A stretch of 64,000 bases of DNA from Nitrosospira briensis (GTDB lineage Bacteria > Pseudomonadota > Gammaproteobacteria > Burkholderiales > Nitrosomonadaceae): NCBI RefSeq assembly GCF_900115125.1, contig NZ_FOVJ01000001.1, forward strand, positions 1,087,852 to 1,151,851, written 5' to 3'. Below the pieces are notes generated by a model that saw only the letters and a program-made list of their open reading frames with translations, did not search any database and was not told where the DNA came from. Positions 1 to 64,000 of the stretch are shown here, piece by piece (position 1 is the first letter of the stretch; every line of letters starts with the position of its first letter). A program made the position numbers and the translations under genes.

Positions 1-1
1 C

Positions 2-1291
2 AGCCGGCAGCTCTTTGCGCTGGTGGACGTCAATAACTTCTATGTGAGTTGCGAACGGGCATTCAACCCGTCCCTTGAAAACCGGCCGGTGGTTGTCCTC
101 TCCAACAACGACGGCTGCGCTATTGCGCGATCCAATGAAGTAAAGGCGCTCGGCATCAGGATGGGCGCGCCCTGCTTCCAGTTGAAGGAACTGGCGGACA
201 AATACGATATCGTCGCCCTCTCCTCCAACTATGCGCTCTACGGCGACATGTCCAACCGCGTCGCGGCGATGCTGCGGGACTATAGCCCCCATATGGAAGT
301 GTATTCCATCGATGAAAGCTTTCTGACCTTGAATGGGCTGGGCAGTCTGTGGCCAACCTCAGCCTACATGGGGCAATCCATCCGCCATCGCATACGCCAG
401 TGGACGGAACTACCGGTATGCGTGGGCATAGGCGCGTCCAAGACGCTGGCGAAGCTTGCGAATCATATAGCCAAGAAGCAGCCCCGGTTCAATGGCGTCT
501 GTGATCTAGCGACCATGCCGCTGGCAGAGACCGATGCATTGCTCTCCGGCATAGAGGTCGGGGAAGTATGGGGTGTAGGCCCGCGCATAGGGTCGCAGTT
601 GCACGCGGCTGGGATCAGCACGGTCAAGGCCTTGCGTGACACGCCCCTATCCTGGCTGCGCGCAAGGTTTGGGGTAGTGATGGAGCGCACCGGCAACGAG
701 TTGCGCGGACTGTCATGCCTGACGCTGGAAGAAGTCGCCCCGCCCCGAAAACAGATCATTTCCTCCCGCTCATTCGGCCAGCCGGTCCGGGCCTTGCCAC
801 ACTTGAGCGAGTCCGTCGCCGGCCACGCGAGCAGCGCTGCGGAAAAACTGCGCCGCCAAAACGGGGTGTGCGGCGCCATCCAGGTATTCATCCAGACCAA
901 TCGCTTCCGGGAGCAAGATCCCCAGTACAGCAACAGCATGGTTGTTCCTCTGCCAAACGAGAGCTCCGATACCCGCCTGCTGGTGCGCGCCGCCCTGTTC
1001 GGACTCAAGCAAATCTACCGGGCGGGCTATACCTATAATAAAGCCGGGGTGATGCTCATAGATATCGGTGAAGCACGGACAATACAGGGCTCGTTGCTTG
1101 CCCAACATGGAACCGGCAATCGTTCCGATGGATTGATGAAAGCAATCGATGCCTTGAACCTGCGCTATGGGCGCAATACCGTATCGGTATTTTCTTCAGT
1201 CGCTCCCAAGCCCTGGGCCATGCGCCGGGAAAACACCTCGCCCTGCTACACGACAAGATGGAGCGATGTGCCGGTTGCTTATGCGCATTAG
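2..1291 (+). CDS. umuC: UmuC, Y-family DNA polymerase V catalytic subunit (5' end cut by window)
   Basis: Catalytic subunit of translesion polymerase V, which with UmuD' copies past DNA damage in the SOS response. The frame is open from base 2 and reads [20 protein letters not shown], the usual UmuC beginning, so only a few N-terminal residues lie off the window; a GTG at 23 is internal, not the start. Visible signatures are [14 protein letters not shown], the catalytic YSIDESF (about 100 residues in) and the [15 protein letters not shown] segment, followed by the little-finger region. The length, about 430 residues, matches the family. umuD, normally just upstream, would be outside the window. 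It converges on a minus-strand accessory operon, so it may belong to the mobile element or mark its edge. Confidence 0.95.
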
Positions 1292-1311
1292 TGCCCCTGT
1301 TCCTGTCCGTT

Positions 1312-1524
1312 CTACTCCATCATGTGCTGCCGCGCCCGTTCCTGACCCCTCAAAATGCTCCGTATTTCCCGCATTTGCTTCCGCCATCCGCCTTTATATC
1401 CACGCTTGGCAGACTCGGCCTTACCTTCAGGAGTTTTCGGTCCTGTGGATTTTTCCCATGGTTTCCACTTTCTGATTAACTCGGCCCGTAAGCGCCGGTA
1501 TTCCTGTGTCCGTTCGTAGCTCAT
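1312..1524 (-). CDS. Small basic protein with GPKTPEGK motif
   Basis: A 70-residue basic protein reading MSYERTQEYRR, then WKPWEKSTGPKTPEGKA. The signature W-x-P-W-E-x-S-T-G-P-x-T-x-E-G-K recurs in many small uncharacterised bacterial and phage proteins, and its function is unknown to me. The ATG at 1524 is preferred over an upstream in-frame start at 1593 because GGAAG stands just before it and because family members begin near this point. The 5' part overlaps the end of the preceding gene by about 98 bp in another frame. It is the last gene of the minus-strand accessory operon and converges on umuC. Confidence 0.6.
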   Translation of the reverse strand: MSYERTQEYRRLRAELIRKWKPWEKSTGPKTPEGKAESAKRGYKGGWRKQMREIRSILRGQERARQHMME

Positions 1525-2224
1525 TGTCTTCCACTGATAGTTGGATTTGCCCGTTTTCGATTTCACGCGTGTGCGAAGTTGAACCAACCCCATTATTGAT
1601 CTGTTGTGGCCCAGTTGTTACGTTCGCTTGCTTGGCATAAACGATCGGAGGATTCTTGATCGTTGACAACGTTTCCAGTGTTGCCCGGCACTGATTCTGT
1701 GCTCGGAGCGCCATTCGCATGAAACCTTCAAAGTGCGGAAGCTGTGTGGCTAAAAAAGCTTTTTCTGTCAGCCGCGCAAACAGACTTTGAAGCGCCGTTG
1801 CCTGATTCATCAGCATCGCCTCGGCTTCCGACAAGTCTCCACGATTCACCGCCTTTGCCTGATCCCGCAGGGTTTTCATCAAGGTTGGCACATCAAGATG
1901 TTTGTCGATACCCGAGTTTTGCTCAACACCATTGATTACACGATAAGCCGCAAGCTCTGGAGAGGTCATAAGCCGTGCATACTTGCGCCCTCTTTCCTCC
2001 CCGGTTTTTCCGTCTTCGCACTGCACCGTCTTGCGAGGATATTCCTCCTCCCCAGATTTAGCAGTGGGTTTGTCTTGCTTGCGGTCCGCGATTGATCTCT
2101 TTTCCAGGCTAGTAGATACCTTTTCTTGAGCCCTGCATGGTGCGCGTATTGGTGACGTTTCTACCAAATGCTCTCCCTTATACCCGTCACTTCCATAAGT
2201 ACGCGCTGTTCCCTTTTTTCTCAT
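1427..2224 (-). CDS. Hypothetical accessory-element protein (265 aa)
   Basis: I do not recognise a characterised family. The first ~85 residues are polar and charged and look disordered. A helical core follows (SPELAAYRVINGVEQNSGID, then LMKTLRDQAKAVNRGDLSEA), and the C-terminal tail contains a QANVTTGPQQINNG segment. This arrangement resembles hypothetical proteins carried by integrated elements in other Proteobacteria, as I recall them. An AAGGA ribosome-binding site precedes the ATG at 2224, and the stop of the upstream gene lies one base away, so the two are translationally linked. The function is unknown. Confidence 0.65.
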   Translation of the reverse strand: MRKKGTARTYGSDGYKGEHLVETSPIRAPCRAQEKVSTSLEKRSIADRKQDKPTAKSGEEEYPRKTVQCEDGKTGEERGRKYARLMTSPELAAYRVINGVEQNSGIDKHLDVPTLMKTLRDQAKAVNRGDLSEAEAMLMNQATALQSLFARLTEKAFLATQLPHFEGFMRMALRAQNQCRATLETLSTIKNPPIVYAKQANVTTGPQQINNGVGSTSHTREIENGQIQLSVEDNELRTDTGIPALTGRVNQKVETMGKIHRTENS

Positions 2225-2225
2225 G

Positions 2226-2729
2226 TCAGAATCCTTCGGTAATTACAACCTTCCTCGCCATTTCAATATGGAAACACCTCGCATCCGCATCGATATGGCA
2301 TCGATCAATCACCTCACTGATGCCCTCCTCCGTTTCGCCAATATACCTAACCCACGCCCGAATTCTGGCTTCATCATCCGCGCTAAGGGGACCGTCTGGT
2401 TTCCGTGGTATTGGCTTGAAAGGTTCAGCTGCTATTGCCTCCGGACGCCATGCCATGATTTCCTCATAAGTTGCCGGGGGAGTGCATGATACTTCCTCGG
2501 GTTTGCGGTCACGATAGTGAATCCGCCACCAATGAGAAAAACTCGCCAACCCACATTCGTTCGGGTTCGCTCCATCATTTCCGGCATCGTTGTTTTCTGA
2601 GGTAACAGAGGTAACAAGGGTGCAAGCCTTTATTGATGCGGGTTTTGCCGTTACCTCTGCCGGGTCGCAGGGGGTAACAGAGGTATCAGAACCGCTTCTT
2701 TCCAGGGTTGTGAGCAGGTCATCGAGCAT
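2226..2729 (-). CDS. Hypothetical accessory-element protein carrying an internal VTS repeat (167 aa)
   Basis: A protein of unknown function. Its N-terminal half includes a low-complexity stretch (SDTSVTP, EVTAKP, LVTSVTS) created by a 90-bp DNA repeat at 2602-2691. Its C-terminal half looks folded, with SHWWRIHYRDRKPEEV, ATYEEIMAWRPEAI and a conserved-looking ADDEARIRAWVRYIGE. The ATG overlaps the end of the primase-helicase gene by 11 bp, and the stop abuts the next gene, so it sits inside a co-translated operon. The tryptophan-rich core suggests a real protein, but I can assign no activity. Confidence 0.65.
   Translation of the reverse strand: MLDDLLTTLERSGSDTSVTPCDPAEVTAKPASIKACTLVTSVTSENNDAGNDGANPNECGLASFSHWWRIHYRDRKPEEVSCTPPATYEEIMAWRPEAIAAEPFKPIPRKPDGPLSADDEARIRAWVRYIGETEEGISEVIDRCHIDADARCFHIEMARKVVITEGF
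2602..2691. repeat. 90-bp interspersed repeat, copy 1 (inverted relative to copy 2)
   Basis: Built from 9-bp units of the type GTAACAGAG: two in tandem at 2602-2619, one inverted at 2650-2658 and two more at 2674-2691. Its reverse complement aligns without gaps to 4450-4539 at 63 of 90 positions, strongest at both ends. It is read as coding sequence in the 167-codon gene and gives VTS/TSVT peptides. Confidence 0.8.
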
Positions 2730-5706
2730 GATGGACCTCCAGCTTATTCACGTCTATCGGATACACCCTTCTCGATTTCCCATTGACCCGGAAGCTCCTG
2801 GAGTGCTTACCCTCGGCGTCTCGCTGCGGCAATGCTCCGACTTCCACCAGAAGTTCGCGTGCGCGATCGAAATCAAACCCCTTGAGCGCTTCCCGGAACC
2901 CCTCTGCATTAAAAAGATAGATGCGCCCTTCAGAGGAATCGCGCCACCATCCCGCCCGCTCACGGGTTGGAATCTCCCCTGTTGCGTCGGCATTGGAAAA
3001 ACGCGAATCGCCATGCCGCTCTATGAAGCCCGAAAGCTGTTCGAGTACCTGCATTCGTTCACTATTGCCGCACCCACGAGATGCTTGCCATGCCGTGAAA
3101 CCTACCGCTGCCGCCTTGATTGCGTCGCCTGGGCACCACCCTGTTATGCCGTATTCGGTCGCGACCTCACCTGCCAGGGCCATCAGGGCGAAGCGTGCAG
3201 CCGCTCGTTTTGCCTGGCCCTCGCTATCTTTGGCGGAGAACTCAGGCAGCCCCTTGATGCGTTCAAGCAAGGCACAAAAATCCTGATTATCGCGGGTCAG
3301 CTTTTCCAGGAAGGCTCGCGCGGCGTGCCCGTAATGGGTCGCCGCTGCCCGCTTGATCGCATCAGAAAAGGCGGTGCCGCTCGGCAAACCCTGCAGGTCA
3401 TCCCATGCGCCAAAGACACGGGTTGCCGGAATGTCCAGCAGGCGTACAGCCAGACCGGCCTTTGCTCTGCGTCCACCTTCCTGTATGGTGGTTTCGATGG
3501 TCCGCTCGCCACTCGACAGCACACTACAGCGCCACCGGGTCAATGCTCGCGCATTCCCACTCCGTCCGGCGCGCTGCTTGCCACGCCCATTGCCCAAGGC
3601 GTAGACAATTGCATCGACTTCGCGCGGATCGCACTCGCTGATTTCATCGAGCGCCAACAGACAGTGATTGAACAGTGCAGCAGTGCCTTCCATGCCATTC
3701 GCAGTCGCCCGCCAGCTGCGGCGATAATTGGGACCACCCCAGACAGAGCAAGCCGCTTCAAGCAAGGTTGTTTTGCCGGTGGATGAGTCTCCTACAAAAT
3801 GCAATCCACCACCTTCGGCATTGCACAGGGCGAGTATTGGCCCGGCAAACGATGCCGACAGGGCCAGCATCAAAAGCGGATTGCCGACAGCGAGCTGCGA
3901 GATTTCACGCTGCCAATCAGCAAGGGTGCCACCCCGCGTATGTTCATCGTGTCCGGTCTCGCCACTTTGAAAGATCACCCCTGATGCCTTGGGCCCGATA
4001 ACGCTATCAGGCAACACAAAAGAATCCTCACACCAGCCCACTTGGCTGGTGCAGCGCATGCGCCGTTTCGGGGAGCTTCCTTGCAGGTACTTGAGGAGCA
4101 GGCTGCGCGCCTTCCCCGATGGCTCGATTTCCACTCCGAAAGCTAGCAGTACGCTGCGAAGCTCATCGCCGGCACCACCGAGCATTCCCATTGGCATGGC
4201 CCATTCCCGCCACCGATGCAGGCTGTTGCGAAGGCGCAGCATGCGTCCGAAGTTGGTGTCTTGGCCGTCGGAGGTCAGAGCGTCAACATGCAGAGGAGAA
4301 CAAACGCGGGTTTGGGTCGGATTACCTTCCTTGTCGATGCCAAAATGCCATACACCGGGGCGGAATCTCTCCCCGTTATGCTCCACCCAATCATCAAAGA
4401 CACGGAAGGCGGGCCGTGCGGTCATGTCAGGAACAGGGATGGCAGTGACTTCTGTTACCTGTGTTACCTCTATCGTATTGACACAGGTAACAGGGAAAGG
4501 CCCATCGCTGCTCGCTTGCACCTCTGTTACCTGTGTTACCTCGGGTTCCGGTGATACCAAAGTGGCTTGGTCAGGACCTTGGCGATCCTCCCTGCTTTCA
4601 TTTCCCCTAACTTCGCCTGTTTCTGAAGCCACAATACTCACTATGGCCTGCCGTACTGCTTCCATGCCGCGCAGCTTTGCCACATCGTTGAAGTCTGTTG
4701 CCCCATGCGGTCTGCTGGAACCGAAGTCAGGAACTGCCAGTAGCCCTCCTACAGCGCGTGCCACTTCGGTTGCCTTCGTCAGTCCGGGATTACCTGATGT
4801 GCCGCAGTCATCATCAGCGCACAGGATCAGGGGAAGGTCGGGGAATTTCTCGCGTAGGACTTTTGCCACAGCCTCAAGATTGCCAGTATTGAAGGCTACG
4901 GCAACAGGGTAGCCGGTTGCCTCATGAATAGTTGCGCCGGTGGCAAAGCCTTCGGCAATACACAGCACAGGCGCACCAACGGTAGTGCCGATGCTGAAGT
5001 AGCAGCCAGCCACACGACCATCAGTTAAAAACTTCTTGTTGCAATCAGAATCGATGAATTGCAGGGACTGAAGCCCACTCCCCGCCCGCATCGGGATGAC
5101 AAGCAAACCTTCATATAGCCTTGCCCCGTTTCCTTTGATGCGCTTGGCTGCCAAGTAGGGGTGTTCCTTGCATGGCTCGGCTTTCGCCCATATCCAATTC
5201 GCTTTTTTTCGTGCCTCTGTCTTACGGCTCACTTCTTCCGCTTCGCGCTCGCGCCTAATCGCCTCTATCCTGGCTCTATATTGGTCTTCCTCAGCGGAAG
5301 TCGGGGTACGACCAGTGTCAGCGCGCCATGTCTGAGTAACTCCCCCTCGCCAGTCACCGAAGCATCCAGCAGGAATGGCATCAAGGTAAAGCACATACCA
5401 GCCCGCATCGTCGCCAGGCTTGCCGTTGCTCGCAAAGCGATGCAACTTTCCGTCTGCTTCGACTACATCTGGAGGGGTGAGGCCCGCCGCTCGAATTGCG
5501 CTTCGGAATTGCTCAATGGGACCAAATGTTGTGCGGCCATCGATGCCGCTCGGTGCAATCTGGCAGCTCGAAGGAGATTGTGTTCCGACAGACGATACAG
5601 GTGATTGAAGTTCTGATACGGGACAGGTTGTGGCAAGGTTTTGCTTGCCCAATGCCTGAGAATCTGCCTCGTTGCACTGATTGCTGCTTTTTGGTGCCGT
5701 AGTCAT
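2719..5706 (-). CDS. Toprim/DUF927-type DNA primase-helicase of an integrative element
   Basis: A large replication-type protein of 995 residues. The N-terminal part (about residues 55-320) resembles phage and plasmid primases with a Toprim fold, including CIAEGFATGATIHEA near 252 and LILCADDDCG. A linker of VTQVTE repeats around 388-418 comes from a 90-bp DNA repeat. The C-terminal half is DUF927-like, with a Walker A motif GDSSTGKTT near 638 and an acidic LLALDEISE Walker B. Such proteins prime and unwind DNA for replication of integrative elements or satellites. Start 5706 is chosen because a GAGGGTGG site precedes it and it falls 11 bp after the alpA stop; an upstream ATG at 5781 would overlap alpA. 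Confidence 0.85.
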   Translation of the reverse strand: MTTAPKSSNQCNEADSQALGKQNLATTCPVSELQSPVSSVGTQSPSSCQIAPSGIDGRTTFGPIEQFRSAIRAAGLTPPDVVEADGKLHRFASNGKPGDDAGWYVLYLDAIPAGCFGDWRGGVTQTWRADTGRTPTSAEEDQYRARIEAIRREREAEEVSRKTEARKKANWIWAKAEPCKEHPYLAAKRIKGNGARLYEGLLVIPMRAGSGLQSLQFIDSDCNKKFLTDGRVAGCYFSIGTTVGAPVLCIAEGFATGATIHEATGYPVAVAFNTGNLEAVAKVLREKFPDLPLILCADDDCGTSGNPGLTKATEVARAVGGLLAVPDFGSSRPHGATDFNDVAKLRGMEAVRQAIVSIVASETGEVRGNESREDRQGPDQATLVSPEPEVTQVTEVQASSDGPFPVTCVNTIEVTQVTEVTAIPVPDMTARPAFRVFDDWVEHNGERFRPGVWHFGIDKEGNPTQTRVCSPLHVDALTSDGQDTNFGRMLRLRNSLHRWREWAMPMGMLGGAGDELRSVLLAFGVEIEPSGKARSLLLKYLQGSSPKRRMRCTSQVGWCEDSFVLPDSVIGPKASGVIFQSGETGHDEHTRGGTLADWQREISQLAVGNPLLMLALSASFAGPILALCNAEGGGLHFVGDSSTGKTTLLEAACSVWGGPNYRRSWRATANGMEGTAALFNHCLLALDEISECDPREVDAIVYALGNGRGKQRAGRSGNARALTRWRCSVLSSGERTIETTIQEGGRRAKAGLAVRLLDIPATRVFGAWDDLQGLPSGTAFSDAIKRAAATHYGHAARAFLEKLTRDNQDFCALLERIKGLPEFSAKDSEGQAKRAAARFALMALAGEVATEYGITGWCPGDAIKAAAVGFTAWQASRGCGNSERMQVLEQLSGFIERHGDSRFSNADATGEIPTRERAGWWRDSSEGRIYLFNAEGFREALKGFDFDRARELLVEVGALPQRDAEGKHSRSFRVNGKSRRVYPIDVNKLEVHHAR
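4450..4539. repeat. 90-bp interspersed repeat, copy 2 (inside the primase gene)
   Basis: Same layout as copy 1 in the opposite orientation: two tandem 9-bp units at 4450-4467 (reverse complement of GTAACACAG type), one inverted unit at 4487-4495 and two more at 4522-4539. On the coding strand it gives VTQVTEV, then PVTCV, then EVTQVTE in the linker between the Toprim and DUF927 regions. The open frame is preserved. Confidence 0.8.
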
Positions 5707-5717
5707 GGTAGCCACCC

Positions 5718-5927
5718 TCAAGCCCTGCGGCTTTTTTTGACTTGGGCAGCAAGCCATGCTTCTACTTCGCTCTCGACCCAACCGACCGCTCGTGCGCCTA
5801 AGCGAACGGGCGGTGGAAACAGGCCCTCGGCCATTTTTTGATACATGAACGAACGTGAGATTCCCGTTCGAGCCAACACTTGTTTAAGACGCAGAATGAC
5901 GAGCGTCACTTTGAGCTCCTGCACCAT
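5718..5927 (-). CDS. alpA: AlpA-type MerR-like excisionase/regulator
   Basis: A 69-residue winged-helix protein of the AlpA/excisionase family. ILRLKQVLARTGISRSFMYQ forms the recognition helix region, and the LFPPPVRLGARAVGWVESEVEAWL stretch (residues ~36-60) is diagnostic. AlpA regulators control integrase or excision genes in P4-like elements. It is the first gene of the minus-strand operon, 11 bp before the primase gene. The start is ATG at 5927 with GGAG upstream; a GTG six codons later, preceded by CAGGAG, is an alternative. Two direct repeats lie in the upstream region. Confidence 0.88.
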   Translation of the reverse strand: MVQELKVTLVILRLKQVLARTGISRSFMYQKMAEGLFPPPVRLGARAVGWVESEVEAWLAAQVKKSRRA

Positions 5928-5948
5928 GCTTGAAAGCTCCTATTTAGG

Positions 5949-6054
5949 TGCTTCCCGGCTTTTCCGTATCTGCACTGACTACTTGCTCTCAGATTAGCCT
6001 GGATTGCACCGGTTAAGCGCTTCCCGGACCATCCGGGATTTGCATGATCACCTT
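5949..6054. repeat. Pair of imperfect direct repeats upstream of alpA
   Basis: Two related ~37-bp stretches (5949-5984 and 6017-6054) share GCTTCCCGG, then CCG, then TGCA, then a CTT end, about 68 bp apart. They lie just upstream of alpA on its promoter side, so they could be binding sites for AlpA or another element regulator; this is inference only. Confidence 0.4.
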
Positions 6055-6064
6055 ACTAAATAGC

Positions 6065-6113
6065 AAAAAAAAACTGCGGTAATTACCGCTTGGACTTCGG
6101 TAATTACCGCAGT
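6065..6113 (-). terminator. Strong intrinsic terminator after the 346-codon gene
   Basis: Perfect 16-bp inverted arms (6073-6088 and 6098-6113, ACTGCGGTAATTACCG) with a 9-base loop. On the minus strand they are followed by nine consecutive T. It lies 36 bp after the stop of the 346-codon gene. Each arm also contains a palindrome, CGGTAATTACCG. Confidence 0.85.
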
Positions 6114-6148
6114 GATTCAGGATTGAGGGGGTTTGCTAGAACGGGAGT

Positions 6149-7189
6149 CTATCGCTTTGGGGAATTAATAACGCCTGCGGCTTCTTTAAGCCATTCCCTA
6201 ACTGTCTTCTCAGTGACAGCCGCTCCAGCCCGCTCGAGATCTTTTATTATTTCACCGATGCGTTCTAGCCGGCCGGCGTGAATGTCCATTCCATAGCCCA
6301 TCATTGCCATTCCACCGACCATCTTTAACGCAGTGATTCTCTCTGTTCCTGTCAGTGTATCGGCATACTGAACGTCCCGTTGCCTGTGGGCTGGACTATT
6401 TTCAAATTCCCGTAGGGCCTGTGTACGTACTACTAAGCGACTGCTTTTGGGTAAGCGTGGCGCCGGATAATAGAATTTCGAAGTGGGGTGGCGCCTCTGC
6501 ATCTCCAGGAATTTCTTTCGCTCTTCCTGGTGATTATTAAGTAACGCTTCCGCCTCCGTTTTCCCCAGGTCATAGTCGGCTATATGCTGTTTCAGCTCTT
6601 CGAGATCGGCATTCCAGGAACGTAAATATGAAGGCACGTCCAAAATCTCTTGAAGCTGACAGAATTGCCCATCAGTATTCTGCACAATACAGCCTTCGAT
6701 TGCTGAGAAATCCAGCACCGTCCCATTCGTGAGCACCTGATATCTGCTTTCTATATCAATGCGCTCACCACCGACCATGGGCAAATCCCAGAGGCCCTCA
6801 ACAGTGCTAATGCTGCTGTTATGGAAGGTGACGTATAAGCCATCTCCAATTTTCAGACTCCTGACTTCAAGTCTTAATTTTCCTGTTGCTTCCTCCGCAG
6901 TCCCTCCGACACGGGTTGGGACTTCATCCGGGGAGATCTCTTGCCATTCCAAAGCCGGAAGTGGTGCCCCAGCAACGCGAGATATGTCGATCTCATCTTG
7001 AGTGCATTTAACTAATACTCCATGTTTCGCCTTCGCTGTCGTTACCAAATCCACGGATAACGGTAGCCTTCCGTCAAGCGCAAGCCTCATTACATGAGCT
7101 TGGGATACTTCTTCTTTAAAAACGAGGGAAAGGTACTTGGCAGCGTCCTCGACTAGAAGCCATTCTTGTACTTTGGCAAACCTTTTCAA
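6149..7189 (-). CDS. Hypothetical protein of the integrative element (346 aa)
   Basis: A soluble protein with no named domain that I recognise. The N-terminus (VEDAAKYLSLVFKEEVSQAH) looks like a helix-turn-helix or excisionase-like segment. The middle carries beta-rich sequence, and the C-terminus (MVGGMAMMGYGMDIHAGRLE, then RIGEIIKDLERAG and TEKTVREWLKEA) resembles tails of uncharacterised proteins on proteobacterial genomic islands. The start is TTG at 7189, supported by a strong AGGAGG eight bases upstream. Transcription ends at a clear hairpin terminator, so it is a separate unit from the alpA operon. Confidence 0.75.
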   Translation of the reverse strand: MKRFAKVQEWLLVEDAAKYLSLVFKEEVSQAHVMRLALDGRLPLSVDLVTTAKAKHGVLVKCTQDEIDISRVAGAPLPALEWQEISPDEVPTRVGGTAEEATGKLRLEVRSLKIGDGLYVTFHNSSISTVEGLWDLPMVGGERIDIESRYQVLTNGTVLDFSAIEGCIVQNTDGQFCQLQEILDVPSYLRSWNADLEELKQHIADYDLGKTEAEALLNNHQEERKKFLEMQRRHPTSKFYYPAPRLPKSSRLVVRTQALREFENSPAHRQRDVQYADTLTGTERITALKMVGGMAMMGYGMDIHAGRLERIGEIIKDLERAGAAVTEKTVREWLKEAAGVINSPKR

Positions 7190-7930
7190 AAAAGCGTCCT
7201 CCTTTACTTCTCTTACAATTGCCCCGGTGAAGGGACTTTACCTGGTTTAGATAATCCACCCATGCTCAATCATCAGCTCCGCGAGGCAGTTGCTCTAGGT
7301 TTTGTTCGTAACCCCGCTTGTGCCCCCGCCATCGATTGAACTGGTGGCGTTTGCACTGGACAGCAAATAAGAAAACTTCTAAAGCAAGGTATATTTCATG
7401 ACCACAACCTTGCCCAGCCTTTACTTGTCTGAATCCAATCTTACCGCACTATATTTTGTCTAGTTACCTGACGCGTATATGTTTTTAACACGCGTAACGT
7501 ACGCGTACGTATAGAGTTCCTGTTACTTCTGCTCGGGCTCATGTTGGCGCGCAATCACAAGCGGACCAACATTGCTATGGGGGATGGGATACCGCTTTTT
7601 TGCTAGATGTTACGGGAGACCAGTGTTACCGGACACTCAGAGGAATGATGAACCGGTCGAAAAGCAGGAGGTTGCGCGTGCCCCCGTTCTTTCTTTATCA
7701 AGTTTGACTAAAACCTCAACTATTGCTGCAATCAGGGTTGTATGAGCTACGGCAATAGGACAGCTTGCGGGAGCTTCTGCAGGGATCAAGGAACGGATAT
7801 TACTTCCATCTTATCTGGTCGGTGAAATCAGAAACAGCTCTGTTATTGGGCTAACGGATAACAAACGGATAACAACGAAGAAGATCTAGGACTGCGGATA
7901 CTGCTACCAAACCATAAGTGCTTGATTTCA
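7190..7930. other. Gene-free spacer between the accessory element and tRNA-Asn
   Basis: I find no supported gene here. An integrase would be expected next to the tRNA in a typical tRNA-integrated island, and none is readable. The stretch may hold decayed sequence or the attachment region. A cluster of ACGCGT words and a 14-bp palindrome lie at 7471-7510. Confidence 0.5.
7471..7510. promoter_or_regulatory. ACGCGT cluster ending in a 14-bp palindrome
   Basis: Three ACGCGT words lie within 40 bp (7471, 7490, 7501). The last is nested in the perfect palindrome ACGTACGCGTACGT (7497-7510). This could be a protein-binding site about 280 bp upstream of the TTG-started gene; its function is unproven. 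Confidence 0.35.
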
Positions 7931-8006
7931 TGGCTCCCCGACCAGGGCTCGAACCTGGGACCTGCGGATTAACAGTCCGTCGCTCTACCGACTGAGCTAT
8001 CGGGGA
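7931..8006 (-). tRNA. tRNA-Asn (anticodon GTT)
   Basis: Read on the minus strand, a complete 76-nt cloverleaf. The acceptor stem TCCCCGA pairs with TCGGGGA, the D-arm is GCTCAGTCGGTAGAGC, the anticodon loop is CTGTTAA with GTT, the T-arm holds GGTTCGAGCC, and the 3' CCA is encoded. The accessory element lies beyond its 3' end, the usual side for tRNA-targeted integration. Confidence 0.97.
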
Positions 8007-8383
8007 ATTGGAGAGGTGCATATACTAATGACTTAGGTGAAGCTGGTCAATGCCGGAGGTGAAGTAATTCCCGCATTGATAAATTGGGAGCCCGCCTGGG
8101 TGCGTTTAAAAGCTCGCTCATTCCCTATCGTCTGCTGCGAGTAAGCAGATATGGGGTGAGGGTAATATTAGTTGATAGGGGTCTATTCTACAGTATCGCT
8201 GCGCTTTATCAGGCTATAGTAGATAACCAGTCTTTAGCCGCCTCCATCTGTAGTATTTCCTGAAAGAGTGAACATCGATCTTTCCGAGGAATGCAATACG
8301 CAGTTTACGTGTGTATGGTTAGGCCGAACCCGTTACAAAGACAAAGCGTGAACGGGTCCGCGCGATTTGCGAAAACCACCCGC
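8007..8383. other. Spacer upstream of tRNA-Asn
   Basis: No supported coding gene. It should contain the tRNA-Asn promoter on the minus strand. A weak inverted repeat (ACCCGTT with AACGGGT, near 8328-8357) follows the small lipoprotein gene and may be part of its 3' end. Confidence 0.4.
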
Positions 8384-8536
8384 TCAATAATCTTTCTCGG
8401 GCACGACAATAATCTTTTCGCTGGTTCCCGGGTCTCCCTTTGGACCGGGAGGACCGGATTTATCTGTACTTATTGATAGACAACCGGTAATTCCTGCAAG
8501 CATCACTACCAACATAAACAGCTTCAGGCTTTTCAT
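8384..8536 (-). CDS. Tiny lipoprotein with a collagen-like GPPGPKGDPG segment (50 aa)
   Basis: A 50-codon gene. The signal peptide MKSLKLFMLVVMLAGITGC has a clear lipobox LAGITGC with Cys19, so the mature protein would be about 32 residues anchored by lipid. The mature part contains the collagen-like triplets GPP-GPK-GDP-G and ends EKIIVVPEKDY. GGAAAA precedes the ATG, and a TATAAT box sits 23 bases before it. It stands alone between a tRNA and a PEP-CTERM gene. Similar tiny lipoproteins are often missed by gene callers. The function is unknown, probably structural at the membrane. Confidence 0.7.
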   Translation of the reverse strand: MKSLKLFMLVVMLAGITGCLSISTDKSGPPGPKGDPGTSEKIIVVPEKDY

Positions 8537-8558
8537 GTGATTTTCCTTTTTTAAGTTA

Positions 8559-8588
8559 ATTATAAGCGCTCCTGCAGGCGCAGATTAA
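8559..8588 (-). promoter_or_regulatory. Likely sigma-70 promoter of the tiny lipoprotein gene
   Basis: On the minus strand there is a perfect TATAAT (8559-8564), with a weak TTAATC in the -35 position after an 18-bp spacer. The predicted transcript would start about 15 bases before the ATG. Confidence 0.45.
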
Positions 8589-8742
8589 CCCGAAACTGTA
8601 GCTGTAACTGTTCGTTAACACACATTCCGTATTCTCTGCCGCGTGCGATAGTAGACGGAGAAATTTTTGGCGCTGCCTGCCGTTATCTATTCCGTCCTGT
8701 TCCTCGAAAGTGATTGGCGGGCTCTGGCGTTATGGGGAAAAG

Positions 8743-9876
8743 CTACGTCAGTTGCTTCTTGCCTTGCATGATGACTCCGAGAAGAACCAGACCTGCAATC
8801 ATTAAGGCAGAGGATGCAGGCTCGGGAATGGGAGCGACAAAGCCATTGGCAACCACCAGTCCTGAATTATTTATCCCATTGGCTTCACTCAGAAACCCTC
8901 CCGGAAGGGCCGCCAGCAAGTTAAGATCGCTCATGCCGACGCCATCAGGGGCGGTGCTGAAGGCATGCATATCACCCTGAGGTGACTGCGGCGTTCCGGC
9001 TACCTGCGCCGAACCTACTACCTGTCCGGCATCGTTAATGCCAAACGCTACGCTTTCATCTCCCCCCAGCGTACCGAGATCAGTCATGCCTGAGCCATTG
9101 GGGCCGGTAATGAAAGCATGAGAGTCTGACTGCCCTACTGTTCGCCCTGTACTATTGATTCCGTTTGCAAACGTCTCACCGCCCAGCGTATTGATATCGG
9201 CCATGTCAACACCGTTTGGGCCCGTAATAAAGGCGTGTTGACTCCCGTTACTGATGAATGAATCTCCCACTGCCCGTCCCGCTTCGTTGATACCATGGGC
9301 TGCGCTGTAGTCTCCACCCAGCGTGCCAAGGTCGGTCATATTCACACCACCCTGCCCAGTAATAAAAGCATGGGAAGAATTGTCGCCGGTTGTAAGGGAA
9401 ATTCCGGCGGCTTGTCCGGAGGCATTGATTGCATGAGCCCAGCTGTTGCTACCCCCCAAAGTGCCAAGGTCGGTCATGCCGATACCATTGGGGCCGGTGA
9501 TGAAAGCATGATAAGAGCCGTCACCGGCTATAAGGGAACGTCCTACAACCTGTCCCGTAGCGTTGACACCATAGGCCCAGCTATCACTGCCTCCCAAGGT
9601 GCCCAGATCAACCATTCCTTCGCCTTTGGGGCCGGTGATAAAGGCATGGGTATTTCCTTCAGGCGTTCTTGACCAACCCACTATTTGCCCTGCATCGTTG
9701 ATCCCCCGGCCGTAAGCGTCGATTCCGCCCAGACTTCCAATATCGGCAACCATTTTGCTATTTGGGTCAACAATGAAAGAACGAAAACCGGCAAACGCCG
9801 GGGATACCAAACCGAGACCGATCAGGATCGAGGCCAGGACCAGACTGCTGATTTTTGAGCTATGGCTTGTTTTCAT
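8743..9876 (-). CDS. Secreted HAF-repeat protein with PEP-CTERM sorting signal
   Basis: A 377-residue exported protein. It starts with a signal peptide (to about residue 29, ending SPAFA). About seven HAF repeats of ~37 residues follow, each with HAFITGPNG, then DLGTLGG, then GIN..GQVVG. It ends with the PEP-CTERM tripartite signal: PEP at PIPEPASS, a hydrophobic helix, then KK. PEP-CTERM proteins are processed by an exosortase and often attach to or accompany exopolysaccharide; no exosortase gene is in this window. GGAGC lies about nine bases before the ATG. The repeats are also visible in the DNA, so copy number may vary between strains. Confidence 0.92.
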   Translation of the reverse strand: MKTSHSSKISSLVLASILIGLGLVSPAFAGFRSFIVDPNSKMVADIGSLGGIDAYGRGINDAGQIVGWSRTPEGNTHAFITGPKGEGMVDLGTLGGSDSWAYGVNATGQVVGRSLIAGDGSYHAFITGPNGIGMTDLGTLGGSNSWAHAINASGQAAGISLTTGDNSSHAFITGQGGVNMTDLGTLGGDYSAAHGINEAGRAVGDSFISNGSQHAFITGPNGVDMADINTLGGETFANGINSTGRTVGQSDSHAFITGPNGSGMTDLGTLGGDESVAFGINDAGQVVGSAQVAGTPQSPQGDMHAFSTAPDGVGMSDLNLLAALPGGFLSEANGINNSGLVVANGFVAPIPEPASSALMIAGLVLLGVIMQGKKQLT

Positions 9877-10187
9877 GGTTTATGTGCTCCGATGAAGCGG
9901 AATAGGCGAAAAGTGTAATCCGACGAGCTTTACGTTTTAGCTTAGATCACGTATTGAAAATCTCAAGGTAAAATCAACTGATGTAGCCCCATCAAATTCC
10001 TTATGTGTTGGATACATAGGAGTCCATCCATGCCACTGCCTGAGTTCATGGTGCTACCCGGGATAACCTGGTCTATGGCTGCTTTAAGGGGCAAAACGAC
10101 TGGCTAAACAGTTGGCAGTTGGCTCAACACCAGACCAGCCATTAAGCTCTTTGCTCTGCATTATGAATATCAATTACGAGTAGCCGC
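9877..10187. other. Divergent spacer between the PEP-CTERM gene and the TPR-methyltransferase gene
   Basis: Should hold promoters for both flanking genes, but I see no convincing -35/-10 pair. Short open frames here look like chance. Confidence 0.4.
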
Positions 10188-12791
10188 ATGAAAAAGATTT
10201 CACGTAACGATCCATGCCCATGCAAGAGCGGCAAAAAATACAAGTATTGCTGCCAGGAGCTGGAAAAAATGTCAACCGCACGCACGAGTTCGGCAGCTTC
10301 CCCTACTCCATCAATTTCGGAATACCTCCAGACCGGAATTCAATATCATCAGGCCGGGCACTTACCTCAGGCGGAAGCAATCTATCATCGGATACTTCAG
10401 GTAACGCCCGAGCATCCTGGCGCGCTGCACTTCATGGGGCTAATAGCCAGGCAAACGGGAAAAATTGAAGCCGCCATTGAGCTCATTAGCAGGGCGCTCG
10501 CCTTCAAACCTGACTATGCCGAGGCCCATGGGAATCTGGGAAATGTGTTCAAGCAGCAGGGCAGGCTGGAAGATGCGATTAACAGTTATCGCAAGGCCCT
10601 CAATCTTAAACCCGATATGGCGGAGGTATACGCCAATCTGGGAAATGCCCTTATGGAACAGGGCAAGCTGGACGACGCGATTGCGAATTATCGCAAGGGC
10701 CTTGCGGTCAAGCCGGATTTAGCCGAAATGCATTGCAACCTGGGGAATGCGCTAAGGGAACAAGGCAAATTGGATGACGCGGCTGCCAGCTATCGCAAGG
10801 CGCTGACCTTGAATCCGGGTTTCGCCGAAGCACACAACAACCTGGGAAACCTGCTGAATGAGCAGGGCAAGCGCGAGGAAGCCATTCTCCGCTTTAAAAA
10901 GGCGCTCCATTTGCGGCCGAATTTTGCGGAGGCTTGCAGCAACCTGGGAAATGCCCTGAGGGAACTAGGCAGGCTGGACGAGGCGGTTGCCTCTTACCAA
11001 AACGCGCTCGCGCTCAGGCCAGACTATGCCCAGGCGTACAGCAATCTAGGGAACGCGCTGAGAGAACAAGGCAAGCTGGATGAGGCGATTATCAGTTACC
11101 AGTCCGGGTTGCGAATCAGTGAGGACCCGGACATAAAACAAGGATTCGCGCAGTGCATACGAAACGTCTCCTTTACTCATGAAATTCCCGGTATTCGCCC
11201 ACTCATCATCAGAGCCATGCGTGAGCCGTGGGAACGGCCCGCCGAACTGGCAAACCCGGCCATATCATTGGTCAAGTTGAATCCCGGTATCAGAAAATGG
11301 ATTGCTCGGGCGTCGAATGGAGCTCTGAACGGGAACTGTGCTGCTGGGACCAGGTCACCGGAGCAAGAACTGGCCCGTTCCTCTGGCTCACCTGACCTCG
11401 CCCCTGTTTACGACGACCTGCTGCTTCATTGTGTGCTGGAGACTACACCTGTCTGTGATGCGAAACTCGAACGGGTTCTCACCGCCATACGATCTGCCAT
11501 GCTGGACGCGGTAGTTAGCAGCGAAAATCACGGCAGGGTGCGTGACGCGTCTGATGCTGATAAAGATAAACTGGCTTTCTATTGCGCACTGGCGCGGCAG
11601 TCCTTCATCAATGAATACGTTTTTTCCTGCCCTCAGGAAGAGTTCAATCAGGCGCAATCGTTGAAAAACCGCCTTGCTGCTGCTCTCGCATCGAAAGAAC
11701 CGGTTCTTCCTTTATGGCTGCCAGCCGTGGCGGCATATTTCCCGCTGGCTTCATTACCGTCCGTCGAAGCGCTCCTGGCCTCTCCATGGCCTGATGCCGT
11801 GGCTGCACTGCTGGTGCAACAGGTAGAAGAACCTCTGGAAGAACGCCGTTATCGCCCGCTTATGCCGCGTTTGACTCCCATTGCGGATGCCATTTCCATT
11901 ACGGTTCAAAAGCAGTATGAGGAGAATCCGTACCCGAGGTGGGTCAAGCTCCCGCGCAGCAAAGCGGTCTCGATAGAGGATTATCTGCGCAACAAGTTTC
12001 CTCTTTCCTCGTTCACGCCGAGGAGCCGGGTTAACGAGGCGGACAGGCGGCTCGACATTCTGATAGCCGGATGCGGAACGGGTCAGCACTCGATTTCAAC
12101 GGCGCAGCGGTACAGGAACGCCAAAGTTCTTGCTGTCGATTTGAGCTTGACAAGCCTCTGCTATGCGAAAAGAAAGACTCGCGAGCTGGGCCTGAAGAAT
12201 ATTGATTACGCGCAGGCCGACATCCTGAGCCTCGATTCACTGAGTTCAGCAGATCACACCTTCGATATCGTGGAATCAGTGGGTGTGCTGCATCATCTTG
12301 CAGATCCTTTGGCGGGATGGCGAAAACTGGTTTCCTTAATGCGGCCTGGCGCGTTCATGCGCCTCGGTTTTTATAGTGAGTACGCCCGGCGGAACGAAAC
12401 CGCAGCGCGACGTTTCATTGCAGAACGGGGATATGCATCGAATCCTGGAGATATCCGGCGTTGCCGCCAGGAACTGATGTCTGCGGAAAACGCTGCGCAG
12501 TTCAGGCAAATTTTATCGGCCAGAGATTTTTATACCGTCAGTGAATGCCGCGATTTACTTTTTCATGTTCAGGAGCATCGTTACACCCTGCCTCAACTGA
12601 AGGAAAATCTGCGGGAACTTGAATTGACGTTTATCGGATTTTCCCTTGATTCCGCCGTCATCAAACAATATGGGCAACGCTTTCCGGATGATATCCCTCA
12701 GGCCAATCTGGACAATTGGCATATGTTCGAACTGGAACATCCTGATACTTTTACCGGCATGTATCAGTTCTGGGTACAGAAGCGCGGCTGA
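10188..12791 (+). CDS. SEC-C / TPR / SAM-methyltransferase fusion protein
   Basis: An 867-residue multidomain protein. Residues 1-28 form a SEC-C zinc motif (NDPCPCKSGKKYKYCC). Residues ~50-330 hold a run of tetratricopeptide repeats, each with the A-x-A-H/Y-x-NLGN-x-L-x-E-Q-G-K-L-D-x-A pattern. After a helical linker, a class I SAM-dependent methyltransferase begins near 620, with the glycine loop LIAGCGTGQH near 626, the acidic VLAVDLS, and FDIVESVGVLHHL. TPR-methyltransferase proteins may modify cell-surface or protein substrates. It is monocistronic in its context. The start at 10188 is the only one keeping the SEC-C motif, although the ribosome-binding site is weak. Confidence 0.88.
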   Translation: MKKISRNDPCPCKSGKKYKYCCQELEKMSTARTSSAASPTPSISEYLQTGIQYHQAGHLPQAEAIYHRILQVTPEHPGALHFMGLIARQTGKIEAAIELISRALAFKPDYAEAHGNLGNVFKQQGRLEDAINSYRKALNLKPDMAEVYANLGNALMEQGKLDDAIANYRKGLAVKPDLAEMHCNLGNALREQGKLDDAAASYRKALTLNPGFAEAHNNLGNLLNEQGKREEAILRFKKALHLRPNFAEACSNLGNALRELGRLDEAVASYQNALALRPDYAQAYSNLGNALREQGKLDEAIISYQSGLRISEDPDIKQGFAQCIRNVSFTHEIPGIRPLIIRAMREPWERPAELANPAISLVKLNPGIRKWIARASNGALNGNCAAGTRSPEQELARSSGSPDLAPVYDDLLLHCVLETTPVCDAKLERVLTAIRSAMLDAVVSSENHGRVRDASDADKDKLAFYCALARQSFINEYVFSCPQEEFNQAQSLKNRLAAALASKEPVLPLWLPAVAAYFPLASLPSVEALLASPWPDAVAALLVQQVEEPLEERRYRPLMPRLTPIADAISITVQKQYEENPYPRWVKLPRSKAVSIEDYLRNKFPLSSFTPRSRVNEADRRLDILIAGCGTGQHSISTAQRYRNAKVLAVDLSLTSLCYAKRKTRELGLKNIDYAQADILSLDSLSSADHTFDIVESVGVLHHLADPLAGWRKLVSLMRPGAFMRLGFYSEYARRNETAARRFIAERGYASNPGDIRRCRQELMSAENAAQFRQILSARDFYTVSECRDLLFHVQEHRYTLPQLKENLRELELTFIGFSLDSAVIKQYGQRFPDDIPQANLDNWHMFELEHPDTFTGMYQFWVQKRG

Positions 12792-13188
12792 AATCCCTGG
12801 TATGACGGCTAGTCCCCATGAATCCCGGGGAAATTTCTGCGGGCCGACAAAGATATACGAGAAATTTCGCTTGACATTTTTACAGTAATCCACACGCGTA
12901 ACAATAATCGTATAATCAGCCACCATCGACCGCAGCAAACGCGCGCCACGCCTGGCTTTTCTCTTAACATGCTGAAATTAAACGTACTTCTTAAATGTTT
13001 AAAAAATAGCCAAACAAGAAAATAGCGTTACGGGAAGGCGACTTACTCACCGTGTTAAGAGCTTATCAACAAACTTATCCACAGAAATTGTGGACAATGA
13101 AGCTCTTCCTCCGGGCCGGACCGATTCCTGCACCCGGGCACCAGGGAAATGCCCGGCCCGCGTCTGGGCAAGCCTCTGATACAGTCTG
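12792..13188. other. Intergenic region containing DnaA-box/hairpin repeat copy 1
   Basis: No gene supported. Contains the 79-bp repeat copy at 13035-13113 and a short GC-rich dyad (CCGGGCA with TGCCCGG, near 13134-13155). The region lies between the 3' ends of two convergent genes. Confidence 0.5.
13035..13113. repeat. DnaA-box/hairpin repeat, copy 1
   Basis: Aligns without gaps to 14953-15031 at 55 of 79 positions. It has a consensus DnaA box TTATCCACA at 13075-13083, whose inverse arm TGTGGACAA at 13089-13097 makes a hairpin with a five-base loop. Outer arms AAGAGCTT and AAGCTCTT enclose it. Confidence 0.7.
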
Positions 13189-13425
13189 CTAATGCGGTTG
13201 GTTCATCATCCCGACTGGATCCTCATACTCCCCTAAACGAAGAGCGGCTTCCACGGCTTTTTTTGCCTCCTCGACGGTCTTCGCATGGGTGAGGTCCACG
13301 GCGGGGTTGGGATAACTGTGCCAAAATGTAAAACCGGCCGTTGTAATCCAGAGTAGACCTCTGACATGTTGCTCTACAAATACCTCGTGATGATTTTCGT
13401 CAACCACCTTCCATTCTATATCCAT
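13189..13425 (-). CDS. Small hypothetical protein (78 aa)
   Basis: A 78-residue soluble protein. It begins MDIEWKVVDENHHEVFVEQ, has an aromatic-rich centre (LLWITTAGFTFWHSYPN) and ends with a helical EEAKKAVEAALRLGEYED. A good AAGGAGA ribosome-binding site precedes the ATG, which supports a real gene. I know no family for it. It lies divergently from the haloperoxidase-like gene. Confidence 0.6.
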   Translation of the reverse strand: MDIEWKVVDENHHEVFVEQHVRGLLWITTAGFTFWHSYPNPAVDLTHAKTVEEAKKAVEAALRLGEYEDPVGMMNQPH

Positions 13426-13610
13426 AATTCAGTCTCCTTGATACGTTACAATACACAAGCTGGACATTTACCTCAAGCCAAGCCATCGTGCGGCGCATAT
13501 TGCAGATACCTGCAGGATCAATTCAAATCCTGCATTCCTTGAACCAAAGTCTGGCCGGGACGCACCTGGTCCTAAGTATATTGTTGTTTAACTCCAGCGT
13601 GGAAAAATCT

Positions 13611-14861
13611 ATGATTCAAAACATCAGGAAGCGCTTGACACCCGGACTGGCCGTTGCCTCGGTGGTTGCCCTTGTCTCGGCGCTCTCAAGTTCAGCATTG
13701 AAAGCCGATGCAGTGACCGATTGGAATCGCATTGCAGGCGACGCCATTGTCGATGCCCGGTTGGGCCCGCTGCCGGCTGATCGGGTACTGGCTATTATGC
13801 ATGCGGCAGTATACGAAGCCGTAAATGCGATTACCAAACGCTATCCATCGGATAAGTCCGGCTTGAAGGCGCCACCGGGGGCTTCGGTAGATGCAGCCGT
13901 TGCGGCCGTCAATCGCATCGTGCTGTCGGAGCTCGTGCCATCCCGGAAACCTGCTGTCGAAGCCGCTTATGAGGCTGCGTTGACGAAGGTGAGCGATGGC
14001 GCGGCAAAGACCGACGGTATTTTAGTGGGAGAAAAAGCTGCCAGGGGAATTCTGTCCAGACGCGCAAATGATGGAATCGCAACAGGGGAAACATATCGGC
14101 CTCATACCTCTCCAGGCGTATACGTGCCGACCGTAATACCGGAAGCGCCCCACTGGTTACAGATCACGCCATGGCTGATGACGAGCGCCTCGCAATTTCG
14201 TCCCGCTCCGCCTCCCCGGCTCAACAGTGACGTATGGGCACGTGACTACAACGAGGTCAAAGCGCTGGGCGGCAAGAATAGTAGGCAGCGTACTGCTGAA
14301 CAGACCGATATCGCCCGTTTTTGGGAGGAGGTGATGCCCCCCATTTATCACGGGATCGTGCGCTCTGTTGCCGACGTCCCGGGAAGAGAAACTACCCGGA
14401 ACGCGCGCTTGTTCGCAGCAGTGACCCAAGCCACGAACGATGCGCTGATCGCGGTATTTGATGCGAAGTACCACTATGGCTTCTGGCGGCCCGTCACGGC
14501 GATCCGCAACGGCGATATCGACGGAAACGACCGCACAGAGCGGGATCCGTCCTGGCTGCCCTTCATCGATACGCCCATGCACCCTGAATATCCCTGCGCG
14601 CATTGCATTATTTCCGGCGCTGTCGGCGCAGTACTGGAAGCGGAGGTTGGAGCAGAACCCATGCCGCTTCTGACGACGGTAAGCCAGGCCGCGGGTGGCA
14701 CGTCGCGAAGCTGGACGCGAATCGAAGATATTACACGGGAAGTTGCGAATGCCCGGATCTATGATGGCGTGCACTATCGTAGCTCGGCGGAAGTGGGAAC
14801 CGCAATGGGTAAACAGATCGGCGAACTTGCAGTGAAAAAATACCTTCAACCGCTCAAGTAG
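13611..14861 (+). CDS. Secreted vanadium-haloperoxidase-like / PAP2-fold protein
   Basis: A 416-residue exported protein. After a signal peptide (about 1-32, ending SALKADA) comes an all-helical body with the vanadium-haloperoxidase/PAP2 pocket: KYHYGFWRP supplies the Lys and Arg, YPCAHCIISG supplies the His, and RIYDGVHYR supplies a second Arg and His. Family members oxidise halides with peroxide or hydrolyse phosphate esters. Here the serine normally before the active-site Ala/Gly-His is replaced by Cys, so the activity is uncertain. Start 13611 keeps the signal peptide; an upstream in-frame start at 13488 would place 41 residues before it. Confidence 0.85.
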   Translation: MIQNIRKRLTPGLAVASVVALVSALSSSALKADAVTDWNRIAGDAIVDARLGPLPADRVLAIMHAAVYEAVNAITKRYPSDKSGLKAPPGASVDAAVAAVNRIVLSELVPSRKPAVEAAYEAALTKVSDGAAKTDGILVGEKAARGILSRRANDGIATGETYRPHTSPGVYVPTVIPEAPHWLQITPWLMTSASQFRPAPPPRLNSDVWARDYNEVKALGGKNSRQRTAEQTDIARFWEEVMPPIYHGIVRSVADVPGRETTRNARLFAAVTQATNDALIAVFDAKYHYGFWRPVTAIRNGDIDGNDRTERDPSWLPFIDTPMHPEYPCAHCIISGAVGAVLEAEVGAEPMPLLTTVSQAAGGTSRSWTRIEDITREVANARIYDGVHYRSSAEVGTAMGKQIGELAVKKYLQPLK

Positions 14862-14869
14862 AACGGCTC

Positions 14870-14892
14870 GGGCGGATATAACGCCCTTCTTC
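14870..14892 (+). terminator. Weak intrinsic terminator after the haloperoxidase-like gene
   Basis: A five-base-pair GGGCG/CGCCC hairpin with a seven-base loop, nine bases after the stop codon, followed by TTCTTCT. The stem is short, so confidence is modest. Confidence 0.4.
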
Positions 14893-14952
14893 TGCGTCTG
14901 TGTTAACTGGATACCGAGCAGCACATCGGTCGTGATAGCCAATTCGCGCGGA

Positions 14953-15031
14953 GGGGCGACTTACTCATCGTGCCCATGGATTATCCACATACTTATCCAT
15001 AGCAATTATGGATGACGAGCTTCTTGCCGAG
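14953..15031. repeat. DnaA-box/hairpin repeat, copy 2
   Basis: Second copy of the element at 13035, 1918 bp away in the same orientation. TTATCCACA lies at 14981-14989. A hairpin (14993-15001 with 15007-15015) has the stem TCCATA/TATGGA where copy 1 has TCCACA/TGTGGA, a paired base change. The gene-free stretch from 14862 to 15214 holds little else, apart from a GCCGAG/CTCGGC dyad near 15026-15049. Confidence 0.7.
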
Positions 15032-15214
15032 GTCGAGATTTCCCTCGGCATCCACATAAAAAATACGTTGCACAGGTCCGGGTTTTGGGAACCAAGCCCG
15101 CATGTCGTTGACTAAATTTTTTTGATAGAACTATCTGGAAAGGGTATGACGCAGGGCCGGCTGTGCTATCACCGGATTTTTTCTTTGCCGTTTGTTTTTT
15201 GGAAGGAGAAAAAA

Positions 15215-15421
15215 ATGAAGAAGCGAAATCACAATCATCATGAAGCATTCACCTCCTTTTCTGGTCCGCTGGACCACGGAGCGGAGGTCTTCACACAAAA
15301 AATGTTCAAACATTCTCAATCAAAGACTCAGGAAGTCTGGGACGACATAAAAAAAACCCGGCAAGAAAAAATGGTCGCCATCAAATCCAGGTCGAGAAAG
15401 GAAGGGTTGAATCGGAACTGA
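15215..15421 (+). CDS. Small basic protein, paralogue A (68 aa)
   Basis: A 68-residue basic protein starting MKKRNHNHHEAFTSF, containing FTQKMFKHSQS and a Lys/Arg-rich tail. GGAAGGAG seven bases before the ATG is a strong ribosome-binding site. The gene at 20505 encodes a related protein sharing MKKR, AFT-x-F, F-x-QK-x-FKH-x-QS and a basic C-terminal helix, which argues that both are real. Possible roles are nucleic-acid or surface binding, but none is established. Confidence 0.65.
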   Translation: MKKRNHNHHEAFTSFSGPLDHGAEVFTQKMFKHSQSKTQEVWDDIKKTRQEKMVAIKSRSRKEGLNRN

Positions 15422-15617
15422 TCACCGCGCCCAGGCATGACCACTGGTAGTAAGCCCCACGCAAAGGGGGGAACCTGCAGCTTTCAACGTCAAAAATCCC
15501 ACAATCCAAACACTGGTAATAAAAGAAAAACAGGTCTGGCTGTTCCTCTTTAGATCTTGCTGGATCAGGCCGGTCGTTACCACGTCCAATTTACTGTAAT
15601 CCAGGTTAAGGAAAGCG

Positions 15618-17054
15618 CTAAATCACCCGGATATTCTTGAACTGCCACGGGTCGGCGCCATCCACATCCTCATGGAACAGCCATCCTCTGTCTTGCAGGG
15701 GCGTCCAATCGGTGTATACGCTTACAAGCTCGCCAAGATAAGGCTGTGCAATTTCCAGGATAACTTCATGGTCGATGTCATCGGGCTCTACCACGCCCGC
15801 GTAAGGATTTTGAAGCATCCAGACCATGCCAGCCAGAACCCCAGCCACGACTTGCGAGCTGGTTGCGTTGTTATACGGTGCCAATCGCCGCGCTTCATGG
15901 ATCGACAAGCGCGAACCGTACCAATAGGCTCCTTTGCGATGCCCCATGAGCAGGACGCCGAGCTCATCCACGCCATCCACTATATCGTCGCGAAGAATTC
16001 GCTTGCTGGACTGCAAGCGCCAATTTCTGCCTGCCAGCTCGTGGATGGAAAGCACAGCGTCGTCACAGGGATGGTAGGCATAATTCACTGTCGGACGATA
16101 GACCACCTTTCCATGTTCTCTCAAGGTGAGATGATCCGCTATTGAAATGGATTCACCATGTGTGATCAGGAAACCATGGTAAGAACCGCCAAGAGGTACC
16201 CAACTACGTACGCGTGTAGCGGCACCCGGGCGATTAAGGTAAATGGCTGCATCACAGCCGAATCCATGACGTGCTCCGTCAAGGGGCCAGTGACGCTCGT
16301 GGCTGCCCCATCCGAGCTCGGAAGGCTGAAGGCTCTCGCCCACGAATCCATCCACAGACCAGGTATTGACGAATTCATTGGCCTGTTTACGCTGCGCCCC
16401 TATTTGCGTATCGCGCTCGGCGATATGAATGGCCTTTATTTCAAGGCGAGATGCCAGCTCGGCCCATTCTACCCGGCTTACCGGTTTTTTTACTTTCATG
16501 CCTGTATCGGCGGCGATATTCAGCAGAGCCTGCTTAACGAATGTCGAAGCAAGGCCGGGATTGGCGCCGTGCGCCAGGAGGGCCGTCGGCCCTTCCCCTT
16601 TTTCACGCGCGAAAGCGAGGGCTTTTTCTCGCAAAGCGTAATTGGAGCGCAGCGACACCGAGACCGACCTGTCGGTATAGCCGCCTGACCAGGGCTCAAT
16701 GCAAGTATCAAGATATAATGATCCTCGCCGCCAGCACAGATCTACAAGCGCAAGGCTGGAAACATCCACTGCCAGGTTGAGCAGGAAATCCCCCTTGTTC
16801 AGGCACGGTTCGAGCACGGCAAGATAGTTTTCCTCTGTCAACAAATGAGGCGTAAATGCAACGCCGAATTCTCTTGCAATGTTCTGTCCATTCTCGTCGG
16901 CAGAAATTATTTTGACCTGCTCGGGGGCTATTTCAATGTTGTGGAACAGCAACCTTAGCAAGGCTTGGCCTATGCTGCCAAAACCTACTATTACCAGGTT
17001 TCCCTGTAAATGCCCCTGTTTGGTATGTGCTTGCTTGTGTGCTTTCATTTCCAT
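15618..17054 (-). CDS. hss: Homospermidine synthase
   Basis: Makes sym-homospermidine from putrescine (or putrescine plus spermidine) in an NAD-dependent reaction; the polyamine supports growth and stress tolerance. An N-terminal Rossmann fold is shown by LVIVGFGSIGQALLRLL (residues ~20-36). Family signatures follow, such as the YLDTCIEPWSGGY stretch, LLAHGANPGLAS, and EWAELASRLEIKAIHIAERD in the substrate-binding region. The length of 478 matches bacterial homospermidine synthases. The start at 17054 lies at the beginning of a polar tail before the Rossmann strand. It is monocistronic, with a weak AT-rich hairpin (about 15518-15553) downstream. Confidence 0.93.
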   Translation of the reverse strand: MEMKAHKQAHTKQGHLQGNLVIVGFGSIGQALLRLLFHNIEIAPEQVKIISADENGQNIAREFGVAFTPHLLTEENYLAVLEPCLNKGDFLLNLAVDVSSLALVDLCWRRGSLYLDTCIEPWSGGYTDRSVSVSLRSNYALREKALAFAREKGEGPTALLAHGANPGLASTFVKQALLNIAADTGMKVKKPVSRVEWAELASRLEIKAIHIAERDTQIGAQRKQANEFVNTWSVDGFVGESLQPSELGWGSHERHWPLDGARHGFGCDAAIYLNRPGAATRVRSWVPLGGSYHGFLITHGESISIADHLTLREHGKVVYRPTVNYAYHPCDDAVLSIHELAGRNWRLQSSKRILRDDIVDGVDELGVLLMGHRKGAYWYGSRLSIHEARRLAPYNNATSSQVVAGVLAGMVWMLQNPYAGVVEPDDIDHEVILEIAQPYLGELVSVYTDWTPLQDRGWLFHEDVDGADPWQFKNIRVI

Positions 17055-17428
17055 TACGAGATTTTCCCTTGCTTAACCGGCCTTGCTTGACCCAAGCTGG
17101 CTCAATCGCCACTCCCTTGCCATATAAACACTGTAAACACTGCGTCCGTGCGCAAGCGAACGCTCTATTGGCGGCACTCGCCTTTATCCAGCCTGGATTT
17201 CTGTCTCGACCTGCTCGTTCTAGGTGTTATTCACCCGCGCTGAAGGAACTGCAACCCCGTAGTATCGGTCAAATCAATTCTTGGTATGCTGGGATCCGGC
17301 TGGGCGAAATGATCGAAGGTCTCGTGGCAATCGCTAACGTCAGGATCCGGTCGCACGCATCTTTTTAATTGCTTTGCATGCAGTGTATACCGAGATTAAT
17401 CCATGTTTTTATTGAAGGAGAGCGGCAA
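17055..17428. other. Divergent spacer between hss and the His-rich gene
   Basis: No supported gene. It must hold promoters for both flanks. I see no clear zinc- or iron-regulator box by eye. Confidence 0.4.
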
Positions 17429-17782
17429 ATGGCTAATTGTATCCTGCCACAGCACGAAAATCATACTCATCCGCATAGCGCTGAATGCGGGCATATACGT
17501 ATTGTGCACGGCAACCATGTTGACTACTTGCACGATGGCCACTTGCATCACCCGCACGGCGACCATATGGACGAACACTCACTGGATATAACGGAGAGCA
17601 ATCCGGACGAATGCACGCCTGGGCACCAATGCGACAGCCATCAACAAGAGCATACTCACGGCCCGGAATGCGGGCACGAGATGGTGCCGCATGGCGAACA
17701 TATCGACTATCTGGTTGACGGCCATCTTCATCACCCGCATGGTGATCATTGTGACGATCACGGACCGGTAACGCTGGCATAA
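17429..17782 (+). CDS. Histidine-rich metal-binding protein with internal duplication (117 aa)
   Basis: A small cytoplasmic-looking protein, very rich in His, Asp and Cys. Two ~31-residue repeats share CGH, then HG-x-H-x-DYL-x-DGHLHHPHGDH, joined by a linker with CTPGHQCDSHQQEHTHG. This composition indicates binding or storage of Zn, Ni or Cu. No signal peptide is present. The ATG at 17429 is chosen because AAGGAGAG precedes it by eight bases; an in-frame start 20 codons earlier lacks this. Proteins of this type often accompany metal transporters, but none is adjacent here. Confidence 0.82.
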   Translation: MANCILPQHENHTHPHSAECGHIRIVHGNHVDYLHDGHLHHPHGDHMDEHSLDITESNPDECTPGHQCDSHQQEHTHGPECGHEMVPHGEHIDYLVDGHLHHPHGDHCDDHGPVTLA

Positions 17783-17941
17783 TCCGAGGATCCGGGAATA
17801 AAAACCTCGTTAGAGCACTCATTTGCCAACTCGCAAAATGGCGCTTTACAGGGCTGTGCTCCAGTCCAGATTCTGCTCGACTTAGCTTCCCGGTTTTGCA
17901 CTGTCACCCTGCCCTGTGAACAGCCGTGCATACCTCCCTGG

Positions 17942-19930
17942 TCAAACTGTATTGATCAATGCAGGGTGAGTTAACTCAATATCGCTAATGTGACGGCCTT
18001 GTTGCGGCGGTGAATAGGCACTATAGCTGGAAATAACTGAAGGCTCCAGGTGTCCCGTGATCTGTTCAAGGTCCGACAGCCGCAGCCCCTGGCGCACGAG
18101 ATAAGTGATATAGCTATGCCGGATTGCGTCGGCGGTTATTTCCTCGGGATCGGGCAAGCCCGAGTCAACCGCTGCGCACACCAGTGCCGCTGACAGATCT
18201 ATACACGTCCCCGCATCGCCGGGACTCCAGACGGGGTGGCCGTCTGATTCAATGAGCAGGGATTTGAGCGGCTTGCTCAGAGGAATGGTTCTAGACGAGG
18301 TCCCGTCGAGGTTGATCGTTGCCGCTTCGAGATCAATCTGATTCGGCCGTAACATCGCAGCCTCATTAATGCTCACGCCACTGAGCAATAAACCGATCAG
18401 TTGCTTTCCTTTCAGGTTTGAAGCATTGATTAAAGTCCTTAACTGATGACTGCTGAGCTCTCGATACGGAGGCGCAGAATTCGTCAGCACGTGAGCCGCT
18501 TTATTATCCAGTGAACGGGCTGTGGTCCCCAGCGCGGGATGAGGATCATCAATCAACTTGGTACCTGCATTGGCAGCTGAATAATTCTGCATGCCGAAAA
18601 TGGCAATAGCCGGATGTTGATCCTTCTTCTGGGTTAAATACTCGAAAACCCAGACGGCAAAGAGCCCTAAAAACAGGGACCCAACTATCGCTATCAAAGC
18701 TTCTTGCGTATAGGCCGGCCTCACCGGATCCGTTGATTCATAAGCCCTGCTAATGACGGTTACCTGAGGGTATTTGTCCTTGCGCCCCGTCTTGACCTGT
18801 ACCAGCCGCTCCTGCGCTTCACGATAAAGGGTTTCAAGCCCTTCCAGATCGGTTTTCAGCGCATCATGTTGCGCAAATTTCGATGAGAACGCCGATGCCT
18901 CCTTTTTATGCTCGCTCAGTTGCGCCCGAATATCCCTGACGGTCTGCTGTGCGGCTGTGTAAGCCATTTCTGCATCCGTCAATACCACGTTTTGACCATA
19001 TCGGCGCTTGTTGTTGACCGCTGTCTCAAGTTCCTTGATTTGCTCCGGAATTGATTTCAAATCGGGCTGCAGATTCAAATACTCGCGGGTAAATTTCTTG
19101 TCAAGTCCCGCCAGTTTCTCGCGCAAATCCTGCAACCTTGTTTCCAGATCAACCAGACTACCCTTCTCGTCATCAGGGACAACTGCTTTTCCCCGGGATA
19201 TCGCGGCTTTCACAGCATCCAGGTTTGATTTCGCCTTGACCTCAGCTTCGGAGGCTTTATTCAGCGCTTCATTCAGGCCTCTCATGCGGGCTGCGGCTTC
19301 ATTTTCTTCCCGCTCTGTAGAAGAGATATCGTTATTTCTCCTGAAGTCCTCCAGTGCCAGCCTGGCGGAGTTGACCTTGTCGGCCAGGCCATCCAGTTCG
19401 TCCTCGACAATGCGTTCGGTATTGCTCGTCAACTTTTTGACTTCTTCAGTCCGCGCATCAAGGTAAACGTCTATCCACGTGTTGATGAGCAGCGGTAAAA
19501 ACTTGGGATCGGTACCCTCCGCCATAATCTCGACGAGATTGGTTTCAGCGACAGGGGAGACATTCAGCAAATTCTGGATATCGGATGGTTTCAGTTGAAC
19601 CAGAAATTTGCCGGCAGCGGATGCTTTCAGCCTGGACACGGTTTCGGCAGCAAGCTCATGGCCTAAAAAAATCTGACGCTGAATGGCCACGTGCTGGATA
19701 TCGGCGTCGCTGCTTTCGCGGTCTATGGCCGTCATCGCCGAGGTCAGCAATGTTGCCCTGCTTTGATAGACGGCGGGCTGACTGTAGATGTAAGCCAGGC
19801 TGATAGCAGCGCTGGTTAAAAATACCAAAACGAAAATGCTGAATCTGCGCGAGCGGTACCATGGCTGCTCATCCACATCCGCAGAAAGCGGGACACTTCC
19901 GGACAAGCGTGAACTGATCCTGTTTTTCAT
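17942..19930 (-). CDS. Wzz/GumC-type polysaccharide co-polymerase with a tyrosine-recombinase-like C-terminal domain
   Basis: A 662-residue membrane protein. The N-terminal TM (FSIFVLVFLTSAAISLAYIY, ~30-50) is followed by a Wzz domain and a long periplasmic coiled coil (~160-380). The PVRPAYTQ motif precedes the second TM (~409-430), typical of chain-length regulators. In Wzc/BY-kinases a kinase would follow. Here, residues ~495-645 instead resemble the catalytic domain of tyrosine recombinases, with LLLSGVSINEAAML, AIRHSYITYLVRQG, LEQITGHL and a Tyr ten residues after the GH glycine. Arg I and the HxxR His appear lost, so strand exchange is doubtful. No polysaccharide genes are adjacent. Confidence 0.85.
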   Translation of the reverse strand: MKNRISSRLSGSVPLSADVDEQPWYRSRRFSIFVLVFLTSAAISLAYIYSQPAVYQSRATLLTSAMTAIDRESSDADIQHVAIQRQIFLGHELAAETVSRLKASAAGKFLVQLKPSDIQNLLNVSPVAETNLVEIMAEGTDPKFLPLLINTWIDVYLDARTEEVKKLTSNTERIVEDELDGLADKVNSARLALEDFRRNNDISSTEREENEAAARMRGLNEALNKASEAEVKAKSNLDAVKAAISRGKAVVPDDEKGSLVDLETRLQDLREKLAGLDKKFTREYLNLQPDLKSIPEQIKELETAVNNKRRYGQNVVLTDAEMAYTAAQQTVRDIRAQLSEHKKEASAFSSKFAQHDALKTDLEGLETLYREAQERLVQVKTGRKDKYPQVTVISRAYESTDPVRPAYTQEALIAIVGSLFLGLFAVWVFEYLTQKKDQHPAIAIFGMQNYSAANAGTKLIDDPHPALGTTARSLDNKAAHVLTNSAPPYRELSSHQLRTLINASNLKGKQLIGLLLSGVSINEAAMLRPNQIDLEAATINLDGTSSRTIPLSKPLKSLLIESDGHPVWSPGDAGTCIDLSAALVCAAVDSGLPDPEEITADAIRHSYITYLVRQGLRLSDLEQITGHLEPSVISSYSAYSPPQQGRHISDIELTHPALINTV

Positions 19931-20504
19931 AAACGGGCTAAACCCTCAACGGCCTCAAAATTCGATATAGGCGAACGCAACCCGCGATTACGATAGCTGG
20001 GCAAATATTAGCGGGATACATCCGGAGATGACAAGTACGCACAAATTTCAGGTATGCGAAATTCAGCTAGGATTGAAAGTAAAACCTGCCTTGTTGTTTT
20101 GTGAAGTGTTCTTCTCTATTTACCCGGCATCACTGGATAAAAACAATGATAACCGCTGGCGAACGTCATGGCCGGGAGAAGTGCTGCACGGGTGTCGAAA
20201 ACCCGAAAAACAACAAATACTGAAATCCCATGCTGCAAAGACAACTTTCGTACGGTTGCGCACAAACGGAAAGCGGTCTGCGCCATGACAATGTGCACAA
20301 CTCGAAAAAAGAAGCTTTTAATATTACTGTAAAAGTTTAGCCCTAAGCTGAAGACATTAGCGAGAGCCGTAGTAAATTTTCAAGGTAACTGAAAAATCAT
20401 GACCGCCAGTTTTAAAGATACCCCGTCAATCTTATCGGTATGCGCTTTGGCGAACGGGCTGTGGTTTATTCAGCTTTTTATTTATTCCCCTCAGGGACAG
20501 CAAA
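19931..20504. other. Long divergent spacer
   Basis: 574 bp between the Wzz-like gene and small paralogue B. One 86-codon open frame (20028-20288) has no ribosome-binding site and an unconvincing composition. Nothing else was seen. Confidence 0.4.
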
Positions 20505-20693
20505 ATGAAAAAACGTCATGATCAGGATGTGTTTGGCACTGCTTTTACCTTGTTCGACTACAGATCAGCAGCCTTTCGGCAAAAAAGGTTCAAACACTTC
20601 CAGTCGAGCGGCTACAACCATCTGGCAAACGTTGAAAAAATACGGGAAAGAAAAAAAGACGAGGCAGTGATACTTTTTAAAGAAAGCGCATGA
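20505..20693 (+). CDS. Small basic protein, paralogue B (62 aa)
   Basis: A 62-residue basic protein, MKKRHDQDVFGTAFTLF, then AAFRQKRFKHFQS and a charged tail. It clearly resembles the 68-residue product at 15215, with shared MKKR start, AFT-x-F, QK-x-FKH-x-QS and basic C-terminus. The ribosome-binding site (AGGGACAG) is weaker. The two genes stand alone about 5 kb apart, so they are probably dispersed duplicates of one family. The function is unknown. Confidence 0.6.
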   Translation: MKKRHDQDVFGTAFTLFDYRSAAFRQKRFKHFQSSGYNHLANVEKIRERKKDEAVILFKESA

Positions 20694-21316
20694 TGCCGGC
20701 TTAGCATAGGTATGCGTGTCACACGCGCTGTCTTGCCTCCCCCGCTCTCATGTCAGACGATCGATACCTGATATCCTGGCTGCTCAGTTCATGGCTGCAT
20801 TCGGATGATCATCAACCCATCGCCCCTCCCCGATATTGTCCTGTCCTTTGATCCTTTCCCATCCCGTTCTTCAACCTGTTGTCCGATAGTATTTGCCGGA
20901 TAGCCGTCATGCATAATGACAGCACACGTCTACCCTTTTCAGAGGGAATACTGCTGATTAGCCGTTACCAGTTAGCTGCTGCTCATAGTTGATAACCTGT
21001 CCGCCGGTATACCAGAAGAATCAATTCCGCAGGACGCCTATAACCTTTGTTATTGAGCGGATCCAACGAGGCGGGTAAAAAGCGAAAAACGGAATATGCA
21101 TCCTACGCGGCTCTGCTGTATGTTCCAACAGGAAGAATGGACTATGCAATCGCTACATTGAATGGATAATCCGGGGGTAGCTAAAATTTAAAGCCCGTTT
21201 TTTTACTTCCGATTCGAGAGTCAGGAGTTATTACACATCAAGGACATCTACGGCATAATGTTGCACTCATGTATCAAGTCTGCTCCTCGGGCTCAAGCAA
21301 TAGGAGAAAAACAAGC
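20694..21316. other. Long spacer with no recognisable gene
   Basis: 623 bp in which I found no supported coding frame, repeat or RNA. A small RNA cannot be excluded by eye. Confidence 0.4.
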
Positions 21317-21979
21317 ATGGCTCAACGAATTTTCCGCATAGCACTCAATTTAGCATTGCCACTGATGGCCCTGGCATTTTCGCCGAGCGTTCTTGCCCAA
21401 CAAGCCGAAGCCTCGAGCGGGATCTTGCAACTTCACCGCCCAGACAATCACGCGACCCAAAAAGAGTCTATCTCCGGCGGCGCATGTGTCGTCGAGACAG
21501 GCGCTTTTCCGGTGGGCTTCAATGCGTACGTCGTGCCGGATGGGGACCATCCTTCATATCCTCCCTTTTGCTCGCCAGTACCCGCCGGCGCCTTGAATCT
21601 TGTGATAGATATACTTGCGCGAGAGGTTCGGGACACTCCACTTGCCGTGCGACTGATGAAAGTGGAAGGCGGGGAAGAGCGCGAGGTTTTGTCCGTGCCG
21701 GCTACAGAATATACTTCCGGAAACATTCCCCTTGCAGTTAACCTGGAGCCGCTCGCCAAGTATAAGGTGCTGCTGATTGGCAACGATGCCTCGGGAAAAA
21801 CGGATAATCTCGTCAGCATTCCTCTGGAAGTAAGAAAGGCGGGTGACTATGTTCATACCGGCAATGGCGGAACCGGATGGGGTTTTCTGTTACTGGTGGC
21901 AGGTCTTGCGGGGCTCGTCGGCGGCTTTATCCATTTCTGGCGTCCCAAACCGGCGACGACGAACACAGGCGTTCCCTAA
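21317..21979 (+). CDS. Exported, C-terminally anchored hypothetical protein (220 aa)
   Basis: Starts with a signal peptide (ALNLALPLMALAFSPSVLAQ, cleavage after about residue 27). A beta-rich domain with two candidate disulfide Cys follows (GGACVVETG and PPFCSP). Near the end is a Gly-rich helix (WGFLLLVAGLAGLVGGFIHF) followed by WRPKP, a C-terminal membrane anchor with a cytoplasmic tail. I do not recognise a named family. TAGGAGAAAA before the ATG supports start 21317 over an in-frame start 16 codons earlier. It lies just upstream of the tetR unit but is separated from it by that gene's promoter. Confidence 0.75.
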   Translation: MAQRIFRIALNLALPLMALAFSPSVLAQQAEASSGILQLHRPDNHATQKESISGGACVVETGAFPVGFNAYVVPDGDHPSYPPFCSPVPAGALNLVIDILAREVRDTPLAVRLMKVEGGEEREVLSVPATEYTSGNIPLAVNLEPLAKYKVLLIGNDASGKTDNLVSIPLEVRKAGDYVHTGNGGTGWGFLLLVAGLAGLVGGFIHFWRPKPATTNTGVP

Positions 21980-22070
21980 CGCTAATCCACCCCAAAACTC
22001 CGGTTCCTTGAATCTCCGCGTCCTTGAACCCCGATATCAAACGAGGCGCCATGACTGGAATTAGCGTCTC

Positions 22071-22100
22071 TTGACATAGTAAGACAACCGGTCGTATCAT
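22071..22100 (+). promoter_or_regulatory. Sigma-70 promoter of tetR
   Basis: A perfect -35 TTGACA (22071-22076), an 18-bp spacer and -10 TATCAT (22095-22100). The predicted start falls at or next to the ATG at 22107, which suggests a leaderless mRNA. An operator-like palindrome sits within the spacer. Confidence 0.75.
22084..22095. promoter_or_regulatory. Operator-like palindrome in the tetR promoter
   Basis: ACAACCGGTCGT, between -35 and -10, differs by one base from the perfect palindrome downstream of tetR at 22724. Its position would block RNA polymerase, as in autorepression. Confidence 0.65.
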
Positions 22101-22106
22101 TTGTAC

Positions 22107-22703
22107 ATGACCAGATCAACAAAAAAAGAGACCAATAGAGAAAACCTGTTAAACCAGGGTGTAACCATGCTCATGGGGCAGGGTTATCATGGTACGGGAC
22201 TGCAGGAGGTCCTGGATGCGGTCAACATTCCCAAAGGCTCTTTTTATAACTACTTCGGAAGCAAGGAAAATTTTGGCGCAGAAGTCATTCAACACTATAT
22301 CGATCCATTCATTACGCGTTTAGCCGCTCATTTACAACAATCCGGGACGGATGCATTGGGCGCGATACGGCTTTACTTCGATGAACTCATAGCGGAGCTG
22401 GAGAAGGACCAGTTTAGAGGCGGCTGTCTGCTGGGAAATCTGATGGGAGAAATAGGAGATACCAGCGAGGTTTGCCAGAAATCTCTCCAATCGGCGGTGC
22501 AGCGCTACCGCGATTTATTGCAGGCCGGTTTGGCCAAGGCGCAACAGCAGGGTACGGTAAGGCTGGATAAATCAGCGGAAGACATGGCGGATTTATTGAT
22601 AAATACCTGGCAGGGAGCTTTATTGAGGATGAAAATAGAAAAGTCGTCCATGCCCGTCAAGCAGTGTTGTGAACAGTTGTTAGGCGAGTTTTTCAGAGCG
22701 TAA
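22107..22703 (+). CDS. TetR/AcrR family transcriptional repressor
   Basis: A 198-residue regulator. The N-terminal helix-turn-helix spans about residues 10-55: ENLLNQGVTMLMGQGYHGTG, LQEVLDAVNIPKGSFYNYFG, SKENFGAEVI. The C-terminal ligand domain holds GGCLLGNLMGEIGD, which resembles the NemR/AcuR-like branch that responds to reactive electrophiles through Cys; the ligand here is not known. A palindrome in its promoter and another before the next gene indicate that it represses both itself and the downstream secreted TPR protein. ATG 22107 is used because a TTG two codons earlier would fall on the promoter. Confidence 0.88.
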   Translation: MTRSTKKETNRENLLNQGVTMLMGQGYHGTGLQEVLDAVNIPKGSFYNYFGSKENFGAEVIQHYIDPFITRLAAHLQQSGTDALGAIRLYFDELIAELEKDQFRGGCLLGNLMGEIGDTSEVCQKSLQSAVQRYRDLLQAGLAKAQQQGTVRLDKSAEDMADLLINTWQGALLRMKIEKSSMPVKQCCEQLLGEFFRA

Positions 22704-22723
22704 TTTTTTTGCTCTTATCGAAT

Positions 22724-22735
22724 ACGACCGGTCGT
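22724..22735. promoter_or_regulatory. TetR operator before the secreted TPR gene
   Basis: A perfect 12-bp palindrome, ACGACCGGTCGT, lies 28 bp upstream of the next ATG and 21 bp after the tetR stop. It matches the site in the tetR promoter at 11 of 12 bases. Confidence 0.7.
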
Positions 22736-22762
22736 TTTAATTTACGTTTTTTTGGGAGATTT

Positions 22763-24556
22763 ATGCCATTCCATACATTGAAGCTTTTGATGTCAGCACT
22801 GGTGCTATCTGTTATAAGCGTACCAGGTTCATTTGCTCATGCTGACGCCCAGGCGGGCGCTCAGGCTGACACTCGGGTTGCCAAGGAAGCGCCAGCGAAA
22901 CAGCGCGACGGCTCTGCAGCAGGCTCTACAGTGTCTGGAGCAGGCCACAAACATTATGAGAAATCAGACGGGGCCGAGCAGCCGGGACCGGACGGCCAAC
23001 TTGCCCCCAGGCTGCAAGAACTCGGTTCTCACATATTTCCTGTCAGCACGCGGAACAAACAGGCACAGCTATTCATCAACCAGGGGCTTAATCTTGCGTA
23101 TGGTTTCAACCACGCCGAGGCGCGCCGCGCATTCCGCGAAGCCGCCCGGCTCGATCCCACGCTTGCGATGGCTTACTGGGGCCAGGCACTCGTACTCGGT
23201 CCCAACATAAACGCGATGATGGAACCGAACGAGGAGCCGCAGGCTCTCGAGATGGTGCAGCAGGCCAAGTCGCTTATGGGTAATGCGTCGCCGAGAGAGC
23301 AGGCGCTTATCAGCGCTCTCGACAAGCGTTATTCGGGCAAAACAGAGCATCGCACGGCAAACGACGAGGCCTATACGGACGCGATGCGGGAGGTACACCG
23401 CCGCTTTCCGGATGACCCTGACATTGCGATGCTTTATGTGGAGTCGATGATGGACCTCCGTCCCTGGGGCTACTGGATGCCCGATGGACGCCCACATGAG
23501 GGAACGGCTGAGATCGTGGCGCTCACCGAGGACGTGATGCGCCGCCACCCTGCCCATCCCGCCGCACTGCATATGTATATTCACCTCATCGAGCCAACGG
23601 CTACGCCCGAGCGCGCGGAGAAGGCAGCCGACACCCTGTTGACGCTGATGCCAGCCGCCGGGCATATGATACACATGCCATCGCACATTTATCAGCGGGT
23701 CGGGCGGTACGCGGACGCGATGAGGAGCAATCGTCTCGCAATCGCCGCTGATGAGGATTACATCGCCCAGTGCCGCGCCCAAGGCTTATACCCGATGGCG
23801 TACTATCCCCATAACATTCATTTTCTCTGGTTTGCGGCCACTGCCGATGGTCAAAGCAGGGTTGCGATCAAGTCTGCGCGGGAGATTGCCGCCAAGATAA
23901 ACGATGAGGTGCTGAAGGAGATGCCGTTTACCGCCGTGTTCCGTATGGTGCCGTATTGGGCGCTGGCAAGATTCGGGCACTGGAAGGAGATCCTCGAGGA
24001 ACCGGCGCCACCCTCCACCAACACATTTTTGAAGGGCAGCTGGCATCATGTGCGAGGTCTGGCGTACGTAGCGACCCGGCAGCTCGGCCAGGCCGAGAAG
24101 GAACTTGGCGCGTTGCATGAGATCATGAAAGATCCCTCACTCGATGGTCCGCTCTTTTCGAAAAATACGCCGCGCACCGTGTTACAGGTCGGGCCTGAGG
24201 TACTTGCGGGTGAAATCGCCGCTGCGCGGGGGCAATTTGATTCCGCAGTCGCGCATCTTGAACGCGCGGTTCGCCTCGAGGATGCTCTAATATACACGGA
24301 GCCGTCGGAATGGCACTACCCGCCGCGGCTGGCGCTGGGCGCGATTCTGCTGGAAGCGGGGCGTCCGGCTGAAGCGGAGACGGTGTATTGGGAAGATCTG
24401 CGGCGCAACCGTGATAGCGGCTGGGCGCTGTATGGGCTGATGCAAGCGTTGCGGGCTCAGAAGAAGTACGATGAGGCAGCGCTTATCGAGACACGTTTCA
24501 AAAAATCCTGGGCGCGGGCCGACGTGGAACTCGGTTCATCGCGTTTTGGACGATGA
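22763..24556 (+). CDS. Secreted TPR-repeat protein, probably TetR-regulated (597 aa)
   Basis: An exported protein with signal peptide MPFHTLKLLMSALVLSVI and cleavage near SFAHA. A low-complexity Ala/Gln region (~25-75) follows. The body is made of TPR-like helical hairpins, including FNHAEARRAFREAARLDPTL, AMAYWGQALVLGPN, HMPSHIYQRVGRYADAMRSN and YPPRLALGAILLEAGRPAEA. The family recurs in Proteobacteria as an uncharacterised TPR protein. A GGGAG site precedes the ATG at 22763. The palindrome between this gene and tetR, and the short gap, indicate co-regulation. Its role in detoxification or as a scaffold is unknown. Confidence 0.85.
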   Translation: MPFHTLKLLMSALVLSVISVPGSFAHADAQAGAQADTRVAKEAPAKQRDGSAAGSTVSGAGHKHYEKSDGAEQPGPDGQLAPRLQELGSHIFPVSTRNKQAQLFINQGLNLAYGFNHAEARRAFREAARLDPTLAMAYWGQALVLGPNINAMMEPNEEPQALEMVQQAKSLMGNASPREQALISALDKRYSGKTEHRTANDEAYTDAMREVHRRFPDDPDIAMLYVESMMDLRPWGYWMPDGRPHEGTAEIVALTEDVMRRHPAHPAALHMYIHLIEPTATPERAEKAADTLLTLMPAAGHMIHMPSHIYQRVGRYADAMRSNRLAIAADEDYIAQCRAQGLYPMAYYPHNIHFLWFAATADGQSRVAIKSAREIAAKINDEVLKEMPFTAVFRMVPYWALARFGHWKEILEEPAPPSTNTFLKGSWHHVRGLAYVATRQLGQAEKELGALHEIMKDPSLDGPLFSKNTPRTVLQVGPEVLAGEIAAARGQFDSAVAHLERAVRLEDALIYTEPSEWHYPPRLALGAILLEAGRPAEAETVYWEDLRRNRDSGWALYGLMQALRAQKKYDEAALIETRFKKSWARADVELGSSRFGR

Positions 24557-24588
24557 CGGGTACAAGATGTACGGGATCTCAGCATATT

Positions 24589-25731
24589 TTACTTATGCTT
24601 CCACTTTTGAAACCGGCCGTAATGATAGGCGGCTGTTTTATCTTGTTGACTGGCGCGGGCGCGAATGGCGTCTTCATATCCCGCAAAACCGGTGGATGAA
24701 TTGCGGTGCGTCGGGCTTTGCGTCGCGCGTTGCATCTCTTCCAGCAACGTGCGTGCTCCCAGCTCGGCGGTTTCGATCGCCCATTTGATTCCCATTCCGC
24801 TCAGAGGATCCGGCGCATAAGCCGCATCGCCAACTGCCAGCCAGCCATCTCCCGCGGCGCTGATGAATGCACCTGCGCCAGCCGTACGCCCGGATATCGG
24901 CTGCATGCCCTGAGTACTCGGCAGCCGGGGAGCGAGCAGCCGAGTACGTTGCAGTTCCTGGAAAAAAAAATCTTTCAATGGGACCTGCCTCCGTTTCAGC
25001 TCATCTCGGTCAATACAAAAACCCGCGAAATATTTGCCGCCCATAGCCGGCAGGGCGTACCACCAGCCTTTATCCGTCGCCTCGATATAGAGGGCATGCT
25101 GCGGGGCATGGGCCGGCGCGGCGCAAGGTTTATCGCTTCGCTCCTGCAACAATGTCATCAGCGCTATTTGTGATGATTCGACCAATGGCGAGCGCTCTAA
25201 AAAAGGCGCCGCCACACGTCCGGTAGCAATGACCAGAAAACTGGCGCTGCACACGCCACTGCTTCCCGCCTCATCCGCGGAGGTTTTCGCGAGGCGCATC
25301 AAAATGCGCCACCGGTCGCCCCGCCGCTCAATTCCTGTAACTTTGGCATCGGAAACGATCGATACGCCCGCCGCTCGGGCGAGATCGCACAATGCTCGAT
25401 CGAAGGGTTGGCGTTCCACGGCCACGCCGGGACCCCACGGGTTGAACATGGCGTTGAATGTAACGGGCTCGGGCGTATCCCACACGGATATTGTTTCGTG
25501 GACTTCCACTCCGGGTACGGCCTCCCGAAAAAAGCTGGAACAATGCCGTTCGATAATGCTGCGTGCATGACCGGACACAAGTTCAATGCCGCCGGGAGCG
25601 TAGCCGCTCCAATGGGCAAGGCTTACTCGCGCACCACCGCGAGCAAGCATGAGCGCGCACATCGCACCGGCCGGTCCCCCGCCCACGACCATGACATCCC
25701 TGTCGGGCTCCTCGGAAATAGGGATGGTCAT
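24589..25731 (-). CDS. FAD-dependent oxidoreductase (LodB / halogenase-like)
   Basis: A 380-residue flavoprotein of the group-A monooxygenase fold. The N-terminal dinucleotide site is VMVVGGGPAGAMCALMLARG, and the second FAD motif is WLAVGDAAYAPDPLSGMGIK. GWWYALP in the middle is shared with LodB-type proteins, which build the cysteine tryptophylquinone cofactor of LodA oxidases, and with related halogenases. No LodA-like partner is in the window, so the substrate stays open. ATG 25731 is preferred; an upstream TTG at 25758 is possible. It converges on the secreted TPR gene, with a 32-bp gap. Confidence 0.82.
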   Translation of the reverse strand: MTIPISEEPDRDVMVVGGGPAGAMCALMLARGGARVSLAHWSGYAPGGIELVSGHARSIIERHCSSFFREAVPGVEVHETISVWDTPEPVTFNAMFNPWGPGVAVERQPFDRALCDLARAAGVSIVSDAKVTGIERRGDRWRILMRLAKTSADEAGSSGVCSASFLVIATGRVAAPFLERSPLVESSQIALMTLLQERSDKPCAAPAHAPQHALYIEATDKGWWYALPAMGGKYFAGFCIDRDELKRRQVPLKDFFFQELQRTRLLAPRLPSTQGMQPISGRTAGAGAFISAAGDGWLAVGDAAYAPDPLSGMGIKWAIETAELGARTLLEEMQRATQSPTHRNSSTGFAGYEDAIRARASQQDKTAAYHYGRFQKWKHK

Positions 25732-25987
25732 CCCGGCCGCCACCCGCAAGCTTGCCAAGGCCGGGTTCGCTCAGCTTTCGCTATGTTGAAAACCGCGTTC
25801 AAATATGGATGCCAGTTCATGGGGAAACAGTTTATGCTGCAAAGCAATGAATCTCGCCATTGACGCATTAATCGCGTTGGTAAATGCTTCTATTCTGTAC
25901 TAATGTGATTTAGCATGAAAGAACACGTAAAAGCGCCTGCATGAACTGCTGCAGATGCAAGGGAAATACTTAGAAAAAGCAACTCGC

Positions 25988-26986
25988 ATGAAATACCTCG
26001 GCCATCTACCGGCGGATGACCCTTTTTTTGCCTACCTTCGTTGCGACATCCTCCCACTGCTGAGCTTGAATGCAAGTTGTCCTGACTTTCGGGTTTACCA
26101 GCTTCCCGCCTCCCACCATGTCTACCTCTACGAAGACCAGCACAGCCAGGCTCGCATTATCGGAAAATTTTTTGGCGGCGTTCCGGGTCTTGATCCTGGA
26201 GCGGCGCTGCGCCATATGGAACGGGAGTTCAATAATTTAAACCATTTGCGTAACATCGGTTTTACCGGCTACCCGCATTATGTGGTGCGCCCTTTGGGGC
26301 GGAACGCCAACCTTAATAAAGTACTGGTCGAGGAATTCTGTTACGGGGTGCCTCTCACGGATTTCATCGTCAACGCGATCCGGCGAAATGCCCGAGACGC
26401 ACTTTTTCAAAAACTGACCGCCCTGGCTTATTTTCTCGCCACCCTGCACAACCGCACTGTGATTGATAACAAGGTGGACTTCAACAAGGAATGTGAATAC
26501 TTCAACCGCATTATGGAGCAGTTGACAAATGCCGGACGCGCCGGATGGGAGGAGGTCCGCGAGTTCCATCAGCTAAAGAACCAATGGCGAGGGAGAGCCT
26601 GTATGTGGGAAGACCAGCAGGTCCTTGTCCACAGCGATGTGACTCCCGCTAATATTCTCTTTGGTGACGGCCTTTGGGTAATCATTATCGATCTGGAACG
26701 AATGAAGTCGGCAGACAGGGTTTTTGATCTGGGTAGGGTCGTCGGCGAACTCCAGCATTTTTTCATGCAGCAGGCGGGTGACAAATGGTTGGCCGAGCCT
26801 TTTATCGGGCACTTCCTGTGGGAATACGCTTGCCAATTTCCCGACCGTGACGCTGCTTTTGCCGCCATTACCCGGCGTACGCCCTTTTATGCGGGACTTA
26901 CGCTCCTGCGTATCGCGCGCAATACCTGGGTTGAGGGAAGCTACAGCTGGCAATTACGGGATGAAGCCAGGAAAACATTGAGGTAA
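25988..26986 (+). CDS. Aminoglycoside-phosphotransferase-fold kinase
   Basis: A 332-residue protein-kinase-like small-molecule kinase. Markers are the lysine region (IIGKFFGG), the catalytic loop LVHSDVTPANIL (H-x-D...N) and the Mg-binding WVIIIDLERMK. The APH family phosphorylates antibiotics, choline, homoserine, fructosamine and sugars; the target here is unknown, and resistance should not be assumed. A HAD phosphatase gene follows 186 bp downstream in the same direction, suggesting a linked phosphorylation/dephosphorylation step. The start is uncertain: ATG 25988 or 25955, neither with a good ribosome-binding site. Confidence 0.82.
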   Translation: MKYLGHLPADDPFFAYLRCDILPLLSLNASCPDFRVYQLPASHHVYLYEDQHSQARIIGKFFGGVPGLDPGAALRHMEREFNNLNHLRNIGFTGYPHYVVRPLGRNANLNKVLVEEFCYGVPLTDFIVNAIRRNARDALFQKLTALAYFLATLHNRTVIDNKVDFNKECEYFNRIMEQLTNAGRAGWEEVREFHQLKNQWRGRACMWEDQQVLVHSDVTPANILFGDGLWVIIIDLERMKSADRVFDLGRVVGELQHFFMQQAGDKWLAEPFIGHFLWEYACQFPDRDAAFAAITRRTPFYAGLTLLRIARNTWVEGSYSWQLRDEARKTLR

Positions 26987-27172
26987 GAGAACCTCGCAGT
27001 AATCCCTCCACAGAAGTGGCGGTTGCCTGTGGGATGAATTGCGCGAAATCGAGCTCCCGCCGCGTTGCACTCTCTGGCATCGTGGACTAAGCTAGGGACC
27101 TGCCTGGCGCGCTTGCAGCATCCCGATTTGTCACAACCGCTCTACCTCGAACTTGTTTGGAGGGTTTAAAGT

Positions 27173-27895
27173 ATGACAATAAAAAGCATAGTGTTCGACC
27201 TCTACGGCACTTTGATCGACATCGAGACCGATGAATCAAAGGAGGAAATCTACCGCGCGATTGCTCACTATCTGACATACCATGGTGTGTATTTGCACCG
27301 TTGGGAGGTTCGGGAACGCTACTATCGGATCATGAAACAGCAGAAAGAAGTCCGCGGCGAGGAATATCCGGAAATTGACGTGGAAGCAATATGGAACGAA
27401 TTCCTCATGCAGGAAGGAATTAGATCGGAACTTATCCGAGGGCAACTGGCCAAGGTTATTGCGCATATTTATCGTGCAATCTCCCGCCATCGCCTTCAGT
27501 TATATCCCGACGTCAAAAGAGTATTGAACGAGTTGCAGGCAAAGTATTGCCTTGCGCTCATCTCGGACGCCCAGTCCTGTTACGCACTTCCGGAGATTCG
27601 AGCAGTTGGGCTGGAAGGCTATTTTGGGCCGGTCGTCATTTCCAGTCATTATGGGTTCCGGAAACCGGATCCACGTCTTTTTCAAAGAGCGCTTGACAAG
27701 CTGAAGCTCAAACCGGCCGAAGTGATATGGGTGGGCAACGACATGTTCCGGGATATCCACGGGGCAAAGCAGGTTGGCATCAAAAGTATTTTTATCGACT
27801 CCAACCAAGGCGTAAAATCCTTTGAAAACGTGATGCCGGATTACCGGGTCCAGCAATTCGAGGATGTGCTCAAGGGCGTGGCGGCCCTCACATAG
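27173..27895 (+). CDS. HAD-superfamily hydrolase
   Basis: A 240-residue haloacid dehalogenase-like phosphatase with all motifs: I (VFDLYGTLID, nucleophile Asp), II (LALISDAQS), III (GFRKPDPRLF, Lys) and IV (WVGNDMFRDIHGA, Asp pair). The cap is a helical C1 type between motifs I and II. Substrates are typically sugar phosphates or phosphoglycolate. GGAGGG lies before the ATG. The preceding kinase gene points the same way, but it is separated by 186 bp and may have its own promoter. Confidence 0.88.
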   Translation: MTIKSIVFDLYGTLIDIETDESKEEIYRAIAHYLTYHGVYLHRWEVRERYYRIMKQQKEVRGEEYPEIDVEAIWNEFLMQEGIRSELIRGQLAKVIAHIYRAISRHRLQLYPDVKRVLNELQAKYCLALISDAQSCYALPEIRAVGLEGYFGPVVISSHYGFRKPDPRLFQRALDKLKLKPAEVIWVGNDMFRDIHGAKQVGIKSIFIDSNQGVKSFENVMPDYRVQQFEDVLKGVAALT

Positions 27896-27959
27896 TCGAT
27901 CTCCGGAGTTGCCCCGCTGAGGGAACGTATTAAATGATCAGAGTCAGGAATCGTGATTA

Positions 27960-28838
27960 TTAGCCTGGATACCTGAACTTCAATCGATTGAGGAAAGGCT
28001 CCGAAAGTGTAAAGTCCCTTTCCCCCGGCACAAAAACCTTGCAGCTATGTTCTGTCCCGCCGTGATTGACCTTGAGACTGGCGAATACTCCCGTATCCGC
28101 TGGCCGCACGACAGGGATCTGCAAAGTTCCCGCCCTTAGCTTGTAATCAGCCGGCAAAATCCTTTTAGCTGGAGCGCCTTCGAATTTAGAGACCGCGCCC
28201 CTGGTCAGAAAAGAATACTTTATCTCCGGCGGTGTCCGGGATTGGGAAGATCCCGTTTTTGTCCAATTGACATTCAGCAGAAACTCTTCGTTTTGTCCCC
28301 CGCTTGATGCCGGGGCTGGCGCAGCCCAACATGTGAGCCCCTGCTGCTTCTTCTTGCAGGCGGCCCAGGAATCAACCGCAGGCGCTGGGGACGACGTGCT
28401 CCCGCCAACAGTCTTCTGCATCAGGAACTCAGCCGCCTGGGAGGAATCCGCTGGGGAACTCTTCGAGCAATAGCCGCTCTTCCACTGGCCGAATTTTTCT
28501 TCGCTCACATCGGGAACCGGCGACCCAACTTTCGGGTTGCCGCCGGCATCCACATCAACCTCGTCAAGGTTGTACAGTCCATATGTCAGACCGGGCGCTT
28601 GATCGGCCCCCGTCTGCTGCACGCGTTTTATTGCGTTACTGGCTTGCTGAAAGTCTAAAGAACACAAGTCCGCATACATCGACCGGTCCCTACGCTGGAC
28701 GTTGCTCTTTGCGTATTCCTTATAGAATCCATCCGCGAGGATGTTACGGCAGCTGTCCCCGGCAGACGCGCCTACCGGCAGAAACAAAATGAGTGAAACG
28801 GGCAGAATGAAGGTGGTAGGGGAGAACCTGTTTTTCAT
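27960..28838 (-). CDS. Secreted Cys-containing hypothetical protein (292 aa)
   Basis: Signal peptide MKNRFSPTTFILPVSLILFL with likely cleavage after GASAG. The mature part holds several Cys (DSCRN, ADLCSLD, GYCSK, AACKKK, LTCWAA, HSCKVF) that could form disulfides in the periplasm. A low-complexity Ser/Pro/Ala linker lies around residues 130-180, and the C-terminal half is beta-rich. I know no family. It converges on the HAD gene. Confidence 0.7.
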   Translation of the reverse strand: MKNRFSPTTFILPVSLILFLPVGASAGDSCRNILADGFYKEYAKSNVQRRDRSMYADLCSLDFQQASNAIKRVQQTGADQAPGLTYGLYNLDEVDVDAGGNPKVGSPVPDVSEEKFGQWKSGYCSKSSPADSSQAAEFLMQKTVGGSTSSPAPAVDSWAACKKKQQGLTCWAAPAPASSGGQNEEFLLNVNWTKTGSSQSRTPPEIKYSFLTRGAVSKFEGAPAKRILPADYKLRAGTLQIPVVRPADTGVFASLKVNHGGTEHSCKVFVPGERDFTLSEPFLNRLKFRYPG

Positions 28839-29033
28839 GATGTTCCTCGTGACAGTATGCGTATTATATATAAGATAAGGTGCACCTCGTGCAATAAGAT
28901 GAAGCGGACCGTCACCCTGGTCTTCCCATTGTTAGCAATCACACAGACAAGCGGGTGCTCTTATGCTCAACTGTGCCCGCATCTCCTGTAAGGCGAAGCC
29001 TGATCGCCTCTGAGTTACAATCAATAACCACAC

Positions 29034-32000
29034 ATGAGCGAGGCAAGCAGCGCCACGCGAGGAGAAGGCCTTTTACGCCATGATGATAAAGTTTCTCTCC
29101 TGCACGGCCGTTATATGACGAGTCGCTCCCCATGGCTCATTGTTTTGCTCTACGCTGCCTTTTCAACGCTGTGGATCGTAGTCGCCGGCTACTTGATTTC
29201 GCTCACCCTGGATGATCCGGTGTTGCGCGGGAACGCCTATCTGGCGAAAGAACTTGTTCTTGTCGCAATTAGCTGTGGCCTCTTCTATATTCTTCTCAAG
29301 CTGGGGCGGAACAAATCCATTCCGGCAGTCGTAGCAGGCTCCGATTCGGGGCTGGTCCCGCTAAGTCGTTTGATGCTGATGTTTTTCTCACTGGTAATGG
29401 TTGCGCCATTGGTGAGTATCGGCATTGTCAAGGTATACGGTCCGGAAATGGAACGGGACGCCTATGCGGATCTGCAAACCATCGTCGACCTGAAAGCGGG
29501 ACAGATCGAGCTATGGCTCGCCGAGCGTAACGGTGATGCGGAAGCAATAGCGGTGAGTCAGGCATTTATCGAACGCGTGGCCAATCTGGAACATGATAGC
29601 GACGTTCGGCTGCGCCAACTCATCCGCAACAGGCTGGAAGCCGTACGGCGAGCTTATAGTTACGAGTCGGTGCTTCTGATGGACACCGCAGGCCGGCCTC
29701 TGCTGGCGCTGGGCGAAACGCAAACACTACCCGCTGCTACCAGGGCATTGCTGCCCCAGGCCATACAAACATCCCATATGCAGAGCAGCGATCTGTTTCT
29801 GGATGAAAACGGAAAACCGCGCCTGGATATCGTGGTGCCCCTGGTGCCTGACCCGCCGAGCAAGAAACCCGTCGCTATTGTAGTCTTGCGGGCGGATCTT
29901 GAGGAATTTCTGCTCCCGCTAGTCGAAAAATGGCCTGGCAAGAGTATGAGCGCGGAAAGCCTGCTCATACGTAAAGATGGTGAAAACATCACCTACCTTA
30001 ATAAATGGCGCCACTCCGAAGCTGGCGCATCGCAGCACCGGTCCCTGAAGGCCAGAAAAGAGCTACCGAGCACTGTCGCAACGCAAGAGGGACAACGTGG
30101 AACGGCAACTGGCGTGGATTACCGCGGGGAGCCTGTTCTGGCTGCTTACCGGCCGATCGAGGGTAGCGAATGGCGGCTGCTCGCCAAAATTGACCACAGC
30201 GAGGTACTCGCACAGTTGTGGACCCTGGTGTTCTGGGTCAGCGTAGTAATTCTGATAGCAATGGCTGCGGTGAGCGTGGTAGTGCTTCTGTTATGGCGTC
30301 AGCAGCAGCGCGCTCACCAATTGGCACTCATTGTCCGTACTGCGGAGCAGGACCGCCTGCTAAAGTATTTTTATGACCTTCCATTCATCGGCATGGCGAT
30401 TACCTCGCCCGACACCTGGCGCTGGCTGCGGTTCAACAACCAGTTGTGCGAAATGCTCGGCTATTCCGGCGAGGAGCTTGCGGAAAAAACATGGGTTGAG
30501 ATGACTCATCCGGACGACATCGATAAGGATATCGCCGAGCGCGAACGCATTATAAATGGACATTCCGAGGGCTATGCGGCGAACAAGCGCTTCATCCGCA
30601 AGGATGGATCAATCATGCTTGCCAGTATCGATGTCAAATGCGTGCGAAGGGACGACGGCAAGGTCGACTATTTTGTTTCCATGGTCCGCGACATTACAGA
30701 GCAGGAGCGTCAAAAAAGTGAAATTCTGGCGGCTCGAAGCCAACTGCAGGCGACGCTCGACGCAATACCCGACCTGCTGTTCGAGCTTGACGACGATGGC
30801 TGCGTTCATGTTTGTCATACCGTTCGCCATCCCGACTCGCGGGGTGCGCATCTTGAAGACCTGGTGGGAAAAAAGGTTTCAGACGTCCTTCCGCCCGCCG
30901 CCGCGGACACCATCGCCTCGGCATTGCTGGAGGCGAGGAAAAAAGGCCTCTCGTCCGGCAAGCAATTGAAGCTGGAACTTCCGGAAGGCAACGTATGGTT
31001 CGAACTTTCCGTTTCCCGCAAGCATGTCGATCCGGGACTGGAGCCTCGTTTCATAGTCCTTGCACGCGACATTACGGAACGCAAGGCAGCTGAGCAGCGT
31101 ATCCTGAACCTCGCCCACTACGATATGCTGACAAAACTTCCCAACCGCGCGCTACTGGCGGATCGCATGAAGGTCGCCATCAAGCGCGCGGCGCGGCAAT
31201 CAACCCGCCTCGCCATACTGTTCGTAGATCTGGACCGCTTCAAGCCGATCAACGATTCGCTCGGTCACGATATTGGTGACAGCTTGCTGAAAGCCGTTGC
31301 CGAACGCATGCAAGCCTCGGTCCGTAGCGTTGACACGGTAAGCCGGGTTGGAGGCGATGAATTCGTGGTTCTTCTGAGCGAGATCGAAACGTCGGAGGAT
31401 GCGGCACGCGTTGCTGAAAAACTGATTTCGGGAGTGTCGCACCCATTCTGCATCGAAGAGCACGAGCTGTTGTTGACTGCAAGCGTCGGCATTTGTATTT
31501 ATCCTGATAACGGCACCGAACCCGGCATCCTGTTACGCAACGCGGATGCATCCATGTATACCGCCAAAGAAGCCGGCCGGAACCGCTATCAGTTCTACTC
31601 GGCCGACATGACAGCACGAGCGATTGAACGGCTCGGCCTGGAACACGATTTGCGCGGGGCGGTTGAACGCGCGGAAATGTTTCTCGTCTACCAGCCGCAG
31701 ATCGAACTTGCAACTGAAGGCATTATCGGCGCGGAAGTGCTGATGCGCTGGCGCCACCCTGAGCACGGGTTGATTTCACCATGCCGATTTATCCCTGTCG
31801 CAGAGGATACAGGTTTAATTCTCACGCTAGGAGAATGGGCTTTGCGCGAATCCTGCCGTCAGGCTCAATCGTGGCGCGAGCGCGGATTACTTGAGGCATG
31901 CATCTCGGTCAACGTTTCGGCAGTGCAATTCCGTCAAACCGATTTCATTGATGTGGTCAAGCGCGCGCTCAAGGAATCGGGACTATTGCCGGGCTGCCTG

Positions 32001-32408
32001 GAACTGGAACTTACCGAAAGCGTGGTGATGCAGGGCGTAGAACCAACCCTGGCAAAATTAAGGGAATTGGACGCTCTCGGAGTAAAGGTCGCGATCGATG
32101 ATTTTGGCACCGGTTACTCAAGCCTTTCGTACCTGAGGCAGTTTACTGTTGACCGGTTAAAGATCGACCGCTCCTTCGTCCGGGATCTGCCAGGCAATAT
32201 CGATGCTGAAGCCATCGCGTCCGCCATAGTAGCCATGGGGCTCAATCTCGGCTTGCGCATTATTGCGGAGGGCGTGGAGACTCAGGCTCAGGCTGAATTT
32301 CTGCAGAGCGTTTTTTGCAAGGAGGGTCAAGGTTACCTTTATGCCTGGCCTATGGACGCCGACGAGTTCGAGACATGGGTTAAAGCATGGCAAAGCCGCG
32401 CGGCTTGA
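29034..32408 (+). CDS. Membrane GGDEF/EAL c-di-GMP signalling protein
   Basis: A 1124-residue sensor that makes and/or breaks c-di-GMP. Order: two N-terminal TM helices (~35-90), another TM near 118 starting a Cache-like periplasmic sensor, a TM near 400-425, two PAS domains (~440-560 and ~570-690), GGDEF (RVGGDEFVVL near 770) and EAL (AEVLMRWRHPEHG near 899, with IDDFGTGYSS). Both catalytic signatures are intact; EVL replaces EAL, a common active variant. By making or degrading c-di-GMP it could affect the PelD receptor encoded at 50 kb. The start is uncertain; ATG 29034 is kept, and 29115 is an alternative. Confidence 0.93.
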   Translation: MSEASSATRGEGLLRHDDKVSLLHGRYMTSRSPWLIVLLYAAFSTLWIVVAGYLISLTLDDPVLRGNAYLAKELVLVAISCGLFYILLKLGRNKSIPAVVAGSDSGLVPLSRLMLMFFSLVMVAPLVSIGIVKVYGPEMERDAYADLQTIVDLKAGQIELWLAERNGDAEAIAVSQAFIERVANLEHDSDVRLRQLIRNRLEAVRRAYSYESVLLMDTAGRPLLALGETQTLPAATRALLPQAIQTSHMQSSDLFLDENGKPRLDIVVPLVPDPPSKKPVAIVVLRADLEEFLLPLVEKWPGKSMSAESLLIRKDGENITYLNKWRHSEAGASQHRSLKARKELPSTVATQEGQRGTATGVDYRGEPVLAAYRPIEGSEWRLLAKIDHSEVLAQLWTLVFWVSVVILIAMAAVSVVVLLLWRQQQRAHQLALIVRTAEQDRLLKYFYDLPFIGMAITSPDTWRWLRFNNQLCEMLGYSGEELAEKTWVEMTHPDDIDKDIAERERIINGHSEGYAANKRFIRKDGSIMLASIDVKCVRRDDGKVDYFVSMVRDITEQERQKSEILAARSQLQATLDAIPDLLFELDDDGCVHVCHTVRHPDSRGAHLEDLVGKKVSDVLPPAAADTIASALLEARKKGLSSGKQLKLELPEGNVWFELSVSRKHVDPGLEPRFIVLARDITERKAAEQRILNLAHYDMLTKLPNRALLADRMKVAIKRAARQSTRLAILFVDLDRFKPINDSLGHDIGDSLLKAVAERMQASVRSVDTVSRVGGDEFVVLLSEIETSEDAARVAEKLISGVSHPFCIEEHELLLTASVGICIYPDNGTEPGILLRNADASMYTAKEAGRNRYQFYSADMTARAIERLGLEHDLRGAVERAEMFLVYQPQIELATEGIIGAEVLMRWRHPEHGLISPCRFIPVAEDTGLILTLGEWALRESCRQAQSWRERGLLEACISVNVSAVQFRQTDFIDVVKRALKESGLLPGCLELELTESVVMQGVEPTLAKLRELDALGVKVAIDDFGTGYSSLSYLRQFTVDRLKIDRSFVRDLPGNIDAEAIASAIVAMGLNLGLRIIAEGVETQAQAEFLQSVFCKEGQGYLYAWPMDADEFETWVKAWQSRAA

Positions 32409-32472
32409 AATCGGTAATCCCCGTCCTCAATACCGAGGAACAACTTCCTGGCGTTCGCGATGTTTCGACCTT

Positions 32473-32658
32473 TTAGTCCCGGTCTGGCTGTTCTCCGGGT
32501 CTCTCCTTTTTAACCGGGTTCTGCAGGGTATAGCCCTCCTCTTTCGCCTTGTACCCCCCATACGCGCCTGCACCCCCAACGGCGAGCAGCCAACAACCAG
32601 ACAGTGCCGGAGTCACGAGCAGGAGCGTTCCCAGATAGAATAACCTCTTTGCTTTCAT
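32473..32658 (-). CDS. Small lipoprotein (61 aa)
   Basis: Signal peptide with lipobox LSGC (MKAKRLFYLGTLLLVTPALS, then GC). The mature part of about 40 residues starts CWLLAVGGAGAYGGYKAKEE and ends with a charged Pro/Glu/Asp tail. It resembles small osmotically induced lipoproteins with a Gly-rich segment. A GGGAGACGG site precedes the ATG. It is divergent from the zinc metallopeptidase gene. Confidence 0.75.
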   Translation of the reverse strand: MKAKRLFYLGTLLLVTPALSGCWLLAVGGAGAYGGYKAKEEGYTLQNPVKKERPGEQPDRD

Positions 32659-33016
32659 AACCGTCTCCCAGAGAAATTAGCAAAATGCCGGATCTGCACC
32701 AGCGCTTCGACGTCATGTGGAAGCGAATACCTTGCAATAATAAGCGGATATGAGCAGACGTCTGTACGGTGACAAACATTTGTCTTCATGTATCGGCGCT
32801 ATACTGTAAAACACGTGCTGGAAGTTAACAGTCGACAGCGCCTGCCATGACGGGGCCCGCGCCAGGCGGCTGGAAAACTACCGATGGTGGGTTCCGGGCG
32901 TGATTCCCGCCGCTGATCCTGGCGGAGCCAGCGAGGCCCGGCCTCTCGCTCCTCATAACCGTCGAACGGCCCACCAACTGTTATTGTTTAAGTCAGGTTT
33001 GACCAGGGAGGCGAGA
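32659..33016. other. Divergent spacer between the small lipoprotein and ypfJ-like genes
   Basis: Presumed promoter region for both flanks. No clear boxes were identified by eye and no other gene is supported. Confidence 0.4.
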
Positions 33017-33883
33017 ATGAAATGGGAAGGGTACCGCCGGAGTGACAACGTCGAGGATCGCCGAGGCTCAGGCGGTGGAAGAGTAGGGCTGGGCGGAGGA
33101 AGGCTCAGCGCCGGTGCGGTTATTGTAGCCTTGCTCGGCGGGCTATTGTTTGGCGTTGATCCGCTTACCATGCTCGGCATGTTTACGGGCGGAGGCAGTG
33201 CAGTCGAGGAGCAAGGACCGGCACCTGCGCCCCCTCCCGGCGATATTCGCGCGACCTTTGTTTCAACAGTGCTTGCCGATACGGAAGATGTGTGGACAAG
33301 CTTGATGCAGCAGGAAGGCAAGGCTTACCATGCGCCCAAGCTGGTGCTGTTCCGAGGCGCTGTGCCGACGGCCTGCGGCCGGGGAAGCGCGGCGATGGGC
33401 CCATTCTACTGTCCAGACGACCAACGGATCTACATTGACCTTGACTTCTTCGATATCATGGACAACCGCCTCGGAGCGGGGGGAGACTTCGCGCAAGCTT
33501 ATGTCATTTCACACGAGGTCGGTCACCATGTTCAGAACCTCTTCGGTATTTCCGAGAAGGTAAACCGCGCGCGCAGCAGTATGTCGCGGGCCCAGGCAAA
33601 TTCCCTGTCGGTACGCATCGAGTTGCAGGCCGACTGTTTAGCCGGCGTCTGGGCTTATCATTCGCAAAAATCCAAAGGATGGCTTGAGCAGGGTGACATT
33701 GAAGAGGCCATGAACGCCGCCGCACAGATCGGCGACGATGCGTTGCAACGTAATACTCAAGGGACTGTGTTGCCCGAGAGCTTCACGCATGGCACAAGTG
33801 CTCAGCGCACTGACTGGTTCACACGCGGACTTCGAACGGGAAGCATTAACCAGTGCAATACGCTGGAAGCAGGGCGGCTTTGA
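33017..33883 (+). CDS. ypfJ: YpfJ-type neutral zinc metallopeptidase
   Basis: A 288-residue membrane-anchored protein. The N-terminus is Gly/Arg-rich (MKWEGYRRSDNVEDRRGSGG), followed by a TM (~33-50, AGAVIVALLGGLLFGVDP). The family zinc site is SHEVGHHVQN near residue 165, with a downstream ELQADCLAG that contributes the third ligand. The C-terminal region (SFTHGTSAQRTDWFTRGL) also matches YpfJ. Its physiological substrate is unknown. ATG 33017 has GGGAGGCGAGA before it. A small DUF2591-like gene follows 39 bp later. Confidence 0.92.
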   Translation: MKWEGYRRSDNVEDRRGSGGGRVGLGGGRLSAGAVIVALLGGLLFGVDPLTMLGMFTGGGSAVEEQGPAPAPPPGDIRATFVSTVLADTEDVWTSLMQQEGKAYHAPKLVLFRGAVPTACGRGSAAMGPFYCPDDQRIYIDLDFFDIMDNRLGAGGDFAQAYVISHEVGHHVQNLFGISEKVNRARSSMSRAQANSLSVRIELQADCLAGVWAYHSQKSKGWLEQGDIEEAMNAAAQIGDDALQRNTQGTVLPESFTHGTSAQRTDWFTRGLRTGSINQCNTLEAGRL

Positions 33884-33922
33884 CTTATCCGCACGAACAA
33901 CAAGGAACACAAGGAGAATGTC

Positions 33923-34237
33923 ATGAGGGTATCCGAGCTGAAAGATGAACTGCTCGATTATTGGGTGGCAAAAGCAAACGATGCGGCAGAAGTGCATGTC
34001 ATCGATTCGCACTGTGTCGTCAATCACGTCCGCTGGGAGCCATCGACCGACTGGTGTCAGGGGGGGCCGATTATAGAAAGTGAGGGAATCAACCTCAGTC
34101 ATAGCCTGGAAGCAGGTTCAGAGCACTGCACTGCGTATATGCGGTCGGGCAGGAACCGGCAAAAGGGGCTCACTCCCCTGATCGCGGCGATGCGCTGCTA
34201 TGTCGACTCCAAGTTCGGCGAGGAAGTTGCGGACTAA
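33923..34237 (+). CDS. DUF2591/NinX-like phage-type protein (104 aa)
   Basis: Starts MRVSELKDELLDYWVAKAND, the signature of the phage NinX/DUF2591 family, followed by YMRSGRN and a helical tail with IAAMRCYVDSKFG. AAGGAG sits just upstream of the ATG. Such proteins are usually phage- or prophage-borne and of unknown function. Here it lies among core envelope genes without other phage genes, so it is probably a domesticated remnant. Confidence 0.78.
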   Translation: MRVSELKDELLDYWVAKANDAAEVHVIDSHCVVNHVRWEPSTDWCQGGPIIESEGINLSHSLEAGSEHCTAYMRSGRNRQKGLTPLIAAMRCYVDSKFGEEVAD

Positions 34238-34322
34238 ACGGATGCCTGCACTGCCATTCGGAAAGTGGAACGAACGTACAGAGCAGGTCTGCTGTCTGAC
34301 AACGTGCGTGAAGCGCTAACCT

Positions 34323-35939
34323 ATGGCAAAGATGAATCTGAAAGAACATGCGCGCGTAAGGACGCACGCAACACGTACTCTCGCTGCGCAAGCGTTTTCA
34401 CGCGCAGCGGGCGCACCGCTCGTGCATGGCAACAGCATACGTCTTCTCAAGGACGCAAGAGAGAATTATCCCGCATGGCTGGAAGCAATCCGGTCCGCGC
34501 AAAAGTACATTTATTTCGAAAATTATATTATTCGCGACGATGATATTGGCCACCAGTTTGCCGACGCGCTTATTGCAAAAGCAAAAGAAGGCCTGCCGGT
34601 AAGGTTGCTCTACGACTGGCTGGGTGGCCTGACCGAAACATCTGGCAGCTTCTGGCAACGACTTGCCGCGGGGGGCGTCGAGGTCCGCTGTTTTAACCCC
34701 TTGAGCTTTGATAGCCCGCTGGGCTGGGTCAGCCGCCTTCACCGCAAATCGCTGTGCGTGGATAATCGCGTTGCGTTTGTCAGCGGATTATGTGTGGGTC
34801 AGATGTGGTCGGGTTATCCCGACCGCAATATTCCGCCATGGCGTGATACGGGTATAGAGATACGCGGCCCGGTTGTAGCCGACGTGGTCCATTCTTTTTC
34901 CCGAGTGTGGGCCGAGACCGGACCGGAATTGCCCGCGGACGAAGTGCCGAGCCGGGATTCAATCCCTATCGCGGGGACAGTAGACCTGAGGGTGTTGGGC
35001 AATGTAGCCGCCACTGCAGGTCTATATCGGCTCGAACACTTGATAACAGTGTTGGCGCAACGCACGCTCTGGCTTACCGATGCCTATTATGCTGGTACGA
35101 CAAGCTATGTACAAGCATTGAGGGGCGCGGCGATGGACGGCGTGGATGTGCGCTTGCTGGTTCCCGGGTCGAGCGGCGATCTGAAATTTCTGCGCCCGAT
35201 CTCGCGCGCCGGTTATCGTCCCCTTTTGGAAGCAGGAGTCCGGGTATTCGAATGGAATGGATCGATGCTGCATGCCAAGACCGCGGTCGCGGATGGCCGC
35301 TGGGCACGCGTCGGATCAAGCAACCTCAACATGGCCAGTTGGCTCGGCAATTGGGAATTGGACGTAGCGATTGAAGATATGGATTTTGCGCAAGAAATGG
35401 AGCAAATGTATTTAGAGGATCTGGAAAACGCTACCGAGATCGTGCTCAGCAGGAAAAACCGGGTTGGACCAATAGCAGAACCCGGCTCACGCCAATCCGG
35501 CCCGTCAGCCCTCAAGCGTGTGGGCGGATCCAGACACGGCAGCGCGAGCCGGTTGACGGCGGGCGCAATTCGTGTCGGCAATACTGTTGGGGCTGCCATT
35601 ACCAGTCGCCTTGTTCTAGGCGCGGCTGAGGCGAAAATCATGCTGTTCGGCGGTAGCACGCTGTTGGGTATGGCCCTGCTTGCATTGCTGCAACCGCTGC
35701 TGATGGTAATTCCTTTCTCGCTGCTCGCGGGCTGGATTGGCACTTCGCTGCTGATCCAGGCCTATAAATTGCATAAAAGTGGACAAGACGATACATCAAA
35801 TGGGGAATCCGACGTGAAATCGGACATGCCAAAGAACGGAATGAAGGACAAGGTGGTCGAGATTCCCCGCTTGCAGGCCGAACCGGGTCGTGAAAGCTCA
35901 TCCCGTCGGACACCGCACGACACCTCGAGCAAACCCTGA
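34323..35939 (+). CDS. Phospholipase D / cardiolipin synthase family protein
   Basis: A 538-residue protein with two HKD motifs: HRKSLCVDN (near 140) and [20 protein letters not shown] (near 318). This makes it a PLD-type transphosphatidylase, for which cardiolipin synthesis or phospholipid hydrolysis are likely reactions. A C-terminal membrane region (~440-480, [20 protein letters not shown]) and a polar basic tail follow. The start is taken at 34323 as the first ATG after the DUF2591-like gene, 85 bp downstream. It converges on the SRPBCC gene. Confidence 0.9.
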
Positions 35940-36103
35940 AGCATTTCGCCAGCAGTTTTGCCGCCGGCCGGTTCACGCTTTATATGCCCGGTTCCCCTTT
36001 ATACCTTCCTGCTTTGCCACGCTTTCATTCCCGGAAATGCATTACCCGGTCTCCTGCATCAAAATCGCATTCCTGTCATGACAGCTTTTTCATCCCATAC
36101 CTT

Positions 36104-36742
36104 TTACTGGTTCGCAAGCTTCGTCTGCTTTCTTCTGATTATCTCGTTTACGACTTCCTGCAATTGCTCTCGCGCCTCCTGCTTTATGAATACTTCCCCT
36201 GCCACCGGGGGAATCCAGCTCCCAGGTATAAACACTACACGGTAAGTGATGCGCGTTTGATCTCCTTCCGGCAATAGCTGTGTTGTTTCTTCCATTTTAC
36301 GCATGCTGCCGCTAATCATGCGTTCATGAATTTTCGCGAAAGGAATTAAATTGATTTCCCGTATCGAGTCAAGCGAAAAGGTAAAGAAGCCATACCTGCT
36401 GATGCGTTTTTGCGAGACATGCAGGTTATTCCCGCTTCCACCGGTGATCTTACTGGACAAGACGCCGGTACTGAACTTGTGCATGTTATCGAAATCCGTG
36501 AGTACCGCCCATGCTTGCTGAGCCACAACCGGGACCAGAAAGTTTGCATCCACGATAATTTGCTCACCGTCATTCTGTACCTTGATCGCAATATTTCTGT
36601 CATGGGGTTCGAGGACCTGCTTGACCGGGTGCAAAGCAGTGATTTTTTCGCTCTTTGGCTGCTTTTCCTCGCCCGCGATAATCGCATCGCAAAGAAACAG
36701 ATTCAATAAAATAGTGGCAAACGTGATCCCGATTTTATTCAT
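36104..36742 (-). CDS. Exported SRPBCC/START-like domain protein
   Basis: A 212-residue exported protein. Signal peptide MNKIGITFATILLNLFLCDA, then a polyketide-cyclase/START-like fold: FLVPVVAQQAWAVLTDFDNM begins the first strand/helix, with later YGFFTFSLDSIREI and a C-terminal amphipathic helix (EVFIKQEAREQLQEVVNEII). Such folds bind hydrophobic ligands. ATG 36742 is used; a TTG one codon earlier is possible. A role in lipid or quinone handling is inference. Confidence 0.75.
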   Translation of the reverse strand: MNKIGITFATILLNLFLCDAIIAGEEKQPKSEKITALHPVKQVLEPHDRNIAIKVQNDGEQIIVDANFLVPVVAQQAWAVLTDFDNMHKFSTGVLSSKITGGSGNNLHVSQKRISRYGFFTFSLDSIREINLIPFAKIHERMISGSMRKMEETTQLLPEGDQTRITYRVVFIPGSWIPPVAGEVFIKQEAREQLQEVVNEIIRRKQTKLANQ

Positions 36743-36745
36743 CAA

Positions 36746-37184
36746 AATTCCGTTTTACACGTTCTGCAGTAGCATTCATCCTACCTCGAAATAAAAGAAG
36801 CCCGTCTCTTTCCTGCATGATTGCAGGTACCGGTTTCCGCTGCCCATTGTCTCGTTGCCTGCCGCCAGCCGTCTTGTCTCGCATATCACATCTACTACCG
36901 CAGGCAGGTTTCCGACATTATTCACGCAGTCTATAATAATAAAAAAATGCGATGAAAAAATAATAGTGATCAGCCCTGCCGATCTCCGCAGAAGTTTCGC
37001 CGGTTATTCGTGCATAGGTACCGCGATCGATCGCATACCGGCGTTTTACAGCGCCTGATCGCAGCCAGCAATAGGGCCATGCCAGACAATCGGCATTCTC
37101 CACGCGTCTGACCGCATCCTCGGCAAATGTTCAGCAGGGCATCGCCGCCATCTCATTTTCCCGTTTGCGGAACCCTCGGCGTTT
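36746..37184. other. Spacer with an A-rich stretch
   Basis: No gene supported over 439 bp. It contains an A-rich patch near 36930-36965 that could be a promoter or unstructured DNA, and nothing else that I recognise. Confidence 0.4.
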
Positions 37185-37541
37185 TTACCTCGAATTCTCA
37201 GTGGCCAGGAAGTCTCGCAGAACAACAGCCTCGTTGTGCTCTTTGTCCCTGGCGCCGTATACCAGCGTAACTGCTCCTTTCTTTATTTCTTCTTCAAGAC
37301 GCGCCAACTGCTCATCGTTCTCCTTCAACTCGGCGCGGTAACGCGCCCTGAACTCCGCCCACTTTGCGGGGTCGTGACCGAACCACTTGCGAAGTTCCGT
37401 GCTCGGAGCAACTTCCTTCAGCCAGAGGCCGACATCTGCTTTAGCCTTTGTCAGACCTCGCGGCCAGAGCCTGTCGACGAGGATACGCGTCCCATCTTTT
37501 TTTTCTGACGGCTCATACACGCGTTTGATTTTGACGTTCAT
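37185..37541 (-). CDS. DUF488 family protein (118 aa)
   Basis: Small cytoplasmic protein [20 protein letters not shown], then [34 protein letters not shown] and [15 protein letters not shown]. These are the full DUF488 (YeaO-like) signatures; the function is unknown. A GGGAGGA site precedes ATG 37541; an upstream in-frame ATG at 37643 is rejected. Confidence 0.93.
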
Positions 37542-37906
37542 TCTTGTCCTCCCTTTGTCTTTGCAAAAAAAGCTCCATTGCCCGTGAATTCGTAAAGTGG
37601 CGTTATCGCCGCCGAGCCTGATTACTGGTACGATTACCCTCAAGAAAGCTTAGCGCGAGTTACACCATGTCGCAATCCTGCCCTGATGAGTGCAATGGCT
37701 ACCCAACGTGCCGTCCCAACGGAGATGCCTCTACCAGCCGCTATATAATCTAAAACCGGCCCCGCGTAAGGCGCATAATGTTCACGTACGGAAAAATGTC
37801 CAAGGACAGGAAATCGGGCGATATGTCGTCCTGGACATTTGCAACTGCAGTTTCAGCTCGTTTATTGTCCATGGAAGTGGAGATTGCCTGCAAGGAGAGG
37901 AGGAAA
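37542..37906. other. Divergent spacer between the DUF488 gene and creA
   Basis: No separate gene supported. Short open frames here read into creA in frame but lack ribosome-binding sites. It presumably holds both promoters. Confidence 0.4.
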
Positions 37907-38383
37907 ATGTTGAAACGCGGATTTATAGCGGGAATTGCCATGGCACTAGGTTGCACGCTGGTAAAAGCCGAGCTCGTGGGAGAAGTGGACACCGCCTTCC
38001 GATGGCTGGGAAAGGATGACCGCGTGGTAATAGAAGCCTATGATGACCCCAAGGTGCAGGGAGTTACGTGCTACGTTTCCCGCGCCAGGACCGGTGGTAT
38101 AAAAGGTACGGTAGGATTGGCGGAGGACAGGGCAGAGGCATCCATCGCCTGTCGCCAAGTGGCGGAATCCCTCCATTTCCTGGAAAAACTTCCCCGGCAG
38201 GAAGACGTGTTTACTGAACGCATGTCGATCCTGTTCAAACGTCTCCATGTGGTGCGCGTGGTCGATTCCAAACGCAACTCACTTATTTATCTTACCTATT
38301 CCGACAAATTGATAGAAGGGAGCCCTCAGAACAGCATCAGCGCCGTACCTGTCCCGCATAAAAAATCCATTCCCGTCAAATAA
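37907..38383 (+). CDS. creA: CreA family periplasmic protein
   Basis: A 158-residue exported protein. Signal peptide MLKRGFIAGIAMALGCTLVK. The CreA signature follows: EVDTAFRWLGKDDRVVIEAY, DDPKVQGVTCYVSRARTGG, then EASIACRQV and a YLTYSDKLIEGSPQNS tail. Two Cys are positioned for a disulfide. The molecular function is unknown although the family is widespread. ATG 37907 is set by the strong GGAGAGGAGG just upstream. Confidence 0.92.
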   Translation: MLKRGFIAGIAMALGCTLVKAELVGEVDTAFRWLGKDDRVVIEAYDDPKVQGVTCYVSRARTGGIKGTVGLAEDRAEASIACRQVAESLHFLEKLPRQEDVFTERMSILFKRLHVVRVVDSKRNSLIYLTYSDKLIEGSPQNSISAVPVPHKKSIPVK

Positions 38384-38679
38384 GCAGGTGGATAGCCATC
38401 ACAGAAAAACAGCGAACAGCCACCAGAGGGTCTTGAATAGGCATAATATTGTGCGAGCATCCGTGTTCCATCGAAACGGCCAGCAAGAAACGTAATGAGA
38501 ATCGTTAACTTACGTACGCTACCGTACGGACTCATCATTAATCCCGGCATAAAATTGCGCAGATCAATTTGGCAGATCGGAAAACAGGATTTGGATCGGG
38601 CAGTTCAAACAAGCCCGCAAACGGAGTTCGTCGAGAAATTTTCGTGATTTATATGTATCATTTTAAAGGAGGCAGTTAA
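38384..38679. other. Spacer before the CHRD gene
   Basis: No gene supported. Short CGTACG-containing dyads lie near 38510-38530; otherwise nothing was seen. Confidence 0.35.
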
Positions 38680-39117
38680 ATGAATATATTTGTTCGCAAA
38701 TCGCGGTTCAGCCTGGCCATTGTTGCGTTGATAGCGGGTACACTGGCGGGAAGCGCAGGGATAGCAAATGCTAACGAAATCAGTTTCAGCCTGAGCGGTG
38801 ATCAGGAAGTGCCTCCCGTTCAGACTACCGCGACCGGCAGCGGCACCATAACGGTTGAAGATGACAAATCCATCCAGGGGAAGATTACCACTTCCAATAT
38901 AAAGGGTACGGGCGCGCATATACACGAGGCGCAAGTCGGGAAAAATGGTCCGGATATCATTACGCTCCAGAAAACTTCAGACGACGAGTGGACCGTTCCA
39001 AGCGGCGCAAAATTGACCGATGCCCAATACGACGCCTTCAAGGCGGGAGGCCTCTACGTCAATGTTCACAGCAATGAACACAAGAACGGCGAGATACGCG
39101 GTCAACTGAAGCGCTGA
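38680..39117 (+). CDS. Secreted CHRD-domain protein
   Basis: A 145-residue exported protein. Signal peptide to about residue 31 (ending IANAN). A single CHRD domain follows, shown by FSLSGDQEVPPVQTTATGSG, IHEAQVGKNGPD and the closing YVNVHSNEHKNGEIRGQL. CHRD was named from chordin and occurs in many bacterial secreted proteins of unknown role. AAAGGAGG precedes the ATG. The Pro/Asp-rich protein gene follows, but about 126 bp away. Confidence 0.93.
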   Translation: MNIFVRKSRFSLAIVALIAGTLAGSAGIANANEISFSLSGDQEVPPVQTTATGSGTITVEDDKSIQGKITTSNIKGTGAHIHEAQVGKNGPDIITLQKTSDDEWTVPSGAKLTDAQYDAFKAGGLYVNVHSNEHKNGEIRGQLKR

Positions 39118-39243
39118 CCGACGTTGATACCTGTTTGCGTACCGCCCGCCCTGTCAGGACTGGCGGTCGCCCTGAAAAAAGTGCACCATGCATCTCTCCG
39201 ATAGCCGGGAGTCGGCCAACAATTTTTTTTAGAAAGAGTGACC

Positions 39244-39501
39244 ATGACGAAATATTACTTCGAAGACCGGCCGCCCAGACCAGGTTTGTCCACCAGGCCG
39301 GATGGCCCGGGCCCCAAACCCCGTCCTGACCCATCTCCAGACAAACCCGTCCAGGATCCTCCTCATCCTATCGACCCTGAGAAGCCAAGGAAAGACCCTC
39401 AGCCATTCGACCCGGATAAGCCGGTAGATCCCCGGCCGTATGATCCTGATCCCACTCCGGGAGATCCCCCAATAGATCCGGCGGACGAACCTCTACTATA
39501 A
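39244..39501 (+). CDS. Small Pro/Asp-rich repeat protein (85 aa)
   Basis: Begins MTKYYFEDRPPRPGLSTRPD, then consists of short repeats of the type D-P-x-K-P, rich in Pro, Asp and Lys, with no hydrophobic core. It is probably extended or disordered. No signal peptide or TM is present. An AAGAG precedes ATG 39244; a GTG two codons earlier is possible. Codon use keeps a clear reading frame, which favours a real gene. The function is unknown. Confidence 0.6.
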   Translation: MTKYYFEDRPPRPGLSTRPDGPGPKPRPDPSPDKPVQDPPHPIDPEKPRKDPQPFDPDKPVDPRPYDPDPTPGDPPIDPADEPLL

Positions 39502-39588
39502 CAACTCGAACAAGATTATCGGGAATCGTGGCTTCAGCACAAGGCAGTAGCTCATTCCCGAGTGCTTTGCCTTCTCCGGCCCGGCATT

Positions 39589-40917
39589 TTAATGTATGCC
39601 TTCCCGGCTCTTGTCGACCTGAGCTCGCGTGACGAAGCTGGCGCGGTTACCCCATGTGTTTCGGATATATGACAAGACGAGCGCGACCTCGCCGTCATTT
39701 AAAGTCTGTGCAAACGGCGGCATGCCATAAGGACGCGGGTTGCCTGCGGTAACGGGTGGATACCCCCCGTTGAGCACGCTGCGAATCACGTTGACTGGGG
39801 GATTCATGGTAACCGCGCGATTACCCGCCAGCGGCGGATAGATGCCGGGCGCGCCCTGCCCTGCATCGCCGTGACAATCCTGGCAATGCCGTTTGTAGAT
39901 TCCCGCGCCTTGCCGGAACAATTTCTGCACCTCCTCTGTGAGAGCAGGCGCGCCAGCTTTCGGGCGCGGATTGCTCTCAGGTAATGATTTGAGATAGACA
40001 GCCATTGCACGCGCATCCTCCTTTGTCAGATGCTGCAGGCTTTGTCCAACGACCTCCGCCATGGGGCCTGACGTGGTTGCCAGCCGAGAGACACCCGTCG
40101 TGAGTAACCGGATAATCTCCCCCATAGGCCACTTCGCCGAGCCTGCTTCCGCGCTCGACGTTAACGATGGCGCGTACCAGTTAGAGCCCATGATCTGGGC
40201 ACCAGATGAATCCTCGTCGTAAGCGCCTCTCACTACAGCCAGGGGATTGCGTTCGGTATGACAGGCACTGCAATGCCCGAGGCCCTGCACCAGGTACGCG
40301 CCGCGGTTCCACTCCCGGCTTTTCAAGGAGTCCGGCTGGTAAACGCCGGGTTTGAAATACACGGCGCGCCACAGGATCAACAGTGGCTCGAAATCGTAGG
40401 GAAAATCGATCCGGCTGGATGGATTTTTTTGGCTCACCGGTGAAAGCGACTGAAGATGGGCAAAAATCGCATCCGAATCCTCACGCGTGATTTTTGTATA
40501 TTCGGTGTAAGGAAATGCAGGATATAAGGGACGGCCATCGCGCGATTTTCCTTCATGCATCGCCTTCCAGAAATCCTCTTCATTCCAACCCCCAATTCCG
40601 GTTGCCATATCCGGCGTAATATTAGTAGTGATGAATGTGCCGAAGGGCGTGGAGAGACTTCGGCCTCCCGCATAAGGACGTCCCGCTCGAGCCGTATGAC
40701 ATCCCATGCAGTTTGCCGCCCGGGCAAGATAGGCCCCGCGGATCCGGCGTTGCTCGGCAGGCGCTGCCTTCCCGGCCCTTGCTTTCTCTTCCAAAGGCGC
40801 TGCGCCTGTCAATGCGGATGACATACCCGGCCATGCAAAGCCCGCCAGACAAAGAATTGCTGCGGCAGCGGAGCGTCGTCTCACCGGCGTGCGCCTCCGT
40901 GAACGATACCGGCGCAA
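39589..40917 (-). CDS. Triheme c-type cytochrome, alcohol-dehydrogenase-subunit-like
   Basis: A 442-residue periplasmic electron carrier with a signal peptide (AAAAILCLAGFAWPG) and three heme motifs: CMGCH near 70, CSACH near 220 and CQDCH near 346. GGRSLSTPFGTFITTNITPD is characteristic of the cytochrome subunit of membrane alcohol or sugar dehydrogenases. No dehydrogenase subunit is adjacent, so the donor is unknown. The start overlaps the end of the upstream diheme cytochrome gene by 37 bp, so the two are probably co-expressed. Confidence 0.9.
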   Translation of the reverse strand: MRRYRSRRRTPVRRRSAAAAILCLAGFAWPGMSSALTGAAPLEEKARAGKAAPAEQRRIRGAYLARAANCMGCHTARAGRPYAGGRSLSTPFGTFITTNITPDMATGIGGWNEEDFWKAMHEGKSRDGRPLYPAFPYTEYTKITREDSDAIFAHLQSLSPVSQKNPSSRIDFPYDFEPLLILWRAVYFKPGVYQPDSLKSREWNRGAYLVQGLGHCSACHTERNPLAVVRGAYDEDSSGAQIMGSNWYAPSLTSSAEAGSAKWPMGEIIRLLTTGVSRLATTSGPMAEVVGQSLQHLTKEDARAMAVYLKSLPESNPRPKAGAPALTEEVQKLFRQGAGIYKRHCQDCHGDAGQGAPGIYPPLAGNRAVTMNPPVNVIRSVLNGGYPPVTAGNPRPYGMPPFAQTLNDGEVALVLSYIRNTWGNRASFVTRAQVDKSREGIH

Positions 40918-41609
40918 CGCTCTGCCATCCCCGCAGAAAGTCCGGCGGCGGGACCACTATTCCGCGGAACAGGCTGGGACGCCAGCCATGCCGCGATCGC
41001 GCTGGTCTCCTCCGCAGTAAGCTGCTTTGCGATTTCCGACATGCAATCCTCCGTTTGCCCTCGCATCAGGCCCCCGCTCTTCCACGCGCCAAACTGGGCA
41101 ATCATGTAGACGCGCGGAAGGCCCAGCAAACCCGGAACAAAGGGTGCCGTCCCCATCAATTCTTGGCCATGACATTCGGTGCAGGCTGGAATATTTCGCG
41201 CCGGATCTCCCTCATTGACGAGCTTCTGGGCCAGTTTGGTCTTGGCAGGCAATAAGGCCACGCGCTCCGGCGGAGGGTACGGCTGTTCAAGCGTGGAAAA
41301 ATAGACGGCCATCTCCAGAAGATACTGGTCGGTCAAATTCTCAAGCAGCAAAGCCATGGGCCGATAGTACCGCCGGCCATCACGAAAATTTCGCAACTGG
41401 TTGAACAAATAACCTTCGGGCTTCCCTGCGATTCGCGGATAGTAATTGCCCCTCCCCGTCTTTTCTTCCAGGCCGTGACAAACAACACAGGGTTTAACCC
41501 GCTCCGCCATGGTATTCGGCACTTCAATCGGTGTAGCAGCGGTAGCAAACCCGGCGGCGTGGGCAAGCGCAATTGCAAATAAAAACGTTACTGGAATATC
41601 TCGCTTCAT
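40881..41609 (-). CDS. Diheme c-type cytochrome (c4/c553-like)
   Basis: A 242-residue periplasmic protein. Signal peptide MKRDIPVTFLFAIALAHAAG with cleavage near FATAA. Two domains each have a heme site: CVVCHG and CTECHG, with paired YPRIAGKPEGYLFNQLRNF and PGLLGLPRVYMIAQFGAW segments typical of c4-type duplicated cytochromes. It probably passes electrons to or from the overlapping triheme cytochrome. ATG 41609 is used because it opens the signal peptide; a longer frame starts at 41825 without one. Confidence 0.9.
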   Translation of the reverse strand: MKRDIPVTFLFAIALAHAAGFATAATPIEVPNTMAERVKPCVVCHGLEEKTGRGNYYPRIAGKPEGYLFNQLRNFRDGRRYYRPMALLLENLTDQYLLEMAVYFSTLEQPYPPPERVALLPAKTKLAQKLVNEGDPARNIPACTECHGQELMGTAPFVPGLLGLPRVYMIAQFGAWKSGGLMRGQTEDCMSEIAKQLTAEETSAIAAWLASQPVPRNSGPAAGLSAGMAERCAGIVHGGARR

Positions 41610-41812
41610 GTGTTGCCGCTTGCATTGGGACCGGATTGTAATGATGAGACTGTGGCAGGCTGCTGAAGTTGCAGCAAGGGCCATGTTTCCGGCAACCCGG
41701 CCAAGCTCATGCGCTGTAGAAACGTGACGCCGGCCATTACAGCGAAATAGCGTTATTCTGCTAGACTGCATTATGTATTGGGCGCTGGTGATTCCTGCAA
41801 ATGGAGGCGTAA

Positions 41813-43318
41813 ATGTTCGGGTCAAATATACTGGAAGTGGCGATCGGAATTATTTTCATCTACCTGCTGCTCAGCCTGATATGTACGGCACTAAACGAAG
41901 GGATAGCATCACTTTTTGACAAGCGCGGAAAAAACCTTCTGGAAGGAATCAAGAACCTTCTCAACGATCCCAAGTTTACCGGGTTGGCTCAGCAAGTCTA
42001 CAATCACGGACTGATAGGCGGCATCTCACAGTATGCTTCCAATCCGGGGAAGCGAACCCGCCTGCCTTCCTATATGTCACCTACCAGCTTTTCACTGGCT
42101 TTACTGGATATTCTTGCCGCAAGGGGAGCGCTCGCCAGCAAATATGGCGATCTTTTGACCAATGCCGAAAGGGCGGATGACGCGCATGAAGAAGCCCTGG
42201 AAGCGGCCGCCGGGGCACCAAATGATCCCGCGCTTGCGCAAGCCGTCAATCAGGCGAGCGCTGTCCGGGAACAAGCCCGGACAGCGCTGGAAACTGTCGC
42301 GGCCGAGGCAAAGGCAGCACACGATCAGGCCGCACAAGCGGCTGATGCGGCGCCGGGCAATGCAAGTCTTGCTGAACTGGCCGTGAAGGCCAGGAATACC
42401 ATGGATGGCATCAATGCTGCGCTAAAAATGCTGGATGCACGCCGCGCTGCAATAGCCTCCGCGAAAAATCCCAAAGAGGTCAAGTTGCTCCTGGCAGCGA
42501 GTACAACTTTAAAAGAGGCGCTCGCCTTTGCCCGTGACTTCGCGGCCGGAAATCAAAATCCACTGGGCAACATTCAAGAAGGGCTGAAGAGGCTTCCCGA
42601 AGGGCATACCAAAGAAACTCTTCTCGTCCTCGTTGATAAAACGCGTCGCGAAGTCACTGCCATCGAGCATCAGGCGGAAGCCTTCCGGGAAAATCTCGAA
42701 GGCTGGTTCATCAGTTCCATGGAACGGGTGGGCGGATGGTATAAGCGCTGGACACAACGAATCCTGCTTTGGCTGGCAGCTTTCCTTGTTATCGCTTCCA
42801 ATGCGGATACGGTGATGCTTGTCAAGAGAATTTCAAACGATAACGTCCTGCGCGCATCGCTCGTGGCCGCGGCAGCGGATGTAGTGAAGGCTCAGTCCGG
42901 CGTGCAATATGCTGCTCCCTCTCGGGAAGGAACCGAACCTGCACCTGCTTCGAAGGAAAAAGCCCCGGAGCCCGTTACCGAGGGAACGGCAACTCCGGCG
43001 GCGACCCCGTACGCAGGAGATCGCCGAAGCACTCCGGATCTGCAACTGGTCCTTGATACCGCGGCAAATCTTGAGTTGCCAATAGGGTGGTCGTTGAATC
43101 CCGGTGATCCCGGATATTTCCGAAGCCCCAAACTATCGCTGGAATACGCGGGCTGGGCGTTTTACAAGCTGTTCGGCCTGCTGATTTCCGTGCTCGCCGT
43201 ATCGTTGGGCGCACCCTTCTGGTTCGACCTGTTGAGTAAAGTCGTGAATCTGCGCAGTGCCGGCACTCCTCCTGGCGAGACCAGCAAAAGCGCTGGCAAG
43301 CCTGCGGCGCGCCGATAG
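41813..43318 (+). CDS. Membrane protein with Ala-rich helical domain (501 aa)
   Basis: An N-terminal TM (VAIGIIFIYLLLSLICTALN, ~10-28), then FDKRGKNLLEGIKNLLNDPK. A long Ala/Glu-rich helical region likely to be coiled coil spans ~120-300. A TM near 322-337 (ILLWLAAFLVIASNADT) and another near 455-475 (LFGLLISVLAVSLGAPFWFD) follow, with a Pro/Glu-rich loop between. I recall similar uncharacterised proteins in many bacteria but no named function. It lies 97 bp before a RimK-like ATP-grasp gene in the same direction. Confidence 0.75.
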   Translation: MFGSNILEVAIGIIFIYLLLSLICTALNEGIASLFDKRGKNLLEGIKNLLNDPKFTGLAQQVYNHGLIGGISQYASNPGKRTRLPSYMSPTSFSLALLDILAARGALASKYGDLLTNAERADDAHEEALEAAAGAPNDPALAQAVNQASAVREQARTALETVAAEAKAAHDQAAQAADAAPGNASLAELAVKARNTMDGINAALKMLDARRAAIASAKNPKEVKLLLAASTTLKEALAFARDFAAGNQNPLGNIQEGLKRLPEGHTKETLLVLVDKTRREVTAIEHQAEAFRENLEGWFISSMERVGGWYKRWTQRILLWLAAFLVIASNADTVMLVKRISNDNVLRASLVAAAADVVKAQSGVQYAAPSREGTEPAPASKEKAPEPVTEGTATPAATPYAGDRRSTPDLQLVLDTAANLELPIGWSLNPGDPGYFRSPKLSLEYAGWAFYKLFGLLISVLAVSLGAPFWFDLLSKVVNLRSAGTPPGETSKSAGKPAARR

Positions 43319-43415
43319 CGCATGATCGAAGGCAGGTGAAGAGACGGTCGGGCCGCCAGGCTTAAATCTTGTACAGCGGGTGGGCGATGCCTGCGTATCC
43401 GAGAGTCGAGCTTGC

Positions 43416-44930
43416 ATGAGTATACTCATTGTCGTTGATGAGCCTGAAGACTGGCCATTGGATATTCCCGATGTAAGGATTGTTACGGCGCAAACTTATC
43501 TGGCTGGCCCGGCTTTTTCTGCTGACCATACTGCCGGCGAGGATGCGGACCGCGCGGGGAGCCCAATTGTCCACTCCCTCAGGTTGTTTAATCTTTGCAA
43601 GTCCTGTCACTACCAGGGTTCGGGCTATTACGTTTCCTTGCTCGCGGAGGCGCGAGGGCATAAGCCGCTGCCCAAAGTTGGCGCTATCGAGGATTTACAA
43701 TCCCGGCATCTGATGCGCTACCTCGTAGAGGATCTGAGCGCGCTCATGCAAAGACTGCTGGGGCCGCTGGAAATGGATGATTTTGAAATCGCCAGCTACT
43801 TCGGCCGCACCACAGCCAAACGTTATGACTCGCTCAGCCGTCAGCTTTTCAACCTGTTGCAGGTACCGCTCCTGTCCGCCCACTTGGAACGACGCCATGG
43901 CCAATGGAGCTTGCGCAGCGTACGGGCCATGGGTGCAAGTGATATACCTTCGGGCGACCAGAAGCTTGCAGTGCTGGCGGCAACCGAATATTTCTCGGGA
44001 CGGAGGCAATGGTCCAGGAAGCATCCCCCGCGCTTCGATCTCGCCATTCTCCACGATCCGGATAACCCGGAACCGCCGTCCAATGCGAAGGCCTTGCAAA
44101 AATTCAGGAAGGCCGCCGAGGAACTGTACATGCGGGTGGAGTTCATCACCCGTACAGACATCGGCCGCCTGCCTCAGTTTGACGCTCTGTTTATCCGCGA
44201 TACAACCTTTGTCCATCACTACACCTATCGTTTCTCGCGTCTCGCGTATGCCGAAAGGCTGGCGGTGATCGATGACCCGGACTCCATCCTGAAGTGCAAC
44301 AACAAGGTCTATCTGGCCGAACTCCTCGCTCAGCACAATATACAGACCCCGAAAACGCTGTTGGTGCACAAGGACAACATTGCTGAAATCCTTCCTGAGC
44401 TCGGCCTTCCCTGCATACTGAAACAGCCCGACAGTTCCTTTTCACGCGGGGTCTTAAAGGTTGAAACAGAAGCCGATCTGATACCCAGGGTATACGAACT
44501 GCTGGCAAAATCGGTACTGATTATTGCCCAGGAATGGCTGCCAACGGAGTTTGACTGGCGCGTTGGCATACTCGACCGGCAGGTACTATTCGTGGCCAGA
44601 TATTACTTCCCCGCGGGGCATTGGCAAATCATAAAGCGCGACGAACAGCGGCGCAAGCTGAGCGAAGGTGTCACAGAGGCAATCCCGATAGACCAGACCC
44701 CGGAAGGAGTCGTAAGGATCGCGCTCGAATCGGCCAATCTCATCGGTGACGGCTTCTATGGAGTGGATATCAAGCAGGTCGAGAATCGCTGCTATGTAAT
44801 TGAAGTGAACGACAACCCCAACGTGGACGCCGGCAATGAAGATGCCGTGCTGAAGGATAGGCTCTACCGGGAAGTAATGAGCGTTTTCCTGAGGCGTATC
44901 GAGGCACGCAAACAGGAACATTTCCGCTGA
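43416..44930 (+). CDS. RimK-like ATP-grasp ligase with RLAN N-terminal domain
   Basis: A 504-residue ligase. The N-terminal ~230 residues match the RLAN-type domain that precedes RimK-like ATP-grasp modules (MSILIVVDEPEDWPLDIPDV). The ATP-grasp core follows, with CILKQPDSSFSRGVLKVETE, IIAQEWLPTEFDWRVGILD and a C-terminal FYGVDIKQVENRCYVIEVND holding the Mg-binding Glu and Asn. The family adds amino acids to peptides or proteins using ATP; the substrate is unknown. The ATG has only a weak ribosome-binding site. Confidence 0.9.
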   Translation: MSILIVVDEPEDWPLDIPDVRIVTAQTYLAGPAFSADHTAGEDADRAGSPIVHSLRLFNLCKSCHYQGSGYYVSLLAEARGHKPLPKVGAIEDLQSRHLMRYLVEDLSALMQRLLGPLEMDDFEIASYFGRTTAKRYDSLSRQLFNLLQVPLLSAHLERRHGQWSLRSVRAMGASDIPSGDQKLAVLAATEYFSGRRQWSRKHPPRFDLAILHDPDNPEPPSNAKALQKFRKAAEELYMRVEFITRTDIGRLPQFDALFIRDTTFVHHYTYRFSRLAYAERLAVIDDPDSILKCNNKVYLAELLAQHNIQTPKTLLVHKDNIAEILPELGLPCILKQPDSSFSRGVLKVETEADLIPRVYELLAKSVLIIAQEWLPTEFDWRVGILDRQVLFVARYYFPAGHWQIIKRDEQRRKLSEGVTEAIPIDQTPEGVVRIALESANLIGDGFYGVDIKQVENRCYVIEVNDNPNVDAGNEDAVLKDRLYREVMSVFLRRIEARKQEHFR

Positions 44931-44952
44931 TCCCGATCCGATCTCTTCATCC

Positions 44953-45939
44953 TCATTCAGAAGGGAGCCGTGCTCGATCATGAGGTTGAAGGAAGTCAAG
45001 GAGCGGTCCGGCTGGCACGATACGGTTGGGATTGATGGTGGGATGACTGCGGTAGTAGTGCTCCTTGATATGTTGCATGTTCACCGTTGCGGCGACGCCC
45101 GGCCACTGATACAGCTCGCGGGTAAAGGCCCACAGGGCCGGGTAATCCACCAGGCGCCTGAGATTGCACTTGAAGTGGCCGTGGTAAACCGGGTCGAAGC
45201 GGATCAACGTAGTGAATAACCGCCAGTCGGCCTCTGTGATCCGGCCACCCACGAGATAACGCTGATGTGAGAGACGCTGTTCCAGTTCGTCCAGACAGTC
45301 GAACAGAGCCGTGACGGCATTCTCGTAGACCCCCTGTTCAGTGGCAAAGCCTGCCTTATATACCCCATTATTGACCGCGTCATAGATGCGCGCGTTGCTC
45401 TCTTCGATCTGCGGCAACAACGCAAAGGGTGCGTAATCTCCCGCTGATGCGCCGATGCCGTCGAAGGCCGAGTTCAACATGCGGATGATCTCGGACGACT
45501 CGTTATTGACAATCGTATTCCGCTGTAAGTCCCATAACACCGGCACGGTTACCCTGCCGCTATAATCAGGTGCAGCGCGCAGGTAAACCTCATAAAGATA
45601 GCGTGCCGCGCCGATCGGGTCAGCCACCACACCCGGGGCCTCTTCAAACGTCCAGCCATGATCGCCCATGTAGGGATTGACAACCGAGACCCCTATCCTG
45701 CTTTCCAGGCCTTTCACGGCGCGAAAAATCAGCGAGCGGTGCGCCCACGGACAGGCCAGCGACACATATAGATGATAACGGCCCGCTGCCGCGGGAAAAC
45801 CCCCTTCTCCAGTCGGCCCCGGGCTTCCGTCGGCCGTGATCCAGTTGCGAAACTGCGCATCTGTGCGGACAAAATTGCCACCTGTCGATTTGGTGTCGTA
45901 CCATTCGTCGACCCATTTCCCCTTGACCAGTAAGCCCAT
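44953..45939 (-). CDS. yqjG: Glutathionyl-hydroquinone reductase (YqjG/Xi-class GST)
   Basis: A 328-residue cytosolic enzyme that reduces glutathionyl-hydroquinones with glutathione. The Xi-class signature is present: GRYHLYVSLACPWAHRSLI with the catalytic Cys, preceded by GGFPAAAGRY, and later ITEADWRLFTTLIRFDPVYH, GHFKCNLRRL. The length fits the family. A GGAGAT site precedes the ATG. It converges on the ATP-grasp gene, with a 22-bp gap. It is probably involved in quinone detoxification. Confidence 0.95.
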   Translation of the reverse strand: MGLLVKGKWVDEWYDTKSTGGNFVRTDAQFRNWITADGSPGPTGEGGFPAAAGRYHLYVSLACPWAHRSLIFRAVKGLESRIGVSVVNPYMGDHGWTFEEAPGVVADPIGAARYLYEVYLRAAPDYSGRVTVPVLWDLQRNTIVNNESSEIIRMLNSAFDGIGASAGDYAPFALLPQIEESNARIYDAVNNGVYKAGFATEQGVYENAVTALFDCLDELEQRLSHQRYLVGGRITEADWRLFTTLIRFDPVYHGHFKCNLRRLVDYPALWAFTRELYQWPGVAATVNMQHIKEHYYRSHPTINPNRIVPAGPLLDFLQPHDRARLPSE

Positions 45940-46143
45940 TTAAATCTCCTGTTTCGTTGACTTGCGTTTGCCTGTGTACGCCAGGATACCCACATTTCAG
46001 GAAAGATGATGATCAAACAAGCAAATCGGATTTAACACGTCAGAGGCGTATCCGGGCTGCGCATTATTTCTGGGAAACGATCAACTCTTCAGATAAGCCT
46101 GACGCCACCCCGCTTTACGTGCGATGGGATAAGCTTCCACGCG

Positions 46144-47514
46144 TTAATTCTGCAACATGAAAGTCTCATATTCCAGCCGGTTGAATTTATGCGAGAGGAT
46201 AAACAGACCGAGAAAGGCCGAAAACGTTACAGAGGCGGCAAATCCGTAACCAAAAGCTTCGGCGCCCAGTTGCAGCGTGGCAAAGGTGAACAGCAGGTTC
46301 GTGATAAAAAAGCATGTCGTAACGATCAGCACCTCGCGGCGGGCGTCGAGATAAAAAAGCACGTTGAGAATCGCCATCAGCAAGACCTGCACGCTGACCG
46401 CGACCACGTCAATGTAGAACAAATGGATGTAAAGAGGAGAAATGCCCACCGCATGCAATAGCTCCCTGCCCCATAGCAGGCACAGCACCACCGTCAAGCC
46501 CTGTACTTTGAAAATCTCGTAGATTCCCTGCCGTGCGGCATAAACCATCCGGTCGCGCCTGTATTCGATGTGCATAAGCGTGTCTCCTTCCCGGACCGCG
46601 CGGTAAAAACGCTCGTGCTGCTCGGCGAAATCGGCTTCGATGCTTACCAGGAATACAGCCATGCCGGGCAAAATGAACAGGTAAGCCAAAAAAATGGGAA
46701 GATCGTAAATGACGGATGCCCGAAGCGGACCAATGACCGCTTCCGAAGTGTACGGCACGAACCAGAAAATAAACTTGTCGATCCAGACCGCCAGATAATA
46801 AAGCGTGCCAACCGCGAACAAGCTGTACAAACTCCGGTTGCGGTCGAGAAAATCAAACTTGAGCAGGGAACTGCCGGGATATTCGCGAACAATATGATGC
46901 AGGAAGGAAAACAACAGGTAGGCATGAGCCGTCAATACACCCAGCAACAAGCCGGTCAACTCCCATCGAGACGCTAGAAGCGCCACGACGATACCGAGCA
47001 GATACCCCTTGCTTAATGTCCAGACTATGCGGCGATAGGCTTTCATTCCCGACAGAAAGATCAGGGCGATCCACATGCCGCTCAGTACCACGAAATTGCT
47101 CAGTAACAGCAATTCCTGGAAAAACGAACCGGTGAAAGACCAGAATATGAAGGGTGCAGCCCAGGCAAAACCAGCCGCCATCGTGACAATGAGAACGCCA
47201 AACAGGTTCGGCAGCACCTCTGCCTTGTCATTCGCATACGTTCGGTCCGAGACGAAACGGGTAAACATCAATTGCATGCCCCCGGTCCAGATCAACGATC
47301 CGGCCATCAGATAGGTTACGCAAATCTGGAATGCGTTGACCTCCTGCTGGGCGACACCAAGTATGACAGCGAGAACGCCTATCATCATGATGCTCAGGAT
47401 GGAAATCACCCATGGGCCGCCGCTGACCAAACCCGCATAGCCATAGGCGCGCAGCACTGACCAGTAGCTGTCGCGCTCCAGGATCGTGCGAATTTCAGAA
47501 CCGATACCCGCCAT
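46144..47514 (-). CDS. pelG: PelG, Pel polysaccharide flippase-like membrane protein
   Basis: A 456-residue polytopic protein, the same length as Pseudomonas PelG, with about twelve TM helices of MATE/MOP-like style (for example WVISILSIMMIGVLAVILGV and GYLLGIVVALLASRW). It begins MAGIGSEIRTILERDSYWSV. Together with PelD, PelE and PelF it forms the inner-membrane synthase/transport complex for Pel. It starts one base after pelF ends and is the last gene of the operon. Confidence 0.93.
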   Translation of the reverse strand: MAGIGSEIRTILERDSYWSVLRAYGYAGLVSGGPWVISILSIMMIGVLAVILGVAQQEVNAFQICVTYLMAGSLIWTGGMQLMFTRFVSDRTYANDKAEVLPNLFGVLIVTMAAGFAWAAPFIFWSFTGSFFQELLLLSNFVVLSGMWIALIFLSGMKAYRRIVWTLSKGYLLGIVVALLASRWELTGLLLGVLTAHAYLLFSFLHHIVREYPGSSLLKFDFLDRNRSLYSLFAVGTLYYLAVWIDKFIFWFVPYTSEAVIGPLRASVIYDLPIFLAYLFILPGMAVFLVSIEADFAEQHERFYRAVREGDTLMHIEYRRDRMVYAARQGIYEIFKVQGLTVVLCLLWGRELLHAVGISPLYIHLFYIDVVAVSVQVLLMAILNVLFYLDARREVLIVTTCFFITNLLFTFATLQLGAEAFGYGFAASVTFSAFLGLFILSHKFNRLEYETFMLQN

Positions 47515-47515
47515 G

Positions 47516-49102
47516 TCAAGCTCTTATAACAGATTGAGTAGCCGGATCCGCTGCCGAGTCCAGCGCCTTTGCGTAAAGATTCCGATAGGAGGAGAACATC
47601 AGCTCATCGTTATAATAACGCTTCACCCGCTCAAGCCCTGCCTGCTGCGCGGTACGCCACCGCGCCGGGTTATTGAGCAGCTCCAATGCCGCTTTTGCCG
47701 TCCCCTCGGGATCGGCAATGAAAACGACGGTTCCCGCGGCGCCGAGTGCACGATCTTCCTCGGTACGGCCTTCTATAAGCTCACGACAGGAACCTACGTC
47801 CGTGGCAAGGCATGGCACGCCGCTGGCAAACGCCTCCAGCACCACCAGCGGCAGTGCCTCGCTGATCGAGGTCAGTACCATCAGGCCCAGTTGTGGAAGA
47901 ATTTCAAGCATGTTTTGAAAACCCAGGAATTTAACATTGTTTTCCAGACCCAGGCTGGCGGCCAGTTCCTTGCACTCGCTCACATACAATGGGTCTTCAT
48001 CTTCAGGCCCGGCAATCCATCCTTGCGCATCGGGGCGCTCCTTGACCAGTATTCGCAGAGTACGGATGAATGTCTTGATATCCTTGATGGGTACGACACG
48101 CCCGATCAGTCCGAGCACGGGCGGGATTTCTTCCGGGCGCTTTTCAAGTGCGGCCTCATAGCGTTGAACATCGATTCCATTGGAAATGACGAGCGTTTTT
48201 TCCGCGGCCGCTCCATCCGCAATCTGTCTCAAGCGGTTGCCCTCGTACAAGCTGACGATGGGCGACGCCTGGCCGTAGGCCATGCGCCCGATCTGTTCGT
48301 AAAACCTGATCCAGAGACCACGGATGTATCCCATTTCATCATGCAGCGTATTACATACGTCATCGTTGTGATCATGAATCCAGGTCGCCTGCGCCAAATC
48401 GATTTTCCGCTCCTTGGTATAAATGCCGTGCTCAGTGAGCACAAATGGAATATTGCGCCGCAGGCGTATCATGGCGCCCAGCAATCCGGCATATCCCGTA
48501 GAAATGGCGTGCACGGCACGTACGGGAGGGAGTCCGGCCGCGATATCCGCCAATACGAAGAGAGGCGTGTGCATGGCCCGTATCGCCCAGAAATAGTCGA
48601 CAAACGATGGCTCCGTGCACCGCTCCCGATACTGCCGCGTAATGTAATCCCATGAGGCTTCGCTATACAGAAAGTCTTCCTGGCTGATACCGCCTGCCGA
48701 GCCCAGCCGGGTGAATGCGCTTATCATTTTATCATCCGGGATCTGCCCGGATTGACGCATGTACGCGTGCAACTCATCCATTTCCGAAAAAGCCCGCTGG
48801 TTGCCCTTGCGCGCATTCGGCTTAAGCGTTTTTTCCCGGTGTATCAGGTAGTGTGTTTCGACATGCGTTACATTGGGCGGGAATTGATACTGCGCGGGAC
48901 CGTACATTTCCGATTCACCGCCGATAAAAATAACGGCGAATCGAATCTCCGGCAAACCCCCGATGATCTGGTGCACCCACGACGAAACCCCGCCGCGGAT
49001 GTAAGGGTACGTGCCTTCCAGCAACAAGGCGATGTCTGCCACCGATTCTCGCGCCGGGGCCGCTACCGGTCTGCGCGCTCCTGCCCGGACAGTGCTGTTC
49101 AC
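47516..49102 (-). CDS. pelF: PelF, GT4-family Pel glycosyltransferase
   Basis: Cytosolic polymerase that builds the Pel chain (rich in GalNAc/GlcNAc) from UDP-sugars. The N-terminal Rossmann half begins ADIALLLEGTYPYIRGGVSS. The second half holds GLIGRVVPIKDIKTFIRTLR and the GT4 E-x7-E motif SEALPLVVLEAFASGVP. At 528 residues it is close to the ~507 of the Pseudomonas protein. The start is GTG at 49102, which overlaps the pelE stop as GTGA; longer upstream readings run back through pelE and are rejected. Confidence 0.93.
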   Translation of the reverse strand: MNSTVRAGARRPVAAPARESVADIALLLEGTYPYIRGGVSSWVHQIIGGLPEIRFAVIFIGGESEMYGPAQYQFPPNVTHVETHYLIHREKTLKPNARKGNQRAFSEMDELHAYMRQSGQIPDDKMISAFTRLGSAGGISQEDFLYSEASWDYITRQYRERCTEPSFVDYFWAIRAMHTPLFVLADIAAGLPPVRAVHAISTGYAGLLGAMIRLRRNIPFVLTEHGIYTKERKIDLAQATWIHDHNDDVCNTLHDEMGYIRGLWIRFYEQIGRMAYGQASPIVSLYEGNRLRQIADGAAAEKTLVISNGIDVQRYEAALEKRPEEIPPVLGLIGRVVPIKDIKTFIRTLRILVKERPDAQGWIAGPEDEDPLYVSECKELAASLGLENNVKFLGFQNMLEILPQLGLMVLTSISEALPLVVLEAFASGVPCLATDVGSCRELIEGRTEEDRALGAAGTVVFIADPEGTAKAALELLNNPARWRTAQQAGLERVKRYYNDELMFSSYRNLYAKALDSAADPATQSVIRA

Positions 49103-50211
49103 CTGTTCCACCACGCTTTCACCAGAGCAAGTTCGCGTCCCTTTTCGCCAGGCCGCGTAAGCGCCGAGAGATAGCGCCTTACATCCGAAAATTTTCGTTC
49201 GCGGAAAGCTGTTTCGGCAAGCCATGGCAGAATTTTTTGTTCCTCCATGCCGCCAGCGCGCGCGCTGGTAAAAGCCTGCCGTGCAGACGCGAGATCGCCG
49301 GATTCCAGTAGAATCCGTCCATATAATAGCCAGCTGTTCGCATCTATTGTGTGGAATGCAGGGGATGTGGAAGATCGATCGGGTCCATCGGTTGATGCAG
49401 GCACAGCCGGCCTCGCGGATGCCGGAGGAACGCTGGCCGGCGCATGGGATGACGGGAGGAGTACCAGCTCCATGTGATGCCTGGCCGTCTGCAGCCAGTG
49501 CTGCCTGACCGCGCCTTGTACCAGGCGGTGATATACCAGTTCCCAGCACAATGCGGCAATCGTTTTATGGTAGGAGTGCTGCATGCGGAGGGGAACCTCC
49601 GGCAGTGCCTCTGTCAGGGTCAGGATACGATCGATCAGTTTTTTCTCATTATCGTCCCGCATGGCATACGCCAGCAATCGCACATCGTCGACCGGATCGC
49701 GGGTCGCCTTGGACCACACGACCATGGCTTCGCGCGGCGCCATGTGCCGCGTCGCCATCACCGCTTTCAGGCGCTTGAGCGGCCGCCCGGCGAAATGAAC
49801 GATCTGGCGCAACGCGCCTTCGCTATAGGGTGGCACCGGGAAAATGGCCGGGGGCGAAAAAGGCAGTTCAGGCAACACCACCGTCTTTACATTTTTTGAA
49901 GAACGGCTGCGCGGGCGTCTCAAGGCCGTGGCCACGCTCCACCACACGCCCAGCGCACCCACCACCGGCAGAATCCATAAAAAGACAAACAGAAAAGCCA
50001 GGCTTTCCCGCACGGGCAGCTTGTAGCGGCGCGGCAGTAGCAGCCAGAAACCCCGGGCAAAAAAGTAGCATGAGATAGAGTGCAATGCCACCGCGGCCAA
50101 CAACGCCAGATTCGCAATCGAGCTTGCAGCCCAGCCGCTTCCGCTCAACCACAGCAGCGATCCGGCCATCGCCTCGGCTGCTAATCCCCGCAACATCGGG
50201 CGGCGATACAT
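49099..50211 (-). CDS. pelE: PelE, TPR-containing Pel complex subunit
   Basis: A 370-residue inner-membrane protein. Two TM helices come near the N-terminus (~29-50 and ~66-92, with ALHSISCYFFARGFWLLLPR and FLFVFLWILPVVGALGVWW). A cytoplasmic region of TPR-like helices follows (e.g. WLLYGRILLESGDLASARQA), with a Pro/Ser-rich insertion around 260-290. PelE bridges the PelD-PelG complex. Sequence conservation in this family is low, so the name rests mainly on gene order, topology and TPR content. Confidence 0.85.
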   Translation of the reverse strand: MYRRPMLRGLAAEAMAGSLLWLSGSGWAASSIANLALLAAVALHSISCYFFARGFWLLLPRRYKLPVRESLAFLFVFLWILPVVGALGVWWSVATALRRPRSRSSKNVKTVVLPELPFSPPAIFPVPPYSEGALRQIVHFAGRPLKRLKAVMATRHMAPREAMVVWSKATRDPVDDVRLLAYAMRDDNEKKLIDRILTLTEALPEVPLRMQHSYHKTIAALCWELVYHRLVQGAVRQHWLQTARHHMELVLLPSSHAPASVPPASARPAVPASTDGPDRSSTSPAFHTIDANSWLLYGRILLESGDLASARQAFTSARAGGMEEQKILPWLAETAFRERKFSDVRRYLSALTRPGEKGRELALVKAWWNR

Positions 50212-51482
50212 CAGTGCGCTTCCATGGATCGGATCCTTTGGGGATCGATGTCTCCAACCGCTACAAACTCCAGCGTCAACGTTGCCGGAACACCATCAAC
50301 CCGCTGCATCCACGCCTGTGCATTTGAAGTATTCGTCAAAGGCAGCAGGATCCAGATGACCGGCTGGTCCTGATACCGGGTAATACAAATCAGGTCGATA
50401 GCGCGGGTTGAAGATCGCAGTTTTTCGTAAACGCTCATGATCTCAGAGTACGCACCCGACAGCCTGAGCAAGGTTGCATCTAGCCTGAATCTCAAAAAAT
50501 CCTGATGCACCCGTCCAAATGCAGCGATAAAACGCGCAATGGATGAGCCGCCCGTGCCAAAACGGAGATGGTCCACGCCATGTCCGGCAAGTACCGCGAT
50601 GAGCTTCAAATTGCTTTCGTGAAATGCAAAGAAAGGCATGGATTTGACCAGCAACATCGCATGAATCTCACCGGTGGAGTCAGCCAGAGGAATGGCGGCC
50701 AGTAACTGGTTTTGATCAAGCGCATATTCTTCCATAAGGTTTACCGCTGTCAGTTCGCCGCTTTCAAGCGCACTTCTCGCCACAGGATCGCCGTCGTCAA
50801 TCGGAAATCTGTCCCCGATACTGCCGAGGACTCTACCTGTATCGATATTGTCAGCCGTTATTCCCACAATGCATGCCTGGGTCAACGCACCGTATTCCGC
50901 AATGAATTCGATAAGTTTTTGTAACGAGGATTCGGTTAACCCGCTAATGCCGTTCAATACCGGCTCCAGGTGCATAATGCCTTCACGCAAAGAGAATCCG
51001 CTGTTGGCGACCGTTTGCTCCAGGCGATCATGGGACAGGCGTAATAGCTGGTAACTGCGTGTGAATTCCTCAAGCCGTTCCGCGCGGTATTGATAGGCGC
51101 CCTCCAGCCGGTGTAAACGGCGTCCCCACATGTCGCGAAACCCTCCGGCCACCATTGCCACGACCACAATTCCGACTGCCCACGGCAGCGGAAATCCGGA
51201 CGAACTTTGCCACTCCAGATTGATAGCCACGCCCAGGTTTGCCAGTATCAGCAAGGCGCTGGCAAAACCGTAAACGAATCCATAGCGTAGTCCAGCCAGT
51301 AAAGGAGCCAGGACGGGCCACGGAAATCCCCCGCTCAGCCGGAAAGGATCTTGCTGTTGAGTAAGGAACGATGCCGCGATAACAATTATGGTTAACGCGA
51401 ATGTTTCGAGCCATCCACCCCATACCGATACGGGAGTATTGACGTCAACTACTTCAATGCCCTCCAGCCAGGGTTTTTTCAT
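50211..51482 (-). CDS. pelD: PelD, c-di-GMP receptor of the Pel system
   Basis: A 423-residue inner-membrane receptor: about four TM helices (~25-120), a coiled coil, a GAF domain (~170-310) and a degenerate GGDEF domain. The I-site RxxD is visible as RAID at about 360-363, before the degenerate TRYQDQP that replaces GGDEF, with a possible second Arg near 394. Binding of c-di-GMP to PelD activates Pel synthesis. It overlaps the pelB stop by ATGA and abuts pelE. The GAF/GGDEF architecture matches the Pseudomonas protein. Confidence 0.92.
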   Translation of the reverse strand: MKKPWLEGIEVVDVNTPVSVWGGWLETFALTIIVIAASFLTQQQDPFRLSGGFPWPVLAPLLAGLRYGFVYGFASALLILANLGVAINLEWQSSSGFPLPWAVGIVVVAMVAGGFRDMWGRRLHRLEGAYQYRAERLEEFTRSYQLLRLSHDRLEQTVANSGFSLREGIMHLEPVLNGISGLTESSLQKLIEFIAEYGALTQACIVGITADNIDTGRVLGSIGDRFPIDDGDPVARSALESGELTAVNLMEEYALDQNQLLAAIPLADSTGEIHAMLLVKSMPFFAFHESNLKLIAVLAGHGVDHLRFGTGGSSIARFIAAFGRVHQDFLRFRLDATLLRLSGAYSEIMSVYEKLRSSTRAIDLICITRYQDQPVIWILLPLTNTSNAQAWMQRVDGVPATLTLEFVAVGDIDPQRIRSMEAH

Positions 51483-54232
51483 TGCTTTGCGGGCTCCTTG
51501 TCTGGTTTGGATATATCTCGCATCAGTGGTGGCACAGGCGTTTCGCGAAGTTTTGCCAGCGTCTGGCGACAGATCTCCAACTCCGTATGTACAGCGCTTT
51601 CATTCGGCGGAGCTTCGCCTGCAAGCCACCGGGTCGACCGGTCGACGTCATCCATGGACAACGGCATCGTTTCGGGAAGAGCGGGGTCAGCTGGCTGGCG
51701 CTCCAAATGCCTTGAAACTTGCGCTAGCTGCGCTGACAGTGCGGGATAATCATCTTTTTGCACTGCATCGGCAAATTTTTCCCAGCCGGACGACCGGAGC
51801 CGCTCGGTCTGACGCCGCAGAGCAAAGTACTGTGCGCTATCCAGGGGTTTTGTCAAGTTCCAGCGTTCGCGTATTGGCTGCAATATTTTCAGGTCATCCC
51901 GATCAGCATGCTGCAGCAACTGATCTTTCGATCCGAACAGGTACTGTGACAACCGCGCAGGATATTCCACTTCTTTTTGAGAAAAAGACGGAGACGCAAA
52001 CAATTGTAGCGCGTAGAAGCGAACGTGGTTGGCGCTGGCGGGACAGCCCGCCCACTCCATATTATCGGCCAATGTCAATGTCCACAAAAAATCCTGCGGC
52101 CGTTTTGTCAAAGTTTGCAGGTACCGGGGCGCTGCCTGGATGGACCTGCCCAAGGTGTGCTCCGCCGCAGCCAGGGCTTCGGCCAGAGGTGGACTTACCG
52201 CGGGTTGAGTACCCGATGGATTATGGTACGGCTTTACGACTGCCTGAAGCAATGCGTGATCGATTTTTTTGTCGGACAAAAGCAGCCAGATCAGCGCTTC
52301 CGTAACTTCAGGATCAGGCCCTCGCAGCCGCAGCAGCTCGCGCAAGGCGTGACGAACTGCGTCCCGCTCTCCGCTTGCCATTTTTCGTATCGAACGAAAA
52401 TACCAGTAATCGGGCGCCTGGGCCATCGATGGCTGCGACTCGGCCAGCGAGAGCCAATGATCGAGCTCTTTCCAGTTTTTCCGCTTCCAGGAAAAACGCA
52501 TGAGGCGCTGGAGGTCTTCGATGCGCCGCAACCGATCCCATCCGTATTGCGCCAGGCTCTCGCTTTTTTTATCGTCGCGATGACGCGCCGTCAATCGCTG
52601 CAGATGCTCAAGTACTTCCACATCCTTTGGCCGAAGACTCAGTACCTTTTCGTATGCTTTACTCGCATGATTATCCTGACCCAGCTGTGTGGCAACATTA
52701 GCCAACAACCGCCAATACTCTTCGGCATACGCCGGGTCAGGGGAGCCCGATTCGCGAAGCAGCAGGTTGAAGCTCTTTTGCGCATTCCCCGCCTCTTCAT
52801 ATAGCTTGGCCAGCGCCAGTCTTTGCCGCCCGTTGTGCGTATCGGGCATTTCCTCATATAACGAGAGGGCCGCACGAGGTTTGCCCTGAAGGACCAGGAC
52901 ATCCGTCAGTGCTTTCATTGTCTCGGCGGGGTTATCGAAGCGTTCGGCGTGCTTGCGCAATTGCTGTTCTACGTGGGAAGGCTGCGCTATGTTAAGGCCG
53001 GCCTTGACATAAGCCTCCGCTTCAGCAGCGGTCAGCCTGCGGCGCGGCATGACAGCCTCCAGCAACTGTACCACGGCTTCATAATCCGGTTTCGCCTGCG
53101 CAAGCGCAAAGGCGCGAGCTTCCGCTTCCTCGTCGGCCTGATGGCGAGCGAAAGACAACCACAGGGTCAGAGCCTCGTCGGACTGCCCGTTCCAGTCATA
53201 AATGTGTGCAAGCAAACGGTGGCGGTCGCTCCCGGGGACCAGCGATGTTCGCAGAGATGCAGCACGCGCAAGGCTCTCATCCAGCAAGCCCATCGAAACC
53301 TGCAATCGAACGATACGCTCGGCAAGCTTCTGATCGCGAGGCAGTAGCCTGCTTGATTCTTCCAGCCAGGCCAATGCGTGCTCGCGATCGTCAAGCGGCT
53401 CGGCAATATTTGCGGCCAGCAACAGGAGCTCGGCATCGCCCCTGAGACTGCTGGCGCTTGCGGATGCGCCCAGGACCTTCATCGCGGCCTTCAAGGCCTC
53501 TTGATCGATACCGGCTTGAAGATAGGCGCGCAAACACGATTTCGCGATTTCCGTTTTCTTCTTCGGGGTTCGTTCGAGCAGAAATGCCTGACACAGATTC
53601 CGTGCCGCGAGCCGGGGCTGAGCAGCAGCCATGCGCTGTTTCGCGGCAAAAATCAGCCAGCGCGATTTTTTTTCGCTGGTTTCATTTCGCATAACAAGCA
53701 ATTGCTCGAAGGTTTCGGCCAATACGGTGGGCTCGCCGAACTGTTCCGCCAGTTTGACCACCAGGCTCACTCTGTTGTCATTATCGGCAATGCGCAGCAA
53801 TGCCGGAACGAGCTCGGCGATACGCTTGCGCAGCGCCGCCTCGACATCCTCCGGGGGATGCCGGAAAAGCTGCTGCAAGGACAGCTTGAGCTCCGCAAGG
53901 CGGATTTCATAAGTCAGGCCCGATTCAGGCGCCTGCTGCAAAGGATCAAATGCGAGAACAGCCTCATCGGTCATGCCGGCTTCCGTCAATACCTGGACGA
54001 ACGACAACCGCAACGGCACATTATTAGGATCGGACTGGACAAGAACGCGAAGATAAGCCACGGATAGAGCGTCATTAGCAGAGAGATTGGCTGGGTCCCT
54101 GAACGCGGGCTGGCGTGGAAACAACACCCAGAAAGCGACCAGAAGCACCGCACTCATGAACATTAACGCGGGCGCGTTTAACAGTGACTCCCGGCGGGTA
54201 TCAACACTCAAGCCGGAATTCTCCCGATGCAC
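51479..54232 (-). CDS. pelB: PelB-like TPR protein lacking an outer-membrane barrel
   Basis: A 917-residue protein: an N-terminal TM (ALMFMSAVLLVAFWVLFP, ~22-40), then nearly continuous TPR-like helical repeats through the periplasm. In Pseudomonas, PelB (~1190 residues) continues into a 16-strand beta-barrel that exports Pel. This product ends instead in a polar, helical tail (ICRQTLAKLRETPVPPLMRD) with no beta-barrel-like sequence. It overlaps pelA by 32 bp and pelD by 4 bp, and no pelC lies between. The TPR part is expected to guide Pel and bind PelA. Confidence 0.85.
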   Translation of the reverse strand: MHRENSGLSVDTRRESLLNAPALMFMSAVLLVAFWVLFPRQPAFRDPANLSANDALSVAYLRVLVQSDPNNVPLRLSFVQVLTEAGMTDEAVLAFDPLQQAPESGLTYEIRLAELKLSLQQLFRHPPEDVEAALRKRIAELVPALLRIADNDNRVSLVVKLAEQFGEPTVLAETFEQLLVMRNETSEKKSRWLIFAAKQRMAAAQPRLAARNLCQAFLLERTPKKKTEIAKSCLRAYLQAGIDQEALKAAMKVLGASASASSLRGDAELLLLAANIAEPLDDREHALAWLEESSRLLPRDQKLAERIVRLQVSMGLLDESLARAASLRTSLVPGSDRHRLLAHIYDWNGQSDEALTLWLSFARHQADEEAEARAFALAQAKPDYEAVVQLLEAVMPRRRLTAAEAEAYVKAGLNIAQPSHVEQQLRKHAERFDNPAETMKALTDVLVLQGKPRAALSLYEEMPDTHNGRQRLALAKLYEEAGNAQKSFNLLLRESGSPDPAYAEEYWRLLANVATQLGQDNHASKAYEKVLSLRPKDVEVLEHLQRLTARHRDDKKSESLAQYGWDRLRRIEDLQRLMRFSWKRKNWKELDHWLSLAESQPSMAQAPDYWYFRSIRKMASGERDAVRHALRELLRLRGPDPEVTEALIWLLLSDKKIDHALLQAVVKPYHNPSGTQPAVSPPLAEALAAAEHTLGRSIQAAPRYLQTLTKRPQDFLWTLTLADNMEWAGCPASANHVRFYALQLFASPSFSQKEVEYPARLSQYLFGSKDQLLQHADRDDLKILQPIRERWNLTKPLDSAQYFALRRQTERLRSSGWEKFADAVQKDDYPALSAQLAQVSRHLERQPADPALPETMPLSMDDVDRSTRWLAGEAPPNESAVHTELEICRQTLAKLRETPVPPLMRDISKPDKEPAKQ

Positions 54233-56954
54233 TGTTCGCTGGTATTGCGTAAACAGATCGCGAGCCCTCGGTGCGAGGAGCCAATGCCCCGCTGTCCAGG
54301 TTTAGCGAGCAGGATTTGGGTACCTCAAGCGTCAAATCTCCGTGGGGTTCAAACAAGAGAGTTGCAGAACCATCATCATTGAGGTGCCAGGATTTCAGCG
54401 GCGCACTTGCATCGATCAGCCTTAAAGCCGGGCTCGTCTCTTCAATCTCACGCTTGTGCTTGAGGACGGCATGGTTGCGTGCCAGGTAAACATAGCGATC
54501 TGCATTTCGGTCGGAATAGCCGACGACATCGGCCGAGATCGCGGGTGTCATTTCGGCGACAGGCAACCGCACCGTTCGAAGCGCATCCCCAAAAAGCAGC
54601 CAATTGCCATCGAGGTCGCGCGCAATGCTCGCTGTTTGAAACGCCTGCGCACGCTGAACATATTCGTCGAGCCACAGGCCAAGCACGTTTTCTTTGCGCT
54701 GCTCGTCTGCCAATTGGTCCAGGAGTTCCGCCCCTCGGGCGTGCAACAGCGCATCGGCATGAATCGACAAGGATGAAATGCGCAACCGCCGTCCGCTATC
54801 GAGCTGCCGGTTCCAGTCGCTGACCATGCTGAAATTCAGTGCTTCACCATACCAGAGTTGCGCAAACAGCGGTTCGCCCGTCAATGGCGTCAGCACCTGC
54901 GTACCCCATTCAGTGGGCCGCAGCGCGGGAGAAAGATCAGCGATGGATAATGAACCGCTCTGCCAGTGGAGGCCGCCTCCACCGTAATTGGGCAATGCGG
55001 CTTTGAATGCAGCGGCCAGAGCGGCTGGCACCGGTTTTCCATCCCCCGACCAGATAAGCAACAGTGGAGAACGGGGCGCCATCGATTGCAGAAATGGGAT
55101 AGTCCCCGCAGTCTCGCGCGTCATCTCGGCGGCGTAACCTTCCATGAACACGCTATAGCGATAAGGCTGCTGGTCGGCATCTGTCTTGCCCTCGAAAACG
55201 CCCCAATAAAAGGGATGGCTGTACGTGTGACTTGCCAATCGAACCTGCGGCATGTCAGCCAATCGCCGTACCTTGGCTCGCCGGTCTTCACTGTTCACTT
55301 CAGCCTCGATGACCCCCAGCGTTACCGGTGCGGGATTTTTTTCCATCCAGACACGAAGCCGGTCGATAGCTTCAACGCCATGCTCGTCTTTGGCAAACAG
55401 GCGGTCTCCGCGCACCTCGATAATGCCCAGGCGGCGCCCGTTTTCCGTTGTTATATCGAATACCGGCTGCACAGGTAGGCGGAATGCGGCCTGAAAAAAA
55501 GAGAAGGGGTCCAGCAGCCATTCATGACGGCCCGAAGCACTTTCGTTTATCAAATGAGGATGTAATGCATAGGCTCCCCATGCCCCGACCGCAACCGGAT
55601 GAAACACGTTGTCTCCATCGCTCAGCGTCAACCAGGCTTCATTGCGATCGCGGACGCGGACATCAGGCGTACCGCTACCCACTATGGGCGCTGTCGCGGG
55701 CCGACCCAGGCGATCATTGGCAGAGCGAAGCTCAAGCATACTGGTCGTGGGTTGCAAGCTGCCCTGATAATCGATCAGGTTGCGGCAGGCAACGCCGCTT
55801 GGCAGATAACCCATGAATACTACGGGCAAACCCACGTCGACTTCCGTTTGCAAACGCGCGCAAATGTTTTCATAACGGCTTGTGCCGTTCTCGTTTTCGT
55901 CACCCAACCAGACGATTACGCCGGCATATCGCCCGACAAGCGGCTCTATCGGCAAAGGAGAATGATCGATATACCAATAGTCCAGGGCCAGGCCGAGATA
56001 TTCAAGCGGCATCGCGGCGTGTTTGAACAACTCTTGATCCATTTGCTGGGCGGCCGTGCCGTTTGCAATGGCAAGCAACCTCCGCGGGGCCAGGCGGATG
56101 CGGCCATGCCCGAGCCACGTTAGATCGCCATTTGCGACCCATGGCATGAACCCGAGCTTGGCAATTTTCTGAGCCGTTTTTTCGGCCTCTACCCAATTAC
56201 CCGGCTCGACATAATCCAGCACGGTAACCGGCACATTGAATTCGTTTTGCGCACGTGTCAGCTGATTGAGAAGCCACTCCCTGTTTTCTTCCCTGGTCGG
56301 CGCATGCTTGCCGGTAACCGGATCAAAACCATGAAAAAGCGATTCAGCAACCATGCCATCGGTGTATTGACTGGCACGGTCGAGCACCTCGAAACCGCGA
56401 TTGAGAATGAGTTTGCAGCCGGGAAAGCGGCGCTTTATTTCCGCGAGCAACGCAACCAGCCCTTTCTCCTGCTCGTCACGCTGTTTGCCTTCCGCCGTAA
56501 CGATCAGATAACTGTCAACGGTATCGAGAAAGAACGCGCGGTATCCGTCGCGCCACAGGCGGTCGAAATGTTGCTCCAGGAGATATTCGTGCCAGCCGGG
56601 ATCGGTCATGTCCATGACGAGGCTGTTCCATGCCGGATTGACACCGATCGACCAATCAGTATTGATGCGTTCCATATCCTCGCTGTTGCGCGCAATCTCC
56701 CCGAACGAGACATAGGCGAATATGAGCGAATCCAGCTTTAATAACGCTTTCCTCTCGTGAGGCAAGACCTGGCTCGGCTGAATGACGATCTGATCGAAAT
56801 GCCGCAGATCCTCAACAGGTGGCCGGCTGCCATAATAAAAGGCGATATCGCGCTGTTCGAGTACATCGGCGGATACCACGGGTGTCATTAACATGAGTGG
56901 CAGCAACAAATACCAGAGAGATAAACGGAACGACAACATTTTGCTGTTAGACAT
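54201..56954 (-). CDS. pelA: PelA, Pel hydrolase/deacetylase
   Basis: A 917-residue periplasmic protein. Signal peptide LSLWYLLLPLMLMTPVVSAD; then a TIM-barrel glycoside hydrolase domain (~30-270, with AYVSFGEIARN and YRAFFLDTVDSYL), a central reductase-like/linker region, and a polysaccharide-deacetylase domain with VRLASHTYSHPFYW supplying two metal-binding His. It deacetylates Pel and trims it. ATG 56954 is chosen as it opens the signal peptide. It is the first gene of the operon, 232 bp after ygfZ; no clear promoter was found by eye in that gap. Confidence 0.92.
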   Translation of the reverse strand: MSNSKMLSFRLSLWYLLLPLMLMTPVVSADVLEQRDIAFYYGSRPPVEDLRHFDQIVIQPSQVLPHERKALLKLDSLIFAYVSFGEIARNSEDMERINTDWSIGVNPAWNSLVMDMTDPGWHEYLLEQHFDRLWRDGYRAFFLDTVDSYLIVTAEGKQRDEQEKGLVALLAEIKRRFPGCKLILNRGFEVLDRASQYTDGMVAESLFHGFDPVTGKHAPTREENREWLLNQLTRAQNEFNVPVTVLDYVEPGNWVEAEKTAQKIAKLGFMPWVANGDLTWLGHGRIRLAPRRLLAIANGTAAQQMDQELFKHAAMPLEYLGLALDYWYIDHSPLPIEPLVGRYAGVIVWLGDENENGTSRYENICARLQTEVDVGLPVVFMGYLPSGVACRNLIDYQGSLQPTTSMLELRSANDRLGRPATAPIVGSGTPDVRVRDRNEAWLTLSDGDNVFHPVAVGAWGAYALHPHLINESASGRHEWLLDPFSFFQAAFRLPVQPVFDITTENGRRLGIIEVRGDRLFAKDEHGVEAIDRLRVWMEKNPAPVTLGVIEAEVNSEDRRAKVRRLADMPQVRLASHTYSHPFYWGVFEGKTDADQQPYRYSVFMEGYAAEMTRETAGTIPFLQSMAPRSPLLLIWSGDGKPVPAALAAAFKAALPNYGGGGLHWQSGSLSIADLSPALRPTEWGTQVLTPLTGEPLFAQLWYGEALNFSMVSDWNRQLDSGRRLRISSLSIHADALLHARGAELLDQLADEQRKENVLGLWLDEYVQRAQAFQTASIARDLDGNWLLFGDALRTVRLPVAEMTPAISADVVGYSDRNADRYVYLARNHAVLKHKREIEETSPALRLIDASAPLKSWHLNDDGSATLLFEPHGDLTLEVPKSCSLNLDSGALAPRTEGSRSVYAIPANSASGEFRLEC

Positions 56955-57186
56955 TAACCTGAGTCCGATAGTTGGACGGGGTGGAATGGGCGTCCGGTCC
57001 GTCCTGCAGGCGCTCCAAAAAAAATGAAGGTGGACCGGATCGAGACGGACATCCCGGCGGAAATATCGCTGCATTATCGCCGGGCAGCGCGCGCAATGTG
57101 TAAACGGATCCGGCGATCCGCACCACCATTTCAAGCTATTGACCTGGCTCGACTGCGTGACTCAAAAAAAATTGCATGTTGTTTCC

Positions 57187-58260
57187 TCATTGCTGATCAA
57201 CCGGATAAGGTAGCGGCATGATCTCCAGCAAGGGTCCCTCCGGCGATTTCCAGCGAATTTGGCCAGTTTCGACGCTGCCTATCTGCATGACCGCCAATAA
57301 ATCAAAGCCGCCGTTTGGCGATGGGGCCGCGTTCACTACCATGCCGCTCGATTGATCTCCCATATCAACGCTAAACAACTCGTCCCCGGCTTCAACTCGC
57401 GTTTCTGAACTCGGCAGCCGGACGTTGGCGAGGTACATGCGACGTTTTATCTTACCCAGATACTGGGTGCGGGAGACGACTTCCTGGCCAGGATAACAAC
57501 CTTTCTGGAAACTTACCCCTCCGATGGCCTCCAGATTAGTCATTTGCGGTATGAATTGTTCCTGGGTGGCGGGCGTAATCATCGGGATACCGGCCTTGAT
57601 CTCCAGCCAGTCCCAGCACGGCCCGCCTACCGGCAGCGCGTCTTTGCTTAAACCATCCCATACCGCAGGCGCGTACTCCGGGGTGATGACGAGTTCAAAA
57701 CGATTCTTTGCAAGACGGATGACGCTTCCCTTTTCACAATGGATCACATCAAGATGGGCAAGCGGAATCGCGCCCATGATTTCCTGTATGAGCGATCCTG
57801 CATCGTCGCCGGCTACCGCCATTGGGACCAACATCCCGCTGCTGTCAGCCAGCTTGACTTTGGCCCGCAATACATACATGGACAAGCGCTTCTGAACGGA
57901 TGTCAGCAACGCCAAGGGCAGTTGCATGAGGTAACCGCCATCAGCGCCGTTACGATCACGCCAGATCAGGAAACTCGCCAGCATTCTGCCCTTGGGATTG
58001 CAATAGCTCCCGTAAAGGGCGCCCGTAGAACCGATCTGTCTTACATCACAGCTCAACTGCCCCTGCAGGAACGATTGCGCATCCTCCCCCGAAAAATAGA
58101 TCAGGCCGAAGTGCGAAAGATCGCACAGCACAGTGGCCGACCCGGTACTCGCGGATCGGGTACTCGCGAGTTCAGCGGCGGCATCGCCATAGCGGACAAC
58201 GCGGCCATCCTCGATAATTGCACCGGAGTTTTGCTGATACGCTCGCCAGATGAGGTTCAT
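57187..58260 (-). CDS. ygfZ: YgfZ/IbaG-type folate-binding Fe-S protein
   Basis: A 357-residue GcvT-like protein that uses tetrahydrofolate and supports Fe-S cluster enzyme repair and tRNA modification. The conserved family motif FQKGCYPGQEVVSRTQYLGK is intact, and the N-terminus shows LSHFGLIYFSGEDAQSFLQG. ATG 58260 opens the typical start MNLIWRAYQQNSG; the longer frame from 58491 overlaps the divergent gene's promoter. It is divergent from a YgfX-like gene with an 88-bp gap. Confidence 0.93.
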   Translation of the reverse strand: MNLIWRAYQQNSGAIIEDGRVVRYGDAAAELASTRSASTGSATVLCDLSHFGLIYFSGEDAQSFLQGQLSCDVRQIGSTGALYGSYCNPKGRMLASFLIWRDRNGADGGYLMQLPLALLTSVQKRLSMYVLRAKVKLADSSGMLVPMAVAGDDAGSLIQEIMGAIPLAHLDVIHCEKGSVIRLAKNRFELVITPEYAPAVWDGLSKDALPVGGPCWDWLEIKAGIPMITPATQEQFIPQMTNLEAIGGVSFQKGCYPGQEVVSRTQYLGKIKRRMYLANVRLPSSETRVEAGDELFSVDMGDQSSGMVVNAAPSPNGGFDLLAVMQIGSVETGQIRWKSPEGPLLEIMPLPYPVDQQ

Positions 58261-58348
58261 GCAGAACGATCTATGGCTGTGAAAAAAGTTAATTATAAAG
58301 CATACGTTCCGGATGAGCGGCAAATTGCCAGGAATGAGATAATCAGCT

Positions 58349-58861
58349 ATGCCTGATCTCTTGCATCGACCTCTTCCACCGCTACTCGCCGTCCGGCTCG
58401 GACCCTCCATGCAGCTGGCCGCCATGCTGGGTTTTGCCCACTTCTCGGCGATTGGCCTGCTGTGGCCGCTTCTATTACCTGGATCAGTCAAATTAGCAGG
58501 CTCCGCCGTCCTTGTTACCAGCCTGGTTTTCTACTTGAGGCGCTACGCGTTGCTACGTTCGCCGGAGTCAATAACGGGGCTCGAACTGTCAGATGAAATG
58601 ATTTGCGCAGTTGAAACGCGACGGGGAGAGCGCATCGTTTGCACCCTGCTCGGCAGCAGCTTTGTCGCGCCTTATCTCACCGTACTCGAATTGCAACCGC
58701 TGAAACTCGACGACGTTGTGGATTCCCCGGAGCCGTTGCGAAAATTCTCGTTCAGCGTAACCGTTCTACCCGACGGCATAGACCCCGAGGAATTCAGGCA
58801 ATTACGGATACTGCTGCGCTGGAAGTGGAAAGATCCGAAGGACTTGAAGGATTGGACCTGA
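58349..58861 (+). CDS. YgfX/CptA-like small membrane protein (170 aa)
   Basis: Two TM helices near the N-terminus (LAAMLGFAHFSAIGLLWPLL, ~23-42, and LAGSAVLVTSLVFYL, ~49-63). A beta-strand-rich cytoplasmic domain ends FRQLRILLRWKWKDP, typical of YgfX. In E. coli ygfX is next to sdhE/ygfY and near ygfZ, so the neighbourhood is consistent. YgfX affects cell-division and shape proteins in E. coli; whether it does so here is unknown. Confidence 0.72.
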   Translation: MPDLLHRPLPPLLAVRLGPSMQLAAMLGFAHFSAIGLLWPLLLPGSVKLAGSAVLVTSLVFYLRRYALLRSPESITGLELSDEMICAVETRRGERIVCTLLGSSFVAPYLTVLELQPLKLDDVVDSPEPLRKFSFSVTVLPDGIDPEEFRQLRILLRWKWKDPKDLKDWT

Positions 58862-58866
58862 GGAAC

Positions 58867-59265
58867 CTAAAAGAATACTACGCCTGCTGAGCCGGCCAGG
58901 GATGTTACCGTATAAAAATCGCGTTGCCCGCTCATGGGTATTGGTGAGAATTTATGTATAGTCGTAATACCGTAGGTCTGGACAGGTACGGATTGTTCTC
59001 CGGGAATGTCCACGCGGGGCAGTATTATGCTGAAACTGGTTCCGCCGCTATCGATGCTCAGGCGAATGGTGACAGTGACAAGCGTACCGATTTCGGACTC
59101 GGCAGTACGGATCTCATCTCCGCTGAAGCCAAGTGTCTGTTGTTGATCCTGATAGGTGAAATGTGGTCTGCCGTCGAAACCGCTGGTTGAGTAACTGATA
59201 TGAAGATGCTTGCCGCTGAGCTGATACTGGTTTGGTGCCTGATTGACAGGCTGGGTCGATTCCAT
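58867..59265 (-). CDS. Hypothetical beta-rich protein (132 aa)
   Basis: Begins MESTQPVNQAPNQYQLSGKH, then LHISYSTSGFDGRPHFTYQD, LGFSGDEIRTAESEIGTLVT and a Phe-rich C-terminus (DFYTVTSLAGSAGVVFF). Strands dominate, which suggests a small beta-sandwich. No signal peptide or TM is seen. A GGGGGCT site precedes the ATG. The family resembles proteins of unknown function in varied bacteria. It converges on the YgfX-like gene. Confidence 0.7.
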   Translation of the reverse strand: MESTQPVNQAPNQYQLSGKHLHISYSTSGFDGRPHFTYQDQQQTLGFSGDEIRTAESEIGTLVTVTIRLSIDSGGTSFSIILPRVDIPGEQSVPVQTYGITTIHKFSPIPMSGQRDFYTVTSLAGSAGVVFF

Positions 59266-59527
59266 GATAGCCCCCCATTAAAATCAACCTCCACAAATGA
59301 AAACGAAATCCGTTAAATGAGGCCGGTGGATTCATGCATATTGACGAACTGAAGAAGTCCTCGACAGGCGCTATTGAAAATATAGATCATGACGGTCAAA
59401 AGACAAGGATAAAAGATTGGAGGAACGGGAGGAGTCGAAAGGACAGGCAAGCAGTTCACGCGTTGGCCCTATCAATTGCTCGCCAAAAAACGACCCTTAA
59501 CCAATACTGGTATTACACAATAACAAT

Positions 59528-60490
59528 ATGAACTTCCAGCAACTGCGCATCATTCATGAGACGGTTCGACAGAACTACAATCTGACGGACGCGGCAAATG
59601 CCCTGTTCACCTCACAATCCGGTGTCAGCAAGCACATAAAAGATCTGGAAGATGAACTGGGCGTCGAACTTTTCGTGCGTAAAGGCAAGCGGCTGCTCGG
59701 ATTGACCGATCCGGGAAGGGAACTTGTCAAGATCGTCGAACGCATCCTGCTTGACGCCAAAAACGTGAAACGTCTGGCTGAACAATTCAGCAATCGGGAC
59801 AAGGGCCGGCTTACTGTCGCGACTACCCATACGCAGGCGCAATACGCTCTGCCTTCGGTGGTGACGCTATTCAAGCAGGCGTTTCCCCAGGTGCATCTCG
59901 TCCTGCATCAGGCCAGCCCAGGCGAGATCGTGTCCATGCTGCTCGACGGCGTTGCAGACATCGGGATTGCCACGGAGGCGCTGGAGAGTGTCGCGGAACT
60001 GGCTTCCTTCCCTTATTACTCATGGCATCATGCCGTAATCGTCCCACACGGCCACCCCCTGGAATCTGTACATCCGCTCACGCTCGAGGCGATTGCGGAA
60101 TTTCCGGTTATCACCTACCACGAGGGTTTTACCGGTCGAGCGGGAATTGATCAGGCGTTTGCAAAGGCAGGCCTGTTACTCGATATCGCAATGTCGGCAC
60201 TGGACGCCGACGTCATCAAGACCTACGTCGAGCTCGGGCTGGGGGTCGGAATTGTCGCCTCGATGGCGTTTAATCCGGTTCGCGATGTGCGGCTCAATCT
60301 GCTTGATAGCTCACACCTGTTCGAAAAAAATACGACAAACATTTCCATTCGGCGCGGCCACTACCTCCGCGGATACGCTTATCGCTTCATCGAACTTTGC
60401 CTGCCGTCACTGAGCGAGTCGGCAATCCGCTCGGGAGTTAAACCAGCGGCCGATATAGAACTTGATAACGGAAACGCCCCCCTCCCCTGA
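59528..60490 (+). CDS. cysB: CysB/Cbl-type LysR regulator
   Basis: A 320-residue LysR-type regulator of sulfur assimilation. The N-terminal winged HTH is MNFQQLRIIHETVRQNYNLT, DAANALFTSQSGVSKHIKDL, typical of CysB, followed by LTVATTHTQAQYALPSVVTL at the start of the effector domain, which in the family binds O-acetylserine or thiosulfate/sulfate. The length matches CysB. The ATG has no clear Shine-Dalgarno, and a 65-codon frame overlaps it by four bases; that frame is not accepted. No sulfur genes are in the window. Confidence 0.93.
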   Translation: MNFQQLRIIHETVRQNYNLTDAANALFTSQSGVSKHIKDLEDELGVELFVRKGKRLLGLTDPGRELVKIVERILLDAKNVKRLAEQFSNRDKGRLTVATTHTQAQYALPSVVTLFKQAFPQVHLVLHQASPGEIVSMLLDGVADIGIATEALESVAELASFPYYSWHHAVIVPHGHPLESVHPLTLEAIAEFPVITYHEGFTGRAGIDQAFAKAGLLLDIAMSALDADVIKTYVELGLGVGIVASMAFNPVRDVRLNLLDSSHLFEKNTTNISIRRGHYLRGYAYRFIELCLPSLSESAIRSGVKPAADIELDNGNAPLP

Positions 60491-60520
60491 TATCGTCTCC
60501 CGTGCTTTCTTCCAGAAAGT

Positions 60521-60544
60521 GTTCACCGGTTCACCGGTTCACGG
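60521..60544. repeat. Triple 8-bp tandem repeat GTTCACCG
   Basis: Two exact copies of GTTCACCG and a third with one change (GTTCACGG) lie in the 63-bp gap between the convergent cysB and ABC-transporter genes. No known role. Confidence 0.6.
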
Positions 60545-60553
60545 GGGACAGGG

Positions 60554-62383
60554 CTACGCATCTTCCGCCAGGAACCCCCCGCTCTGATGGTTCCACAGGC
60601 GCGAATAAAGACCATTGAGCGCAATGAGGCATTGATGCCCGCCCTCTTCCACGATACGGCCCTTATCGATGACGATCAAGCGGTCCATCGCCGCTATCGT
60701 CGACAAGCGGTGGGCTATAGCGATCACGGTCTTGCCTTCCATCAACCGGTATAAACTTGACTGAATGGCCGACTCCACTTCCGAGTCTAGCGCACTGGTG
60801 GCCTCATCAAGCAGAAGAATCGGGGCGTCCTTCAGCATTACGCGGGCTATGGCAATCCGCTGGCGCTGGCCGCCAGAAAGCTTTATTCCGCGCTCGCCTA
60901 CATGTGCATCGTAGCCTTTGCGTCCCATAGGGTCCGCCAGGCCCATTATAAAATCATGTGCTTCGGCTTTTTTTGCCGCCGCTATCATATCCATATCGGT
61001 TGCATCGGGACGGCCATAAAGGATGTTCTCCCTCACGGACCGGTGCATGAGCGAGGTATCCTGCGTGACCATACCAATATTGGCGCGCAAACTGTTCTGT
61101 GTAACATATCTGACATCCTGCTCGTCTATCAATATGCGACCCTTCTCAACATCATAAAATCGGAGCAACAGGTTTACGAGCGTGGATTTTCCGGCGCCGG
61201 AACGTCCAACCAGTCCGATTTTTTCGCCGGCCCTGATATGCAGGGAAAGATGATCTATCACCGGCGTATCTCCGCCGTAACAGAAGAGGACGTCCTCAAA
61301 CCGGATATCGGCATTTTTTATCCGGAGAGGTTTTGCGTCAGGATAATCCGTTACCAGATGGGCGCGCGACAATGTGGTGATGCCATCCCGCACGGTGCCA
61401 ACCTGTTCGAATAGCGAAGTCATCTCCCACATGACCCAATGCGACATGCCGTTGAGCCTTAGCGACATTGCCCCGACGGCAGCGACCGCCCCCACCCCTA
61501 TTCGGCCTTCTGCCCATAGCAGTAAGGCGAGGCCGACAACGCTGATGATAAGTGCGGCGCTCATGACCTGGTTGGTGATTTCAAAGCTGGAGATCAATCG
61601 CATCTGGCTATGCACCGTTTTCAGAAATTCCTGCATGGCGGATCGTGCATAACCCGCTTCCCTGCCGGTATGAGAAAAAAGCTTTACGGTTGCGATATTG
61701 GTATAGGCGTCGCTGATGCGCCCGGTCATTAAAGCGCGTGCATCCGCCTGGGACTGGGAAACCCGGCTCAGCCGTGGTACAAAAAACTGCAATGCAAAAA
61801 TATAGAGAATGAACCATCCGATAAAAGGGATGGCCATCCAAGCATCAAAACTGCCCACCACCGCGACCATTGTAAAAAAGTAAATCGTTACATAAACGAG
61901 GATGTCTCCCAGAATAAAGCAGACATCACGTAGCGCGAGGGCGGTTTGCATAACCTTGGCGGCCACCCTCCCCGCAAATTCATCCTGGTAGAAGCCCATG
62001 CTTTGGTTGAGCATCATACGATGGAAATTCCATCGGAGCCGCATGGGAAAGTTTCCGCCCAGCACCTGATGCTTTACGAGGTTCTGAAACCCCACCAGCA
62101 AGGGACTTGCTATGAGCAGCCCGGCAAATAGAAGAAGCCCGTTCCGTTCCTGATCCCATAAGAGAGAGGGCGGCACATCGTTCAGCCAATCAATTATTTT
62201 CCCCAGCATGGCAAACCATATCGCTTCAAATGCGCCTATCGCGGCGGTTAACAGCGTCATCACAATGAGGTGCCGTTTTACGCCGGCTGTCGCTTCCCAT
62301 ATGAAAGCGAAAAAACCTTGTGGAGGGATCCTGTCCGTGGAATCCGGATAGGGGTAAACCAGTTTTTCGAAATAGCTGAACAT
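60554..62383 (-). CDS. ABC exporter, fused permease and ATPase
   Basis: A 609-residue type-I half-transporter that probably works as a dimer. The N-terminal ~340 residues hold six TM helices (e.g. LIVMTLLTAAIGAFEAIWFA). The C-terminal nucleotide-binding domain has Walker A GRSGAGKST, Q-loop VTQDTS, signature KLSGGQRQR, Walker B ILLLDEATSALD and the H-loop AHRLST. The substrate is unknown; the lipid/multidrug exporter type fits best. It converges on cysB. Confidence 0.93.
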   Translation of the reverse strand: MFSYFEKLVYPYPDSTDRIPPQGFFAFIWEATAGVKRHLIVMTLLTAAIGAFEAIWFAMLGKIIDWLNDVPPSLLWDQERNGLLLFAGLLIASPLLVGFQNLVKHQVLGGNFPMRLRWNFHRMMLNQSMGFYQDEFAGRVAAKVMQTALALRDVCFILGDILVYVTIYFFTMVAVVGSFDAWMAIPFIGWFILYIFALQFFVPRLSRVSQSQADARALMTGRISDAYTNIATVKLFSHTGREAGYARSAMQEFLKTVHSQMRLISSFEITNQVMSAALIISVVGLALLLWAEGRIGVGAVAAVGAMSLRLNGMSHWVMWEMTSLFEQVGTVRDGITTLSRAHLVTDYPDAKPLRIKNADIRFEDVLFCYGGDTPVIDHLSLHIRAGEKIGLVGRSGAGKSTLVNLLLRFYDVEKGRILIDEQDVRYVTQNSLRANIGMVTQDTSLMHRSVRENILYGRPDATDMDMIAAAKKAEAHDFIMGLADPMGRKGYDAHVGERGIKLSGGQRQRIAIARVMLKDAPILLLDEATSALDSEVESAIQSSLYRLMEGKTVIAIAHRLSTIAAMDRLIVIDKGRIVEEGGHQCLIALNGLYSRLWNHQSGGFLAEDA

Positions 62384-62710
62384 TTAAACCATCCAAAAGC
62401 GATACGGGCTGGACACTTTTAGCCATCAGCGCGTTTAATTTGATCTTTGACCGATGCATGGCTATATTAAAAACGGCCATGGCCAGCTATCCCAAAACGG
62501 GGAGCAAAATATACAATAGCATTTTCTCCGATTCGATATCGACCCTGCAGTAGTCGTTCAAGCAATCAAATAACCATGTGATCAAACGACGTGCAGATGG
62601 GTCAGCGCATGATCGAAAGGAATTGTTGAATTTCCCCCCAAGGGCTTTTATCTTCCATGCCGGTGATCTTCTTCAGATAGCAAATTGATTTTCCACATTG
62701 GGAGTATTGG
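62384..62710. other. Divergent spacer between the ABC exporter and ygiD
   Basis: Presumed promoters for both genes. No separate gene or repeat supported. Confidence 0.4.
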
Positions 62711-63559
62711 ATGAGCCGCTTACCCGCCCTGTTCATCGGGCATGGAAACCCGATGAATACGCTTGCTTCGAACCGCTACACGAACGCATGGCGTCAGATT
62801 GGCAAGAATCTCCCCAGGCCACGCGCGCTGCTGGTCGTTTCGGCCCATTGGTACATCGGGGCCACGGCAGTTACTGCCATGGCGAGGCCGCGAACCATCC
62901 ATGACTTCTATGGCTTTCCCCCCGAACTCTATGCCTTCCAGTACCCCGCCCCCGGCGCACCGGACGTTGCCGCGGAAATCGCAGAGACGGTAAAGCCGAC
63001 CTGGATAGGCCTGGACCAGGATCAATGGGGATTGGACCACGGAACATGGAGTGTGCTTGCGCATATGTACCCGCAAGCCGACGCCCCCGTAGTCCAACTC
63101 TCGGTAAACGCCCTGAAGCCGTTGAGCTATCATCTGGAACTCGGGGTCAGGCTCGCGCCACTACGGGACCGTGGCATCCTCATTGTGGCGAGTGGGAACG
63201 TAGTGCACAATCTGCACCGGATAGACTGGGCCAACGTTGATGAAGGCTATGACTGGGCACACCGGTTCGATGATGCAGTTGCGCATCAAATGGCTCTCGA
63301 TCCAGCAGGCATACTGGCGGTGGCCTCGCATGAAGACTATGACCTCGCGGTGCCAACACCGGATCACTTCATCCCCCTGCTGTACCTCGCAGGACTTGCG
63401 ACTGCCGGGGAAGCGGCGCAAGCGCTGATCCGCGGACACTCCCTGGGCTCGATCTCCATGACCGCCTTCGGGGTCGGCGCGCATCTTTCGTGTTATGACG
63501 GCGACATCGGTGCCACCCCTCTACCCGCCGGAGTACCTCCCGGCAATACCAACACTTGA
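62711..63559 (+). CDS. ygiD: YgiD-type LigB-family dioxygenase
   Basis: A 282-residue extradiol-dioxygenase-fold protein: FIGHGNPMNTLASN with the first His ligand, LLVVSAHWYIGATAVTAM, WGLDHGTWSVLAHMYP and LIVASGNVVHNLH carrying the metal-binding and catalytic His. YgiD opens the ring of 4,5-dihydroxyphenylalanine in E. coli. Its role here is probably catecholic or unknown. It begins at an ATG after GGAGTATTGG and is monocistronic. Confidence 0.93.
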   Translation: MSRLPALFIGHGNPMNTLASNRYTNAWRQIGKNLPRPRALLVVSAHWYIGATAVTAMARPRTIHDFYGFPPELYAFQYPAPGAPDVAAEIAETVKPTWIGLDQDQWGLDHGTWSVLAHMYPQADAPVVQLSVNALKPLSYHLELGVRLAPLRDRGILIVASGNVVHNLHRIDWANVDEGYDWAHRFDDAVAHQMALDPAGILAVASHEDYDLAVPTPDHFIPLLYLAGLATAGEAAQALIRGHSLGSISMTAFGVGAHLSCYDGDIGATPLPAGVPPGNTNT

Positions 63560-63913
63560 AATCAGCGCTCTGGGGCACATCACTTTAACGAGCAGCTGCC
63601 AGTTTGCCTTCATCGACCAAATCTACATATTAATTGAAGGTAACGGCGTAGCCAGGCGCCTCTATCCCAATTGCAGGCTGCCGATTTTCCTCGTGAACAT
63701 CGGCGGCTATCCCGGCTACGGTGATTACAAGCTCGCCCGTCCCCGTCGAGAGGTTCTCGTCGATTGTCTTGAAAGCAATCCTTCCAGGCGCAACAAAGGA
63801 AAAATTAAGGAAACCGCCCAAATTCGATTACCGGATCCCTGTAGGACCAGAAAAGGGGGTAGAGCAACGTCAGGCAGAAAACTGGCGGGAACACCTGCAG
63901 GTATTCCCGGGTC
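63560..63913. other. Spacer at the right end
   Basis: No gene is supported between ygiD and the edge gene. A TTG-started 63-codon minus-strand frame (63630-63821) is not convincing. Confidence 0.4.
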
Positions 63914-64000
63914 TCAAGGTTTGAGAGCAGTAACTATACTGTAGTAGCCAAAGGCCGGACGCACCTCGATGTCACAAAATCCTGCATCGCCCAACATCGC
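63914..64000 (-). CDS. C-terminal end of a probable SAM-dependent methyltransferase (cut by window)
   Basis: An open minus-strand frame from the window edge to a TGA at 63914-63916 reads AMLGDAGFCDIEVRPAFGYY followed by SIVTALKP. The LGDAGF..IEVR..FGYYSIVTALKP shape is common at the end of UbiE-like class I methyltransferases. Only 28 residues are visible, so the call is tentative. Confidence 0.45.
   Translation of the reverse strand, partial: AMLGDAGFCDIEVRPAFGYYSIVTALKP

What the first reader, a model, noticed from the sequence alone, without database searches (positions are those of the whole stretch)
17942..19930. Polysaccharide co-polymerase fused to a tyrosine-recombinase-like domain
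Seen: a standard Wzz/GumC protein (two TM, coiled coil, PVRPAYTQ) whose cytoplasmic tail, where BY-kinases carry a kinase, instead resembles the catalytic domain of XerC/D recombinases, including AIRHSYITYLVRQG, ITGHL and a Tyr ten residues after the GH glycine. Arg I (Ser in LLLSGVSINEA) and the HxxR His (Asp) appear lost. A membrane-anchored, probably inactive recombinase fold could bind DNA or partner proteins and link polymer assembly to the chromosome. I know of no described protein of this design. The function is inference.
Basis: partly seen in the sequence, partly recalled or inferred. Interest (0 to 1): 0.75.

Follow-up and report, generated by a model that had tools for sequence, protein, structure and literature searches.

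The report
Polysaccharide assembly protein with dead recombinase
In ammonia-oxidising bacteria, methane-oxidising bacteria and some relatives, a membrane protein of the kind that steers surface-sugar polymer assembly carries on its inner end a DNA-recombinase fold that has lost its cutting residues and probably works as a protein-docking module, a design for which no description was found.

Summary
The 662-aa frame at 17942-19930 (-) is a divergent polysaccharide co-polymerase (PCP) followed by a disordered linker and a domain with the tyrosine-recombinase catalytic fold. Sequence profiles, AlphaFold (tail pLDDT 93.9, pTM 0.90) and Foldseek (Wzc for the front, XerA for the tail) agree. It is not a chimera: the full-length fusion is in 22 of 23 genomes of the genus, in Nitrosomonas, in gamma methanotrophs, and, diverged, in four further families. 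PCP and tail trees agree and the tail is under purifying selection. In 42 of 42 aligned members the catalytic Arg I, the hairpin Lys and the HxxR His are gone; the nucleophile position is Tyr in 38, Phe in 4. Best reading: a domesticated pseudo-recombinase serving as a protein-interaction module on the cytoplasmic face of a PCP, where others carry a tyrosine kinase or bind a pseudokinase. That function is inference. One MAG contig has tail-less tandem relatives, so the tail can be absent. Eight literature searches found no description.

The parts
17942..19930 (-). Coding sequence of the fusion protein, 662 aa, ATG start
   Evidence: full-length orthologues
19781..19849 (-). TM helix 1 (residues 28-50)
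   Evidence: hydropathy and model helix 28-50
18713..19780 (-). Periplasmic PCP domain with long coiled coil (residues 51-406)
   Evidence: EpsF and XrtA chain-length profiles; Foldseek to Wzc and WzzE; helices 144-200, 211-245, 289-386
18632..18712 (-). TM helix 2 (residues 407-433), preceded by the Pro-containing PVRPAY motif
   Evidence: hydropathy, model helix 407-433; P405 and Y407 invariant in 42
18467..18631 (-). Variable linker (residues 434-488), predicted disordered
   Evidence: pLDDT under 50 at 435-486; 24% mean identity against 44% in the tail
17945..18466 (-). Pseudo-tyrosine-recombinase catalytic domain (residues 489-662)
18371..18373 (-). Ser520 at the Arg I position
   Evidence: T24 S14 D3 N1 in 42 members; R in 30 of 30 controls
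18128..18130 (-). Asp601 at the HxxR His position
   Evidence: no His in 42 members; H in 30 of 30 controls
18119..18121 (-). Arg604 at the Arg II position
   Evidence: R in 37 of 42; R in 30 of 30 controls
18050..18052 (-). His627 at the H/W position
   Evidence: Y28 H9 in 42; H in 30 of 30 controls
18023..18025 (-). Tyr636 at the nucleophile position
   Evidence: Y38 F4 in 42; Y in 30 of 30 controls

Best explanation
The protein is a divergent PCP-2-type polysaccharide co-polymerase whose cytoplasmic module is a domesticated, catalytically dead tyrosine-recombinase catalytic domain. Shown by computation: the fusion, its age and spread, the loss of three catalytic residues, the acidic charge, the conserved family-specific residues, and the joint descent of both halves. 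Inferred: the protein sits in the inner membrane with the tail in the cytoplasm, the coiled coils form an oligomer in the periplasm that paces polymer growth or export, and the tail binds neighbouring tails or a partner to set assembly and disassembly of that oligomer, a job done elsewhere by a fused or separate tyrosine kinase or, in Myxococcus, by the pseudokinase EcpK.
For: Fold of both halves: Wzc 9r64 E 1.3e-9, WzzE 8p3p 3.3e-5, XerA 5hxy 6.9e-6 in one search; tail alone XerA 1.2e-6. Three catalytic positions lost in 42 of 42. 16 tail columns conserved in at least 38 of 42 members but shared by at most 3 of 30 active-type domains (counted over the three commonest control residues), e.g. 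D589, Q614, R617, E622, P630, Y639, P641: a new constraint replaces the old one. Tail dN/dS 0.04-0.26 in 15 pairs (several dS above 1 are saturated). PCP and tail trees: 30 of 32 strong PCP splits in the tail tree, 22 of 22 the other way, no strong conflict, r 0.84 against at most 0.37 in 500 permutations. Acidic tail. No Walker A in the protein. In three genomes of one family the gene lies among nucleotide-sugar dehydrogenase, epimerase, glycosyltransferase and ManC-type genes, and six methanotroph loci have a family-2 glycosyltransferase just downstream. Precedent for scaffold control of a PCP without phosphorylation: EcpK, PMC12004946 (abstract and outline seen). Precedent for a recombinase fold kept for another job: MrpR, PMC10516654 (abstract and passages).
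Against: No oligomer or partner was predicted or measured. The immediate neighbours differ between Nitrosospira, Nitrosomonas and methanotrophs in the 18 loci printed, and I recognised no polysaccharide gene beside it in the window (only some neighbours were family-searched), so no cognate polymer is known. L078 holds two tandem tail-less 496-aa relatives, so the tail is not needed everywhere. The whole PCP half stays under curated cut-offs, and full-chain TM-scores to Wzc are only about 0.31. Retention of Arg II (37 of 42) and Tyr (38 of 42) could hint at a remaining use of that pocket.
Confidence: 0.5

Rival explanations
1. DNA tether: the tail binds DNA without cutting it and links polymer assembly to the chromosome, as MrpR uses a dead recombinase fold as a DNA-binding repressor.
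For: MrpR, YopR and SroF are solved dead-recombinase-fold regulators and appear, weakly, in the tail's fold search (E 8.3e-3, 1.2e-2, 1.8e-2); MrpR binds DNA (PMC10516654). Arg II and the Tyr are mostly kept.
Against: Acidic tail, positive in 1 of 42, against mean +3.1 and 2 of 30 at or below zero in Xer-type domains; no second DNA-binding domain in front, the linker is disordered. Charge is a crude proxy.
Confidence: 0.1
2. Tyrosine-phosphorylated docking tail: the near-invariant tyrosines of the tail (607, 610, 636, 639) are substrates of a separate tyrosine kinase, so the tail works as the kinase's receiver rather than as a plain scaffold.
For: Y607 40 of 42, Y610 38, Y636 38, Y639 39, three of them family-specific against the controls; PCP-2 oligomer state is set by tyrosine kinases in other systems (PMC12004946 abstract; PMC12881504 passages).
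Against: In the model these tyrosines lie in or beside helices of a compact domain, unlike the flexible tyrosine tail of Wzc; no kinase was looked for in the genome; F replaces Y636 in 4 of 42.
Confidence: 0.2
3. Structural relic: a once useful recombinase domain carried along, kept folded only because the PCP needs some soluble end.
For: Tail-less relatives exist (L078); tail dN/dS is above that of the PCP in 14 of 15 pairs; nucleophile and Arg II are lost in the divergent f6 g9 members L087, L088, L090.
Against: dN/dS still 0.04-0.26; tail core 54% mean identity, as high as the PCP parts; 16 family-specific conserved columns; retained in divergent families.
Confidence: 0.12
4. Active membrane-bound recombinase.
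For: Fold, Arg II, GH and Tyr are present in the window protein.
Against: Arg I, hairpin Lys and HxxR His absent in 42 of 42; Tyr replaced by Phe in 4 of 42; no N-terminal DNA-binding domain.
Confidence: 0.02
5. Assembly chimera of two genes.
For: None found.
Against: Full-length intact frames in 25 of 61 genomes and in 50 of the 52 loci of the genome scan (the other two are a truncated contig, L080, and the tail-less L078).
Confidence: 0.005

Closest known systems
Wzc / PCP-2a co-polymerase with fused tyrosine kinase
   Same: Two TM helices, periplasmic domain with long helical arms, cytoplasmic C-terminal domain; best fold match of the whole model (9r64, E 1.3e-9).
   Different: No Walker A; the cytoplasmic domain is a pseudo-recombinase, not a kinase.
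EpsF / XrtA-type chain-length determinants (TIGR03017, TIGR03007)
   Same: Best sequence-profile matches of the front half, 4.7e-15 and 2.6e-14.
   Different: Far below the curated cut-offs (55.3 against 422.75 bits; 52.4 against 278.85); has a folded C-terminal domain.
XerA/XerC/XerD tyrosine recombinases
   Same: Catalytic-domain fold (5hxy, TM 0.67-0.69); G518, E523, R547, L618, G626 shared with controls.
   Different: No Arg I, no hairpin Lys, no HxxR His; acidic; no N-terminal DNA-binding domain; anchored to a membrane protein.
MrpR/YopR of prophage SPbeta
   Same: Recombinase fold that has lost the catalytic residues and gained another function (PMC10516654).
   Different: Soluble DNA-binding repressor; the present tail is acidic and part of a membrane protein; fold match weak (8a0a E 8.3e-3).
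EcpK pseudokinase with PCP EpsV (Myxococcus xanthus)
   Same: A PCP served by a dead-enzyme fold, proposed there to act by protein contact (PMC12004946 abstract).
   Different: There a separate tyrosine-kinase fold; here a fused recombinase fold.

Membership tests
Polysaccharide co-polymerase (PCP-2 / Wzz superfamily) | Two TM helices bracketing a periplasmic domain with long helical arms | tested here: met
Polysaccharide co-polymerase (PCP-2 / Wzz superfamily) | Pfam Wzz (PF02706) at its curated cut-off | tested here: not met
   11.9 bits against 25.5; relatives L078b 16.8 and L094 20.7 bits, also under it
Polysaccharide co-polymerase (PCP-2 / Wzz superfamily) | Controls chain length or export of a polymer | not testable with these tools
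   no experiment; polysaccharide genes nearby only in some loci
EpsF or XrtA chain-length equivalogs | NCBIfam equivalog cut-off | tested here: not met
PCP-2a with tyrosine kinase | Walker A motif and kinase domain in the cytoplasmic part | tested here: not met
   no [AG]x4GK[ST] match; tail has the recombinase fold
Tyrosine recombinase | Catalytic-domain fold | tested here: met
Tyrosine recombinase | Arg I, hairpin Lys, HxxR His | tested here: not met
   absent in 42 of 42, present in 30 of 30 controls
Tyrosine recombinase | Nucleophilic Tyr | tested here: met
   Y in 38 of 42, F in 4; lost in divergent L087, L088, L090
Tyrosine recombinase | N-terminal core-binding domain | tested here: not met
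   434-488 is a disordered linker, directly after TM2
Dead-recombinase DNA-binding regulators (MrpR type) | Binds DNA | tested here: inconclusive
   only net charge was tested, and it speaks against it

The most novel reading that the evidence does not exclude
A new class of phosphorylation-independent co-polymerase: the recombinase domain's habit of passing its C-terminal end to the next subunit in a ring (recalled from Xer and Cre structures, not from a call) was taken over to build a cytoplasmic ring of tails under the PCP oligomer, replacing the kinase ring of Wzc as the assembly switch.
Probability: 0.25. Interest if true: 0.8.

Novelty: new variant of a known kind. Interest (0 to 1): 0.58.

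Why it matters
It is a conserved case of a DNA-recombination enzyme fold turned into a cytoplasmic part of a cell-envelope polymer machine, in ammonia and methane oxidisers among others. It offers a testable way in which a co-polymerase could be governed without tyrosine kinase activity, a question raised by the EcpK work, and shows a route by which mobile-element or Xer-type domains are domesticated outside DNA biology. Annotation pipelines may miscall such proteins as recombinases, since Phage_integrase is their strongest Pfam match.

Tried and rejected
Association with ammonia/methane monooxygenase: the first 52 loci suggested it (by title 13 Nitrosospira/Nitrosovibrio, 16 Nitrosomonas, 1 'AOB' Burkholderiales MAG, 15 methanotrophs, 7 'Gammaproteobacteria' MAGs counting L078), but none of the 8 genomes with divergent fusions has PF02461, so it is not a rule. 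The window's genome has no PF02461 match either, but 16 of 23 genomes of the genus do and the four with one or two contigs each have three copies, so an assembly gap is likelier.

Conserved gene neighbourhood: looked for in the neighbours of all loci (18 loci printed) and not found across the three groups; only local sets (PEP carboxylase upstream in one Nitrosomonas group; SNF2 helicase, GT2, fatty-acid hydroxylase, DUF3047 in methanotrophs).

Chimera, active recombinase and DNA tether: see rivals. Tail-less ancestor: L078 is tail-less, but it falls inside the tailed rows (53-row set, SH-aLRT 99) with divergent tailed rows outside, so loss is the simpler reading; long branches meet there and the root is not inferred, so this is not settled. 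A promoter-like site at 20034-20005 (-) is at chance level (5 found, 3.4 expected).

Control corrected: searches used two control domains (L121, L127) on the wrong strand; one search repeats the count on the right strand (mean charge 3.4 became 3.1; still 2 of 30 at or below zero).

Full report
OBSERVATION. The frame at 17942-19930 on the minus strand encodes 662 residues from an ATG. Two hydrophobic helices at about 28-50 and 407-433 bracket a region whose best sequence profiles are chain-length determinants (EpsF 4.7e-15, XrtA type 2.6e-14), both far below their curated cut-offs, with Pfam Wzz at E 0.29. So the front half is a divergent rather than a standard co-polymerase (PCP). After TM2 comes a linker of low confidence (435-486 under pLDDT 50), then the tail. 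The tail matches Phage_integrase at 7.6e-7 (29.5 bits, above the cut-off of 27.1; in the whole protein 24.3 bits, below it), XerA_Arch at 2.5e-8, PDB 4a8e at 7.8e-6, and 12 Xer-type domains of related genomes by profile comparison at 96.2%.

STRUCTURE. AlphaFold2 of the full protein with 42 family rows gave mean pLDDT 78.7 and pTM 0.36; relative placement of the parts is therefore not known. In one Foldseek search the model hits Wzc (9r64, E 1.3e-9, TM about 0.31, rmsd 18.6), XerA (5hxy, 6.9e-6) and WzzE (8p3p, 3.3e-5). The tail alone is confident (pLDDT 93.9, pTM 0.90) and its top matches are recombinases, led by XerA (E 1.2e-6, TM by query 0.67-0.69), then integron, phage and transposon integrases, with the dead-fold regulators MrpR, YopR and SroF lower down (E 8.3e-3 to 1.8e-2).

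SPREAD. In 61 genomes (own plus 60 relatives) 25 carry the full-length fusion: 22 of 23 of the genus (the miss, G002, is 80% complete) and 3 of 5 of genus g3; none of the 9 genomes of g2 and g4 and none of the 24 others of the order. A scan of named genomes gave 52 loci: by title 13 Nitrosospira/Nitrosovibrio, 16 Nitrosomonas, one Burkholderiales MAG, 15 methanotrophs or methanotrophic symbionts, 7 'Gammaproteobacteria' MAGs. Fifty of the 52 have an intact long frame; L080 is cut by its contig end and L078 is tail-less. With the family profile, 300 genomes of the order gave 8 full-length matches, four of them diverged (G090, G173, G134, G101); 398 genomes of the phylum gave 3, one new (G645); 197 of G645's order gave 4, three new. 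These last two used E <= 1e-20. Between these (over 270 bits) and ordinary PCPs (at most 56 bits) there is a wide gap.

DESCENT. On 59 rows, 30 of 32 strongly supported PCP splits recur in the tail tree and 22 of 22 strong tail splits in the PCP tree, without a strong conflict; tree distances correlate at 0.84, at most 0.37 in 500 permutations (quick trees). One fusion, inherited as a unit, explains this. Two Methylobacter rows (L040, L045) join the Nitrosospira rows with full SH-aLRT support, which points to transfer between a gamma methanotroph and a beta ammonia oxidiser. L069, titled gammaproteobacterium, sits with Nitrosomonas and shares its gene order and is probably Nitrosomonas.

CATALYTIC RESIDUES. 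In the 42-row alignment: Arg I position T24 S14 D3 N1; HxxR His position no His; Arg II R37; H/W position Y28 H9; nucleophile Y38 F4. The hairpin Lys column is a gap in 42 of 42. In 30 control domains these are R30, H30, R30, H30, Y30 and K30. The controls are the top PF00589 matches of 26 genomes, mostly Xer-type by their motifs, so they represent one branch of active enzymes. Diverged f6 g9 members (L087, L088, L090) have lost Arg II and the Tyr as well, and their Arg I position is not Arg. Thus the dead state is shared by all members examined.

CONSTRAINT AND CHARGE. Tail dN/dS is 0.04-0.26 in 15 pairs, the PCP's 0.05-0.13; in 14 of 15 the tail is the faster evolving (several dS values exceed 1). 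Tail core identity is 54%, PCP parts 53-59%, linker 24%. Sixteen columns are fixed in the family but not in the controls. Net charge of residues 489-644 is -6 in the window protein and -5.6 on average, positive in 1 of 42; controls average +3.1, 2 of 30 at or below zero. This argues for protein rather than DNA contacts.

CONTEXT. Immediate neighbours differ between Nitrosospira, Nitrosomonas and methanotroph groups (18 loci printed). Six methanotroph loci have a family-2 glycosyltransferase directly downstream. In the window the neighbours I tested are a saccharopine-dehydrogenase-type enzyme and a His-rich protein without Pfam match. So the link to a polymer rests mainly on the PCP fold.

MECHANISM. 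PCP-2 proteins alternate between oligomeric states set by a cytoplasmic tyrosine kinase, fused or separate, and the pseudokinase EcpK was proposed to do this by contact alone (PMC12004946, abstract and outline). [quoted passage not shown] A dead recombinase fold with another job has a precedent in MrpR (PMC10516654, abstract and passages). I propose that here a pseudo-recombinase tail plays the EcpK-like part in cis. Shown: anatomy, fold, dead active site, constraint. Inferred: topology, oligomer, contacts, polymer.

NOVELTY. Eight searches of the paper library showed no description of a PCP-recombinase fusion; subscription papers and preprints are mostly not held, and two listings were partial (20 of 22; 15 of 184). 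I rate it a new variant of a known kind: a PCP with an unreported cytoplasmic module.

Noticed in passing
L078:362-1852 and L078:1875-3365: Two tandem tail-less relatives (496 aa each) of this PCP on one MAG contig; the ORF at L078:33-269 (-) looks like a transposase piece (my reading of the letters, no family search).
   Followed up: partly
window 17369-17782 (+): Convergent neighbour, 137 aa, very His-rich with an internally repeated motif, no Pfam match, homologues in 7 Nitrosospira-type loci; looks metal-binding.
   Followed up: partly
G000 (window's genome): No match to the AMO family PF02461 although single- and few-contig genomes of the genus have three copies each; probably a collapsed repeat lost from the draft.
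   Followed up: partly
L040, L045: Methylobacter copies group with Nitrosospira rather than with other methanotrophs (SH-aLRT 100): likely horizontal transfer of the whole fusion gene.
   Followed up: partly
L069: MAG titled Gammaproteobacteria shares gene order and tree place with Nitrosomonas; the title is probably a broad or mistaken label.
   Followed up: partly
L061/L073 and L074/L079: Two copies of the fusion per MAG in Methylicorpusculum (E9 bin 41) and Methylomicrobium (CROMO_BS_115_2), on different contigs, in separate branches of the tree.
   Followed up: no
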